This document shows, in pieces, positions 1-64,000 of a DNA stretch of 64,000 bases (its first letter is position 1; every line of letters begins with the position of its first letter). This stretch comes from Coniferiporia sulphurascens (Eukaryota; Basidiomycota; Agaricomycetes; Hymenochaetales; Hymenochaetaceae): positions 4,898,001 to 4,962,000 of the forward strand of contig NBBA01000001.1 in the NCBI GenBank assembly GCA_002794785.1, written 5' to 3'. The position numbers were made by a program, and so were the translations under genes. The notes below the pieces were generated by a model. That model did no database searches. It was given only the letters and a program-made list of their open reading frames with translations, and had not been told where the DNA came from.

Positions 1-3000
1 CGACGACGATAACTACAAACGCAACCCCACCGACGGACGCGCCTACAATTGCGCCCACAGCTAGACCACCTGCGCTAGAGCCACTCGAGTACGTTACCTG
101 CTTAAGGGGAACACTAACAGTATTCCGTATTTAGTGATACACTTTCTCACGAAAGATAAACGGGACGTACTTTAGAGCGAGTGGGGCAAACATGGCACCC
201 TGTGCTGGGCTAAGTTTGTAACTGGTAAGCAACGCACCCAGACCAACTTGAAGTAGTACACACCTATTGATCCCCCCAAGCTGTGATCCATTGCCCGGGC
301 TGTACAACCCAGCGAACGGCCTGTTTTCCAGATTCGGCGACGCATATGCGTGCAAGAACGAAATCAACGAATCCCGTACTGAACTGTTGGTTACACTTGC
401 GGCAGCGAACATCGTCCAGTCTTGTTACGCGGGCACAACCCGAATCAACAGCAATCGGAAAAACGACTAAATTAGGACATACCTGAACGAGCAAGGGACG
501 TATCGCCATCGTCAAGAGGAATTCCGAACTTATAATTGGCTATTCTAAAGTCAGTAGACAGTAACGCAGACTCCAAGGATGCGCGTACGAATTTGTCCTT
601 CATAATACGACGTTTGCAAGGAATAGACCTAGACGCAAAATCCTCTTAGCTATCGTTGATTGGGCCATCAGCATTCATGACTAGAACTTACGGAACTGTT
701 GATAAGGTTCAGCTGGAGAAGCTTGTCCGCGAACAAGTTATAGATGACACCAGAAGAGCTCGATCCGTAGCTCAGAACAAGACGGTCGGAGGCGGCTGCG
801 AGAGACATCCATTGTTGCGCGTATTGGGTTGCAATCCCCTATTTGTGAAAACTTTGAGCATTCGTGCAAAAACAGTCGTGGGGCAGTGGACACACTTGAT
901 AATTATTTTGGTCATCTGAGTGTCCGCCGTACTCGCTGATTTTTGCCATTGCGCCGATGCCGATGATCCCCTTCAGAGCAAGGTTGGTCTGGTTCGTCGC
1001 GGAAATTCCGTCCGAGAGTGATGTGGTCCTATATGGTGCAGCCTTTGTAAACTGAAACTCCAGACAGCAGAAAATCGAAGACTCACTCATCGCCAGGCGA
1101 CATGGAGTTGTTAACGAGAAATTTTGCCCATCCGTTAAGTAGACTGTACTGTAAAATGTAAGGGGGTCATGTAAACCAAGCGGCTTGAGAAGAACCGGCT
1201 GGGCTAGGCTCACTTACGTGCTGTGCGAGGAGACTGCCATCCCCAGACGTCTGAGCGTGCGCCAAGCTCATAATCAGCATATTTGCGGATTCTACGATAG
1301 ACAACTCATAGTTCAATCTCTCTACGTCGGATGCGTTCTCATGAAGAAACTTACGTTCAATTTGCTCGTTGTGGCTTTGGTAATTGCCTGTCGCGTTCGG
1401 GAATGCCGAGCCTGAGGGGTGCAAGCCATGTGAGTAGATGTCTTAGGGAAAAATCGATTAGGGTGCATACCGAGGTCCTGTGCCGCGTATGGATTCTGAT
1501 ACTGCGTGCTGGATTGATATTCCAGGAGGGGGCTCAAGAGGTATCCCAGGATATCCGGGTTGAGATACAAGTAAATCGGCATCGCGGCGTATATCACATC
1601 CACGGCGTTCACTCTGCGCCCAAGCGTCCATCCGTCAACCGTCGCAATTTATGAAAAGGAGGGTATGATAGGAGACTCACCCGCCTGTTCCGACTCCACC
1701 CATGTCCTTCATAAACGCTTTTATGTCCGAAGTGTTAAAGCCACCGTTGCTATTCCGCAGGAGTGTGTACTCGATTGCGCTCATTGTCTGCCGCGTGGTT
1801 AGCGAGAGCAGGTCCGAGTACTTTCCCGAGATTGAGCCCGCGTCACTGGCTATCTGAGTATCCAGCTGGATGGCGGCGTTGAGCGAGTCGTCGAAGTTTT
1901 GGAGGACAGCCTCAATCTGAATGTCCAAGGACATAGCAAGTCAATTTGAATGTTACCGCAGATGGGACGATGCGGGAGGAGCAGGTTTTCGCGGGGGGAT
2001 GGGGAGATACGTACAACGTCGTGAATGTTTGTATATTGCGACCAATAATATGCGCTGCGGAGCTCCGTTTGTACGTCTATATTGGTGTAACTGATAACTG
2101 GATCGCGCACGACCCCAACTGCATACACCACAGGATCGTTCAAAGAAGTGATGCTGCCGAGGTCCACTGAAATTCCGAGAACATCAAATGTAGGACTACC
2201 ACAAGGAAGCAAATAGGTCAGAAAAGCGGGCAGGCTGAGACAGAAGTGACATACCTCCCCACGGCGTGAAAACTCGGATCGCTCGTGCTATTCAAGCCAG
2301 TGCCATTTGAAAAGGCGCCACGGACATCGTCAGCGGGACCGATCTGCCACTTCATATTTGCACGCTAAAAGAAACAAAACGAGGGCAAACTCAGTCCGCT
2401 TTCCAGCACCTAGTCTTGGTTGCATAGAAATCGTACATTCTCCATGCAGTGATATACTACTGCGTCTTGCGGATGATCGCTGATTTCTTGAAACTGACCT
2501 GGAGAAGTGAGCTGCATTTGCAGGTAGATGAAATTCGTAGCCTGTGTCATCGTCCAATTTGCGTTCAAGGAATCGTCTCCGCTGATCCACTCTAAAGGGG
2601 ATCGGCAGAGAAGTTGAGACCATAAAACCGTTCTAAGGGCATTTTTTAAACGCGTAATGGCAAGACTCTTACCTCCTGTAATGTCTGAATAGACTTGTAC
2701 TTCGTGAGAGTTTCCGTCGTTAGACTCCACAGATATATAGAAATACGAGAAAGGTATTGACTGCATGACGAGGTTGGTAGCCTACATGGTATAATTCCAA
2801 ACAACATGCCCTGATGAGCCCATGATCGAGCTGGGATTCGGAGAATCTTTTCTTACCTCAACGGGGCTTAGGAAAGTTGTGTTGACGTTCACAGGTCCAG
2901 CAGTAAAAAGATACGACGTCCGAGTAGGAGTAAACGTGACGGCCGTCTGGTTGGCGGCTTTCATCGAGGGGAAAAGCTCGTCGCCGAGTATTGCGTACGA

Positions 3001-3351
3001 TGACCCGTCGACTCGAACTGCAGCGTACCATCCATATACCTGGTGCCAGGGGGAAATGTCAGTACTTTAACCAATTATTGCGCCTTTTCCACATCTGCGG
3101 CTTGGACGCTTCTGCCCATCAACCAGTCCGCGAAACTGTGGAAGACTTACAGACTCGCCCGCATCCCATTGTCTCGGCCAAGCATCGTTTAGTTGGACAG
3201 CGCCATTACCCTGTGGTGCCCATACATTAACGTATGGCTGCTTTACTGCAAGAGGAAGCGAAGGTGGGTTGAAGGGCGTCGCTGTCCAGGTTTGTGCATG
3301 TGCGGTGCCAACTGCGAGGAGAAGAGCGGGAGCAAGAAAAGAGGGAAACAT
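1..3351 (-). CDS. GtaA-like secreted glutaminase, C-terminus cut by window edge
   Basis: The product resembles fungal glutaminase A (DUF4964/DUF5127/DUF4965/DUF1793 architecture), which hydrolyses glutamine outside the cell or at its surface. The ATG at 3351 is chosen because it opens a signal peptide (MFPSFLAPALLLAVGTAHA), followed by the family N-terminus with PPSLPLAVKQPYVNVW. After a first intron comes the motif GWYAAVRVDGSSYAILGDE, then TFLSPVE joined to a segment containing QSIPFSYFYISVES. Further blocks include SGKYSDLLSLTTRQTMSAIEYT, YPNATG-type and SANMLIMSLAHAQ motifs, NQTNLALKGIIGIGAMAKISE and RDSLISFLHAYASPNLENRPF. At least eight short introns interrupt it. The leftmost 60 bases encode a Gly/Ala/Val-rich stretch (GGLAVGAIVGASVGGVAF) that looks like a C-terminal membrane anchor, so the enzyme may be tethered to the plasma membrane. 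The stop lies outside the window. Substrate is assigned by family only. Confidence 0.85.
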
Positions 3352-4036
3352 CAGTGAGAGGGTCAACTAGACATGAAAGATGCAAGCGGAAAGCACGCGA
3401 AGCGGGGAGACGGACGCAGAGGGACTCAGGGACGCACCATTGCAATAAGTAATAATTAGGCGAAGTTCTGGTGTGCATCAATATATTCATGTTATTCTTA
3501 ACCGTTTCGGGAAAAGCGGCGTCGACGAAGGCGCGCTGATGGAGATCGGATCAAAAGTCTATTCCCGGAATATCTCCGGCATCTTATTTCACGTATGTCA
3601 ACCCCTTCCAATGGATTCTAAATGCGGAAGAAAATACAAGAGAAAAACATAGCAGTCCAAATACAGAAGGTCACCGTACAGCGCTCGCTAAGGTGGCACC
3701 CCTGTCGGCTGACCCCTTCGCGTCTCGTGCCTTGCGGTTGTCTTCAATCCCTTTCATCTCCAGTTTAGTCGAGTTATTTTGTGTTGTCATTCTTTACCTG
3801 TTTACGTAGAGGACGAGGCCGCTGGGTTAAATATCGCTTTGTCAACTAAATGCGCTCGAAATTCATCGCTCAAAATACGATATTATGCGCCAAGCAACAA
3901 ATAGCCAATCAAACCTCATAGAGCGGGGCGATGCAGGATACATCCTATATATTTTTTCTGTACTCCCCTCACCAGCGCAAGCGAGTCATCACGAGCCGCG
4001 TAAGAACAGGACGTACACAGCAGCCCACGTAGCCGA
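3352..4036. other. spacer between glutaminase and transporter genes
   Basis: This 685-base stretch holds the promoter and 5' UTR of the minus-strand glutaminase gene and the 3' UTR of the minus-strand transporter. I see no conserved coding signal, tRNA or repeat. Confidence 0.5.
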
Positions 4037-6206
4037 TTAAACGTCGGTAATGTTGATCGTGCCAAGGTTTTCTGCGATAATGATGTCCTCCTTGTGCAGC
4101 GACGCAGTCGCCTTCTCGCTTGACGAGTCCGGAAGTGCAGCACCCTCGAGCCCTGCGCCGACCGCAGCTCTCCTCTTGATGTCTGCTACGTTGTCGTCGC
4201 CGTCGAATATGCTGCAGAAGAAAGAATATTAGCGTCCTCGTATTCTGGACATCCGAAAGTCAACATACAGTGAGGTTTCTTCCAGAGTGCGGTTCCGCGT
4301 CTCGGTCAGGAAGAAGTATATAAAGACGAGCTCGCACGCGATCCACGCGCAGTATACGATGTAATACTTCCACGTGATCGCAGCGAACGCGATTGGGTTG
4401 ATGTACTGGTTGAACACGAGCGACGAGGAGACGGCGAACGCAAAGACCGTGTAACCTTTTGCGCGCAGGGCAAACGGCAGGATCTCCATCGTGTACGAGA
4501 CAATAAGCGGCGAGTATGCAATCGAATACGCAGCACTATTCAAGACTGTCGGAACAGACCATTAGGAAACTCCTAATTCTTATGGAGAGAAAGAACAGGG
4601 AAACGGATAAGACGAACAGATGAATGCGACGACGGCATCTCCGGCGGACTTGCTACCATGAATGGCATATTGACTGGCACAAACGGTGAGTAGCACGAAG
4701 AAAAGCAGCATCCCTCCTGTCGAAAGCAGGAAAAGCGGACGACGACCGACTTTGTCGCAGTAGAGACCACCAAGGACAGCGAGAACGAAAGACCACAGAT
4801 TTAAAAAGGCGTTAATCAAAAGCTGTTCGACTGTATTCGTGACTATATTGATAGTATGTGAATTTTTTCCTCACTTGCAGAAAGATTTATACTTACTGCC
4901 GATAGTCTTGAATATTTGATTGAGGTAGTACGAACTGGAATTAAATATACAGTCAGCACAGACTACAAGGAATCGATTCAGTCTGACTAGACGCACATAA
5001 GTCCATTACCGCTCCACTGCGAGAAGAATGCAATAGCGACGATGATACGCATCCGGCGCCTGTTACCGGACGTGCGTACGAGCTGGAGCCAGCCCGTCTG
5101 TTTCTGGACCTTCTCCGCATCGATAGCAGCCTTAATCTCTTGGAACTCGAACTGGACGAGCGGATCTGCAGTGTTGCCGTTCGCATGGTAGTACGCCAGT
5201 GTCTGTAATGCCTCGGCTTCTCGGTTCTGAGCGACGAGCCAGCGAGGGCTCTCTGGTCCGAAGGGAATGAGGAAGAATTGCAGGACGGAGGGGATAGCTT
5301 GGCATGCTGAGGGGATACGCCAGGCCCATGAGTTGTTAATGTGGAATGTGCCGAAGGTCACCCAGGACGCTCTGCACCGGAGTTTAGCATCGGAGTCTCT
5401 TTACTGCGTGAATTGGCACGTACATGAAGGCACCTCCGGGCCAGAGCGCATTATAGGCGGACGAGATGGGTGCTCGCTGCGTCCTGTAACAAAACTCTTA
5501 TTTAAACTAATAAAAATATGGAATATGCGACGACACTCACGGATATGCTATCTCAGTAACCAGCATGGGCGCAGCGGCAGTGCAAAATCCAAGACCGAAT
5601 CCGACTAGAAGGCGAATAAAATTTCGGTTCACTGGCCGAAGTTACAGTGGACGGTAGAACCAGGGACTTACGCATGAACCTTGAGCTGATGAACATCTCC
5701 ACACTTTGCGACGCAGTCTGAATGATAGCCCCCGCGACGACGATGCTCGCGCCAATGAAAATTGTCCTCTTGCGCCCAAGGCCATCGCAAGAGTATGGAG
5801 TGAAAGGCAAGGACGCGAGTGAGCCGATGTTTTGAATGGCACCTAAGAGGCCGAGTTTGGATCCGCTGGGATTATTGAAAGCAGATTCCCATTGGCCAAG
5901 GAGTTGAAGACCGTCTGGACGGAAATAGTAGATCGCCAGGTCAGATGGTACACCTATTTATATCGAGTATCTTCAACTTACTCATCATGCTCCCATCGTA
6001 GCCGTTTGCTGTCGACGTAATAATTCTAAACAAAAAAAACGACAGTTACACGACTGGGATTTGAATTAATTAACATCAACCCACAAGAGAAGGATCCAGA
6101 GATTCAGTATAACAAGTCGGCGATTTTTGTACCACTTCTTGGAAGTGTCAATTAAGTGGTGGTAATCGTTGCTATGTCCCGGGGTGGGGCCAGGACTGAC
6201 GCCCAT
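4037..6206 (-). CDS. MFS sugar transporter (lactose permease/hexose transporter-like)
   Basis: This is a 12-helix sugar porter of the major facilitator superfamily, expected to import sugars across the plasma membrane. The start at 6206 gives MGVSPGPTPGHSNDYHHLID and a cytoplasmic lead-in before helix 1. Family signatures in order are ANGYDGSMM after helix 1, GRKRTIFIG in the loop after helix 2, PESPRWLV after helix 6, the DPLVQFEFQEI central loop, KVGRRPLFLLSTGG after helix 8, FALRAKGYTVF after helix 10 and the terminal FFLTETRNRTLEETS. The YHANGN and PLVQFEFQEI pattern is typical of fungal lactose permease/LAC12-like and related sugar carriers, but the substrate cannot be read from sequence. 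Multiple introns of about 50-60 nt interrupt it. The last exon encodes a hydrophilic tail ending INITDV at the TAA at 4037. Confidence 0.88.
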
Positions 6207-6977
6207 GGTGACGGCGGTTAAAGTCGCTGAAGAAAAGGTAGGAGGGAACGCGGTGATGTACCGCGAAATCGCGACACCTGCCCGTTCTCAAGCCCAAGCC
6301 CTCATCTTTTAAAGCCTCAAGACACCAGCTGCGGTCCGGGACAATTTAGACTGGTGACCCCAGCCGCTATAAGTCCTGCCAATGGACGATGGAACTGAAT
6401 GACCATTGGAGACTGCATACACTCGTGTGCTCTGTTCGCCGCCTGTTCGAGAAAAGACTGTGTATAGGAGTGGGCAGCTGATCATACCAGCCCACAGGAG
6501 ATTACTCGCAGAACGCTTAAAATATTTTCCGCCCGCAGACTTGAGGGCTACCTGAGTGCTTCGGCGACGAAGCTTCGCCATAGAGTCCATTAGTAGCCTG
6601 TTCACATCGAAACAACAGTCATATGCTTCACGCAATCAGCAAAAACTTCCCGGCGCCTGCATTCTTACGCTCGTCGGTTAATAATCGGAAGTGCAACGCA
6701 GCGCTGTAACTTAGGTTGAAGATTCCTGAGGAGAACTGACGTAGTCGAAGTCGATCAACAGGAACCAGGATAGACTTATTATATTCAATAAGTTACGCTG
6801 ACGTTTTGAGAGAGATCACTTCGATGCTCGTTACCAGAGTAGATCCAAACGTGAAGCACACTATTATCTATTCAAAACTATCTGTATGCACCAGTAAGTT
6901 GTACGACTTGAGCAGCTTGGAATTCAGAATTTGCAAGCTCACATATAATAACTGCACTTCATCCTTTTACCACTGGG
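6207..6977. other. spacer upstream of sugar transporter
   Basis: This 771-base region carries the promoter side of the transporter gene and the 3' UTR of the minus-strand WBP11 gene. No coding signature, RNA gene or repeat is recognised. Confidence 0.45.
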
Positions 6978-8777
6978 CTAGTGTGTTGGATCTAACATGT
7001 CTCCCATCTCCGCAAGGAAATTATCATAATCATCCTTCGGTCTCTCTTTTACGCCCTCGACCTTTCGTCGCTTCGTACTACCTTCATGCTCGCCTGATGT
7101 TGTATGACTAAAACTGCCCGCCATGGGACCAAACTTTTCCTTGAGCGTCCCAAGTAAATCAGGTTTCTGCTGATCGGCGTTCTCTCCTGCACCTGCATCA
7201 CCACCCGCATCCGCACTCAATGCAGGCGCCGCATTCACACGCCCACTCGACGCACCACCACCGGCCTTCTTGCGTTTCAGCGCAGCGGGCATGAATGCCG
7301 TGCTCTCCTTCTTGAAATCCCGTAGTTGGGGTGCCGCAGACACCGTTGCACTTGCACTTGGAGCCTCTGATGATCCGCCACTCGGCCCTGCACCTGGTAA
7401 TGGCGGGCGTGGCGGTAGGTTCGGATTGTGCGGAAGTGAAGGCGGTGGAGGAACCTGTCGCATCTGCCGATGGGCCTGATATGTCTGGTGTGGGATCGCA
7501 GACAATGGATCTTGCACAGCGGATGTAGACTGAGCTCTACGAGGGAAGAAGCCTGGTGGTGGCGGCGGAAGGCTGTTTTGATAAAAGCCAGGCGGGGGAG
7601 GCGGCATTCCATGGGGCGGAAAGGGCGGGGCGCCCATAGGAGTCATTGTTGGTGGTGGAGGAAATGGCGGAGGCACGGGAAACATTGGGGGTAACATATT
7701 GGGAGGCAAATTTGGGGCAAACGGAGGCATTGCTGGAGGTGGACCAGGCAGGAGAGGAGGCGGGCCAGGAGGAAGAGGTGGCAATGACGATCCGTTTCCT
7801 GAGTGGCACGTTAAGCGTGATATAGTGATATAGCAGTACTAAAGCAGTGTCCACACCTAACTCTGAAGGAGGAGGACCCTCTGGCATAGGGATATCATCG
7901 TCACCGTCATCACCATCTGACTCGTCTTCCTTGATTTCGGGAGGAGGCCCCTCAGGCATTGTAATATCGTCCTCAGACCCTTCTAACCAAAAAAAAGTCA
8001 ATAGTGAGTGGCTCGTGGAAGCTAACATACGCACCAGATTCGCCCGCTTCCTCTTCAGCGTCACTGTCTACCTCTCCAGGAAGCAAAGCTTAAGCGGCAA
8101 TTCGACGTCAGAGTATAGGTCGTATGAGATGGATAAAATAGTATACCTCTTTCAACGTATGGCATACCAGGCGGAGGCATGCCATAAGGATTCATCACCG
8201 GATCATAGTATACACTTCTCTCAGGATGACGAGGGAGTCCATTCTTATTAAAAAGATTCCGCTTCGTTTTCCCCTGTGGTTGTGCCTTCGCATCGTCCTT
8301 GTCTTCCTCTCGGGCAGTTCGACGTCTATACACGAGCCCACGCTGTTCGGGATGCTCTTCGACATAATCCTCCTTCTTCTTGTTAATCCGCGACAATTCA
8401 GACTTGAGCTCAGTTATTCGTGCTTTTTGAATGGCAGTTGGTTCTGCAAGTTTCTCCAACTCAGAGATTTCTTCCTCGATCTCTGTGTTTGTTCATGAGC
8501 CACAAGTACAAGGAAGCGGAGAGCCCTGAATAGTCTGACCGCTCGTATCCTTCTTCACCAATGCGAAATCCCTGTTCTTCTGCCTCTCCACTTTATTCTA
8601 ACAGTGCAAAGATAGTCAATACAGCATTACGACGTAGGGCGCTATTTCTGGAGCCTACCTTCTTCAGCTCCTTTTTGCGGAGAGCCTTTCCTATCCTTAA
8701 TCAGTTGCTTTCCGGTCAACGCGGCCGAAGGACTCACTGTGCGCGTCCGCTGGGTTCAGGTTCTTTCCTTTCGCCAT
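6978..8777 (-). CDS. WBP11-like spliceosome-associated protein
   Basis: The N-terminus MAKGKNLNPADAH, followed over an intron by a basic RKKELKK-type block, is the Wbp11 domain diagnostic of WW-domain-binding protein 11, a nuclear protein linked to pre-mRNA splicing and PP1 regulation. A Glu/Lys-rich helix (IEEEISELEKLAEPTAIQKA to SRINKKKEDYVEEH) is followed by PERSVYYDPVMNPYGMPPPG. Two acidic blocks each end in MPEGPPP, and the final large exon is strongly Pro-rich (PPLPPGPPPLLPGPPP), suited to WW-domain or PQBP1-type partners. The C-terminus has the conserved FKKESTAFMPAALKRKK motif and a DNFLAEMGDML tail. It is split by at least five introns. It diverges from the peroxiredoxin-like gene with only about 260 bases between start codons. 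Confidence 0.88.
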
Positions 8778-9037
8778 CGTTTACAGCTGCAGTGTTTAAG
8801 CAAAGCCACTGATTCATGAAGCTAAAGCAAGCAAGTCGGGAGACACAGTCGTTCGGGGCCGTTGCTCAGACTTCACTGGCAAGAGTTGAGCATGCAAACG
8901 GGCTCGGGACTGGCGCCGCACAACCACTTTCCTTATGTAATCCAGCTTATTCATTATCACTGTGTCATACTTCAATCCAAGTTCCCACAACTTTGTTCCA
9001 GCCACCCACGAAATCTTGAGGTCTCTATGTGGAAGCC

Positions 9038-10060
9038 ATGTCGTCGAACCAAAGCACGCCCATTGAGCAGTCCATAGCCGCAGCGGCGCAAGCTACCGTT
9101 TTTGATAACAAAGGAACCAAGCTTGCCTTTGCTGACTTATTCGCGTCTTCGAAAACGATCGTGGTCTTTATTAGTGAGTTGAACTTTGTCTTTGATAATC
9201 CTGTTATTTGAGGTCGGGATGTGCTGACTTGTACCCGCTAAAGGACATTTCTTTTGTGGTGTAAGCCTTTCGCGTTGAACCGCCGAATATTCACATATCA
9301 TTTTTCTTGTTTCCAGATGTGCCAGGTTCGCCCATTTCGCCTCGAAATCAAGAACTAGTCATGACATTATTGTTTCAGGCCTATGTCTCCCAACTCGCAA
9401 CAGTGCCGGAGAAAGCGCTCTCTGATGCGGGTGTGAGACTTGTCGTCATCGGCTGTGGTGAATGGCAGTTGATTGATAATTACAAGAGTAAGGTATTTTC
9501 CACCACGCTGAGATCAAGACCAAATAACAAGGGTGTCCGATAGCAACTGATATGCTGACCACCATGTTTCAGAGGATACCGGATTTAAAGGGGAAATTTA
9601 CGCGGATCCATCTCGTGAGGTGTACCGTAAGCTCGATATGACCATCGAGACCCTCTCCGGAGCCCCAGCAGGCGAGCAGAAGCGCAGCTATGTCACCAAT
9701 GCTCTCTCCAACGCCCTCAAAAGTATTTGGGTACGTGACATCAATGTATAGGTAGACTACAAGCGCTAAGCAATTCTTGCAGAAAGGGCCGATTATGCAC
9801 CCTCAGTTTATGGGTAAGCAAGGGAGTCTCTCCCAGCTTGGAGGCGATTTCATTTTTGGACCAGGTATTAATGCCGCTGCATCTGCCAAAACATGAGCTA
9901 AAACTTATCCCAGGAAATACATGCCACTTCTCGCATTTGATGCAGCATACGCAAGACCGTGAGTATACAGATGTTATCAGCTGGTGGATATGGTACTGAC
10001 ATTCGACCCCTAGACATCGAGGTCTCTGCTCTGATGGAAGCTGCCGGGGTGCAAGTGTAG
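9038..10060 (+). CDS. PRXL2/AAED1-type thioredoxin-fold (AhpC-TSA_2) protein
   Basis: Eight exons join in frame to give 200 residues. The ATG at 9038 yields MSSNQSTPIEQSIAAAAQ, then a beta strand TIVVFI and the redox motif RHFFCGMCQAYVSQLA, characteristic of the AhpC/TSA antioxidant-like (PRXL2/AAED1) family. These are thioredoxin-fold proteins thought to act in cytosolic redox control. The typical DAGVRLVVIGCGEW strand follows, then GFKGEIYADPSREVYRKL, and the C-terminal GGDFIFGPGNTCHFSHLMQHTQDH block. The second Cys of the CGMC motif sits alone on a 9-nt exon (9317-9325) between introns of 56 and 53 nt. Exons are 9038-9173, 9244-9260, 9317-9325, 9379-9487, 9573-9730, 9783-9864, 9914-9958 and 10014-10060. 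The electron donor and substrate are unknown. Confidence 0.85.
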
Positions 10061-10309
10061 TGATTAAGAAACGTTGCAAGTTAATTTCTAGTGTGTACGC
10101 ACAAGGGAGTTTTGTATGTATTGTAATATTCTAGTAAGCAATGATAGGAATCAATTATATTGATTGAAGCCGACGTAATGTACGTAATAAGACTGTCGTC
10201 AAATCGTGAGAAACACCTTCTTTTTAAAGTTATTGGACGTCGAGAACGCGTCGCGCGCACGCCAGTAGACTGCATTCATTCACCATCGTTCACGATATTC
10301 TAGACAATC

Positions 10310-12280
10310 ATGGCAGCAATGGGACCGGGACAAACGCCGGTTTTCGTAATGAGCAAGTTACAAGTCTTATGCCATGATCTTGCACTAACCTACAGATTGC
10401 AGACACTGCACCGGAACGGCAGTCTGGTCGCAAAGCACAAATTTCTAATATAACTGCCGCAAAAGTGCGTGCATCTTGAATATCAAGCAATATCATGGAC
10501 TTACTATCCATCAGACGGTCGCAGATGTCATTAGAACATGCCTGGGCCCAAAAGCCATGCTCAAAATGATCTTAGATCCGATGGGTGGTATTCTGTGAGT
10601 CCGGAAGCCGAATGAACGACAGGCATCTTTATTTACGCATGTCTTTTATTCAGGCTGACGAACGACGGAAATGCGATTTTACGAGAAATCGAAGTTGCAC
10701 ACCCGGCTGCGAAGAATATGATCGAGCTCAGTCGGACACAGGATGAAGAATGTGGAGACGGGACGACGAGCGTGATTATTTTGGGTGCGTGCCGAATTGC
10801 TGTCGCACTGAGGTATTTATTCATTCTCGAGTAGCCGGTGAAATTCTTGCACAATCCCTTCAGCCCTTGGAGCGAAATATCCACCCTGTCGTGATCATCT
10901 CGGCCTTTAACAAGGCACTCAAGGAGGCACTCGAAATCATCGACCGCATCTCGATACCCATTGACACTTCCAACGACGACGACATGTTAGCACTCATCAA
11001 GACATCCATCGGCACCAAATTCGTTGTCCGATGGTCAGAGTTGATGTGCCGTCTCGCACTCCAGGCCGTACGTACGGTTGCGCAGAGCGATGCGGGAATC
11101 ACTACCGTCGATATTAAGCGCTATGCGCGTGTTGAGAAGGTTCCCGGCGGAGAGATCGAGGAATCTCGGGTACTTAACGGCGTCATGCTCAACAAAGACA
11201 TTACCCATCCTAAAATGCGCCGTCGCATCGAGAAGCCGCGAATCATCCTGCTTGACTGCCCGCTCGAATACAAGAAGGGCGAGAGTCAGACGAACATCGA
11301 AATCTCCAAGGAGGAGGACTGGAATCGTGTGCTACAGATTGAGGAGGAGCAGGTGAAAACGCTGTGCGATAAAATTGTCGAGTTCAAGCCCGATCTCGTC
11401 TTCACCGAGAAGGGTGTCTCCGACCTTGCACAGCACTACCTCCTTAAGGAAAACATTACAGTGCTTCGGCGCGTGCGCAAGTCCGACAACAACCGCATCG
11501 CCCGCGCTGTCGGCGCAACGATTGTAAATCGGGTGGAGGACCTGCGCGAAGCGGACGTCGGCACGAGGTGTGGCCTCTTCCATATCGAGAAGATTGGCGA
11601 TGAATATTTCACCTTCCTCACCGAGTGTGCCTCGCCCAAGGCGTGCACGATCCTCCTGCGTGGGCCGTCGAAGGACATCCTGAACGAGGTTGACCGTAAT
11701 CTTGCGGACGCGATGGCCGTTGCTCGTAACGTGGTGTTCAACCCACGCCTGGCACCCGGCGGCGGTGCGACGGAGATGGCGATCAGCGTCGCGCTGCAGG
11801 CGAAGGCTCGCAGTATTACAGGTGTTGAGGGCCTGCCATTCCGTGCTGTAGCGGACGCACTGGAAGTTATCCCCCGTACGCTCGTACAAAACGCGGGTGG
11901 TAATGCAATTAGGGTACTGACAGAGCTGAGGGTACGTCATTCTGAATCGGTTTCGTTCTATTTTAGACACTGAGCTTATGCTGAAATCAAAGGCCAAACA
12001 TGTCGCGGGAGATAACTCCTGGGGAATCAACGGTGACACCGGCAAAATCGTCGACATGAAATCATACGGGCTGTATGAATCCGCCAGCGTTAAAGTAACG
12101 TTCTCCCGTCGTAGTAAAAAAATGGGCAATATTGACGCATGCATCGTTCAGATCCAAATCCTCAAAACTGCTATTGAAGCAGCACGCATGCTCCTGCGCG
12201 TCGACGATGTGGTCCAAGCGGTGCGCAAAGAGAGGCAGCAGCAGGAGCAGGGTCCCCCGCCGGAGGAAATGGAGGGTTGA
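10310..12280 (+). CDS. CCT3: T-complex chaperonin subunit gamma
   Basis: This is one subunit of the cytosolic double-ring TRiC/CCT chaperonin, which folds actin, tubulin and WD40 proteins using ATP. Seven exons give 547 residues, the usual family length. Visible group II chaperonin motifs are [47 protein letters not shown], the nucleotide-binding [23 protein letters not shown] near residue 400, and [13 protein letters not shown]. The C-terminal [17 protein letters not shown] is typical of the gamma subunit. Exons are 10310-10352, 10403-10464, 10515-10594, 10654-10784, 10835-11931, 11993-12094 and 12152-12280. The first intron has a GC donor (gcaagt at 10353). The last intron (12095-12151) is 57 nt with no in-frame stop. 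Confidence 0.95.
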
Positions 12281-13285
12281 GCGGGCCCTTCGTGTATTAG
12301 TGGGGAGACACCTATTTCGGTGCGATGTTAGGCAGCATATACAGTATCTTTGTGAAAAATAGAATACTCGTTGAAGACTCTAATGCTTTTGAGCGTATCC
12401 AGGCTCAGATGTTCGCAGTCACTTCGTGTCTGTCCAGGAAAGCTCTTTTTATGTCCAATAAAGGTTTCGGCTACAGGTTGTTGGATTCCGTTAACAAACC
12501 AAAATTCTTAGCATCTTTACCCCGTCACTAATTGTTACTCGCGCGGTGTAAGCTCGCTTCTACCCGCACCCGCCTACTGGCGGGTCCCGAATTCTTGAGA
12601 ATCCGATGCATTACGATCAGTTCAATGCGCAGGATTGAATCACAGCCAAGGCGCTTTTTCAAATCAACGGAAGGTCCATACATTGACCGATGGACGTGCG
12701 ACTACTGCCCGCGTCCCTGGCCTGGCTCGTTTGTAAACCAAAGTTCATCCTCTCGTCGACTTCCCCAGGGAACCTTGACTTGTGCGGATTTCAAGAGCCT
12801 TCGGATATTTCGGATGTACAGGAGTAGTTAATACTTTATTTTGTAACGAGAAAAAGATACCATTATCTGGATGTCTTAGTACCCGGAAACATAGTTTTAG
12901 CTAAGTACAGCGTGTTCAGTAATTTGCAGCCGAATGTAAATCCCTCAATCTTTTCTAAACCTGCTGCTTGCAGCAAAAGAGGTAAAACAGTGCGTAGGGA
13001 CTCATTGAGTTTGGCCATAATGATACATAGCGGCATAAAAATGGTAGTGCGAGGGGAGTTGGTTTGCAACAAAATATAGAAGATATGCGGAAGCGAAGAG
13101 GGTGACTACAGAATGTCCAAAAATGGATGGAAATGGATGGACAGACGAAGGGGGCAGAGGCAGCAGGGAGTAGCCACAATGAGTAGGGCCCGAATAGCTA
13201 GAGAAAGGAGACCCAATGACGGAAGACAACAAACGAAACGGAAAGAAAACAGGCCAGGCGACAATAAAACGAGAAGTCGAAAAAG
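12281..13285. other. convergent spacer between CCT3 and MAU2
   Basis: About 1 kb between the convergent ends of CCT3 and MAU2. Short open frames exist on both strands but none has splice structure or recognisable motifs. I see only 3' UTR-like sequence. Confidence 0.4.
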
Positions 13286-15789
13286 CTACGAAGCACCGTG
13301 TCTGATTAGAGCTTGTCGCTGCTCGGAGAGCTTGTCGACTGCCGCGGTCAGTTGTGCGTTAATTATCTCTTGTCGTTTAACCTTCTTCTCGTCTCCCTCA
13401 CGTCGGTATATTTCTGTAACACAGAAGCGCCGTCAGATTTCACGATATAATATGATTATCTTCTAACGTACCAAGGAATCGCTCCCCAACCCACAAGCCT
13501 AAGGACGCATTACCAACCGGCACGTCGTTTCCCGAAGTGGCGCCCGATGATTGCCCCTCCTTCGACGGTGGAGGTCTCTGAGGAGCGCCTAGCCCTGCCG
13601 CAAGTTGCCCACAGGTTTCAAGCATTGCGCGGGCGTGCTTTTCTGCCGTGCGCAGATATAGTGCAGACACAAGCGCTAGAATGAGCGCGCGGAGGTGGTT
13701 GTCTTGTGCTTCCGAGGCGCGATCGAGGGCTGCTTTTAAATGTGTCCTGGATTTTAAACATGTTAGCAACTACGTCAAAAACCAACCAGCTATAGTTTGC
13801 GGCACGAACTTTGCTGTTAAAATCTCCGGAGACATGCATGCCTGTAAAATATGTCCGACCGCCTCGAGTGTGCCACCCACATTCTTGCATGCCTCGACGA
13901 CCTCCGATACCTCTGCCTCCCACGCAAGATCCGCGCGGTCGTTTTGTCCACTTGCGATGCGCAATGCAATGTAACTCGCACGTGCGGAAATATTCACAAA
14001 CGTCCCTTTCTGCGAAAGATTTGCGGCAACAGCGTAGCACTGTGCGGCACGCGTCACGTCACCGAGTGCATGCGCGAGATGTGCGTGGTGTAACGTGATG
14101 CGAGCTGCATAGCCTGAGAATAGGCCGTAGGAGCGAGTGTGTGCGATCAGAACACCAAGATTCTATATGGAAATAATTGTTATGAGAAAGTTAGTAGGAC
14201 ATAGAAAACAAAGCTGTACAAACCTCGCTCGCTTCATCAAACTCGCTTCGCATGATGCATACCTTCGATGAATTAATATGGGTACACGCGTTTAGACCAT
14301 AATTTCACTCACTGAAACCAGCTCCGACAAAAGATCGGCTTTAACCTTGACCATCCGTTCATCAACCTCTTCTGCATCGCGAGGCTCAGCCCACGGGTTC
14401 ACTATAAAATGGATAAGAGATGCGTCCCACCAAAGACATTGGTTGCACTCACGTGTAATTTCCTTCTTGACCTCTTTCCCCCAAACATTCAATCCTTCGC
14501 TAGCAAAAAGTTTCCGTTTCGGCTTGCGTCCCACGGCATCGCGCTTCGATACGCTACTGACCAAATAAACGAGATGGTACAGTACACGAGGATGAGTACA
14601 TTTGATTGTGAGCGGAGGGCCGTATGAGAGTGAAATCTAAGGAATAATTAGATTACGAATTTCGCATTACTCAGAATTATCGACGCACGTCGACAGTTCC
14701 GTTGGGAAACAGATTTAAGACGTCAGAGTCGAGAAGTGCATGCAAATGCGTTAAGCGAGGCGAGGAAGCTTTCGACCTGCCCAGATGTGTGTAGTAGACT
14801 ACCCCAACGATAAGCGTGTGGACCGCCATGGCTGCTTCAAAAGGGTTATCAAAAGAGAGGAATTCCTCTTTTTTCTTTCCCTTGTCCGATGACAGGGGTA
14901 AAGAAGCGTCATACGACATGCCCAGCGCTGACTCCGCTAATGCTAACGAGTCACCTACGGATTCCCACATTCCGGCGTCAACAAGTGTGCGCAAGCGCAG
15001 AACGTGAGTCAAAAGTTTTACTGAAGGATCGCCAAGTTGCTCAGACGCAGATAAAATGTCTTGTATGGTGCTGAATGCCAATTTAAGATTTGGTGGCGAG
15101 CCTGAGAGGGCATGCGAGACACCTGTGAGATTTACAGAATAGACTAGCCAAGAGGGCGTGCGGTTCATTTCAAAACTTTTGGATGAAGTAGGCGGAGGGA
15201 AACTGGATGTGAGTCTCTTAAGAAGCATGTAAGAGTATTTCCCGTTTTGCTGCCAGTGAGCGAGACGAGAGTGAAGAAGCGTGAGCGTCTGTTTGTAGAC
15301 AATACGTGAAGGAGATTGTTGGGCGATGAGCAGACCCTTTCCAATGGCATTTTCAACCTTTACCGGGTTTAATTCAGTATTATCAATAGGAAGGATAATA
15401 AGAGGGGTACTTACATCTATCTCGAGCGAACCCGCCCAAGGATAACGATCGTCCCGGGACCATCCAGCTCTAACAATCTTCAGGCCCAACTCCGCGAAAG
15501 CGGTCCACGCCTGGCACTCTGTGTCCGGGGAAAGCGAGCCAAGCGCTAAGCACTTTCGCAGCGCAGCCAGCGACAAAACATAGCTTGTGATCTGAGACCT
15601 GTGATTGGGTGGGACGGCGAGTAGCCCCGGTACAGCGAGAAGTAATTCACTCGGAGGAAGAGGCTCTAAGGCACGTCTCTTCCCCGCGAGCCTTTCCGAC
15701 GGTGATGAGGACCGCCTGCGCTTCCGAGAACGCGCTTCATCCTGAGGCTGGGTTACCGGAGTTACTGGATCTTCAAAATTTGAGCTCAT
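13286..15789 (-). CDS. MAU2: cohesin loading complex subunit MAU2/Scc4-like (TPR protein)
   Basis: The protein matches the cohesin loading factor family (Scc4/MAU2). With Scc2/NIPBL it loads cohesin on chromatin. The start at 15789 gives MSSNFEDPVTPVTQ and a basic nuclear-type lead (RSRKRRRSSS, GKRR). TPR-like helices follow, including ENAIGKGLLIAQQ with YKQTLTLLHSRLAHWQQNGK and LTHVLRLRTLVDAGMWES, a pattern well conserved in fungal MAU2. The middle part contains WEAEVSEVVEACKNVGGTLEAVGHILQA-type helical repeats. The end has NHLRALILALVSALYLRT, ASLGLWVGERFLE and IYRREGDEKKVKRQE before the TAG at 13286. A low-complexity PQRPPPSKEGQSSGATSG linker precedes the last repeats. It is divergent from ATG101 (about 283 bases between start codons). 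Confidence 0.82.
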
Positions 15790-16072
15790 ACTGCCCGAGC
15801 TGGAGAAGGGTCCACAAATAGGTCCTAGTATTGTAGCAAGAGCCGCTGTTCAGCCTTTTTTGAATAGCAGAAGAGATATTGCGAGGTCGTTCAAGCAGTC
15901 GGTCCGTCGATGAGCGTGGCTGCTCTCGGCGCGGTCGGTAACTGCGTGACAGCCTCGGTCACAGCTATAATTACGTGTTTTATTTACCATATGTGGCATC
16001 TTCTCCTCACTTTACTATTAGCTGAGGTCATCGAGCTCGTTGACGCTCACGACCACGACGTTCAAATTCGAG

Positions 16073-16957
16073 ATGGACGGCGTGCAACCCATAATTACTA
16101 TAGACCTAGTAAGTTTCTCTGTTATTAAATCGCTCGCTTGAATCTCAATGCATTATTAGGTTCTAGACAGACTTACGACAAAGGACGTGCTCAAAGCGGT
16201 CCTCCATTCCATACTCTTCCATCGACTATTTGGAACGATCAAACCGCAGACATCAGAAGTTCTTGATGTTACAATGGTACGAATTTCGTATCACAGCCAT
16301 TACCTTACTAATTATCCTTCAGCCGGGTGTCAAAGATGAGCCGACGGAGCGGCTTATCGAGGACAAAGTAGATGCTTTTTGGAAAGGCGTGGAAAGCGGG
16401 GCGAACAAGCGTGGGCAGGTACGACGCTCCCCTCCCCCTGGCTGATGGATTATACCGAATTTCCAATTTTTGGGCTTCGCAGATCACAGTAATCTTTGCC
16501 GAGAAACGCCCGAAGAAGACATGGTTCTCCATGGGCGAGGTGTGTCCATTGTTTTGCTAGTTCTACCTATATCGGTGCTCATTACTTCGTTGACCGTAGG
16601 AGGAGGTCCCTTGGGAAAAATGGTAGCTCACCCTAGCAAACAAGCTGGGGGCGCCGTGGCTTATCGTATACCGTTTTGTTTGCTTAGGGTTATAAATGCG
16701 GAAGTGAGGCAGCCGAAGACCGACGGAGGTGAGTACGTCGAAGTATTTCCCATTTACAACGCGTCTGACGTTCAATAGACCGCCAGAAGTTCAACACGAC
16801 GTTGTCCACGACGCTTTCGACTACATTGCTCACTATTCTGACTCACACGTCCTCTGAACGAGGGCGTGCTGTTGTCCCGCCCATCACAAATTCCGCGGGT
16901 ATATCGCCCTTCCCGTTTCGAATAAGCGTCAAGGTGGCTGGGGCGGAAGTAGGCTAA
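16073..16957 (+). CDS. ATG101: autophagy-related protein 101
   Basis: This is the HORMA-fold subunit that pairs with Atg13 in the Atg1/ULK1 kinase complex, which starts autophagosome formation in fungi lacking the budding-yeast Atg29/31 system. Seven exons give 182 residues: MDGVQPIITIDLVLDRLTTKDV, then LKAVLHSILFHRLFGTIKP, EPTERLIEDKVDAFWK, GQITVIFAEKRPKKTWFSMG, the WF-finger region EEEVPWEKWVINAEV, and a C-terminal half containing HTSSERGRAVVPPITNSAG and FPFRISVKVAGAEVG. Introns are 16109-16159, 16277-16322, 16419-16482, 16540-16599, 16623-16687 and 16729-16778. An apparent tgg-tag stop at 16621 falls inside intron 5, since the junction restores EKWVINAE. All junctions keep frame. Confidence 0.9.
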
Positions 16958-17581
16958 CTATCGAGCATACATGGCACTTGGAGCCTTGGAGCCGAGGGAT
17001 TTCCTGATAGAGCCTCGTGGAGGAGAGTGTCGCGGCGAGCTGCGGACAAATACACGGCCGCCTGTTTCTAGATTCCTCCGTCGGTGGTATCTGTGATACT
17101 TTTATAGGCCACCATAAAGCACCACAGGAACGGGATCCCCACCTGCCAGTCGCACCAATCCAGATGGCATTTTCGAAACAACTTTGTCGACGTGCGGGCT
17201 CCTATATACCCAAATGCACAGCGCTTCGATGCTATTCGTCTAAGGCTGTACCTCGTCCGGCCTATCTATTTCGGGATGAATACATAGTGCATGCCGACTT
17301 TGGTTACGTCGCTATGAAATGGACATCATGTAGGCAGTTATAGAGTTTTAGACAATATCTAGTGTACTTGTTCGCTTAGAATGGCCATGCCTTTAATATT
17401 AATTGTTGATTATTGTGAAACTGGTTCAGGTTCGTTCCCAAATTCGAGGGCTCTGGAGGGGAATTACAGTGATAATGATTACATAAACAGCATACGCTGC
17501 AGCAGCCGTTCAGCACTGCCAAGTGGCGGCTGCGCATATCATTCCTTATATCAAGTTATCAACACTTGTCCACTTCCAAAC
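16958..17581. other. spacer between ATG101 and EI24-like gene
   Basis: This 624-base interval contains the 3' UTR of ATG101 and the promoter of the next gene. It also carries one intronless open frame (17164-17343) described separately. Nothing else is recognised. Confidence 0.4.
17164..17343 (+). CDS. possible 59-residue protein with mitochondrial-like N-terminus
   Basis: An ATG at 17164 opens 59 codons starting MAFSKQLCRRAGSYIPK and running to LRCYSSKAVPRPAYLFRDE. The first 30 residues are rich in Arg, Lys, Ser and Ala with no acidic residue, and RCYSS resembles the end of a mitochondrial presequence. The rest is short and not recognised. It could equally be chance coding in the promoter region of the downstream gene, or the first exon of a longer spliced transcript. 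Confidence 0.2.
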   Translation: MAFSKQLCRRAGSYIPKCTALRCYSSKAVPRPAYLFRDEYIVHADFGYVAMKWTSCRQL

Positions 17582-19009
17582 ATGTCGACAGAATCAAAAA
17601 GCGCCTTGGAAGCCGACCTGGCCATACGCAAGGCGCAAGGCGAGGACACCGTCGACGCGGAGGTACGCTCACGCACACGTCAGGAGCGTCTCGCCTTCCC
17701 GCCCATCTATGTCGTAGTCGGCGCGTACAGACTGCTCACCGACAAAAATCTGTACGGCCCAACATGGCTGAAATGCAAACATGGCTTCTTTAGAGGCGCG
17801 GTTGTCGGTTTGGGCTGGGTGCGTTTGTCTTTCACTTTGGATGCTGCGGCGTGGCGACTCGGGGGCGCGTGTTATTGAGTGATGTTGGTTTACTCGTCTA
17901 CTAGGCGGCTCTATCGTTTAACGTGCAAAGGACTTTCGTTGAGTTCTTTCTGAGAAAGTGCGAATAAAATCCTCCCGCTTCGAGTTATTTCCATGCAAAT
18001 TGACAAACGTTTATGCTTCACAGTTCTCCCAGCGTCACCGGTCTCAGCCATGAATCAGTCTTCGGCTACCAGTTCCCATTCAGTGTTACAACATGTATGT
18101 TTTCCCTTCTACCCCTCTTAACGCGCTCCCCACTTACATCTCTGTCTCGGCAGACGCGACGCTGTTCTTCCTCTCGAACCAGGTCACACACATCCTCAGG
18201 TTCTTCCTCTCCAAGAACATCCGCATCGCGCGCGACCGCGCATGGGAGCAGACCGTGCGCTCGCGCGGCAAGGGTCCCGAGTTCTGGGGCCCATATGTCG
18301 AGGAGTGGGCCGTGCCCCCGCGCGTCGGCGGCTGGAGCTGGGAGCGCTGGGTCGGCGGCTACTTCGGTCGTGTTGTCCTCTTGAGAGGCGAGTATCCCTC
18401 CCTCATGTGTGTTCAGTGAGGAGCTGAGAAGGGGTTTTTGAAGGCATACTTCTCCCCTTGACTTTCTACCCGTTCGTTGGTATCGCGGTCGGCGCGTACC
18501 TAAAGGCCATCAATACGGCAGGGTACCTGCATAGACAGGCGAGCACTCAGTCAATGCTCTGCCCGTGCATCTGTTCTGATCTTGATGCTACGCTACGATA
18601 GTATTTCCAATCGAAGAAGATGACGAAGGACCAGATTACAATCTTCATGGAAGAGCGCAAGTGGCATTACCGAGGTAGGCAGTCTCGTCTCTGCCTCTTC
18701 ACTTGGCTAATATGGCATGTCAGCGTTTGGCTTTGCCGCCGCCCTCTTGGAAAGTATTCCCATCGTCGGCCTTATCTTCACGATTTCTAACCGCGTCGGG
18801 GCTGCTATGTGGGCCCATGGTAAATGTTTGCCCTATCTTCATCCCCCTTCCCCTTGCTAATTTCGCATTTTTATGATGCAGATCTAGAGAAGCGGCAGCA
18901 CGCGGTTGCTACAGGAGAGCTGAAACTGATCGCTGCTACACCGCACGCGGACATTGAACTGAAGCCCATGGCCGGCGGCTGGCAGGACGAGTCACGGAAA
19001 ACCATTTAA
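17582..19009 (+). CDS. EI24/Rrt8-like multi-pass membrane protein
   Basis: Eight exons join in frame to 328 residues. It resembles the fungal EI24 domain/outer-spore-wall Rrt8-LDS family of integral membrane proteins associated with lipid droplets or the ER. Hydrophobic segments lie around YVVVGAYRLL, FFRGAVVGLGW, LLRGILLPLTFYPFVGIAVGA and AFGFAAALLESIPIVGLIF. The conserved stretch LHRQYFQSKKMTKDQI precedes FMEERKWHYRAFGFAAALLE and SNRVGAAMWAHDLEKRQH. Exons are 17582-17818, 17905-17957, 18024-18094, 18154-18387, 18444-18538, 18602-18674, 18724-18819 and 18882-19009. Introns 4 and 5 start with GC (gcgagt at 18388, gcgagc at 18539). No GT donor nearby keeps the frame or the conserved residues. 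Molecular function is not known. Confidence 0.7.
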
Positions 19010-19172
19010 TTAACAGACGAATAGCAAAGGACGATAGGTAACTTATTGTAATAGAAACCAGTGAATGGACTGTGTACAGCTATAGCTTGCAATAACATCA
19101 TATTTACAAAATCAGAGTCTGATAATAGGAGTACGTGCAGGAAAGGGTTGTAATGTTGCAATACAGAACGGG

Positions 19173-22100
19173 TCATGTACGGCTCTTTTTCGAAGCCTTT
19201 GTCAGCGGTGGTGAGTTTGAGCGAGATGCCTTTCCCGACTTTGTGCTCGCACTCGCACTCGGGGCATCCGGCAAAGGACGTTTCCTACGAGGCTGGCTAG
19301 CTTTGGTCTTAGCTTCCTCTTGTTGTTCTTGTTCTGCCTCCTTCTCTATCAGCCCGAGCAGCGTATTGCACCGGCGCTGCAGCTCTTGTGGAGTACGGCT
19401 CTTGAAAAACCAGTCGAAGCGGAACACCGGGAATTCCGTGATGTCTTTCTTAATGCGCTCGTACACATCTTCCGCTTTCAACCCATAGTGGTGCAACCGG
19501 CATAGCAAGTATCGATCCTCCTCCTCGCTGTAGATTTTCCCCTTTGTGGTTGGGTAGTTCAGCTCGAGCTCCTGCATTGGATATTGCACTGCCTGGATTT
19601 TTTTTGACAGCATTTTCCACAAAGAGTTCTGCTTGCTGCGTTTCGCTTCACCCTCAGCAATGCGAGTCGCTATCCGCTCATACTCTAGATAGCGCAAGTC
19701 ACCTCAGTATGGACGTCAGGCAAGATATAAAAGTCACACACCCGACAACGATTCCCATTTTTCCCGGAAAACGTGATAGTATTCAGCTACATCTGCGGCG
19801 GTCTTATCACCAATCTCACCCGCAAGTAGCTCAAAATCCTCCGTCCTTCGAAAACACCATCAGTCCCCCCATTCGTAATGATGTTGATGGTAGACTCACC
19901 AGCCGTGTGTTTCCAGAGCACGAACAAACTGTTGGAAGTCGCGTCTACTCCAGTTTTCGAAACCCTGGCTTATCAGCTCCTCCTTTTCCGCCTGTTCCTC
20001 TTCAGTAAGTGGGACCGCCTCATCGATTTTTTTCTGCTCAGCTTCCCGCTCTGCCTCAAGTTCTTCCGGTGTTGCGGTTGTTCCTTGCGCCTCACGCACT
20101 GTTGCCGGAATATCATGCTCTTTCTGCAATATAATTACGCTCAGGCTCATGGAAATTTTAAGAAAATGAGGTGGTCATACCCTGTAGGCGTTATATTCCC
20201 GTTCTTGTAGGACCTGGAGCCGGTCGGGGAAGAACTGAAATTCTTGCCTGCAAAGAGATTTTTAATAGGAAATCACTAGCTGACTATGGGTATCACTAAC
20301 AGATTAAGCTGCTTTGGCGCGCGAGGAACACGGGGAGTTTTTTCAGTCTTTGAAGGGCCTGCACGCATGGTCTCCTTATAGTACGCGTCCACCGAATAAT
20401 TAAGCTTGCGTTCACGCTTTGACAGCGACAGAAGGCTCATGCCTAAGTTCTGGCGCTGAAAGAATTAAGCGGAAATAAGTCACCAAACGAACCCAATTTG
20501 GAAGACTGAACATACATTTTTGCCCTCTTCACCTTCCCATTGCATCACAGATTCGGATTTGAAGTTGTTTAAGTCATCGAAATTTAGACCCTCATACTTG
20601 CTATTCAACTCGGCCGTCCGTTCCTCGCCACGCTGAATGATAGCATCGATATCATCGTCAACAGTCAGCCTAAAAGAAATATTAATATACTGATAGCGAG
20701 AAGTCACAGAAGCTATGTACCCCTCGTCCGAGTTAATGATTTTTTCCGCTCCGTGAGTTATCATTTCCATTAGCTCGTCTTTGTTTGCAGCTAAAGAGAG
20801 CAGTCTCAGATACCATAAGGACATAGCCATTCCTTACTTACCCTTATTCAGTTGTGTCCGCCCTTGTTGAATAACAAGCTGGTCCAGGCGGAGCTTTTGC
20901 GCAGCACGCTCCAGCATACGCTCCTCGACGCTGTTCTCTGTGATAAAGCGGAACACGTATACTTGCTTCGTCTGACCAATGCGATGCGCGCGATCCATGG
21001 CCTGTAAATCCGCTTGGGGATTCCTTCCCGCCGTGAAAATATCTTCAGTTTATTCCCCCCTCCCTCAAGATTGCGAATAAACGCACCAGTCACTATCATA
21101 GAGAACGACGATATCGGCAGATGTTAGGTTGATGCCCAAGCCACCTGCGCGTGTCGTAAGCAAGAAGATGAACCTCTCGCTACCAGGCTTGTTATATTCG
21201 TCGATTGAAGAAATGCGGTCCTCGTGGGCAGTGCTTCCATCAATGCGGCAGTACTCTATTTGTCAGCGAATCAAGATGAATCAATATACATCATTACGAT
21301 TAGTCCAGGACACGCACTATAGCTTCGGAACAGGCAGTAGTCCTCGAGGATATCCAAAACGCGGCTCATTTGACTGAAGATAAGTACTCGAGAGCCTTTT
21401 TCTTTCATCGATTTGAGTAACTTGTCAAGAATGACCATCTTCCCGGCATTTTCGATGACATGCTCGTCGGTAGTATACGGAGGCCCGGGTTCCTAGAAAG
21501 CGGGATTAAATAGGAGACGCCCAAAATGGTGTTATTAAACTTACGGCGCCGTCGAACAGATACGGGTGGCAGCAGACTGATACACAAACTTATGAGCAAG
21601 GTCACGGAGAACTGGACACAGCATCTACCTTTACGGAGCTTTAGAGAGGACTTTAGGGGACAGCTCGCAAGTGATTCTTTATTTAGCTACTCACCTGCAT
21701 TACAATATTCATCAATCGAGTTTTCCCTTCCTTCTTTCCGGTCAGACCTATCGAGTTTTCGTTAGGTCGCCTTGAAACCTACGGACGAAAGTTTACTCAC
21801 CGTTGACAGCGTCAACATCTTTCGATAACACGGACTTATACCACTTCCGCTGCATTTCCGTTAGACCGACATAGATATTAATTTCCTTCTCTATTCAAAA
21901 ATGGTCAGTATAGGGTTTTTTTTACGAGCAACTGAAAGAACGCACTAGGAAGTAAATTTTTTTCCACGTCTGATTTAACACGTCGCAATAGGAATGGGCG
22001 GAGGATTTTATGCAGCGCTTCAACAACTTTCTTGTTTACCTCATCCGGATCATTCGCCCCAGTGTCATCCTTGTGCAAGAAGCTATCCAGATCGGCGTAA

Positions 22101-23673
22101 TCTGAAAAAATCTCTGGACATATGAAATTAAGCAGCGCGAAGAGTTCCTTGAGATTATTCTGCAGTGGTGTGCCTGTGATGAGGAGACGACCGCGACTCG
22201 TGAACGCGCGGACAATCTGAGAGAGAATAGAGTCGACATTCTTGATGCGGTGTGCCTCATCGATGACGATGTACGCGAACGAAAGCTTTTTGAGTGCGGA
22301 CTTCTCGATCAAACAAATTTCGTACGTTGTTATGCAAACTTCAAAGTCCTGCGGGATGAGTTTACTTTGAATGACTTCCTGGCGCTCTTCCTTCGACCCT
22401 GCGAGCGTTGCAACACGGAAGTCTGGAGCCCACTTTCCGAATTCGCGTGCCCAGTTCTGTAGGGTTGACTTTGGTACGACGACAAGGTGCGGCCCGCCAA
22501 TATCACGGTAATGTTTGAGATAGGCGAGGAATGAAATCGTCTGTAAAGTCTTTCCAAGACCCATCTCGTCCGCCAGAATGCCGTTCAATCCGTTGTGGTG
22601 TAGAGAAACCATCCAGTTTAGCCCCTGGACCTGGTAAGGACGCATTAATCCACTGATGACTACGGTGCGGTCAGCTGCTTGTGTTTATAAGAGGGTCAAA
22701 ATCACTCACAACTTGGTGATTCCTCGAAAACAAAAGGCTGGTCATCTCCATCCACTGCCCGCTCACCGTCCTGTAATAATTCCTCGTCCTCTTCCTTCTC
22801 GGATTTACGACGCCGCGCATTATTGTCGCTACTTCACGTGTAAGCTTGACGGCGCTGAGGCAATTGAGTGCACTTACGGCACTTTCTTCCTACCGCGCCC
22901 TTTTGGCTTGGGCTGGGCATCAAGCATAGCAGCGTACTCCGGATCCCTGGCACGCTATAATGCATTATAGGGATGCCGAAACCCGGATAAAGTAGCGTCG
23001 TACCTTCATGTCTACGAAGTGCTTAAACAAATCTGTCTGACCAAGCAGATACGAATATCGCTTCACCGCGTCGGACATCTACAACTCCTTGAGCATCGGC
23101 ACCAGATTGCAGTCAGAGACACAGGCACACCTTCGCTTTGTCCATTTCGTGACGTTTTTGCGTAAGATAGTTCTCTGCAGCTTTCCACTTTCCTCGTTTC
23201 TTTTCTGCAGGACTTTTATTTCCTTGTCTTGGCGAGTCAAGCTGGTCGTCCTCCTGCGGTATGCGACGCGCTAATTAGGCACACATTCAATGTTCACTGT
23301 TCATTTACACATACCGGCTCAACGTCGTCATCGACTGCTCGCTCTCCGTCAACGTCCATCGCCTCCTCTGTGTATTCGCTTTCTATATCGACGCCCTCGC
23401 TTTGCTGTATGCTTAATATTAGTATTGCGCAACAACACGCGCTGACGGCACACGAACCTGACGCGACACAATGTTGCTAGGTACGACATCACTCAGAATG
23501 TCCTCGTCCATGGCTTGAGGGGTATTTAGGTGCTAGGATAGTCTCAGGAGTAGGATCAACGCGTTACGAAACGGAGACTTACGCTCATATGGCAAGCGTC
23601 GAGCAGTAGTCGACGGGTTCAAGACGAAAAGTTGCCACACAGCGTATTCAGCATAATTGCTGAAATCGGACAT
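19173..23673 (-). CDS. ISWI-family SNF2 chromatin remodeling ATPase
   Basis: This is the motor subunit of an ISWI complex, which slides and spaces nucleosomes. The start at 23673 gives [20 protein letters not shown], then an acidic N-terminal region. The ATPase core begins [12 protein letters not shown] with [12 protein letters not shown] (Walker A), [10 protein letters not shown] (motif II) and [20 protein letters not shown]. The second lobe has [19 protein letters not shown] and the NegC-like [17 protein letters not shown]-terminal to this are HAND-region residues ([24 protein letters not shown]), a SANT domain ([18 protein letters not shown]) and a SLIDE domain ([17 protein letters not shown] to [21 protein letters not shown]). 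It ends in a Lys/Ser-rich tail. At least fifteen introns are present. Whether it is the Isw1 or Isw2 type cannot be told by eye. It is divergent from TEL2 over about 258 bases. Confidence 0.93.
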
Positions 23674-23931
23674 GTATCGTTTTAATTTAACACAGTTTAT
23701 GTGACAAAGTGTAGATTAAAAAGGAAATGGGTATGTCACAGTCGCGACAGCTACGTTATTCCGAAACTCTTCCTCCCTTTTCTGACATCCCCTGGGCCCG
23801 AGAAACAAGTGCTTGGACTGAAAGGCTACCACTAGTACTGGCTGCTAGTTATGCTACAATCCTCAGCAAAATAATTTCTCAAAACTCTTTTTCAAACTAC
23901 TACAGAAGCTTGACCTTCATTTGGTGCAAGA

Positions 23932-26900
23932 ATGAAAATGCCTACGGAATACGGCGACTCCGAGTCCGCATTTACTCAGATTAGGGAGGTAATAGCTGGA
24001 CTCCAGTCTCCAATATCGGACTTGACCACTTTGCTACCCTTGTTAGCTGCTCCCCTGGATGCCATAGGTCTTCTTCCTCCGGCCCTCCGACGCTACAATA
24101 CCCATGGTCTTCCGTCCAAGTATGAGGAACACTTCCAGATTATTAGACACCTACCCCTCATACAAACGGCACTCTTAGTTAACATAGTACCTACCTGGGA
24201 ACCACTCCTGCGAGAAAAAAATCTCGAACCTATAATCACCCAATATTTCTGCCCTGACTCGTTCTTCTCGACTACGCAGTCGGCAAGGGAAGTAGCATTG
24301 TTGGCATATGCCGCTCTTCTTTCGTCTCCGCTCAACCAGTTCTCTGTTGGTGTGCTCCAATCGCTGAGCCGTCACTATCCACTGGACCGCCTTCACTCTA
24401 CCATCTTCTCAAAAGACTCTTCAATCGCATTACACAAAAGAACAAACGCGTGGGAGGACCTCGTTCGAGATCTTGTCTCCGTTCCTGTTAAGGTAGCCAA
24501 CCATCTTGGCATGAATGATATTCCTCAGGAACTGCGGAACCTCGAATACTATAATGCACTATGCATCCGATTTGAATCTCTCATTTCATCGTATTCTAAA
24601 CCTCCGGAAGCAGGTAAGTCTTTATACAGTGTGACGAATGTTTGTGGAACTCATGCAATACAGATATTACCGCATCACTGTCGTTCGTTATATCCAAAAT
24701 GATAAAGATTGGACTTTTTCCGAACTCATCAATGCTCGCTCCTTCTCAGCCGAGCTTCTGTTTAGCGACTTTGCCTGTAATCCGGACGCGACTCTCCGCG
24801 CTGACAGGGGAGCATCAAACTACGTATTCCGGACTCTGGATAGACCTATTCGGATCTCTTCCGCCTGGCCTCCTCACCAAGGCTCTCGTATCCTTTTTCT
24901 CGCATCTCGCCGATCTTCCAGAAGACCTCAGTACATCATCTGAAGCAAGAGGGCTAATGAAGAGGGAAGGGAGACTTCTTTCCAGAATTTTTGGCAACTT
25001 GGAGGGAGAAGAGGACGAGAAATGGCTATCTGTCTCTACTGTCTTACTGACAAGGTCTTGGAGCGTGGCAAAGGCGAGAACGTTGGTGTGTTGGGCCGCA
25101 ATAAGTGACGAAAACGGTAAAAATAATTTTTATTCTTCGATGGTGGGATTGATATAACGGTGTATTCAGCCATCCCGCCACGAGCTCTGGAGACACTGAT
25201 TCCTGGTATGATGGAAGTTTGGTCTTCCACGGAGCACATCAAACACTCATTACTATCTCACCACCAATGTGCGTTTTCCGCTATTCGCGAGTCAAATCAG
25301 GAGCTCGTTGACTCGTTTTACCTGCAGATTTAACAACTCTTCTTCTGCTTACCATATCCAACTTTCCCCCTTCCTCCCCCATTCTTCAAACGCTCTCGTT
25401 CTCTTCCGAGTTTATCGGCGCAATTGGCACATACATCACACATCTTGATCCCGCTGTACGCCGTTGCGGGATGCTTGCGGCAGAGGTGGTTGCCCAACGT
25501 ACAGGAAAGTCCCTTAACTTCGATCAGTGGGACGGAGTGGGTCAGGGCCGTGAATGGGCGCGTGGAGTAAGAGCGTTGATTATAAAACGTGATATGGATG
25601 CAGAAGAGACGGAAGCGGACGTGATTCGTCTCGAGGCTTATGGGGAGGGTGAAGGTGCCGACGATACCGGCGCCCGGATCGAGGTCAAGGCGGGAACTGC
25701 TGACAATGGTGTTTACACTTCCTCCAAGAGAGCAAAGAAACCCTTGATCCAGGTCACCGACAATGAATCAGATTCGGATGACTCCCTAACAGGATATGCC
25801 TCGTCTCCCGCCTCCTCACGCACACCGTCCCCAACGCCCTCAGAAATCGACGAGATCGAGAAAGATCCAACAATCAATGTCGGAAGAAAGAAAGTCCAGA
25901 GACCAGTCTACCTTGTTGATCTAGGTAGCCTTATTACGGGAAGTGCAAAAGCGGACGACCCGCAGAACGCTGATCGCATTGAGGTCGCGTTGAACTGTGC
26001 AGAGGAACTGATAAGGAAGAAGAAGGGTTTTGGTTTTGAACTCGGTGAGTCTCGGCTAGTACTTTAATGGAATTGTTGGGTACTGACGAAACCCGTTTAG
26101 AGGAGAACGCCGTCAACTTGGTTTATGCCTTGGCCGGTCTGCAGGATAATTTCGAACTAGAGGGCTTCGGTGAGAAACGCCAAGCCGCTGTAACCGCCCT
26201 GATAGCATGCTGTCCGAAAAAAGCGGCTCCGTAAGTTCTATTCGTTTTCCGAGAGCCCGTGCTGACTGGAGTACAGGGCTATTATAGACGAGTTTTTCAA
26301 GAACCAGTATTCGACGGAGCAGCGATTTGTCATTTTAAATGGCCTGGCGTTAGGGGCGAGAGAACTTGCATCCCTCTCCATTCCTCCATCTACCGTACCC
26401 AAGAACCGCATTTCCTTCCCAAGCAAACAGCTACCCGCTCCCCTCCACCGAAAGTACATCTCGCACAATGACCTAGGTGAGGGCTCACAGGTCCAACAAC
26501 TGATCGACGGAATCAGCGCCTCAGCAATCGAAAGCGGCCAGAGTGCTGCAGAAGCAAAAGTAGCCCCACTTGTCCGCGAGCGCCAGCTGCGCATAAAAAA
26601 GCCTGCACGCGTCTCCGAAGTAGCAGCACCCGGAAAGGGCACTACATATGTGCCAAAAGCGTCCACGTTCACAGACGTCGCCGCAGAGTACTTCCTTGGC
26701 CCGCTCATCGGCAAGTTCTGGCTCTTCCTTCGGGACGAGCAGGCACGCGAGGCACGTACCGCCCACCGCGCGCACGTGTACCGCGGGACGGGCACAGGGC
26801 TGCTCCTTAGTCCGCTCGTACTTTCGCATTTTCTGAAGACGCTCGCTGTACTCATTCATGCCGCCCGGCACTCACCTGCATTCCTCGCTGTACTCGCTCC

Positions 26901-27249
26901 GGACGCGCTGGAGCTCGCACTCACGCTCGGGACACGGCCGCTCTCCGATGCGTCTGAAGACAAGGAAAGGGAAGCTGGAGTTATCACAGCGGCCTTGGAG
27001 TTGGCAGTGGTCGTGTTGGATGGCTGTCTTGAACTTGACGGGGGCCGCTCTATAGGCCTAGAGAATACGGACCTCCTCCTTGGAACAGGGGAGTGGGCGA
27101 GTCAAATACTGAATGCTTTGGAGAGTGGTATACGCTTTCAAGGGGGCGGCGGAACGCAGGAAACGAGGCTGAGGCGCTCGGCTGCGGGTGTGGTCTTAAA
27201 AGTGGACGAGTTGAGTTCGAGGTGGAGACAATCCATGATTTCTGTATGA
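23932..27249 (+). CDS. TEL2: telomere length regulation protein TEL2 (TTT complex)
   Basis: TEL2 (TELO2) is an alpha-solenoid protein of the Tel2-Tti1-Tti2 complex, which matures and stabilises PIKK kinases such as TOR, ATM and ATR. Helical repeats run through the first exon (MKMPTEYGDSESAFTQIREV onward), with introns near 24613, 25116, 25260, 26045 and 26230. The acidic low-complexity segment (DNESDSDDSLTGYASSP) matches the usual CK2-phosphorylated linker that binds the R2TP adaptor. The conserved C-terminal domain follows: RPVYLVDLGSLITG, NLVYALAGLQDNFELEGFGE, ALIACCPKKAAP and FFKNQYSTEQRFVILNGLAL. The last exon is long and ends at 27249. The ATG at 23932 is taken because upstream frames lack family sequence. 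The end converges on ASK1. Confidence 0.85.
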
Positions 27250-27658
27250 TTTAATTATCTGGAGTACTACGACGTCGGAGTGAACGCCCGTCAGTTAATA
27301 GCATATGAGGGCGAGCACAATACAGAGTTTTACGCAAAACTGGGAACCCCCGTGTTGAAAACACTTAAGAAATAACGGGACCAAAAATTCTATATCGAGA
27401 CGCCGGAATCTGTAAATACATCTTTGTATGATACCTACCTGTAGCTCGAGGCGCCGGAATGAAAGCCTCTACGTGCAGGCACGAGCCGTTTATATGCGCG
27501 TCTACAAAAAAAAAAAAAGGAAAGAAAAGGAGAAATAATGATTTACTGGTGGGAGCCAGGAGGGATACAAGATTATTAGTACAACAAAGATTGATTTTAG
27601 GGTGCCTGCGGCATTTTGGTACAAGTCTGAGATGAAGAAAGGATTGAACTGTTCAAGA
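27250..27658. other. convergent 3' spacer TEL2/ASK1
   Basis: A 409-base 3'-to-3' gap that holds a run of 14 A residues near 27507. No coding signal seen. Confidence 0.5.
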
Positions 27659-29686
27659 CTAAAGAGAGCCCGACCCTCCAGCGCCACCCCAAGGAGTAGG
27701 AGTATCAGGTATTGCATTTTCGCGAATGTGCATATCCAGCGCAGTTATGTCGTCCAAAAGGTCTTGACCTAGCAGCCTCAACTGGCCGCCGCCATTTCTC
27801 CCTGCCATCGCTGCGGCTCTCTGTGCAGGAGGGAGCCCGAAAACCGTTGGTTCTTCCTCACCGCCGCCGCCACCTAGCCCTTCGTCGTCGTCAAAAGAAT
27901 CATCGAACCCATCGTCATCTTGCGGCCCGCTGTATGCGCTCGCAAAGGGATGAATCATCTGCTCAGCACCAGCAACCTCATCGCCGTCGAGCGAGTCGCT
28001 CGAATGGTCTGAGCCCCCGAACGAATCATCTGATACGCGTCGCTGACGCTGCGATGCCATTAGGAACGCTGCGGATGGTGCACCCGTATGTCCTTCAAAA
28101 AATTCTTCCTCTGAAGAGTCTCCATCTCCATCCCCGTCTCCACCACCTCCGTCCTCAAGTGCGTCCAAACCCGCGAATACGGGGCCCGACTCGTCGTCAA
28201 AGGAGGAGTCGAAACTGTCATCTGCACCGCCCTGCTCTTGACCCGCACTCGCGGTATACTTGCTCGAGTCCAGTCCAAAGTGGCGCATCATGCTTTCAAT
28301 GGACGGCTCTGTGCTTGTTTCTCCCCCATTTGCCACTGGAGTCGGACTACTTAAAACGGTGCTTTCACTTCGTTCGGAAGGCCTAATTCCCAGGGCGCGC
28401 TTAGAGTACATGCTTAGGTCCGGCGTCGATAGAGACGTAGTAAAGCTCGTCTCCTCTGCTCTCCCGAACCGGCGCCGTGAGCGCTCAGCATCGCCAACAA
28501 GGTCTCGGCCTATACGTGCCGCAGCCTCTTTTAATGGCGTGCGTCCCAAGCGATTTGCGAAGCTTGTGGACGTAGGCGGGGACATATTCGGCGGTGGGTA
28601 GTTATCTTCATCGGAGCTCCATCCCGGGGAGGATGACTCTTCGCGTGAGGGTGCAGGTTTCGATAAATCGACAATGCCGTCCCAGTCGGTTCGGCGGGAA
28701 TCCGGTGCCACATATGGGTTGCGCTTAGGTGTCTTCTGCTTGACTTTTAGTGGTGAGGTGCGCTTTCCGGAGGTTGTTGTGGCTGATATATCCCTCCCAT
28801 CAGCGGTTCGAATATTTTTAGATAAAACATTTTGGAGAAGGCTTGGAGGTTGCGCCTTTCCCTTCCCTTTGTCTTTTGCCGCAAAAACAGGCTGCAAAGT
28901 ACGGGGCACGTCAGGCTGTACAGACTGCTGGGAGGCAACTGAGTTTTGCTCGGAAAAATCGATGACGGAGTCGTCTTCTTCCCTAAGGCTCTTCAGCCCT
29001 TTGTCTAAGCGCTCCAGAGGAGACTCCATAGATGCGGCCCATGATGAGGGCGTTTCCTCTTCTGACCCGGATCTTGTTCGGCCCATCGGGTGGGTCATCG
29101 GTGTCGAGGAAACTAGTGCATCATCCGGAGAGAACGAGCTTTCTGACGGCGTCATGTTTGGGTCGAACGTGCGAGTGTGATTTGAGCTTTCCGTGGATGG
29201 CCCGAGTTCTGCGTCCTCTTCCGAGTGTGCTGATTGCTGTTCGGCGTCATCAAAATCTTCAGTCGTCGGAATGCGCACCTGCGCCGCCTGTTCGTAGAAC
29301 GAGATCCAGAACTGGCATAAAGGCATCAATATTAGAATAGCACCAATTCAAAAGTGTGCGCACCCTGGCTGCCTCTCTGATCGGCTCCGAGTTTACCGCA
29401 TAGCGCCTTATAGCGGGTAAGATTCTTGTTGAAAGAATCTGATGTGCCCGTGCAAAATTCGCATCGATATTCTAGCATATATCTATTAGCAGGGCATTAC
29501 TAAAAATGCGAGAATTTTGCGTACCTGTAGTCTGATAGTGATGAGCTGCTCGATCTGCTCGATCTGGTCCTGAATGGGCGCGGTAGTATCGAGGCCCGGA
29601 ACCACTATCGTCGAAGGATCAGGATTGGGCTCCCAACGCTTTGGAAGAGGCTCTATAGGCGGCATCTCATCTGAGTCCGAGTCCAT
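27659..29686 (-). CDS. ASK1: DASH/Dam1 complex subunit ASK1
   Basis: ASK1 belongs to the DASH ring that couples kinetochores to microtubule ends. The conserved N-terminal helical domain is spread over three exons: the first starts MDSDSDEMPPIEPL (ATG at 29686) and ends IEQIEQLITIRLQ, the second encodes NIDANFARAHQILSTRILPAI with RRYAVNSEPIREAAR, and the third begins FWISFYEQAAQVRIP. The rest is one long, low-complexity, Ser/Asp-rich exon with basic patches (KRTSPLKVKQKTPKRNPYV) and repeated DDSFDSSFDDE blocks, as expected for the disordered, phosphorylated ASK1 tail. A Gly/Asp run (GGGGDGDGDGD) is present. It ends at the TAG at 27659. Confidence 0.85.
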
Positions 29687-31613
29687 GTCGTTTCCTGAAT
29701 CTGCAAGCTGGTCGAAGTTGTAGACGGTCCCTTCAAGCTGTGCCCGAGTGTCCGTCGCGTCGCGCTACAGACAGCGCGTCTGTGACATGTCACGCAGTCT
29801 TTTTTCGGCCTACGTGACTGGCCGCTTTTTGCCGGGGTTGCTGAGGTCTGATATCACTCCTGGAAACAACTTACGAGAGCTCCTGAATCCTTTCTTCTAG
29901 GAACGGTTCTGGACTACATAGCGCAACGCACTCCCCTCACGGACCTACTGGCACACTTACAAGATCGTTCTGTGCTGGATCTTTTGCGCAGGGTCGTCAA
30001 AAGAAGCAATTAGTATAGTGCTATTATGGGCGGCGAGTATAGCGACATCATCATGTACCTGCCAAATCATGCACTTGCCAAAGTTCGTCGGAATTTCTGG
30101 AGAAGATTGGGCCGCCTAACTGTCACATCTCAGCGGCAATCGCACGAACACACTCCGGGCCCGTCCTTTATAACACATCAGAAAGTAACCCAATGTCTGT
30201 CTTGAGGTGTTCGCAAGCCTAAAAGGCTGCGAAGCAAGGAGAAAGTGATATCAATCAGTGTTTCCAGGTTCAATCTATGCAGACAGTGCCGTGCCACAGA
30301 CTTGAAGCCTTTTTCTTCAGAAGTACTATGTCCCAACTGGCATCGAGAGGGGTAGTGAACTGACCGCGTCGCAAGCGCGGTAACCCCACAAATGCGTGTG
30401 CTTCGATCTTTTGTGCCCGCTTTACCCGGAGACTCATTCTGGCGTCTGCGGAATTTCTTCGTCGTCAGGTCAGCTCGAGGCTAAGGCCGCCACTCGATAA
30501 CGTACTATTCCTGATGGTTGGACTACGACGTACGAATCATATGGGTTTTCCGGCAGTGTGTGTGGTCATCAAGTTTTGAGGACAATTCTCTCGGTACTAC
30601 TGCTTCGCCTGGAACCCGCATCATGTTCAAGGGAAATGTCAAGCTTGGGGGCTTCCGGAGACGCTGATGTGACAATTTATGATGCGTACCTCCATCGGCT
30701 TCTTGCTTGATTGTCTGAGCTCCTGTTACTGGTAGGAACAAGCTTCCCGCATCATCTCTCCTCTGTGTTAATGCGGGTACCTCAGAGATGAATATTGATA
30801 TGAAATTTATCTGAACTAGGAATTCTCGCTGAACACAAGTATCGCGAGAATCAGGCATCTGGATCAGTCAAATCTCTCTACTGAGGCTGTGGTTCACTCG
30901 CGATAACTTGATAATCTCGCTCTCCCTTCCGCACTGTGCACAGGACATGATAAGTTGAATTTAGACTTTGATTCAATATTACCCCGCCCATACAGAAGCT
31001 TGCATCCTGCTTGAAACGTACCCTTCACATGCAAATAACCTGTCCTTTTGCATAGAATAGACCCCGGTGGCGGCGCCGAAACGGTACATCATCTGATCTC
31101 GTGCTGATCTTTGAACGCATCTCAATTGTGGCACTCGCCGGCCCCCTCTGATAAACGCCCGAGGTCCTACCGCTACGCTTCCCCATTTACCATCCGGAGC
31201 CGCTTTAAATACTCCTTCGAAGCACGATAGACGTGCGAGTTGATCTCGCAGGCACAGAGCTGATTACATCTGCTTCGCGCCTTCCGCTTCTACATCCGCT
31301 GCTCAGGGCTTATTCCCTATTGAAACCATCCCGGCTTCTCACGTACTTGCTGAAAAAGGTGGCTTGAATTTAATTTGGGGGCGAGGTGCTCGGGGACGGA
31401 AACGACAGTTTCATATTCATTCTTTTTTTATTAGACTCGATACATACGCGTACAAAACGAGACGATTAGCGATGGTCGAGAAGGGAAAGTAGGACACAAG
31501 GAACCAATAATATATGGGATGGAGATAGAGCGGGCATACAAGATAGGTCAAGACAGTGGTTGGCATACTTACAGACTAAAAAGGAAAGAAAAGAAAAGAG
31601 GAGACAAATGGCC
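29687..31613. other. gene-poor 1.9 kb interval
   Basis: The ASK1 promoter lies at its left end and the 3' UTR of the DUF6533 gene at its right end. Between them I find no long open frame with splice structure, no tRNA and no LTR. A TATA-like tttaaata occurs near 31204 without an obvious gene after it. Confidence 0.4.
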
Positions 31614-33623
31614 TCAGGATACCTCGGCGTCACGAGCAAGCGTGGCCACGGCGGAAATGGGGGCCGCGGGTCCTGATGTGACCTCCTCGCGTGTAACCCG
31701 GGTCCCGTTGACCCAGCCACTGGTAGTAGTAGTGGTCGTCGTCGTCGTCGTCATTGTACGTCCCCCGGCCTTGTCCTTTCGCCCCCAGCCACGCGCCCCC
31801 AACACGTTCTTACCGAAGCGCAGCTCGGTGCCGCGCGCCATCTCCATGTCTGTCGTTTCGGTCGTGCCTGGCTGAGTCTCACTGAGACTACGAAGGTTCA
31901 TCAGCATGCGCGCGCCCTGGGATGGAAGTGAAATCAGTACGTGGTGTGAGATGACTGATTTCAATATATTTGAAAACGGAAAGAATACGCACGCCAATGC
32001 ACCCGGCCGCGTTCGCAGGCGTGACGAATATGCTTGACAGGAACGGCGGCGCATACTCGAACACGAAGAGGTTGACGAAAAGCAGGGCGAAGATCCTGCA
32101 TGTCAGACCGGCGTTTGACTATCAGTTCTCCGTGACTTCGATGTATACGCGGGGAATGAACGTACAGTGCGAAATAGACCATCGAGTCTCGAGCCATGAG
32201 CTTCAGCGCCTCGGGGACTCTCACGTTGTCGCGCGACCAGCTAATTAATCTCCAGACAACCAAAGCGAAGAAAGTACCTTTGGAGGAATAAGACATCACG
32301 CGAATCTCAACACGTATACACAGCAGGCCCTTACTTTCGATGACTGTCGACGTTATCCAGTACCCTGCAATTATCGAAGGGACACTCGCGGCATAGCAAC
32401 CGGGCAGAGCGCTGAAGTCCTGCACGACTGAAAAAAGGGCAGATGTGAACGCCTTGGGTAACTGAACTAGCAGAAGAAATGCGAATATGCCTACTATGGA
32501 CAGCCTCCCCGACGTAATCCTTGACAGTCAACCCTATCAAGGTTATGATTCCAGCTTTTATGCCGAGTAAGATCGCATCGTAAAACAATGGGAAGCCAGA
32601 ACTCACCAGCATAGAGGAACGATGCGATTGCGATGACGGGCTAATCCATGGGTGAGAACAATTTGTCACAATTCGAAAGGAAACTGAGTGCACACCTTAT
32701 TCTCCCTGTCTGTGTGCAACAGGTCGTATCGTTAGCTATCTGCAGAACTACTGTGAATTATCGGCTTTGTGGCTCACACAAAGCAATCACCCGTGATAAA
32801 AGGATTCCTTTGTTTGGAGCGTACGACTCAGCTGCGCATTCCGATTAACGCATTGACTAGGCACTTACCTTCAACAGTGGCGTTGGTCACGGTAATGCAT
32901 CTAATAATAACGAAATGAGCAAAAGGGCGTCCGAAGCATGTGATATGCGACTGCACTCACACGACCAGCCATCGGAGGTAAAACACGCAGCTGCAGCCCG
33001 GCATCAGTGATAGGGGTCTCATGAGAATTTTCCAAGAGCAACTGACAACTTCAGAGGTACGATGAGTTACGGCATCAAATTAAGATGAATAATGTGGGCT
33101 TACACCAGGATCCAGATGATTCCTCGTAGACGCTGTAGGCTCCGTTCTTAGCTCAAGTGAAACAAAGCAACTGTCCAGCAAGGCCCACCTATTCCGTTGA
33201 ATCTAAAGGCCATTTTTGAGAGATTTTCTCAGAAACAATAACTATGATACTAACACTAGCATAGGGAGGACGACGTATCGATCGACCATATAAAGGACTT
33301 TGGGCACGGAGAGCCTTGTACTGAGGAGACAATCAGGAACAGCCGGTAGCAGGACAAGCGACTTCAAACTTACGGCCACATTTGTCGTACCTGACCGGGA
33401 GCAAATTCGTTAGGCTTATCTACAGCCTGTCCCGCGGTAGGCTCGCGCCTTTATCGCTCACCTCGTCGCCGAAGGTCAGGCAGTAGTCGAACAGGACCGT
33501 GGTCGCGCATACAGCTTTGTAGATTCGTCAGGGAGTCAAGGTGTGGCTTAAGGGTCGTGAAGAAGTACCGGTGACATAGGCGACGGCGTACGACTCGCGC
33601 GCCATCTCGAGTTCGTCGGACAT
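31614..33623 (-). CDS. DUF6533 domain integral membrane protein
   Basis: The start at 33623 gives MSDELEMARESYAVAYVTG, then VCATTVLFDYCLTFGDE and PKVLYMVDRYVVLPMLVL, the pattern of the DUF6533 domain found in large families of basidiomycete multi-pass membrane proteins of unknown function. Further hydrophobic exons follow on the minus strand across 33200-31900, many only 30-80 nt long, so exact borders are uncertain. A cytoplasmic tail with RMLMNLRSLSETQPG leads to a run of about ten Thr residues, encoded by a CGT-type trinucleotide repeat on the plus strand around 31736-31752, before the stop at 31614. It lies head-to-head with the cupin gene. Confidence 0.65.
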
Positions 33624-34134
33624 GTTTGTCGATTTTGGGGGGAGTAGGGGCGGAGGGGGGGGTGTAGCTCCGGGACCGCAGAGTTAGGCGGTGAACTTCA
33701 GCTTATATTCAATCCAAGGCAAGGCACGATAAAAATAAGTCTTCAAGTTTCAGAGCCGATGGCTTCGCAAGAAGTCCTGCATTTCAGATTGTATGGACGC
33801 AAGGCGCTCCGGATACTTTACCGGGGGGCGCGACATGGAGACTAAACATCGAAGCCTCTAAGGAGGACCTGAGTGCGTGGGAGATAAGAAGCGAAGGCTT
33901 GAATGTCTGTTAGTATCATTTACTGATGAATGATGAACCGGAAAAACGAAGAGATTGATTACCGTATGTTCACTTACGTAACTTCAAAACTCTATACTCC
34001 GAGTTGTCTTCCTGGGATGATACCTAACATTTATACTGGCCTGTATGCTAGCTACTCTTCCTCTCCACTTTCCCGCAACAACAACCGTTTGCACTTCATC
34101 TCTGTGAGCTTGAGGCCACAGCAGGACAGACATC
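33624..34134. other. divergent promoter region, DUF6533 gene / cupin gene
   Basis: About 510 bases between two divergent start codons. No coding signature was recognised, so this is presumably shared regulatory DNA. Confidence 0.4.
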
Positions 34135-34853
34135 ATGGAAAACTATCCTTCTGGAAACCAGGAAATTATCAAGTCGCTTTCACTGCTCAGACATCCCGAA
34201 GGAGGCTATTTCGCAGAGACAGACCGTCAAGAGGCCACCGTCCCCTCTCCTTTTGCCAGTGAGCCGAGTCCATAATCTATAAAATCTACAGCAAGCGAAA
34301 AACCTGACCAGATATAAATCGCTACCGCTTATCTAGATGGCGGCACGCGGAGCCTCGCTACCTCCATCTTTTATTTCCTGTCGCATGACAACCCAACAGG
34401 CGTTATCCATATAAACAAGTCTGTCGTAAGTGCGTCTACCGCACGCGCACAAGTTCGACTTGATAGCGATAATCATCTTATCAGACGTACCACGTCCTGC
34501 ACCAAGGCCGCGCTAAGTACACCCTCATTACGCCCGGCACGAACGGAGCCCCGCCGACGATCGAAAAAAAGATAATGGGCACGAACGCGGCGGCTGGCGA
34601 GCTCCGCATGTTATTCGTCGGAACGAACGTGTGGAAAATGTCGCGTCTCCTACCTGAGGACCTCGCGCTCGGGACGACGCCCGAGACCCAGGATAAGGTC
34701 GGATGCCTCATCACTGAGGTCGTTGTGCCCGGTTTCCATTGGGAGGACCACCAATTCCTGACGCGCGAGACGCTCGAGGCGCTGTTTGATGGTGCGGAAG
34801 ACAAGCAGGAAAAGATCGCGGCGTTTGCGCCGCATGTAAAGAAAACCAATTAG
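34135..34853 (+). CDS. DUF985 cupin family protein
   Basis: Three exons (34135-34258, 34337-34425, 34485-34853) give 193 residues. The start MENYPSGNQEIIKSLSLLRHPEGGYFAE matches the Cupin_5/DUF985 N-terminus, in which HPEGGYF is the hallmark. It is followed by TSIFYFLSHDNPTG, YHVLHQGRAKYTLI and, in the C-terminal half, CLITEVVVPGFHWEDHQFL. The family adopts a small beta-barrel (cupin) fold. Its substrate is unknown, although some relatives are described as sugar-binding or epimerase-like. It is complete, with a normal length for the family. Confidence 0.82.
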
Positions 34854-35316
34854 TAAAACTTGTGGCTGAATTCGTGTATATGTATTATTGCTAAGTAAAT
34901 TCAAGATCCGATTGCGAATCTTCATAATTTTTATTCCTCCGCATTATCAGCATAGCGCTTGACACAGGACAGCAGATATCAGTAAGATCCGGAGCCAGGA
35001 CTGAATGAAAGAAACGTTCAAGTTTGGGCGTGGAGAATTGAATATGAACAGATTGCGACGTGCATCACGAGATCTTTGAGAAGGAGAAGCGCAGCCGAGA
35101 AGCGGAAAATCAACAAGAGAAGGGAGTAAGATGGGGGTTCCGATCACCAGCTTTGTCCTGGTAAAAAAATTACAGGAGAAAATGAGTTTGATAAAGATGG
35201 ATATAAATAAATACGCACATCCGGGATTTGCCGGGAATGAGGCTGAATATCAATATGACTCCTTGCTAACCTGCCAGTAGTACTCAGGCTGCACTCTGTC
35301 CGAATAAAAAACAAAA
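34854..35316. other. spacer between cupin and zinc-finger genes
   Basis: This 463-base region holds the cupin 3' UTR and the promoter of the following gene. A short minus-strand open frame here has no family features. Confidence 0.45.
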
Positions 35317-36250
35317 ATGTCTCACCGCACACCTTGGTCACAATCCTCCCTGCCTTCTGATCGAATAAAACAGAAAAGCCGCCCATCAACGCCGGTTTCG
35401 TCAAAAAATAAAGGAAAGGCGAAGGATGTACAGCCGCAGGCGCCGAAGAGCGCCGCTGTCCGTGCGCTCGAGACTGCAATCGCAGACCTACAAGGCACAC
35501 CCGGGGACGAAAAAGACCCCAATGGAGGCTGTTTCTGCCAAGGTGTGTGCCCTCGTCCCAATTACCGTCACTCTCCAGCTTATTCTCGTTTACGTGGGAC
35601 CACCAGCGAGGACCCATGCGCTATCCGCGCATACCCCGCTCTGCATGCACTGCGGACTTATTCTCTGCGTACTGAACCCAGCGCACCGCAGTTGCCCGCA
35701 CTGTAACACGCCACTCCTTAGTGCGGCTGCCCGTTCAGCGTTGCTCGACCGTCTCCGTAGTGAGCTCGAAGCCACGAAAGCGCAAGAGGAAGAAGACGCG
35801 GCGCGTGCACGCGAGGAAGCACGCGTCGCGGCTGGTGCATTCCCGCAGCTCGGCGAGGCAGCCGGTGCGGGCGGTGAGGCTAAGGCGCCGCCCCAGACGC
35901 ACAAGGTCCTGTCGCTGAACGCGAAGACGAAGCGCGTGACTGTCGCGTCCTACTCGCCCGCTCCCTCGCCAGCACCTTCCAGGCCGCAGGAGTCCGAGAG
36001 TCCCCGAGCGGAGATCCCTCCTACACGTGTCCCGCCCCCGCCGCGCGAGATTGTGTACGCATCACGGCGGCCAGACCTTGCACGGCCGTGGGCGGATGTG
36101 CGCGACGATGGCTTCGCACGAACGTTGACGTATGTACGCGACCCACAGATTGAGCGTGAAGAGGCACGAGAAAACAGGAAGGCGCGGAAGGCGATGAAGG
36201 CGGCGGGTGCAAATGAAAATGATGGTGTTCCCAGCGAGGCGGGGGGATAA
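35317..36250 (+). CDS. C2HC5 zinc-finger protein, TRIP4/ASC-1 (Rqt4) type
   Basis: Two exons (35317-35542 and 35607-36250) give 289 residues. The intron splits the zinc finger. After splicing, CFCQARTHALSAHTPLCMHC continues into GLILCVLNPAHRSCPHCNTPLL, the zf-C2HC5 signature of TRIP4, which in yeast corresponds to Rqt4, a subunit of the ribosome quality control trigger complex that splits collided ribosomes. Downstream is an Ala/Glu-rich coiled coil (ELEATKAQEEEDAARAREEA) and the conserved HKVLSLNAKTKRVTVASY motif. The protein lacks the ASCH domain of human TRIP4, as is usual in fungi. It ends in a basic RENRKARKAMKAAG segment. Confidence 0.8.
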
Positions 36251-36376
36251 CTTGCCGGACTTATATAAAAGTTCGGTTATAATTTCTCTCCGACGATCTT
36301 TCGCAAATGTATCTGAACAATGTTATTTACTCATACAGTCTGCGAGGCTTCATTGTTATATATCAGGGAAGACACC

Positions 36377-38993
36377 TCAGAAGGTGACGAATGCACTGTT
36401 CTTTTTCTTCCCGAACGCGTATACAAGGCGCGCGCTAAGGTATACTCCGGACATGACACCGATAATAACACTTAACACTGCGTCCAAGATCAGAACAAAG
36501 TCAACAATGGGAAGAAAATGTGTACTTACTCTTTCGCGCCAAGGCCAATGATTGGGTGTACTCATCCTCGCCAGGTGCATTATATGAGCTTGCCAGGCCA
36601 CCAGCCTCTGCAAGGCCAGTCGGGATGAGCAGCCATATACCCGTGAGCATGATCGTAAACGCCGTGCCGCCCATCTTGCGTGAGTAAACGTTGCCGAGCA
36701 GACTGACGACGAAGCTACCGAGCAGCGCGGTATAGTCAGGATGGCCTGCGAGACCCATACGCCGATTCGCGAGCTGCGTCACTGCAGTGCTCGTGCAGCT
36801 GATGAGCACCATCACAGGCATCTGCGTGCTGCGAACGGGCTGCGCTCGCTTCATACTTAGCACGAGATTCAGCACGGGCAGCAGCACGAACAACGAATAC
36901 CAAGGCAATGGGCGTAGCAGCCACGGCCATTGGGGGTCACGCACACACCCATTAACGACGTTCGTCGTCGCCGCCGCGGCCACCTCTTGGAATGACCAGG
37001 TTCCCGTTAGATTCTGTGGGCTCAGCCACGCAGGTGTTGTGTCGTTTGTGCTGAAGAACGTCCCATTGAACGTTTCATACTTGTCCGCCATACCCGCCAC
37101 GATACGCCGTCCGTGCGAGTCGAAATGTAGCCAAATGTCTGAGCCCACCGTGAGGCCGAAACCAAGGTAAAGGGACGTCATGAGGCCAGCGACAACTTTT
37201 GATGATCCAAGATTAACGTTTTTACTCGCGATGTCGAGAACGCCAGACACTGCAGGCGAAATATTAGTATACGGAGTTTAATAGAACGAAAAGGGAGCCA
37301 TACGCATTATAGAACCGGGGAGCATCCCGGCTACGCCCGTAGACGATATCGACTGGTAGCAGAAGACCTGGTTTGGCACTCGGACACTCAAAGCTCTAGC
37401 GACAAGTGATACGATCCCAGCGACAAAGATGCTAGGAAAGCCCTTCAGCACGTATTCTCAGAGCTAAGAAAACCAAACTCACTCTGCACCACTTGAACTC
37501 AGTTCACTCCTTGAAGCACGCTGCTGGGCGAAGAACACAAGCAAGCTCAGGACTCCCGAAACCCACATATCATTCAAGCTTCCACCGAATGAACTCCCGC
37601 ATAGTATGAATCCCTGCACAAAGGTAAGGACGAATTGCGTTTTCTTCGAGTACAGAGGTGCGCGGGCTAAAAGTTCCTCGATGCGTATACGACCCTCCGT
37701 CGCAGTGATTTCGTCGCGTACGACTGCACGGTACGCTTTGTGCGTCTCGTGGATGCGACCTAGGTCGAGTCCGGTGTCCGATTTAATCAGGAGCGTTTCG
37801 CTAGAGTGCTGCTCAGGTAAACCAAACGAGATCTGAACGCATCCAGGAGTGTGCACGAACTGTGCGGGTAGTTCAAAGATTAATGCGAGGGACGCAAGCT
37901 GGGGCTCAATACGGTGCGACGGCGAGCCGAAGAGGAGGAGGGCACGCGCAAGTGTAAGGATAAAACGATGTTGCGCACTTACGGCTTCAAGTTCGGATTA
38001 GTGCACACATTCGTAGAGGAATCGGGTCGGACGAAACTTACTGTCTCTGTTATAAACGATACGGTGCCTTTGCACCTTACGCCTGTCCCTGTACGTTAAA
38101 CTGTGCCCTTTCCCGCCGTCGTTATCATTGTTGTTGTCCCCTGTCAGATTGTGACGGAGATTCTGAAGGAAAAAGGGCGCCTCACGTCCTCTATCTCTTT
38201 TAGGTTCACCATAGAGCTGAACATCTGCATCCGCCGCCAGCGAGTTTTGAACATCATCTTCTCCGTTCATGTGGATCGCGCGGATAAACATATCACGGTC
38301 GTACTCATCTCCATGTCCGCCGTGGGCTGACTGCGCTTCTTCATCTCCATCGGGGTCGCTGAAAGAGTTTCGCCGACTGACGGATGCAGAAAGCGGCGGA
38401 GACAAAATGGGAGGTTCTGCGGTGAACTTGTTGAACTGGGCGCGCAGACGAGCCATAAGTGGCAGGCGCTTTGGCGGAGGTGCATCGAACTGGTGATAAC
38501 TAGGCAGGTAGTAGTGATTCGGATCCGTAAATGGAATGGAAACATTGGTATAAGGGCCAGGGGGAAGTCGTGAGCGAGAATGGTCTTGTGGAGGAGTCTG
38601 TGGGTCTTGAAGGGAGGAGTCAAACTGGCTTTGGAACATCGAGCGACTCTGAGCCGTTGGTGACCTGTAATCAGATTCATAGGTGCGCGGGGGGACTTTA
38701 GGACCAGATTGTCTCTTTCTAACAGTTTTGGGACTGTTTTGGCTCCCAGAGAAAACGGTCGAGCCATCATTACTGCTGTGCTTGGCGGAGAGTTCAGGAA
38801 TGACATTGAGGTTCGCGCGCACTGAATCGCGAGGGTTTGTCGCCTGGAGGGCGCCACGAGTACGGGAAGAAGAATCAGAAGGCCGACGGTCCCTGTTGCC
38901 GTTTTGACGGGAAACATGGCCAGGAATAGCGGTATGTGGGTTGGAGATAACACGAGGTCGGCGTCCCGAGGAGGACGGCGCCGAGTCTGTCAT
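36377..38993 (-). CDS. ThrE/Prm10-like multi-pass membrane transporter
   Basis: The gene encodes a long disordered Ser/Pro-rich N-terminus (MTDSAPSSSGRRPRVISNPH, ATG at 38993) followed by a ThrE (DUF1212) domain: RFILTLARALLLFGSPSHRI, FVHTPGCVQISFGLPEQ, and several membrane helices. The second half resembles ThrE_2, with SIMSGVLDIASKNVNLGSSK, YSLFVLLPVLNLVLS, TALLGSFVVSLLGNVYSRKM and GIWLLIPTGLAEAGGL, and the last exon MLSVIIGVMSGVYLSARLVY. ThrE proteins export threonine and other small solutes in bacteria. The fungal Prm10-like members are pheromone-regulated or vacuolar membrane proteins of unknown substrate. Family placement is firm, the transported compound is not. Confidence 0.78.
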
Positions 38994-39661
38994 TGTGCAT
39001 GAAAGAACAAGGAGCACGTTCAGTCCGCTGAATTTTTAGTCTCATAATCTCCCGAAAAGCGATGCATTCAAAAGGGGGCTGGCTGGTTGGTCGGGTTGCC
39101 TGACTTCAGCAAATATTGGGGCTGACATTAGCCTGGCTAGGCCACAGATTGTATACCACAGGTCAGAAAAAGCCTTGCATAGCAAAGACCTCGAATGTCG
39201 TCCATGTATGTTCAGGTTGTTAAGACTATCCGGTAATTCGCGGAAGATCACGAAAGCCTAAGGACTGCCGTTCAAGAATTTCTAGCAGTATCACAGAACG
39301 ACAGCTTAGCGCATTTGAAGCACTTAATATATGGAAGTTTCTTAAGAGACCCTTGTGTATTTCGAGTGTTACGGGGAGTTTTGAGGACACTGAATTTGTT
39401 CGTAAAAAGTTTCATGGCCCTCAACGGGTTCAGTTTGAGGTTGACTCTGAAGATTCAGAAGAAGAGACGACCCTGAGAGATCACGTGCTCCTCAGGCGCA
39501 AAGCCAAACAGACATAAACAACACGGTCACGCCTTGTTTGACTAGCTGAGTTCTAATTCTGTGTCGTTTTAAACACCTGGCAGTTCCAAGCCTTTCGACC
39601 CTAACCAACCTCTCGCTTTCCCAACCCTCCCGTATAGATCCGTTCGACATCGTCTGAAAAG
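38994..39661. other. divergent spacer with an orphan coding-like frame
   Basis: This 668-base region lies between divergent starts of the ThrE-like and HMG-like genes. It holds the promoters and, at 39224-39517 on the plus strand, an open frame without ATG, listed separately. Confidence 0.4.
39224..39517 (+). pseudogene. orphan open frame without start codon, possibly a terminal exon or gene remnant
   Basis: After a TAA at 39221 the frame stays open for 97 codons to a TAA at 39515. The product looks protein-like rather than random: ITERQLSAFEALNIWKFLKR, then FEDTEFVRKKFHGPQRVQFE, an acidic patch VDSEDSEEETTL, and a basic end LLRRKAKQT. No ATG lies in frame and no family is recognised. It could be the last exon of a small gene whose 5' exons lie in 39000-39220, or a decayed remnant. 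Confidence 0.3.
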
Positions 39662-40221
39662 ATGCCTCGTGTAGCAACTGGTGAGTACCAAGTGATTTAC
39701 CGATTACGCACGCTGATGGCTGGTCCTCGATATGCAGAGAAAAAGACAAAGGTTGCGACGAAGGCTGCCAACACCAGGACTAGCAAGGCGAAGGATGAGG
39801 ATAAGCCTGGTACGTACATCGATAAGGTTGAGAGGGAACTGTAGCTGACGTATGTCATCTTCGCTCTCTAGCCAAGGCCAAGCGAGCGCCCAGCGCATAC
39901 AACCTTTTCATGCAGAAAGAACTACAGGAATGGAGGAAAAACAACAAAGATGGGAAGATTAAGGACGGCATGGTAGCTGTGAGTATCAGACTTCGCTCAC
40001 TCTAACGGACTGTTCGCTGACAAATGTCCATACAGGTTGCGGCGTTATGGCGCGATTCACCGGAGAACCCAAAGCGTGGACAGACACCAGCTGCGAAGAG
40101 GGCCCCCAAGCCAAAAGTCAGCAAGGAAAACGCCAAAGAGAAGGTCAAGAAGCCTAAGGCAAAAAAGAAGGAGGCCTCTTCTGAGGAAGAGGAGGTTGAA
40201 GATGATGAGGACGACGAGTGA
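39662..40221 (+). CDS. small HMG-box/YABBY-like chromatin protein
   Basis: Four exons (39662-39680, 39738-39809, 39872-39978, 40036-40221) give 127 residues. A basic lead (MPRVATEKKTKVATKAANTR) precedes a compact HMG-like core, KRAPSAYNLFMQKELQEW with GMVAVAALWRDSPENPKRGQ. This pattern is typical of fungal small HMG/YABBY-related proteins. A Lys-rich linker and an acidic tail of Glu and Asp (SSEEEEVEDDEDDE) follow, as in many HMGB-type chromatin proteins. A role in DNA bending or chromatin is inferred from this composition. The start is supported by the in-frame splice to EKKTKV. Confidence 0.72.
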
Positions 40222-41028
40222 ATAGATCGCGCGTTATAGTGAGCATAGCCTCGTGCATAGTCAACGTTCTCTGAGACCCAACTTATGGCACAATAATAGC
40301 TGACAGCTTCTCATCGATCTGATCATCTCGATCATCTGCATACCTGATACGGAGCGCCGCCGACGCTGCCGAATACGATATCCTATTCATTCCTCAACTC
40401 TTTCGACTCCGCTGCCAGTGAATGCAGTTTAGACACCTTTCCTGTACCCACTCTTTATAGCCTGCGTGTGCGTATGTGGCAGTCAGTCCTCTGTCCCAGC
40501 TTCATGGACTACTTTGCCCAGACTCGTTTTCATCTTCGTCTTTGGTCCTGCTGGTCTCGTTCGGTTCTGGGTTCGCGCTCGAAATATTGTGAATGTAAAC
40601 ATGTACAGTACAATGTGTCTGCTAATAATTTAAAGTTTCTCCTAATGCTACCGGTGTGTTAAGTATGCTGGGTCGACCCGGCTTATCTCATGATCGATTC
40701 ACCAAGGCTTTCGTAGTGAACGCTGTCCGCTCATTATTCGTGGTGAGCATGCATACGTGTATGTACTCGCAAATGTGTTTGAATTATGAGGAACAAACGT
40801 ATATACAGTACAAGACTAGATGTCGGGATGGGAGCTTTGAGTGAAGAGGTTTCAGTTATACAAGAAGCCGAATCTAACCAGACGGCGGAACAACAAATCG
40901 GATCTGGCGGGATAATTTAAGATAGGGTATGCAAGTGGGAACAACAGCCGGAGCGCAACAACAGTCAGCTAAACAGGTTAAGGATGAGAAGGGGTAGAAA
41001 CCATTCGCAGGTAGAAAAGGGAGAGTTT
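40222..41028. other. convergent spacer between HMG-like and coiled-coil genes
   Basis: About 800 bases of 3' flanking sequence for both neighbours. No open frame with motifs, RNA gene or repeat is supported. Confidence 0.45.
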
Positions 41029-43880
41029 TTAATCGTCGTACAGGCCATTTGTCGTTCGCACAAACGGCGTGTGGCCAAAGGACATGCGGGATGCGGGACG
41101 GCTTCGCTCGCTCGCAGCTCTTCCTTCCCGGTAGACCGTAGAAGCCGTCCGGGAGCTGGGAAGTGGCGCGCGTCGCGCAGCAGACGTGGTTGATTGCGCC
41201 TGTGAAGTCGGCGAAGCGAGACCCCCGAAATCACCGAACCCTGGTTGTCCAAAGTCGAATGTAGATGCGCGCGAGGGCGGACGCACAGGTCCCGACGCAC
41301 CGCGACCCGTCACGCTGTGGCCACCACCGCTGCGCCCACCCACACTGCGCCCGTCGTCATAGGGGTACGCACCGCGCCGAGATGTCGTATGAGGCGAATC
41401 CTGAGAACTGCTCAGGTCCGGATCTGTGTCGGGGTCGTGGAACGCGTTTGTGTCCCCATTCGAGACGGCGTCAGAGTGCGCTCTACGGTGCGAGTGCGGC
41501 TGTTGACTAGGGTGATGTTCGGCACTGAAGTAGTCAGCCGCACTACCTGAGCGTGCAGGGAGCCCACTAATCGAATCTGCACCCCGTCGGTGGGCGGTAG
41601 GGGTTTTTGACATCGACCGGCTTGGAGGTCCGCCGCCAGTTGCGCCGTATCGCGGATCAGTCGGAAAAGACCCATCATGGAACGGCCCGGGTGGAGCATA
41701 GCCACCCATTGGGACTCCGGGAGTGACCGCTCCCGGAGCGAAGTGCTGCGAAGGATAACCTCCACTGGGAACCGGTGCGGAGACGCGACGAGCACCCGAG
41801 CCTATGCTCCCACTTGGGCCACCTAGACCCATATTCTCCGAACGTGGACTCACAGAAGATCCATATCTGAAACCCGTCCTCGACGCGGGTCGGTCATGGG
41901 CAGAGTTCCTGGAGGTGGGCGGATGAGCAGAATACACGGGCGCTGTGGACTGCTCTGGCGAAAACATCACTGGTTGGGGATTAAACGGAGACAGGTGTGC
42001 AGGGAGAGTGGCAACTGTTGCGATTGTATCAGTGGATTCCGGCCTGGACTATATAAGCGTCAGCTAAAGCGCAGGAAGAAAGACGTCCAACGTACTGGAG
42101 GCTCTATGACAATCCCTGGTACAGAACTCTCGGAGGAGTATCCTCTGCCCACGTCTCGCAGCTGCGCAACCCGCGATGGCCGAGGGAAGGATCCTGCATC
42201 TGATTGAATGCCTGGGCTTGAGATCGTGCTCGAGGAGCTAACGGATGTGACTCTGGGCCGCGTAAAACCGGCTGAGGACGGAGGCCGCACTGTTGAAGGA
42301 CGGGAAGGGATATAATTTTGGCCAGGCGCTGGAAGGGGGACGATCTAGGCGCTCGAGATTAGAACTCCTTATGCCACATTAGTAAAGGTTTAAAAATACT
42401 TACTTCTTCCTGCTGTGGGAGCGAATCAAACTGCATACCTGTTCTCTGCGTATGACCTCGCCTCTGTCTAGGTGTCCTCGAGTCGGAACGCATTGGGAAC
42501 TCGTGGCTATCGCTTGACGTAGATGTCGAGTACGATTCCGAATAGACTTGCTCAGCAGATGCCGGAGGAACATCCCTTGAGTGAATGTGAGCATGTATGT
42601 GACTGTGTGGGGGCTGCTGGGGATGGCGGGGATGGGTGTTGAAATGGGCTGATTGACTGTATGGGTCTCGATCACGTTGAGAAAACATCGCGGTTCGCGA
42701 CATTGGACGCATTGCATGGGAAGAGGGTGGACGCGGCGCCGTCATGTTGACGACATCGGGGACAGATGCGGATACAGGTAACGGTGAGCGTACTATAATG
42801 TGGTCTGGGATGGGCCTTGAATCCGGCATAATCATGTCATGAGCCGCATTTGGAGGCATCTGCTGATAATAAATGTCCTCCCGGGTGTCTTGACGGAAAG
42901 GTGGTGTCATGGCTGATTGACGCGGGTTGGGACGACGAACTGGACCCCGGGGTATGATAGGTACAGAAGCTGGAGGGGGTACCGGCAACGGGGCAGTACC
43001 ATCGGTAGACTCGGGAGCTCGTACATGAGCCGCTTGATATTGTTGCGGCTGAGGCATCTCTCGACTTGCGGCTTGCTGGATGGCCTCTTCCTCTTCAACG
43101 TCGTCATCCTCTTCCTCGACGAGCGGAGGCCTATCCCCACCTCTTAATTCTCTTGGGACGGGTGGAACCGGCTCGTTCATCATTAGCTCTCTCAGTACCT
43201 CCTCCCGCCCCTGTCTCCATCCCTCTTCTCGCGCACGGCGAGCCAGTTCGGCCCCTTTGATTTTGTGGGTAGCAACGCGCATCTTCTCCATCGCACTCTC
43301 AGCTCTTTGGAGTTCCAGATCGCTCTGCGATATCATATCATTCGCGCGCCTAAGCTGTGACTGAGCGTTCTCGAATTGAAGTTTGTACAGTTTGAGCTCG
43401 GCTTGCAGGCGCGCTGCCTCTTGTTGAGAGGCGAGGTGGGCTCGGTGGGTTCCTTTAAGTTTCTCCGCCGTCTCGATCGCAGCGCGCTCAGCATCCACAG
43501 CCCGCTGCGACTCTGCGCGAAGTACGCCATATGCGCGCTCCAGCTGCACCTGTAGACGTTCTGCATCTGCCTTCTCTTCGATGAGGATGCGGACGAGCTC
43601 GCGACCCGACGAAGAGTTCTTCCTGCTTCGCCTGCCGGAGGACGCGCGCGAGCGACTGGTGAGGCGCGATTTTAATTCTGAGTCTGAATAGACATATTCG
43701 GTGCTATCGCGACCTTTTCCCTCTGTATAGTCGTCTTCAAGATCGCCAGCGAATCCACTGTCGTAGCCGTTGCCCGCCGGACTGAAAAACCAAGCCGTTA
43801 GTATGCTCCTGACAGAAAAAAACAGCATAAGTCTCGACTGACCCCCTGTGGTGAGAATGCGCGTGAAGTGTAGGCGGCAT
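41029..43880 (-). CDS. large coiled-coil protein with disordered, Ser/Pro-rich tail
   Basis: Exon 1 starts at 43880 with MPPTLHAHSHHRG and splices (donor gtcagt) to PAGNGYDSGFAGDLEDDYTE. A basic Ser-rich stretch is followed by one long coiled coil from about ELVRILIEEKADAERLQVQL through LKLYKLQFENAQSQLRRAND to MEKMRVATHKIKGAELARRA. An acidic patch (EEEDDDVEEEEA) then leads into several hundred low-complexity residues rich in Pro, Ser, His and Arg, with SRTASTVYREGRAASERSRP and the C-terminus FVRTTNGLYDD. At least three introns are present. No enzymatic domain is recognised. A scaffold or cytoskeletal role is possible but unproven. It is divergent from the F-box gene. Confidence 0.65.
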
Positions 43881-44273
43881 TCAAAGAGGGGGATGACGAT
43901 AGCAACGCAAGAGCTGCGTGCATTTCATAGTTCGAAGCTATTGGTAGAACTTCAGCCCGAGAGTTTGAGCAAACGATCACGTGCGCTTTCCGCCCATTAA
44001 TCAATGTTATTTTCCGTTTCCTTAAATCCAAGGACTTTAACTGGAAGTTGCACTTCATTTCATATGCCGCATTTGCGTACTCTCGCTGGGTATGATGTAT
44101 TGCGACCAGGTTATTATCGAACTTCGAAGGCGAGACTCGGGAGCATTCGCATCTGTACCTTTGCACGTGACTGCCTCAGCCTGCTTTTGCACTCGCCAAA
44201 GCCTCGAGCCTCTTCAAGTTGGCTAGTTGCGAGCCGCTGCGGCCCCCGCAAACATACTCTGCAACACCTCGAA
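43881..44273. other. divergent promoter region, coiled-coil gene / F-box gene
   Basis: This 393-base gap separates divergent start codons. The frame upstream of the F-box ATG is open to 44004, but it carries no family sequence and is probably 5' UTR. Confidence 0.45.
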
Positions 44274-46000
44274 ATGGTCGTCAGGATACTGCAGAAAGAT
44301 GCATGTGGAATTCTGCGCTTTCCAGAAGACATTCTGTTATCTATACTATGCACCTGCGAAGTCGAAGACGTCTTAGCGCTGGAGATGGTACACTTTCATA
44401 TAAGCATTTCCTGGTAGACCGCTCACCAAGGAGTATCAGACCTGCACGATGCTTCGCAAGCTTGTTGCGTCTCGTCCAGTTTGGCTTGCTCAGCTGCGGT
44501 CCCTGGATCAATATCACGCCCCCGATATCCCGCCCCACATATCACTGTCCAAGATTTCAGTACTTTCTTTACGGAGCAAAGTCCTTCGTGCAGTCAGGTC
44601 TTACAAGAGCTGGAGCCGTGGAGAATCGCCACGGTGTACGCAAGAGAAGATTGTGCGTTTACCAGAAGCCCCCTCGTACTTTCGTCGCGAGATGCCGGCG
44701 ATCACACTCGTACCGGGGGGAGAGTATCTGACGGTGTTTTGGCCAGAAGGCGTACTCGAGATCATCGACGTGCAGACCAGCCGAATAGTGTGGATGTATC
44801 CTCCGGTAAGCTGCCGGGACACGGTGAAAATGGAGGAGTTTGGCGTCGAGGCGCGGGACGATGGTAGTCTAACGCTTATAGCGTGCCTGCGAAGCATGTC
44901 ACCGCATCTCAGTGAGTCTATTAGTCTATAATACCCAGGAGTCTGTCTCAGTTTACTGAGGCCGGCCAGGTGAATCCACGGTCGTCTTCTTAGTAAACCG
45001 TGTCGAGCCCCAGAAGAATCGATCAGCGATCGTGTTTCAGCAGCTCTTTCACGAAGATCCGGACCAGTTCGATTTTGTCGAATGTGCGAAGATAAGTGGC
45101 GATATCGCTGTGGTGTGCATGACGAACAGAATTTGTGTGATAAACTGGGCAGACTTCAACTGTGTTGAACTATCCATGGTGGGCTTGGACGTCTTTTCCT
45201 TTGGACCTGATTGATCATATATGCGTATACAGGCACGCTATGTCGACTGCATCGAGATTGTAGGCTCACATATAGTCTGCGCACAACATGCTGAGGACGA
45301 CGATTCTTCCCTTGTGCTCATCTCTATCGATCACGTCTTTGAGTCTGCTATTCCCTCAAGAGCCCCGTCGCCTCTCTCGACTGAGCCTCGGTCAATGACT
45401 GGACGCTGGCGGCGACTCAACTACAGAGATGCCATATTACAGGTCATTCCGCTTGAACTACCGAAAACCAGTTCAATCATCACTCAGCGTCTCTCATTCT
45501 GCACACCTTCGTGGCAACTGCCACACTCATGTGGCCGGCTCCCTCAGGCTAGCACCATTCACTTCACGCAATTAATCGAACTCCCTGGTGACCCACGACA
45601 ATACATCAGCGTGCACAGGCTTACCTTCTGTCCTGGACAAAATCTCCACAAGTCATTGCTTCCGAATCCTCCCCTTGACCCAATCCCGAATTCGGGATCC
45701 CTGGTGCTGGATGACCAGGTGGTCATCCCTAACCCAGTCCCTGATACGGTATGCACGACGGGTGCAACTACGGTGACGCGGTCCGGCCGCGCGGTGATCG
45801 CGTGTGTGGAACGCGACTCCGGCGCGCCAGTTCACTTCGCTTTCAGTCTCGCCACTGTGGGAGAGACTTGTGTCAAACAATGTGGAATCATCGATATCCC
45901 ACGTAAAATGAAAGGACACAGCCTTGAAATGGAGACATACAGCGAGGCAGTCGTGTATGTGATCTTCCCGTCCAAGGTCGTCATCAGGTACTATGATTAA
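44274..46000 (+). CDS. F-box domain protein
   Basis: Four exons (44274-44387, 44440-44911, 44970-45178, 45233-46000) give 520 residues. The N-terminus contains an F-box: LRFPEDILLSILCTCEVEDV continuing as LALEMTCTMLRKLVASRPVW across a 52-nt intron. F-box proteins bring substrates to SCF ubiquitin ligases through Skp1. The rest is beta-rich with repeated blade-like motifs (ITLVPGGEYLTVFWPEGVLE, GDIAVVCMTNRICVINW, VGSHIVCAQH), suggesting a divergent propeller, but no clear WD40 signature is visible. Basidiomycete genomes carry many such F-box genes of unknown target. It ends SKVVIRYYD. Confidence 0.75.
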
Positions 46001-46342
46001 ACGTCCTACTTCACCCGGTTTCTTGTTTAAGTTTGTTTTCTTGGTTCCCAGCAAGATGTTGTGCATTTGGGACGCTCTCGTTACACTTTTCTGGTTTGCA
46101 TGTCAGGTTTGGATTCTATACCCTGTACTCTTCCTTCTTTTCCGTATCGTATGTAGTGAAATATTGAACATTTTTTTCACTACGCACATGCATGAGAGGC
46201 TAAATAAGGTATTGCCTACCGGAGATTCTCGGCGTGAATAAAATATTTGATGCCCCCGAGTCTATGCCGGGTCTGCGCTACTCCGATCCGTACCTCCACT
46301 ATCACCTCATCGTCTACAACATCTTCACATCCGACGAAAGCA
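46001..46342. other. spacer between F-box and phosphoglycerate mutase genes
   Basis: This 342-base tandem spacer holds the F-box 3' UTR and the promoter of the next gene. Nothing else is recognised. Confidence 0.5.
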
Positions 46343-48300
46343 ATGTCCGAGGTCAAGAACAAGGTCTGTTTGATGTGAGCAACGTCGTGCTTGTCATATG
46401 CTTCCAGATTTTACCGACTATATGCACACGCGCGTAGTGTTCACGATGGCTGGGGAATTGCGCCAGAGAAAGGCATGAAGGGCGACGCCATCGACGCGGG
46501 TACGACGACGAACATGGACGCCATTGCGGCGGACCACAATGTCCGTACTCTCGCGGCGCACGGCCTCGCCGTCGGGCTGAATGATGGGCTCATGGGCAAC
46601 TCGGAAGTCGGGTGAGTATGCGACCGCTCCCTATATGCACGCGTCATTGATGGCCTGCGCTAGCCACCTGAACATCGGTGCCGGGCGCATCGTCTGGCAG
46701 GATATCGTACGCATCGACCAGTCCATCAAAAAGCGCGAATTCCACAAGATGGACAGAATCCTCGAGTCGTTTAAGCACGCGAAGGAGGGCAATGGCCGTC
46801 TTCACCTCCTCGGGCTGGTGCGGCCACTCTAACGCCATAACTAATTATTGTATTGACTCATTAAATTTATTAGGTTTCTGATGGTGGTGTTCATTCGCAC
46901 ATAAAGCACCTCTTTGCCCTACTTGAGACTGCTAAGGAGCAGGAGATACCGAAGACCTTCGTCCACTTCTTTGGTGACGGCCGTGACACAGCGCCCGAGT
47001 CAGCGGCAGGCTACGCGAAGGAGCTGGTCGAATTTATAGAAAAGGAGAAGTACGGAGAACTCGCCACCATTGTCGGTCGCTACTATGCTATGGACCGTGA
47101 CAAGCGCTGGGAACGAGTCAAGATTGCCGTAGAAGCGTTGGTGAAGGGTGAGGGCGAGAAGGTAGAAGATGCAGTGAAGGCGATAGAGGAAAGGTACAAG
47201 AAGGGAGAAACTGACGAGTTCCTAAAGCCAATCATTGTCAACGGCGACGAGGGAAGAATCAAAGGTACGTTGTTCTAAAGCATTACAGTTACCACAGGCT
47301 TATATTATTTCAGAGGGTGACACGCTGTTCTTTTTCAACTATCGTTCGGATCGTATGCGTGAGCTGGCCACTGTCCTTGGTCTTGAAGATAAGCCCATGG
47401 AAGTCGATGTCCCCAAGGACCTCGTAAGTGTTTCTGGTTCCTCAGTCTTCATCTTAGACACTCACCAACGCGCCGATTAGAACATTACAACCATGTCGCG
47501 CTATAATTCAGCTTTTCCTTTCAGGTTGCCTTCCCCCCACAAGCTATGACGAACGTCCTTGCGGAGACGCTCGCCAAGCAGGGTGTCAACCAGGCACATG
47601 TTGCTGAGACTGAGAAGTACGCGCACGTTACTTTCTTCTTCAATGGAGGCGTCGAGAAACAGTTCGGGGCAGAGGAACGCTTCATGATCCCATCACCGAA
47701 GGTTCCGACGTACGACCAGCAGCCAGAAATGAGCGTACAGGGTGTCGCAGACAAAGTGGCAGAACTCGTGAAGAAAGGCGAGTACGAGTTTGTCATGTGC
47801 AACTTTGCTCCTCCCGATATGGTATGTATTACTTTGCAAGAGCGATGCATGGACGACTTGACTTAGTTCTTCTGCTGTGTGGATAGGTGGGACACACCGG
47901 AAAATTCGACGCTGCGGTCAAGGCGATCACCGCCACGGACGCAGCTGTTGGTACAGTGTACAAAGCGTGCGAAGAGGCTGGTTACATCTTGCTTGTCACG
48001 GCCGACCACGGGAATGCGGAGCAGATGATCAACCTGGAGACAAATGAGCCCCACACAGCTCACACGACGAACAAAGTGCCGTTCATCATGACTGGCGACC
48101 CGAAGAAGTTCAGTTTCGTCGAAGACGAGGAGGGTAAGGATGAGGAGGCGGGAGCATTGTGCGATGTGGCGCCGACAGTATTGGACCTCTTAGGTCTCTC
48201 CATCCCCGAAGGTACGCGTCTCCGAAAAACCCAAAGACGGAAGCTCACCATAATGCAAACTTTAGAGATGACGGGTCGCTCATTATTGGATCGCAAGTAA
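46343..48300 (+). CDS. gpmI: 2,3-bisphosphoglycerate-independent phosphoglycerate mutase, with a possible frameshift
   Basis: This is the glycolytic iPGM that interconverts 3- and 2-phosphoglycerate using two metal ions. The start at 46343 gives MSEVKNKVCLIVHDGWGIAP. The motif GLMGNSEVGHLNIGAG carries the catalytic Ser, followed by SDGGVHSHIKHLFALLE, FGDGRDTAPES, ATIVGRYYAMDRDKRWER, FFFNYRSDRMREL, and the metal-binding VTADHGNAEQM with the C-terminal PFIMTGD and CDVAPTVLDLLGL. Between 47481 and 47524 an exon-like block encodes ITTMSRYNSAFPF, but it is 44 nt long where 45 is needed. The flanking frames therefore disagree unless this block is spliced out with a longer intron (47424-47524). All other junctions keep frame. 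Confidence 0.88.
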
Positions 48301-48610
48301 GGGGAAGGCTGGTGCGTAGTACCTATTTTTAATATATTTCCAAACTTACTTTTCTCTCCACTTCTCTAGTATCCGGATTTAAGCGAATTAGGCTACGTGT
48401 GCACGTTAAGGAATGCGATCGGAGAAATCTAGAATGTGTACTGTTAATAGATCTTAGAATCAACTTGTACAGCCTAGCTCAATGAAAATACTCATCTCAC
48501 CCGTTGCTTCGGCTTTATGAAATTTGGCACGTTTCGATTCCTCGTTTGCGAGACTTCCGGTTCGGTTCGGTTCTGCCAGAATAACAGCGAGTAAAGATGG
48601 CCTGTTGAGC

Positions 48611-48820
48611 ATGAGTAATCCTAGCTTTTCGCTGGGTGGTGGATACCTGCGCCTTGCACGTCGAAAAGAACAGGAGCAGCGCGAAGCAAAGAGGTGGCGA
48701 CGAGTTTTGGACCAGGTGAGTTTTCTTTTTCTTTCTCGGGGAGATGAGCAGACACAGGAACCGGAATTTAGCTACCGTGTTTAGGGGGAGGAGTGTTACT
48801 TTGTCAAATCAACATGGTGA
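48611..48820 (+). CDS. candidate 46-residue two-exon microprotein
   Basis: The ATG at 48611 opens MSNPSFSLGGGYLRLARRKE and then QEQREAKRWRRVLDQ, ending exactly at a consensus gtgagt donor (48716). A pyrimidine-rich intron of 69 nt ends at tttag (48784). The second exon gives GEECYFVKSTW and a TGA at 48818. Both exons join in frame. Composition is helical and basic. No family is recognised, and the model rests on splice signals and composition only. Confidence 0.3.
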
Positions 48821-48979
48821 GCCGATATTTCCGTACACGGGCAGCAAAGGTCTCAGGCAACTTTGTCAAGGCGAGCATAATGAACTTTGCAGCAAGAGGG
48901 AAAGGCGCGCCTCCATAGCACAGAAAGCGGAAGGAATTCTGAGTTGAGATATTTATGGCAGGGAGTGCGTATCAGACTC

Positions 48980-48985
48980 TATAAA
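48980..48985 (+). promoter_or_regulatory. TATA box of expansin-like gene 1
   Basis: A TATAAA hexamer lies 104 bases upstream of the ATG at 49084, at a distance typical for a highly expressed fungal secreted-protein gene. Confidence 0.5.
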
Positions 48986-49083
48986 GCTTCGCTGCTCGCG
49001 CCAACTAAATAGTCAGACCCAACAGCACACTCCCCTGCATTTAACGAGCAACTCACCCACCGTACTCAATCTACAGATTAAAA

Positions 49084-50056
49084 ATGATTCAAATCGTGAC
49101 CGCTCTCTTCGGTGCCTCTCTCCTCGGCGCCTCCCTCCCGCTTGCCGCCCATGCGAAGACCACTTCGGCCTCGAGCGCGAGCCCGACGGGTACTTTTACT
49201 AACGCTAGATTCACTTTTTACGATGCTGGACTGTAAGTTGATTAAGTGAATCGTTCTGGCCAGAAGTACATCTAACCGACTGATACGGATTTCACAGAGG
49301 TGCGTGCGGAGAAACGAACACTGGGAGCGACTTTGTGAGCATAGTAATTTATTCACCGGAGAGCTCCGCTGACCTTATTTCATAAGATCGTTGCCCTTAA
49401 TTCACAGGTAAGTATCGCTGCAATCGAGTAGCGGGCTCGTTTTAACTTGGATCTTTCAGCAATACGGAAAAGGTGAATATTGCAAAAAGGAGATTGACAT
49501 CACCTACAAGGGCAAGACACACGCTGCTACGATTATGGATGAGGTATTCCTTCCTCTGGTCTTACGAGAAAACCCAGTACTCTGATTACTCGTTCAATCT
49601 TTTCACTAGTGCCCGGGCTGTCCGTACGGGGGTCTTGATTTCTCAAAGAGCCTTTTTGACTACTTTGCTGACGAGTCTGTCGGAGTGATCACCGGCTCAT
49701 GGAGCTTCGCAGATGGGAGTGGGGGCACAAGCTTGAAATCAAATGGCACTGGTAACTCGACATCGTCTGGTCCCGCCAGTGGAGGATTGAGCCCGTCGGG
49801 CTCTGGCGATCCGTTTTTGTCGTCAGTCCCAACGGAGAAACCGACTCCCGTCGCGGGTGGTCCGTCGTCAGCCGTTACCGATGGTTTCTCAACGACGTTC
49901 CCGGCTGACTTCTCATCGGAGATACCACCAAACCCTTCTTCTACTGGATCCTCCGGTCACATTGGGAATTCCAGCCACTCTGGCCACTCCGGCCACTCAG
50001 GCTCGCATCACCATCATTCGGACTGCGGATGCTCTGCCTCTTCAAGCGCTGTTTGA
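49084..50056 (+). CDS. expansin-like secreted protein with Ser/Gly/His-rich tail
   Basis: Five exons give 245 residues. A signal peptide (MIQIVTALFGASLLGASLPLAAHA) is followed by a double-psi beta-barrel (RlpA/EG45-like) domain: TFYDAGLGACGETNTGSDFI, VALNSQQYGKGEYCKKEI, MDECPGCPYGGLDFSKSLF and GVITGSWSF. Fungal members are secreted, cysteine-linked proteins resembling the catalytic half of expansins and loosening or binding plant cell-wall polysaccharide, usually without hydrolysis. After residue 150 a low-complexity Ser/Thr/Pro/Gly linker leads to HSGHSGHSGSHHHHSDCGCS, a His-rich end that could bind metal. Exons are 49084-49232, 49298-49334, 49387-49407, 49460-49543 and 49610-50056. The third is a 21-nt microexon encoding IVALNSQ. 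Confidence 0.82.
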
Positions 50057-52895
50057 AGTGGTGTCCTGTTGTGTTGATAATATGTTCCTTAAGCAGGGGT
50101 GATTTGAAATATTTAGATACCTGTAATAAAGAAGTGAGTGGAGTTGAATCAGAGAACAGGTGTACAGAACGTGCCCTGGCGTTTACTTTCACGTAATCAG
50201 TAGCAAGTGCCGTTAGTAACGAAAGAGTACATCATGAATATTCTTGTAGGGCATTGGAATACAATCACAAATTGTTTTAGACCTTTGGATAAAATGGAGT
50301 AGTAAGACAATTGGCACCAAGTTCAAGTTGCACGCAGGGAAAACAATTCGGAAATCGCCGGGGCAATAGAGGAGAAATTCAAGCGGAGTTGAGGGGCGTT
50401 CCGCGTCCTTCCAAGCAGGGGACGACGATATACCTTATCTATCCACTTCATGCTACAAGCTTGCATTGATATTGCGATTATCCTCTTCTGCGAATACTCG
50501 GAAAATGCAAGCAAGATCTGATAAGCCTCATGTCCATCTTGTTGCTTGCTGTCGCGAGGCGTCACTTCGTTCTGAAAGCAGCAGGCTGTTTAATACTTGC
50601 TCATTTACTCGTTGTTTTCTGAGTGTTGAATGACTCGCATGATGGCGTGCGCAAATCGTGCTTTCTACATGAGGTGGTATCGTGGCCGTCTTATAAGCGG
50701 TCGATGTGTTGCTCCAATCGTTTGTGCAGTAAAGGGTTTTGTTTTTCGCTCTACGTGATGACCGCGTCCGAAGGCAGAGTCGTCAGCGCCTTTGCTTTTC
50801 TGCGATATCTTCGCTCTCTGTCAAACTCTATACCGACTGTGCGGATGGGTGGCGTTAGCTACACAGGCGTCTGTCTAACGTTCTGTCTACTGGCTGTTCT
50901 TTTCTGCGTTATTCTGTTCCTGAGAGAGGCTGGTCTTGGACAAACGGAAATTGCTTTGAGGCCACAGTCCTAGTGAGTATTTGACACGAGTCGTTCTGCG
51001 GGAATCTTATTGTTTTTGAAGTGAAGGCGCCCTCACCGAGGCCTGTGATTGCAAACTGCACGCGAGCTTCTCCTTGCCATTGCTGGACGCACGTACTTGT
51101 GATCCTTCAATACGTCTGGAGCTGTCTCCTGAACAGACAGACTCCGAAAATCGAAAGCACTTCACGCGTTTGACGGTAGGGTTTCTCCTAGAGCGCGATT
51201 CTGAAAAGTATATTGTTATGAAATCGCACGTATGCATCGTTTTGTGATAATATAATTGCGTATTTTGTGGGCTGATGGTCTCGTTTCTTAGGCTATATAC
51301 GCCCCTGCGGCTTGGGTTTCGGTACCCTTGGTTTCTGTCATGCTGAGCGGAAGTAAGGAACCATATAGAGGCACAATCGCTCTAGACATGGAAGGACACG
51401 AGACGGCTGGACATAGAAGAGTAGTTTCCATGCGTCTCTTGTGCAAAGAACGGCGCTCATAAATATGTACGTGCGCATCCGTTTTCATTATTCACATTGT
51501 TCAAATATTTCCATCTCTCTTTGGCAACACCATCACGAATATTCTGAAGGTTGAGCGCGTGGCTTTACGCTTATATGCCCCTTGGGAGGGAACAATCCAG
51601 CCTGACTGTTATTTGAAAACGCTTTTTATTTGTTATTTCTGCCGGGCTGTTTGTGCCAAAATTGTATTTCGGTCATGATGAATACGGGAAAGGGGCAGCG
51701 CCCGTACCTTGTACGATTTGACGAACTTTTTTGATTTAATCTTTTTTATATCCTCGGTTTTCTATGGGAGTTCCAGGCGTTCTAAACTCCAGCTGCGCAC
51801 GACAATAATGGCGGTCGAAGGCGGAGTCCGACAAAAAAATCACTAAAACGCACAAGTAATCAAACGAACTCTCGTACTCTCGAGATAGTTTAGAAATGCC
51901 GCATGTCGTAAATGGTAAGTCCCTGTGCGCACGTCTTCTCTTGGGTAGTACACTAAAAAACCGTAGAGAGCGGATGAATGTCTTGCATACAGTTTTCCCA
52001 GAGCTTCAACGCATCTAATTTATACTCTGGGTCGTTGCCAAGGGTCGGCCTGTGATAATCACTATCTCATGAAACTGGCGGAAATCGGGCTGATTGCCGT
52101 ACGGCGGGTGCACGGCCCCGGGGAACATCAGGGATACACATGTTCTGAAGCCAAGCCCCGTCTCACATCTGAAACTGAGTACCTGAGTAAATTGCGCTCA
52201 GCCACATGGACCTCGTCCGTCGACCATCAGACAGCTGGCCCTGAGGCTGTAGCCACCGGAATTCACGGCCTCGACGTTGAACTGTGTGCATAGTACAAAT
52301 GAGGTCTGCCATCCTATTGTTGCATTTCGAAGCGTACACTTGTGGGTCGCGCCCGATATAATCTTTTCTCCCTAGATATCTGGCGGTGACGCCATGGGTA
52401 ACGTGTGCGACGCAAAGTGTTTACGCTAATTATGACACTGCCATTCCACCGCGAAGTCTTGTCTTAACAATCCGAAATCTCTTTGGAGCCACAATCGAAT
52501 CACAAGTGATGATCAATGCGGTACCATTTACTTCAAACTTTTCATTTCTGCCTATGGATATACGAATGAGGGCAATTCCTGAGGTACTCAGTGTCATTGC
52601 CAGAGTACAGGATTCAAGGTCCGCGGACATCTCTCTCATTTGCGATCATGATGGATCAACTTCCCCTTGCTGACGTGTCCGGCGCTGAACACCTTGTGCA
52701 TGCGGCGTCCATATTCACCAGCATTGTTTCCAGTGTTTTTCAAAAGTCAAAAAAAACTTGGGCTGAGAATGCGTATATAAAACTGAGGGCAGTTGGCAGT
52801 TGAAAGTAAGTTAATATTCGCTCGTTGATCGCAGCAAATCTCTCCCCTCCCTCCCTCGACTCCGCTCCTTAGCAGCTTCAAGACTGATTCCGAGT
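50057..52895. other. 2.8 kb gap between the two expansin-like genes
   Basis: No recognised gene. Two unspliced open frames (52069-52293 and 52386-52673, plus strand) have a protein-like composition but no known motif, and short frames occur on the minus strand. A polymorphic or decayed gene cannot be excluded. The right end carries the promoter of the second expansin-like gene. Confidence 0.35.
52774..52782 (+). promoter_or_regulatory. TATA box of expansin-like gene 2
   Basis: TATATAAAA lies 122 bases before the ATG at 52896, followed by a pyrimidine-rich leader with repeated ctccct, typical of strong fungal promoters. Confidence 0.55.
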
Positions 52896-53557
52896 ATGCG
52901 CTTCTCGGCCCACTTCGTTCCTTCCCTCCTCCCGTTCCTTCTTTCCGTATCCACCGCTGCCACCCCCGTAAAACTTGGTGCAGGATCTTTTGAGCTCAAC
53001 ACCTCGACGCAAGTCGTCGATTTGAAGGAACACTCATTTGATGATGCGAGACTCACATGGTATGACATTGACGTGGGATAGTAAGCATATCTTAAGCTGT
53101 CTCACCCGTCACCCTGCACTGAACGACGTAAATAGCACTGCCTGTGGCAATATGTACCTGGATAGTGACTTTGTGAGTGTCTCAACGCAGCTCAAGCTCT
53201 TCCGCACGAACTGACGCATTTCAAAGGTCGTCGCTTTAAACAGCCAAGTTAGTTCACAAATCACGTCTTCAATCCCGAAACTAAACGACCCTACTACTAG
53301 CAATTTGGGACAGGATATCCAGGACCAAACTGCTTCCGTAACATCACCATCACCGTCGGCACTCAAAGTGCCATAGCGCAAATTGTGGACAATGTGCGTG
53401 CTTCCTTACCCTAAGGAAGACCTTTCCCTTGCTAAGTCGCTCTCGTGAAAAGTGCCCCGGCTGCCCGTACGGTGGTCTCGACCTCACTTCTGGCCTCTTC
53501 GGGTACTTCGCGTCCACGGATTTGGGCGTTCTCACTGGCTCTTGGGATTTTAATTGA
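52896..53557 (+). CDS. expansin-like secreted protein, short paralogue
   Basis: Five exons give 146 residues. A signal peptide (MRFSAHFVPSLLPFLLSVSTAA) precedes a propeptide-like segment and a double-psi beta-barrel domain: LTWYDIDVGYTACGNMYLDS, DFVVALNSQQFGTGYPGPNC, VDNCPGCPYGGLDLTSGLFG and the end GVLTGSWDFN. It is a paralogue of the gene at 49084-50056, sharing CPGCPYGGLD, the intron positions and a 21-nt microexon (53227-53247, VVALNSQ), but lacks the long Ser/Gly/His-rich tail. Exons are 52896-53080, 53136-53172, 53227-53247, 53301-53393 and 53453-53557. Confidence 0.83.
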
Positions 53558-53973
53558 GGTGTACCACCATAGAATGTAAAGTAGAAGTCAGATTTTGTTG
53601 TAGTTCTTTGGGGTCTGAGGCGGTGGAAACTGTATAGAGTGTGTACTTAAACTTCTGCGATGTCAATAATGCACCCAATCCAGTAGGTGTTGAGTTTTCA
53701 GTCCGGCGTTTCCTCAGGGACCGTTTCTCGTCCCGGTGGCAGTATCCATGAGCTTCGCCATAACTCTTTGATGCCAAGACATCATGATCTACGCTACAGC
53801 AGAAGAGTCTTCCGCGCTTGTGTATGCTTATTAATAAGCCTTCCAAAGGGCTTCCCGCGATCGTGTTTTCCTCGAAGTGGGTTGCGGCTTTGCGGGACTC
53901 GAGAAATATGGTGTCAGCCGGTAAGCGCACCTTTGATGATCATACGGATACGGGATGCCTGTATACATGGTAA
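53558..53973. other. spacer between expansin-like gene 2 and retrotransposon
   Basis: The 3' flank of the expansin-like gene, ending at the 5-bp target duplication of the retrotransposon. No other feature is supported. Confidence 0.5.
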
Positions 53974-53978
53974 GTTAG
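53974..53978. repeat. target-site duplication, left copy (GTTAG)
   Basis: The five bases GTTAG immediately precede the left LTR and recur directly after the right LTR at 59982-59986. This is the staggered-cut duplication made by the retroviral-type integrase. Confidence 0.85.
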
Positions 53979-54235
53979 TCTTAAAATCTACACACGTTGT
54001 GGTAGACGATGAGGTGCAGTGGTGAAGTTCAGGCAAGGTGGGTTATCAGCGTAAACCGATGTATTTCTAGGGCGAGACCAGCTCCCCTTATATACACGTT
54101 CCGTGGGCTAGTACTACTATAACTAACTAGCTCTTATATCATATGGTGTTATCATTGTGTTATCATTCACTTAGTAAGGTGGTTGTTCATATGACCATGT
54201 ACTATATTTATATTGTTCGTTATATTTATTTAATA
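53979..54235 (-). repeat. copia LTR, 3' copy in element orientation
   Basis: 257 bp, reading tcttaaaatc at its left border and tttatttaata at its right border on the plus strand. It matches the copy at 59725-59981 except for 11 transitions. Confidence 0.92.
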
Positions 54236-54252
54236 CTCCCCTTCAAACTTTT
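54236..54252 (-). other. polypurine tract of copia element
   Basis: On the minus strand the bases just inside the 3' LTR read AAAAGTTTGAAGGGGAG, a purine-rich tract placed where plus-strand DNA synthesis is primed in LTR elements. Confidence 0.7.
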
Positions 54253-54791
54253 ACTAGGCGGAGTAGACTTGTAAAATGTTTGATTAATTCGATCGTTAGC
54301 GCTTTCGTCATAATATCAGCCTTTTGCTGTCCAGTTGGAATATATGAAACTGATATGGTTTCATTTTCAATATAATCTTGTAAAAAATCTTTTCGTATAT
54401 CTATGTGTTTTGTTCGTTGCCTATATTTTTGTTCTGTTGAATTTACTATAGTTATGGCTGCTTGATTGTTGCATAATATTTTCGTAGGTGTATCCAAGGT
54501 CTGCAGTACCTCTTCAACCAGTCTTCGTAGCCATATAGCTTCTTTTACTCCATGAGTTAAAGCTTGTAATTCCGCTTCGCATACTGATAATGACACTAAT
54601 TCTTGTTTTTTACTTGACCATGATGTCGTTGCGTTTCCTATTTGGAATATATATCCAGATATTGCTTTATGGCCTTCTTGTGTCATTCCGTCGGCATCGG
54701 TATATCCAATTAACTCGATTGGTTCTTTTCCTCCGAGTATTAACCAATAGTCGTTTGTTCCTTTCAAATATTTGAAACAGTGTTTTACTGC

Positions 54792-54796
54792 ATTAT
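54792..54796. repeat. target-site duplication of nested solo LTR, left (ATTAT)
   Basis: ATTAT precedes the solo LTR and is repeated at 55357-55361. Only one copy is needed to restore the host element's frame. Confidence 0.8.
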
Positions 54797-55356
54797 TGTT
54801 AAGCTCAACGGTTTACGCGGTGATCGATGTCGGGGCTTCCTGATCGTCGGGACTGATGGTACGGCAATGGGGCTTCCTAGATGTCGTAAGTCGAGGGTGA
54901 TCGTCGGTGGGGCTTCCTGATCGACGATGTGGACACGGTAGGCTTCTATAGCGAGTCGGGTTACGACAAAGCGACTAATGGCCAAGTGGCACACAGTAGA
55001 CTGGTGGTAGCAGATAATGGGCTTGTATGAACAAAGAGCACAAGCTTAGGGCTTGTGCTACTGAAGTTACATGCTTATATGCTACTCTATGTGTTTGTTA
55101 CTGTAGCGACTTGGTTAGGTATGTTTACCAGCCTATGGAAGGGCATGGAAACACAAGGAAGGCCTTGGTAATACAAGTACGGTGATCAGTAAGCAAAGCA
55201 CATCATGATGATGCGATAAGGTGTCATCATGGCGTCTTATGGTGTGGGGTAAATAAGGATGAGTAAGACAGAGAAATGGGGGAGTTGCGCTGACTGATGA
55301 TGATGAAGAGGAAGTGAGTCAGCGCAAAATAGGGAAAGTAAAGGAAAATTGTAACA
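54797..55356. mobile_element. nested solo LTR inserted in copia RT-RNase H
   Basis: A 560-bp insertion starting TGTTA and ending TAACA, flanked by the 5-bp duplication ATTAT. This is the structure of a solo LTR left after recombination between the two LTRs of another retrotransposon. It splits the copia coding sequence between IEHYN and AVKHCFKYLKG. Removing it with one duplicated copy restores the frame exactly. It contains three copies of ggggcttcct at 54832, 54869 and 54909. The superfamily (Ty3 or copia) cannot be told from the LTR alone, and its GC content differs from the host element. Confidence 0.85.
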
Positions 55357-55361
55357 ATTAT
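55357..55361. repeat. target-site duplication of nested solo LTR, right (ATTAT)
   Basis: Second copy of ATTAT, directly after the TAACA end of the solo LTR. Confidence 0.8.
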
Positions 55362-58300
55362 AGTGTTCAATACTAGGTTTATTTAAATGCCTAGCAAATT
55401 GACCTGTTGCGAATGATATGTCAGGTCTCGTACAATCTGCTGCATATCGTAATGCTCCAACCATGTTCATATATGGTATTTGATTCATGAAGTTTAATTC
55501 TTCATTAGTTGGGTTTTCAAGTGATTTTAACACTTGACCAGGTGTCATTGGTGTTCGTACCATTGCAGCGTCTTTTAATTTATATTTTTCTATGATATTA
55601 TCAATATAATGTTTTTGTCTTAGTTTGATTATTCTTTCTTCTCGGTTTCTTTCAATTTCAATACCGAGTAACCAATGTATGTCGTTTCCGTCAGTGAATT
55701 TTACATGTTTTCCAATTTCGTCTTTAAAGGCTTTTATTATTAATAAATTTAAGCCACATATAGTTATGTCGTCAACATGTATGAATAGTATTAGGATTGT
55801 TTTTCCTTTTACTTTTCTTAGGAATACTGCATTATCTTGGACTGCTCGTGTTAGTCCTATTCCTATTAATATTTCTGATAATTTTTTATACCATCGTCTC
55901 CCTGCTTGTTTTAATCCATATAAGGCTTTGTTTAATTTTAAAACTTGTCCAGGTTTTATTTCGATTAAATTTCCTGGAGGTGCTTTTATATATATATTTT
56001 CGTTTTTATCTAGTTCACCATATAAGTAAGCTGATTTTATATCGATTTGGTGAATCTCGTAATTGTTTGTTGCACTCCAACTTAATATAGTTCTTACTGT
56101 GGCTAATCGTGCCACTGGAGCGAATGTGTCATTTGAATAGTAGTCTATGCCTTCTTTCTGGGCAAATCCTTGAACTACTAGTCTTGCTTTGTAATGTTCT
56201 ATTTCTCCATTTGCCAATCTTTTTGTTTTATAAACAAATCTTGTTCCGATTATATTTGCTTCTTTTGGTGGATCAATGATTTTCCACGTAGATCTTTCGA
56301 TTAACGTTTTTATTTCTTCTTTCATTGCCGATATCCACTGATTTGCGTCAATTCTATTGATCGCTTGTTGATATGAATTAGGATCGCCTATTAATTCCGT
56401 ATTGAATTGATTAAATTCCGTAAGATAAGCGACTGTATTTTGTTCATCAAAGTTTAGACCTAATGATCGTTTTGTTGGTTTAATAGTTCTTATTGGTCTT
56501 TCATTTGTTAATTCTTTTATTTGCTCGTTTTGTTTTTCTGTTATATTCTCCCCTTCAATTTTAGATGGTGGAGAATCTAAAAATTGTAGATTTCGTTCTA
56601 CTGTAATTTTTCTGTTATGATAGGTTCTATGACCTTTACTTTCTTTGTCGAATCCTAGCCATTGTGCATATTTTCCTTTTGGTTGTAATTTATTAACGTC
56701 TTCTTGTCGTATAATGCAATATTGACCGAATTCTTTTAGATCATCGATGTTATAATTTTCGTTATATCATTTAAAATATGGTGTTTTAAAATCAATAGCG
56801 CTCTTTGGCGTTCTATTGTAAACGTAAGTACTGTACTTTACAGCTTCTCCCCATAGACTGGGTGGTAATTTTGCTTGTAACAGATTTACTCGTGTATTAT
56901 TTAAAATTGTTTGATGTGATCGTTCTGCTACTCCATTTTGTTGTGGCGTATCGTGAACAGTCAGCTTTCGTATTGTTCCATGTTTTTCTAAATATTCAGT
57001 GAATTGTTTACTTAAAAACACTGTATCGTTGTCACTTTGTAGTATTTTTATTTTTATATTAAATTGTGTATTGAGCATAGTAGCCCAAGTCGTATAAGCA
57101 TTTAAGCCTTCGTCTTTTGTTTTTAATAAAATCATTTTTATCCATCTTGTAGCATCGTCTACCAGTGTTAGAAGATATTTATATCCTCCTATAGCATGTG
57201 TGGATGCTGGACCCCATATGTCCATATGTATATGATCGCCAAATTTTTCGGCTAAATTTGAAATACATAATTTTGGGATTTGCATTCTTTTTATATTTGC
57301 TTCTATGCAGATTGTGCATTGAGTTTCGTCGTAATTTGATATTTTATTATTTGTAATTTGATCTTCTTTTAATAATCATTTTATGTAAGCATAACTTATA
57401 TGCCCGAGTTTTTTGTGAAGTTCAAATAATGTTACATTTTTTGTAGCCGCTTGTACATCATTGTTAAATATACTATACAATCCATTTTTATTTAAGATTA
57501 TTCCGCATAAAGATCCATTAGGATACTTTATTGTGCATTTGTTTTCTTTATAAATAAATTTGTAACTGTCTTGACATAGAAGTCCTTGAGAGACTAATGT
57601 CATATTCATTTTAGGATTGTAGTATACGTTTGATAATATTATGACACTTACCGAGTGTCCGTCGGGGATGTAAAGCTTAAGATCCCCTACTATGTTCGCC
57701 ATAAACGTTGTTTTATTTGCGGCCGTTATCGTGATTGCATCGGTTTTGTAAGTATTTCGTAATCGATTTAGGTATGGTGTTAGATGTATCGTTGCACCAG
57801 TATCAATTATATCCATTGAGGAATAAATATTGTTAGCAAATTTTTCTGTTGTTATAGCGTTAATGCTTATGTTTAAATTGTTGTCATCCACGTCTTCCAT
57901 GGCACTATCGTAATTTCCGATTTTGTCAAGGAAGTCGTTATACAAATATATTGGGAATTCTCCCATGTCGAAATCGTTGTCATCGATTTCGGTTATGAAG
58001 GCGCCAATTTCGCCTTGGCCAATTATGGCACTTAACTCGATTCAAGAGCTCGATGCTATGTTTGTTGCTGCTGCTGATGCTGCGGTATGTTTAGCCTGGG
58101 CCACACTTGCCCCAGTCGTTGTCGGTGCCGCTGACGCACCCGTTTCCTTCCCTTTTCCTTTGTCATCGTTCGCGTCCTCTTTTTTCTTCTGAGCTGCCTT
58201 CGTCCATTCCGTTTTTGGCACCCAGCAGTCTCGACTAAAGTGCCCTAGTTTGTTACAATTATAGCACTTAATAATGTGTGATTGTTGGTTAGGGGAATAT

Positions 58301-59709
58301 CCCCCTCATCCTCGTCCTCGTATGTATCCGCCACGGCCCCTATAGCCGCGACCTCGTGGTTGTACTCCGCGGCTGTTACCGCGTCTGTGGCCCCTAAAAT
58401 AGGGGTGGTTCCGCTCGTCCTTGGGCAGGTGGTTAGCCGCCGCTCCTGTCCTCTGGTGATTTTTACGCCACCCCTCAAAGGCGTTTCTCAATGCCGTTAG
58501 TAGGAATTGAGGGGTTAGTTCAATTTCATCTTTGTCTGGATTCGTTTCGTTGATTGTTTTAATATATAACTCTCTCTGCGTGAGTACGTATTGATATTGT
58601 TCGGGCGTTGCCCGCATAATAGCCGATATATATGTCGACTCTGAAACTTTTACCCCTTGGGCTATGAGTTCCTCGTATTTATTGCTGAGGTTATCGAGTG
58701 TTCCATCGAAATGGCTGACATGACCTCTGATATCAAAAAGGGCAGCCTCATTAAAGCCCTTTGTAATTGTTGTCTGGACGTTATATTGTCCGTCAAGCGC
58801 TTTGAGTAGCGCTGGAATATCTTTGTTAAAATTAAGATAATAAGCCAATATTTTGTCGGGCATAGTGCGCATAATGCCATTATATAAAGCGCTTGATATA
58901 CCAGCCTCTCCAGTTCCTGGGGAGTTAGTGAGCAAGTTACCGTAACCTGCACTTTCGATGGCGCTGCGGACTCTGTAATTCCAGAGTTTATAGTTTCGGT
59001 GCCCGTCGAGTTTCTCAATTCCATTGAAGAATTTCTGGAGTTCCGCGAGTTTAGTTGCCATACTCGGTTCATCTTCCTCGGTATCGTTAGCGTCTGAATC
59101 GTCAGGATCAGATGGTTCTGATGGCTCACGTGATGGGTTATTTTTGGATTCTTCGGAGTTTTCTTCTTCATTATCTTTTTTATCGTCGTCTTCTTTCTTA
59201 TTGCTTTCTTCTTCTGGCTTAATATAAGGGTTATCAATTTTAAATTGAGCTTTTTCATTTGGATCTGATATGCCCAAATACATACTTATTCAATATCCTA
59301 TTTCGGATGATTTTCCTTGATCTGATATTCCTAAATCTTTAGCGTGATTCGTTAGTTCCATTTTATAATCAGTTCTTATTTTTAATTTTTCGTCTTTGGT
59401 AGAGTTATCATACCTGTTTATTTGGTCTTGTATTTGTTGTTCCGTTCCGTTAATAGGTATTTGTCTTAGGTTACATTGAAGTATTAGGTCAACTAACCTT
59501 TTGCTATCTTTAGCTTTTTGAATTTTTTCTTCGAGTTCTTCTATAGTAGATGACTGTGTATACATTATTTTTAGTTCGTTAGCTATTATTCGTAATTCTG
59601 ATAATTTTTGCAAACGTGTTTGCTCACAAGTGTTTGGTTTCTGTCTGTCAGACATAGTTTCATTATTTGAGGATTTATAAATTCGTTAATCGTTTCGTTA
59701 GTTGTAGAG

Positions 59710-59724
59710 TCAAGGCTCATAACC
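59710..59724 (-). other. primer binding site of copia element
   Basis: Immediately inside the 5' LTR the minus strand reads GGTTATGAGCCTTGA. GGTTATGAGCC is complementary to the anticodon stem-loop of initiator tRNA-Met (GGCTCATAACC), not to a tRNA 3' end, suggesting half-tRNA priming as known for Drosophila copia. Confidence 0.6.
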
Positions 59725-59981
59725 TCTTAAAATCTATGCACGTTGTGGTAGACAATGAGGTGCAGTGGTGAAGTTCAGGCAAGGTGGGTTATCAGCGTAA
59801 ACCGATGTATTTCTAGGGCGAGACCAGCTCCCCTTATATACATGTTCCGTGGGCTAGTACTACTATAACTAACTAGCTCTTATATCGTATGGCGTTATCA
59901 TTGCATTATCGTTCACTTAGTAAGGTGGTTGTTCATATGACCATGTACTATATTTATATCATTCGTTATATTTATTTAATA
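59725..59981 (-). repeat. copia LTR, 5' copy in element orientation
   Basis: 257 bp, the pair of the LTR at 53979-54235. Transcription of the element would start in this copy and run toward lower coordinates. Confidence 0.92.
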
Positions 59982-59986
59982 GTTAG
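59982..59986. repeat. target-site duplication, right copy (GTTAG)
   Basis: GTTAG directly follows the right LTR and matches 53974-53978. Confidence 0.85.
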
Positions 59987-60468
59987 TTGTACCGGTCGGT
60001 GGGTAGCTAGATAAAGTTCGACTGAGAGTCCTCCTGTTAAGCTTTATATATTTCCTAGATGATTTAGGGGAAAAAAACTGGAGTGATCGCGTTCAGCTGG
60101 AATTGCCGTCGTACGTATTTTGGTGCCTTTTCGGGGCTCATCAAACGAGATGCACATAGGAATATATCGGCTTTAAATGGGCTCAGAGGGCGAGTGGGCC
60201 GAGGCGAGGCCTTGCCCTCGAGCCGACATTGAGACCAATGGCGCACCGGGCGCATTCGCCTTAGCGCATAGATGGCATTGCTACTATGCACGTTAGGCGG
60301 TGACGCCTACCTTCACTGGTCTCAACTCCGTCTTCCCGTCTCTTAAGTCCGGATATATTCAAAGCGTATCTTAGACATGTATTAAGAACCCAAAATAAGT
60401 CGATTATACGAGAGGAATGTAAATTAGGATACGAGAACATACTTCTAATACCGTCCCACCAATCAGCG
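59987..60468. other. spacer between retrotransposon and DUS1
   Basis: The 482 bases hold the DUS1 3' UTR and unassigned sequence. No open frame with motifs is seen. Confidence 0.45.
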
Positions 60469-62237
60469 TTATGCTATAGCCATCACCACTTTGTCTTCGG
60501 AAACGCCCTCTCCACACTTCTCTGTAACCTCGGCTTTGATCCCCTCTATCGATTCAATAGTAGCCTCCTGTCTGTCCCCGTCCTTCGCCTCGATAGCGCC
60601 TTCTTCCCCCCCGCTTTTATCTTTCTTCTCGGGTTCGCCCTTGGTAACCCCCTTCGTTGACTTCTCCCCGGCTTCAACCGCTTTCTTTGCCTGCGACGCA
60701 CGGAAGTACGGTTGCGCAAGCCACCGCGGGAGCACCCTGAGACCCGTTGCTTCATCGACCGTTACGAGATCCGCAAGAGCCACCTCCCCGCGCCGTACAC
60801 TGTCCACTTCCGGCTCCAGCCGCTCCGCAAGCTCACGGACAATCGTTTCGTAGTCATCCAACATCGCATCCTTCTCTTTCGCGGGTCGCCCGCGAACCCG
60901 GCCGAGGCGTTCGCGCAGGTCCGTTTCCCTGAGCAATGCTGGACGCAGCAGCTTGAAAAGATGTCCCTTCACTGCACTCGAGTGCGTTGGCGTCTGCAGG
61001 GCACGCACAAGAGCGAGATACTCCTCTGCGAGTACTGTGTGAGGGAGATACGCGCCCGAATCGTCGGGTAACGTAAAGAATTCGCTCGCAGGGCGTGAGT
61101 TCACACTTGACAATGGATCTACTGCGGGAGGTGAAGGTGTAGAGGAAGTTGAGGGGAGGAGCGATGCGGCACTTAGGAGGATCGTCGGGTTGTAAAGGTT
61201 TCCTTCGGCAGTCATGACGGCATCTGCGCCAGTCGCATCAAGACAACGTTGAATATCATCATGGAAGACGACGTTTCCGTTCGCAAAAACTGGGACAGTG
61301 ACAGCCTCTTTCACGGCACGAATTTTCTCCCAGTCCGCTAGACCCTGCAGTATGGCCAGCTAAGTAGGAAAGAAGGACTGAATCTAAAGTAAGGACGCAC
61401 ACTGTTTTGACCCCGCTGTTCTCGGGTTCGCCCATGACAAGTCAGGATCTGTGCACCTGCTCTCTCCATCATCTTCGCGTACTCGACGGTCTTCTCAAGC
61501 GACGGGAAAACACGAAATTTCGCCGTTACAGGTATCGACAATTTCGTGTGCAAAGTGTTGACTGAAGACATCTATGAACAAATCTGGAACCCGGAGTCAG
61601 AGGGCATATACGCACTCAGATTATACACAAGGTCCCAATCATCCTGCAAAAAACACCCATAGCGGCCCCTCCGCGCGATATCCTGCGGACAGCCAAAGTT
61701 GATATCCACCGCATCGCAGTGCGGCTCCACGAGCTTTGCAGCCTTGAGCAGCATGTCCGGGTCGTTCGCCGCGAACTGGACGATAAGTGGTCGGTCATGC
61801 GGGCCGCCCTCCTCTCCAAGGACCAAATTGAAAGCCTGCTCCTTGTAGCTTTTATGTTTCGTCTCGGCGTACATCTAATCACAGAAATCAGCTAAAAATC
61901 CCTAAGAATACACTCAGAAAGAGCGGACCCTCGCGTTAATCATAGGTGTATAGATGAGCTGTATAAACGATCAGTTGTTCGCCAGGCGCAACTTGAAACA
62001 GTCCAGTAAAGCTTAGTACAGACCTGTGCTCCATATCGGCGAGACAAAATCCTCCATGGCTGTCAAATCTGATGAGAAAATGTCTAAAGCGAGTCAGGAA
62101 TGTCTTACCAGCTCACTCTGGTCTACCATCGGCGCAACGACGTGCTTCGGACTCCCGAGAACATCCCTGTACAGATCTCCACCAGATAGTTTCCTGCGCT
62201 TTTGTCTGTGTTCGTCCGAAGCTGTTATCCCAGGCAT
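60469..62237 (-). CDS. DUS1: tRNA-dihydrouridine synthase, DUS1 family
   Basis: The FMN enzyme reduces uridine to dihydrouridine in the D-loop (positions 16/17 for Dus1). The start at 62237 gives [20 protein letters not shown], then [14 protein letters not shown], a short exon [12 protein letters not shown] and [20 protein letters not shown]. The catalytic motif [20 protein letters not shown] includes the conserved Cys of GCPQ, followed by [54 protein letters not shown] and [15 protein letters not shown]. The C-terminal third is a helical domain and a long Lys/Glu-rich tail ([20 protein letters not shown]) beyond the usual core. Six exons are inferred. The intron after PMINAR uses a gtccgc donor. 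Confidence 0.9.
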
Positions 62238-62873
62238 CTTGTAGGGCCTCTGAAGACGGAATAATGAGCGCAAAAAGCGCAGGGGAGCGAAAGAGAGAAT
62301 TGTGGCGAACAGCTAGCGGAGTGCGCAGGACTTTGCTGCTCTTCTTTCTTAGCAAAAAAAGACGAGCCAGGATCGGCAAGTGTACTACGCCTAAACAAAG
62401 TAATTTTGTGACATAATCATCACGCAAGTACACTGATTTTACTTATGATCCTTGAATTAAGTAGCATATACCAAGTCACAACACTCAGTCTAAAAAAATC
62501 AAACAGTAGGGACATCCTATCCGATGACATGAGAGCACACCTACAATTACCCTGATAAAATAAGAGTCCACGGTTCTTTTGCGAAGTAAAAAAGGGAAGA
62601 AAGCGTCGGAACCATTGCGGGAGATAGGTGTCATCAAAGATGTTGAGAACAACGTGGTACACCTGGAAGCAAGACCCGAACGGCTACACGAAAGGCAGAA
62701 AATACATGATACAGGCATACATTCTTCCTTCCTGCCGTTTCTCCTCGCACCAGATGATGCTAAGGGATGATGATGATAAATATTACGTGGTAGATTTGAA
62801 GGGATGAATGTGTCTGGCGACTTGTTAAGCGTCCAGGATAATATACCGATACGATGGCTGATAATGCACCAGC
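62238..62873. other. spacer between DUS1 and GMC oxidoreductase genes
   Basis: This 636-base tandem spacer includes the DUS1 promoter and the 3' UTR of the oxidoreductase gene. Nothing coding is supported. Confidence 0.45.
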
Positions 62874-64000
62874 TCATGCATCGGCGAGGATGAGGTCCGC
62901 GGCCTTTTGTGCAACTGAATACACAGTCGACATAGTGTGCGCGGTGGTCGCGAAGGGGATAATACCTGCGTCAATGACACGCAAGTTCTGAGTGCCGTAC
63001 ACACTGGTAAAAAGAAAGAAACCTCAGTTAGTACTGAGAAAAGAAGAATAAGGTAACTAGAACAAACTTTAATTCCGGACTGACAACGCCGCCTATGGTG
63101 CGCGGCATCATTGCTGTGCTGCCGATCCAGTGGCTCGCGCCATACGATGTCTGCGTAAGGTATGTCTCATACTCTGCATCTGTACCGTTCGCAGCAATGT
63201 TGCTCGGGGATGCGTACGCATCTGCGACGACTCCGTTGAAGGGAGGGCTCGAGAAAACTGTACGACTAGCGCGTGCGACCGCAACTGCAACTTGCATATC
63301 GAATGCGTCCGTCAACAAGCGAGGCACAATTACCGGGTCCTCAAAGGGGTTCGAAGTGTTGATGTGAACATGTCCACGCGAGAGCGGTAGAAGCGGCCAG
63401 AAGATGGCTGAGAGCACCCCCGGATAAGTTTCCCCAACAAATTCAGCAACGGGAACTGTGTGATACGCGTCAGCATATTAGCGATTAGAAGGAAGGCGGC
63501 ATGACGGGATACGTACGCTTTTCATTGACAATGAGGTCCGTAGCGACTCCAAGTATAGCAAGGGCACCTTCGAAAGTGACCGCAGCTCCAGCAGTAACAA
63601 GGTCCATGGAGCGAGAGAAGAGGCTGGCGACGAGGTTCAAGGCAACTTCGTTGCTCGCTGAGGGAGGGAGAAACCATGAATTTTTATCCAAGATTAAGGG
63701 GTTTATTACGCACAGGTGTTGAAGATTTCATCAATGTTCACGAGAGAGATATCCGGTGCGAAGAGGTTGACATCGTCAATCAGTGAGGTGTTGTTGACGT
63801 ATGCATTCGTAACGGTTGCAGAAGTACTGGTTCCCGGTTGATCCTAAAGTCGATGGAGATTTAATATTGGATTTTCTCAGTATCTTAAAACATTTGCCTA
63901 CATTCAGGTTAAGCCCAACACCCGGCAGGTCCACGAGCTGCTTGACTCCCGCTTTCTTCAAGACACTGGAAACGTGATCAGCGCGCGTTTGAGTTGTAAG
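62874..64000 (-). CDS. GMC oxidoreductase (aryl-alcohol oxidase-like), C-terminal part
   Basis: A flavoprotein of the glucose-methanol-choline oxidoreductase family, commonly secreted by wood- and litter-decay fungi to make hydrogen peroxide. The window holds only the C-terminal half. Visible parts are [19 protein letters not shown] (the linker near the FAD/substrate domain), then [36 protein letters not shown] with the active-site His, and the C-terminal FAD motif [39 protein letters not shown] with the second active-site His. Introns lie near 63870, 63690, 63470 and 63030. The start is beyond position 64000. Aryl-alcohol oxidase versus methanol or other alcohol oxidase cannot be decided here. 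Confidence 0.88.

Follow-up and report, generated by a model that had tools for sequence, protein, structure and literature searches.

Results

The window, a 64,000-nt stretch of contig NBBA01000001.1 from the 39.35-Mb, 31-contig genome of Coniferiporia sulphurascens, holds a Ty1/copia-type LTR retrotransposon on the minus strand, with the following features in window coordinates.

53974..53978, left target-site duplication, 5 bp, GTTAG, read from the sequence
53979..54235, minus strand, left LTR, 257 bp, the element's 3' LTR, 8 CpG left
53991..54215, eight CpG dinucleotides of the left LTR that differ from the right LTR, first bases at 53991, 54007, 54097, 54140, 54147, 54158, 54164 and 54214, partners at +5746
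54243..54767, minus strand, last pol frame, at the place expected for RNase H, no Pfam match at E 0.01
54792-54796 and 55357-55361, 5-bp duplication ATTAT around the nested 560-bp sequence
54797..55356, nested 560-bp sequence of another family, built like a solo LTR, ends TGTTA...TAACA
55237..56325, minus strand, copia-type reverse transcriptase frame, extending into the nested solo LTR (PF07727 RVT_2, E 1.6e-65)
56767..57285, minus strand, integrase core frame (PF00665, E 2.6e-12)
57376..57966, minus strand, Pol beta-barrel domain frame (PF22936, E 1.5e-10)
58306..59283, minus strand, gag-like open frame, 325 aa (PF14223 Retrotran_gag_2, E 0.0013, below the Pfam curated cut-off)
59725..59981, minus strand, right LTR, 257 bp, the element's 5' LTR, 9 CpG left
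59982..59986, right target-site duplication, 5 bp, GTTAG, read from the sequence

The gag-like, Pol_BBD, integrase and RVT_2 frames follow one another in copia order along the minus strand, and integrase preceding RVT_2, the flanking LTRs and the short target-site duplication together bear out the copia identity given in a preliminary description of this DNA. A homologue search for the gag frame recovered 0 of 1,724 candidates at E 0.001. A neighbouring dihydrouridine synthase frame has its best named matches in Phellopilus nigrolimitatus (64%) and in Fomitiporia mediterranea (66%), so that, judged by this single protein, the host resembles Hymenochaetales.

Comparison of the two window LTRs (257 versus 257 nt) reproduced exactly the earlier count of 11 differing bases in eight dinucleotides, all of them in the states CG, TG or CA, with five single changes (CG versus TG or CA) and three double changes (TG versus CA), while the remaining positions are identical and six CpGs are intact in both copies, again as described before. 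If each LTR is assumed to have 32 bases in CpG and 66 other C:G bases, eight of eight events at CpG would be expected with p ~1e-4 if all C:G transitions occurred at equal rates, and with p 0.22 under a 10-fold CpG excess. The window pair alone therefore permits an ordinary neutral clock with a CpG excess of 10-fold or less and cannot separate such decay from an extreme form, and since it is unremarkable under a 10-fold excess, we examined the family. Among the sites of the window element that are mutated in both LTRs, three carry opposite and two the same states, which is about the expectation if nearly all changes postdate insertion and supports the earlier proposal of independent mutation on opposite strands.

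With up to 3 mismatches allowed, a 30-base LTR core was located at 325 places in the genome (172 and 153 by strand). From these and from internal matches 40 element regions were fetched as a non-random sample, 31 from the LTR-core matches listed, with both cores one mismatch from those of the window element, and nine from the best internal matches; 38 have two full LTRs, and L036 and L043 were excluded (L001 to L008 denote single-LTR search loci, L001 being the window's own left LTR). Elements with at least 200 internal CpGs were classed as weakly hit, which gave 21 weakly hit against 18 strongly hit copies. The latter include the window element, which has 208 CpGs with and 183 without the 25 of the nested LTR and was assigned to this group by our own rule.

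In the 38 additional LTR pairs, 122 CpG dinucleotides are changed (106 single, 16 double), compared with nine non-CpG substitutions (five CpA, two CpC and two transversions) and one 11-base gap, which brings the 39 pairs including the window to 130 CpG dinucleotides versus nine other substitutions. Counted as C:G transitions, 149 of 156 lie in CpG, and per base the frequencies are 149/1,086 for CpG versus 7/2,968 for other C:G, a rate ratio of ~58 (28-145, the Poisson range of the seven non-CpG events only). Masking the 30-base search core gave a ratio of 51 with a lower bound of 25, and the eight LTR pairs chosen by internal matches contain 50 CpG changes versus one other. This count of CpG against other transitions supports the CpG-directed C-to-T process proposed from the window pair, whose dominance holds in the copies examined, and non-CpG cytosines do not change at a similar per-site rate.

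With the counted bases (1,086 CpG and 2,968 other), the data reject a 10-fold excess at 2e-9, a 20-fold excess at 0.001 and a 30-fold excess at 0.046, the corresponding values for the rougher 32:66 base counts being 1.6e-6, 0.018 and 0.21. The ordinary clock, although compatible with the window pair, is thus rejected at 10-fold on either base count and is in our view highly improbable. LTR-LTR gene conversion was likewise discarded as the cause of the few non-CpG changes, because it would remove CpG differences too.

Within the seven non-CpG transitions, CpA is over-represented (5/993 versus 2/1,975 at other cytosines, p 0.046), a hint of weak CpA activity. Singleton substitutions over whole elements are without CpG dominance (CpG 0.137 per site, CpA 0.10), a spectrum that we judged uninformative because recurrent CpG changes are dropped from it and divergence from before insertion is mixed in. 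In the strongly hit copies, CpG transitions occupy 15.4% of cells versus 1.0-2.4% at other cytosines, an excess smaller than that in the LTR pairs. The family of the nested 560-bp sequence agrees with the copia family in its per-site CpG bias: across 20 copies, the nested one and the 19 next best-scoring, CpG differences affect 2,616 of 6,068 pairwise sites, there are 3,417 other substitutions versus 90,326 identical positions, and the closest pair differs by 13 CpG changes and one other. The window DNA beside the element has CpG observed/expected values of 1.07 and 1.09 on its two sides, any other repeats in the flanks included.

Both strands are affected alike. The LTR changes comprise 71 TG and 78 CA (n=149), and among differing pairs both states occur at all 16 LTR CpG positions (8 and 9, for example, at 54214). 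The base preceding the CpG has no detectable influence (ACG 63/550, CCG 7/75, GCG 18/175, TCG 23/248; p 0.79); TCG is not preferred over the other three contexts in the LTR pairs, and TpCpG targeting was accordingly rejected. Adjacent changes fall on the same strand at chance level, in 47 of 92 cases in the LTR pairs (45.5 expected when strands are shuffled within each of the 16 true sites, earlier and coarser position bins having given the same outcome), in 63 of 135 among private changes of weakly hit copies (66.7 expected), and in 145 of 274 among states found in at most two strongly hit copies (140.5 expected), and a strand-processive deaminase was rejected. The changes form neither runs on one strand nor clusters, and individual elements show no strand bias. 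One-sided changes are more frequent in the left than in the right LTR (68 versus 43, p 0.022), an asymmetry for which we have no explanation.

End states were read at 227 positions that are CpG in at least 80% of the 21 weakly hit copies. There, the 18 strongly hit copies have CG in 2,739 cells, TG in 560, CA in 680, CT in 73 (mostly at few positions), TA in 4 and other states in a few. The contrast between four TA cells and 1,240 TG or CA cells indicates that the process stops once the CpG is lost.

Sites mutated in both LTRs carry the same state far more often than opposite states, both in the 18 strongly hit copies (56 versus 16, p 2e-6) and in the 21 weakly hit copies (13 versus 2). Some changes thus seem to predate insertion, and part of the family's changes was probably inherited through reverse transcription of an already mutated template, mutated copies apparently having still been able to act as templates for new insertions. 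LTR-LTR gene conversion or a strand preference of the site itself could add same-state sites.

An assembly artefact, in which long-read base calling misreads methylated CpG, would account for changes that fall almost only at CpG sites. A systematic error tied to context would, however, repeat one state, whereas TG and CA both occur at each of the 16 LTR CpG positions in differing pairs; the near absence of TA and the many changes common to both LTRs in the same state also speak against such an error, and we give it very little credence.

Internal CpG loss rises with the number of LTR-pair differences across the 39 elements (Spearman 0.87), and CpG and other LTR changes stand at 116:6 in strongly and 30:3 in weakly hit copies (Fisher p 0.40, a weak test with nine non-CpG events, the six and three having been counted by hand). 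A ratio without detectable shift between the two groups fits a clock-like process. The preliminary description had placed an active, possibly RIP-like process soon after insertion; that the pattern needs an active mutator is not supported, the changes being random in strand and position as a slow clock would make them, and a burst at that stage finds no support in a CpG:other ratio that is alike in both groups, as far as nine non-CpG events can tell.

A profile search of the genome with PF00145, which works exon by exon and can miss genes, gave matches at two places only, one DNMT5-like and one DNMT1-like. The methyltransferase part of the former (L009) matches chain 7r76_A at E 2e-93, a structure entered under the name 'DNA repair protein Rad8' which we take to be Cryptococcus DNMT5, and the latter (L010) matches DNMT1 at E 1e-10, both genes having been read piecewise. 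A search of the genome for the DNMT1-RFD family gave no match, but its control matched nowhere either and the result is uninformative. Cryo-EM structures of Cryptococcus DNMT5 and its Rad8-like SNF2 part are described in the available text of a review (PMC13297926), which assigns CpG methylation in Basidiomycota to a set made up of DNMT1-RFD and DNMT5.

Discussion

Considering the spectrum, strand distribution and end states together, we regard chronic deamination of 5-methyl-CpG as the probable cause of the decay of the copia LTRs, with methylation predicted to depend on DNMT1-like and DNMT5-like enzymes. This explanation is favoured by the lack of strand runs, clustering, strand bias and TpCpG preference and by the stop at TG or CA, and it agrees with C-to-T changes that fall almost only at CpG, affect the two strands equally and end at TG or CA, with a second repeat family that behaves alike, with neighbouring window DNA that has kept its CpGs, and with a genome that holds pieces of CpG methyltransferase genes. 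After insertion, the CpGs of the element would be methylated like those of other repeats by CpG methyltransferases, among which the DNMT1-like and DNMT5-like enzymes may act on the element itself. Each 5-methylcytosine would then have an independent, raised chance of becoming T through deamination that is presumably spontaneous rather than enzymatic, turning CG into TG when one strand changes and into CA when the other does, and a site that is no longer CpG would be left alone. Two LTRs that were identical at the start would in this manner diverge almost only at CpG. The purity and context-independence of the changes match methyl-CpG decay without proving it. For methylated CpG in mammals a roughly 10-fold excess is usually quoted, and a ratio of at least 28 exceeds this figure and leaves room for an active step.

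Such a step could be a RIP-like, repeat-directed CpG mutator that works in discrete bursts, for example during the sexual cycle, and in which methylation and deamination are both carried out by a DNMT1-class enzyme. The high CpG excess, the involvement of two repeat families beside window DNA without CpG depletion, and the slight CpA excess (five of seven non-CpG transitions) are in keeping with a mutator of this kind, and for Ganoderma, Tricholoma and Rhizoctonia the portions of the literature available describe CpG-biased hypermutation as RIP or RIP-like. However, the changes show neither strand runs nor clustering nor per-element strand bias, the CpG:other ratio shows no detectable difference between the strongly and the weakly hit groups (p 0.40, with only nine non-CpG events), TA is nearly absent, and mutated copies apparently still seeded insertions (56 same versus 16 opposite states), so that we consider a burst-like mutator possible but unlikely. 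That the changes reflect, instead of passive decay, a distinct repeat-directed counterpart of RIP almost limited to CpG, running via DNMT1/DNMT5 and not RID, without TpCpG preference and at a rate at least about 25 times that of other C:G, appears to us somewhat more doubtful still.

As LTRs are identical at insertion, LTR pairs give a clean spectrum of what happens afterwards, and with the copia family slow methyl-CpG decay can be tested directly against burst-like RIP in an Agaricomycete. Since this spectrum is almost purely CpG, counting every difference when LTRs are dated would make insertions in such genomes look too old.

RIP of the Neurospora type, which acts premeiotically on duplications and which according to the sections available of PMC4352252 and PMC5381629 targets CpA and relies on RID, shares with the present case the C-to-T changes in repeats, but CpA is not the main target here (five CpA versus 130 CpG dinucleotides in the 39 LTR pairs) and the TA end state is nearly absent. 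RIP-like hypermutation at TpCpG in Microbotryum (Pucciniomycotina), as far as it is covered in the consulted part of PMC5381629, resembles our case in its CpG-containing target, in affecting both strands and in transposons that expand regardless, and differs from the copia family, which has no TCG preference. Amselem 2015 (PMC4352252, in the excerpt at hand) links a CpG-only signature in basidiomycete TEs to a Masc2-like DNMT1 and methylcytosine deamination; the signature is alike, while the lineages are others (Microbotryum, Melampsora, Puccinia) and a DNMT5-like gene occurs here too.

Further cases come from the Agaricomycetes, where, in the accessible parts of PMC4457147, PMC6980582 and PMC4014442, CpG-biased mutation is called RIP or RIP-like. 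In the accessible part of the Tricholoma paper (PMC6980582), Horns 2012 is cited for the view that RIP does not occur in Agaricomycotina. A term search of one literature library brought up no report of repeat-induced point mutation in the Phellinus group. Ganoderma sinense, Tricholoma matsutake and Rhizoctonia solani AG8, as portrayed in those parts, share with C. sulphurascens C-to-T changes at CpG in Agaricomycete repeats. In G. sinense, bisulfite data place nearly all 5mC in CpG, with TEs above genes, and CpA is a second target (PMC4457147, accessible part), whereas in R. solani CpG accounts for ~40% of C-T SNPs and genes are affected too (PMC4014442, accessible part); the LTR pairs studied here are almost purely CpG. 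CpG-biased mutation has therefore already been reported in Agaricomycetes, and the copia family of C. sulphurascens is a very clean added case.

Mutation pattern across LTR pairs

Across the 39 LTR pairs of the copia family, comprising the pair in the window and those of 38 further copies, CpG hits (CG to TG or CA) confined to one LTR of a pair were more frequent in the left LTR, which is the 3' LTR in coding sense, than in the right LTR (68 and 43, respectively, p = 0.022). Non-CpG transitions in these pairs numbered seven, and five of them were at CpA sites (p = 0.046 when compared with the remaining cytosines outside CpG).

Insertions and LTR termini

53979-59981, minus strand, copia element
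53979-54235, left LTR
54797-55356, nested 560-bp solo-LTR-like sequence
59725-59981, right LTR

The nested sequence is flanked by the duplication ATTAT and belongs to a second, abundant family with 947 candidate places, 40 of which were scored. At four copia-family loci (L020, L029, L030 and L003), additional LTR pieces lie close to complete LTRs, some in opposite orientation, suggesting nested or clustered insertions.

A duplication of 4-6 bases was found in 36 of the 39 copies, in some only with shifted ends, and in many copies the duplications directly adjoin the LTR termini. In coding sense, both LTRs in the window have the termini TA...GA, which differ from the TG...CA usual for LTRs.
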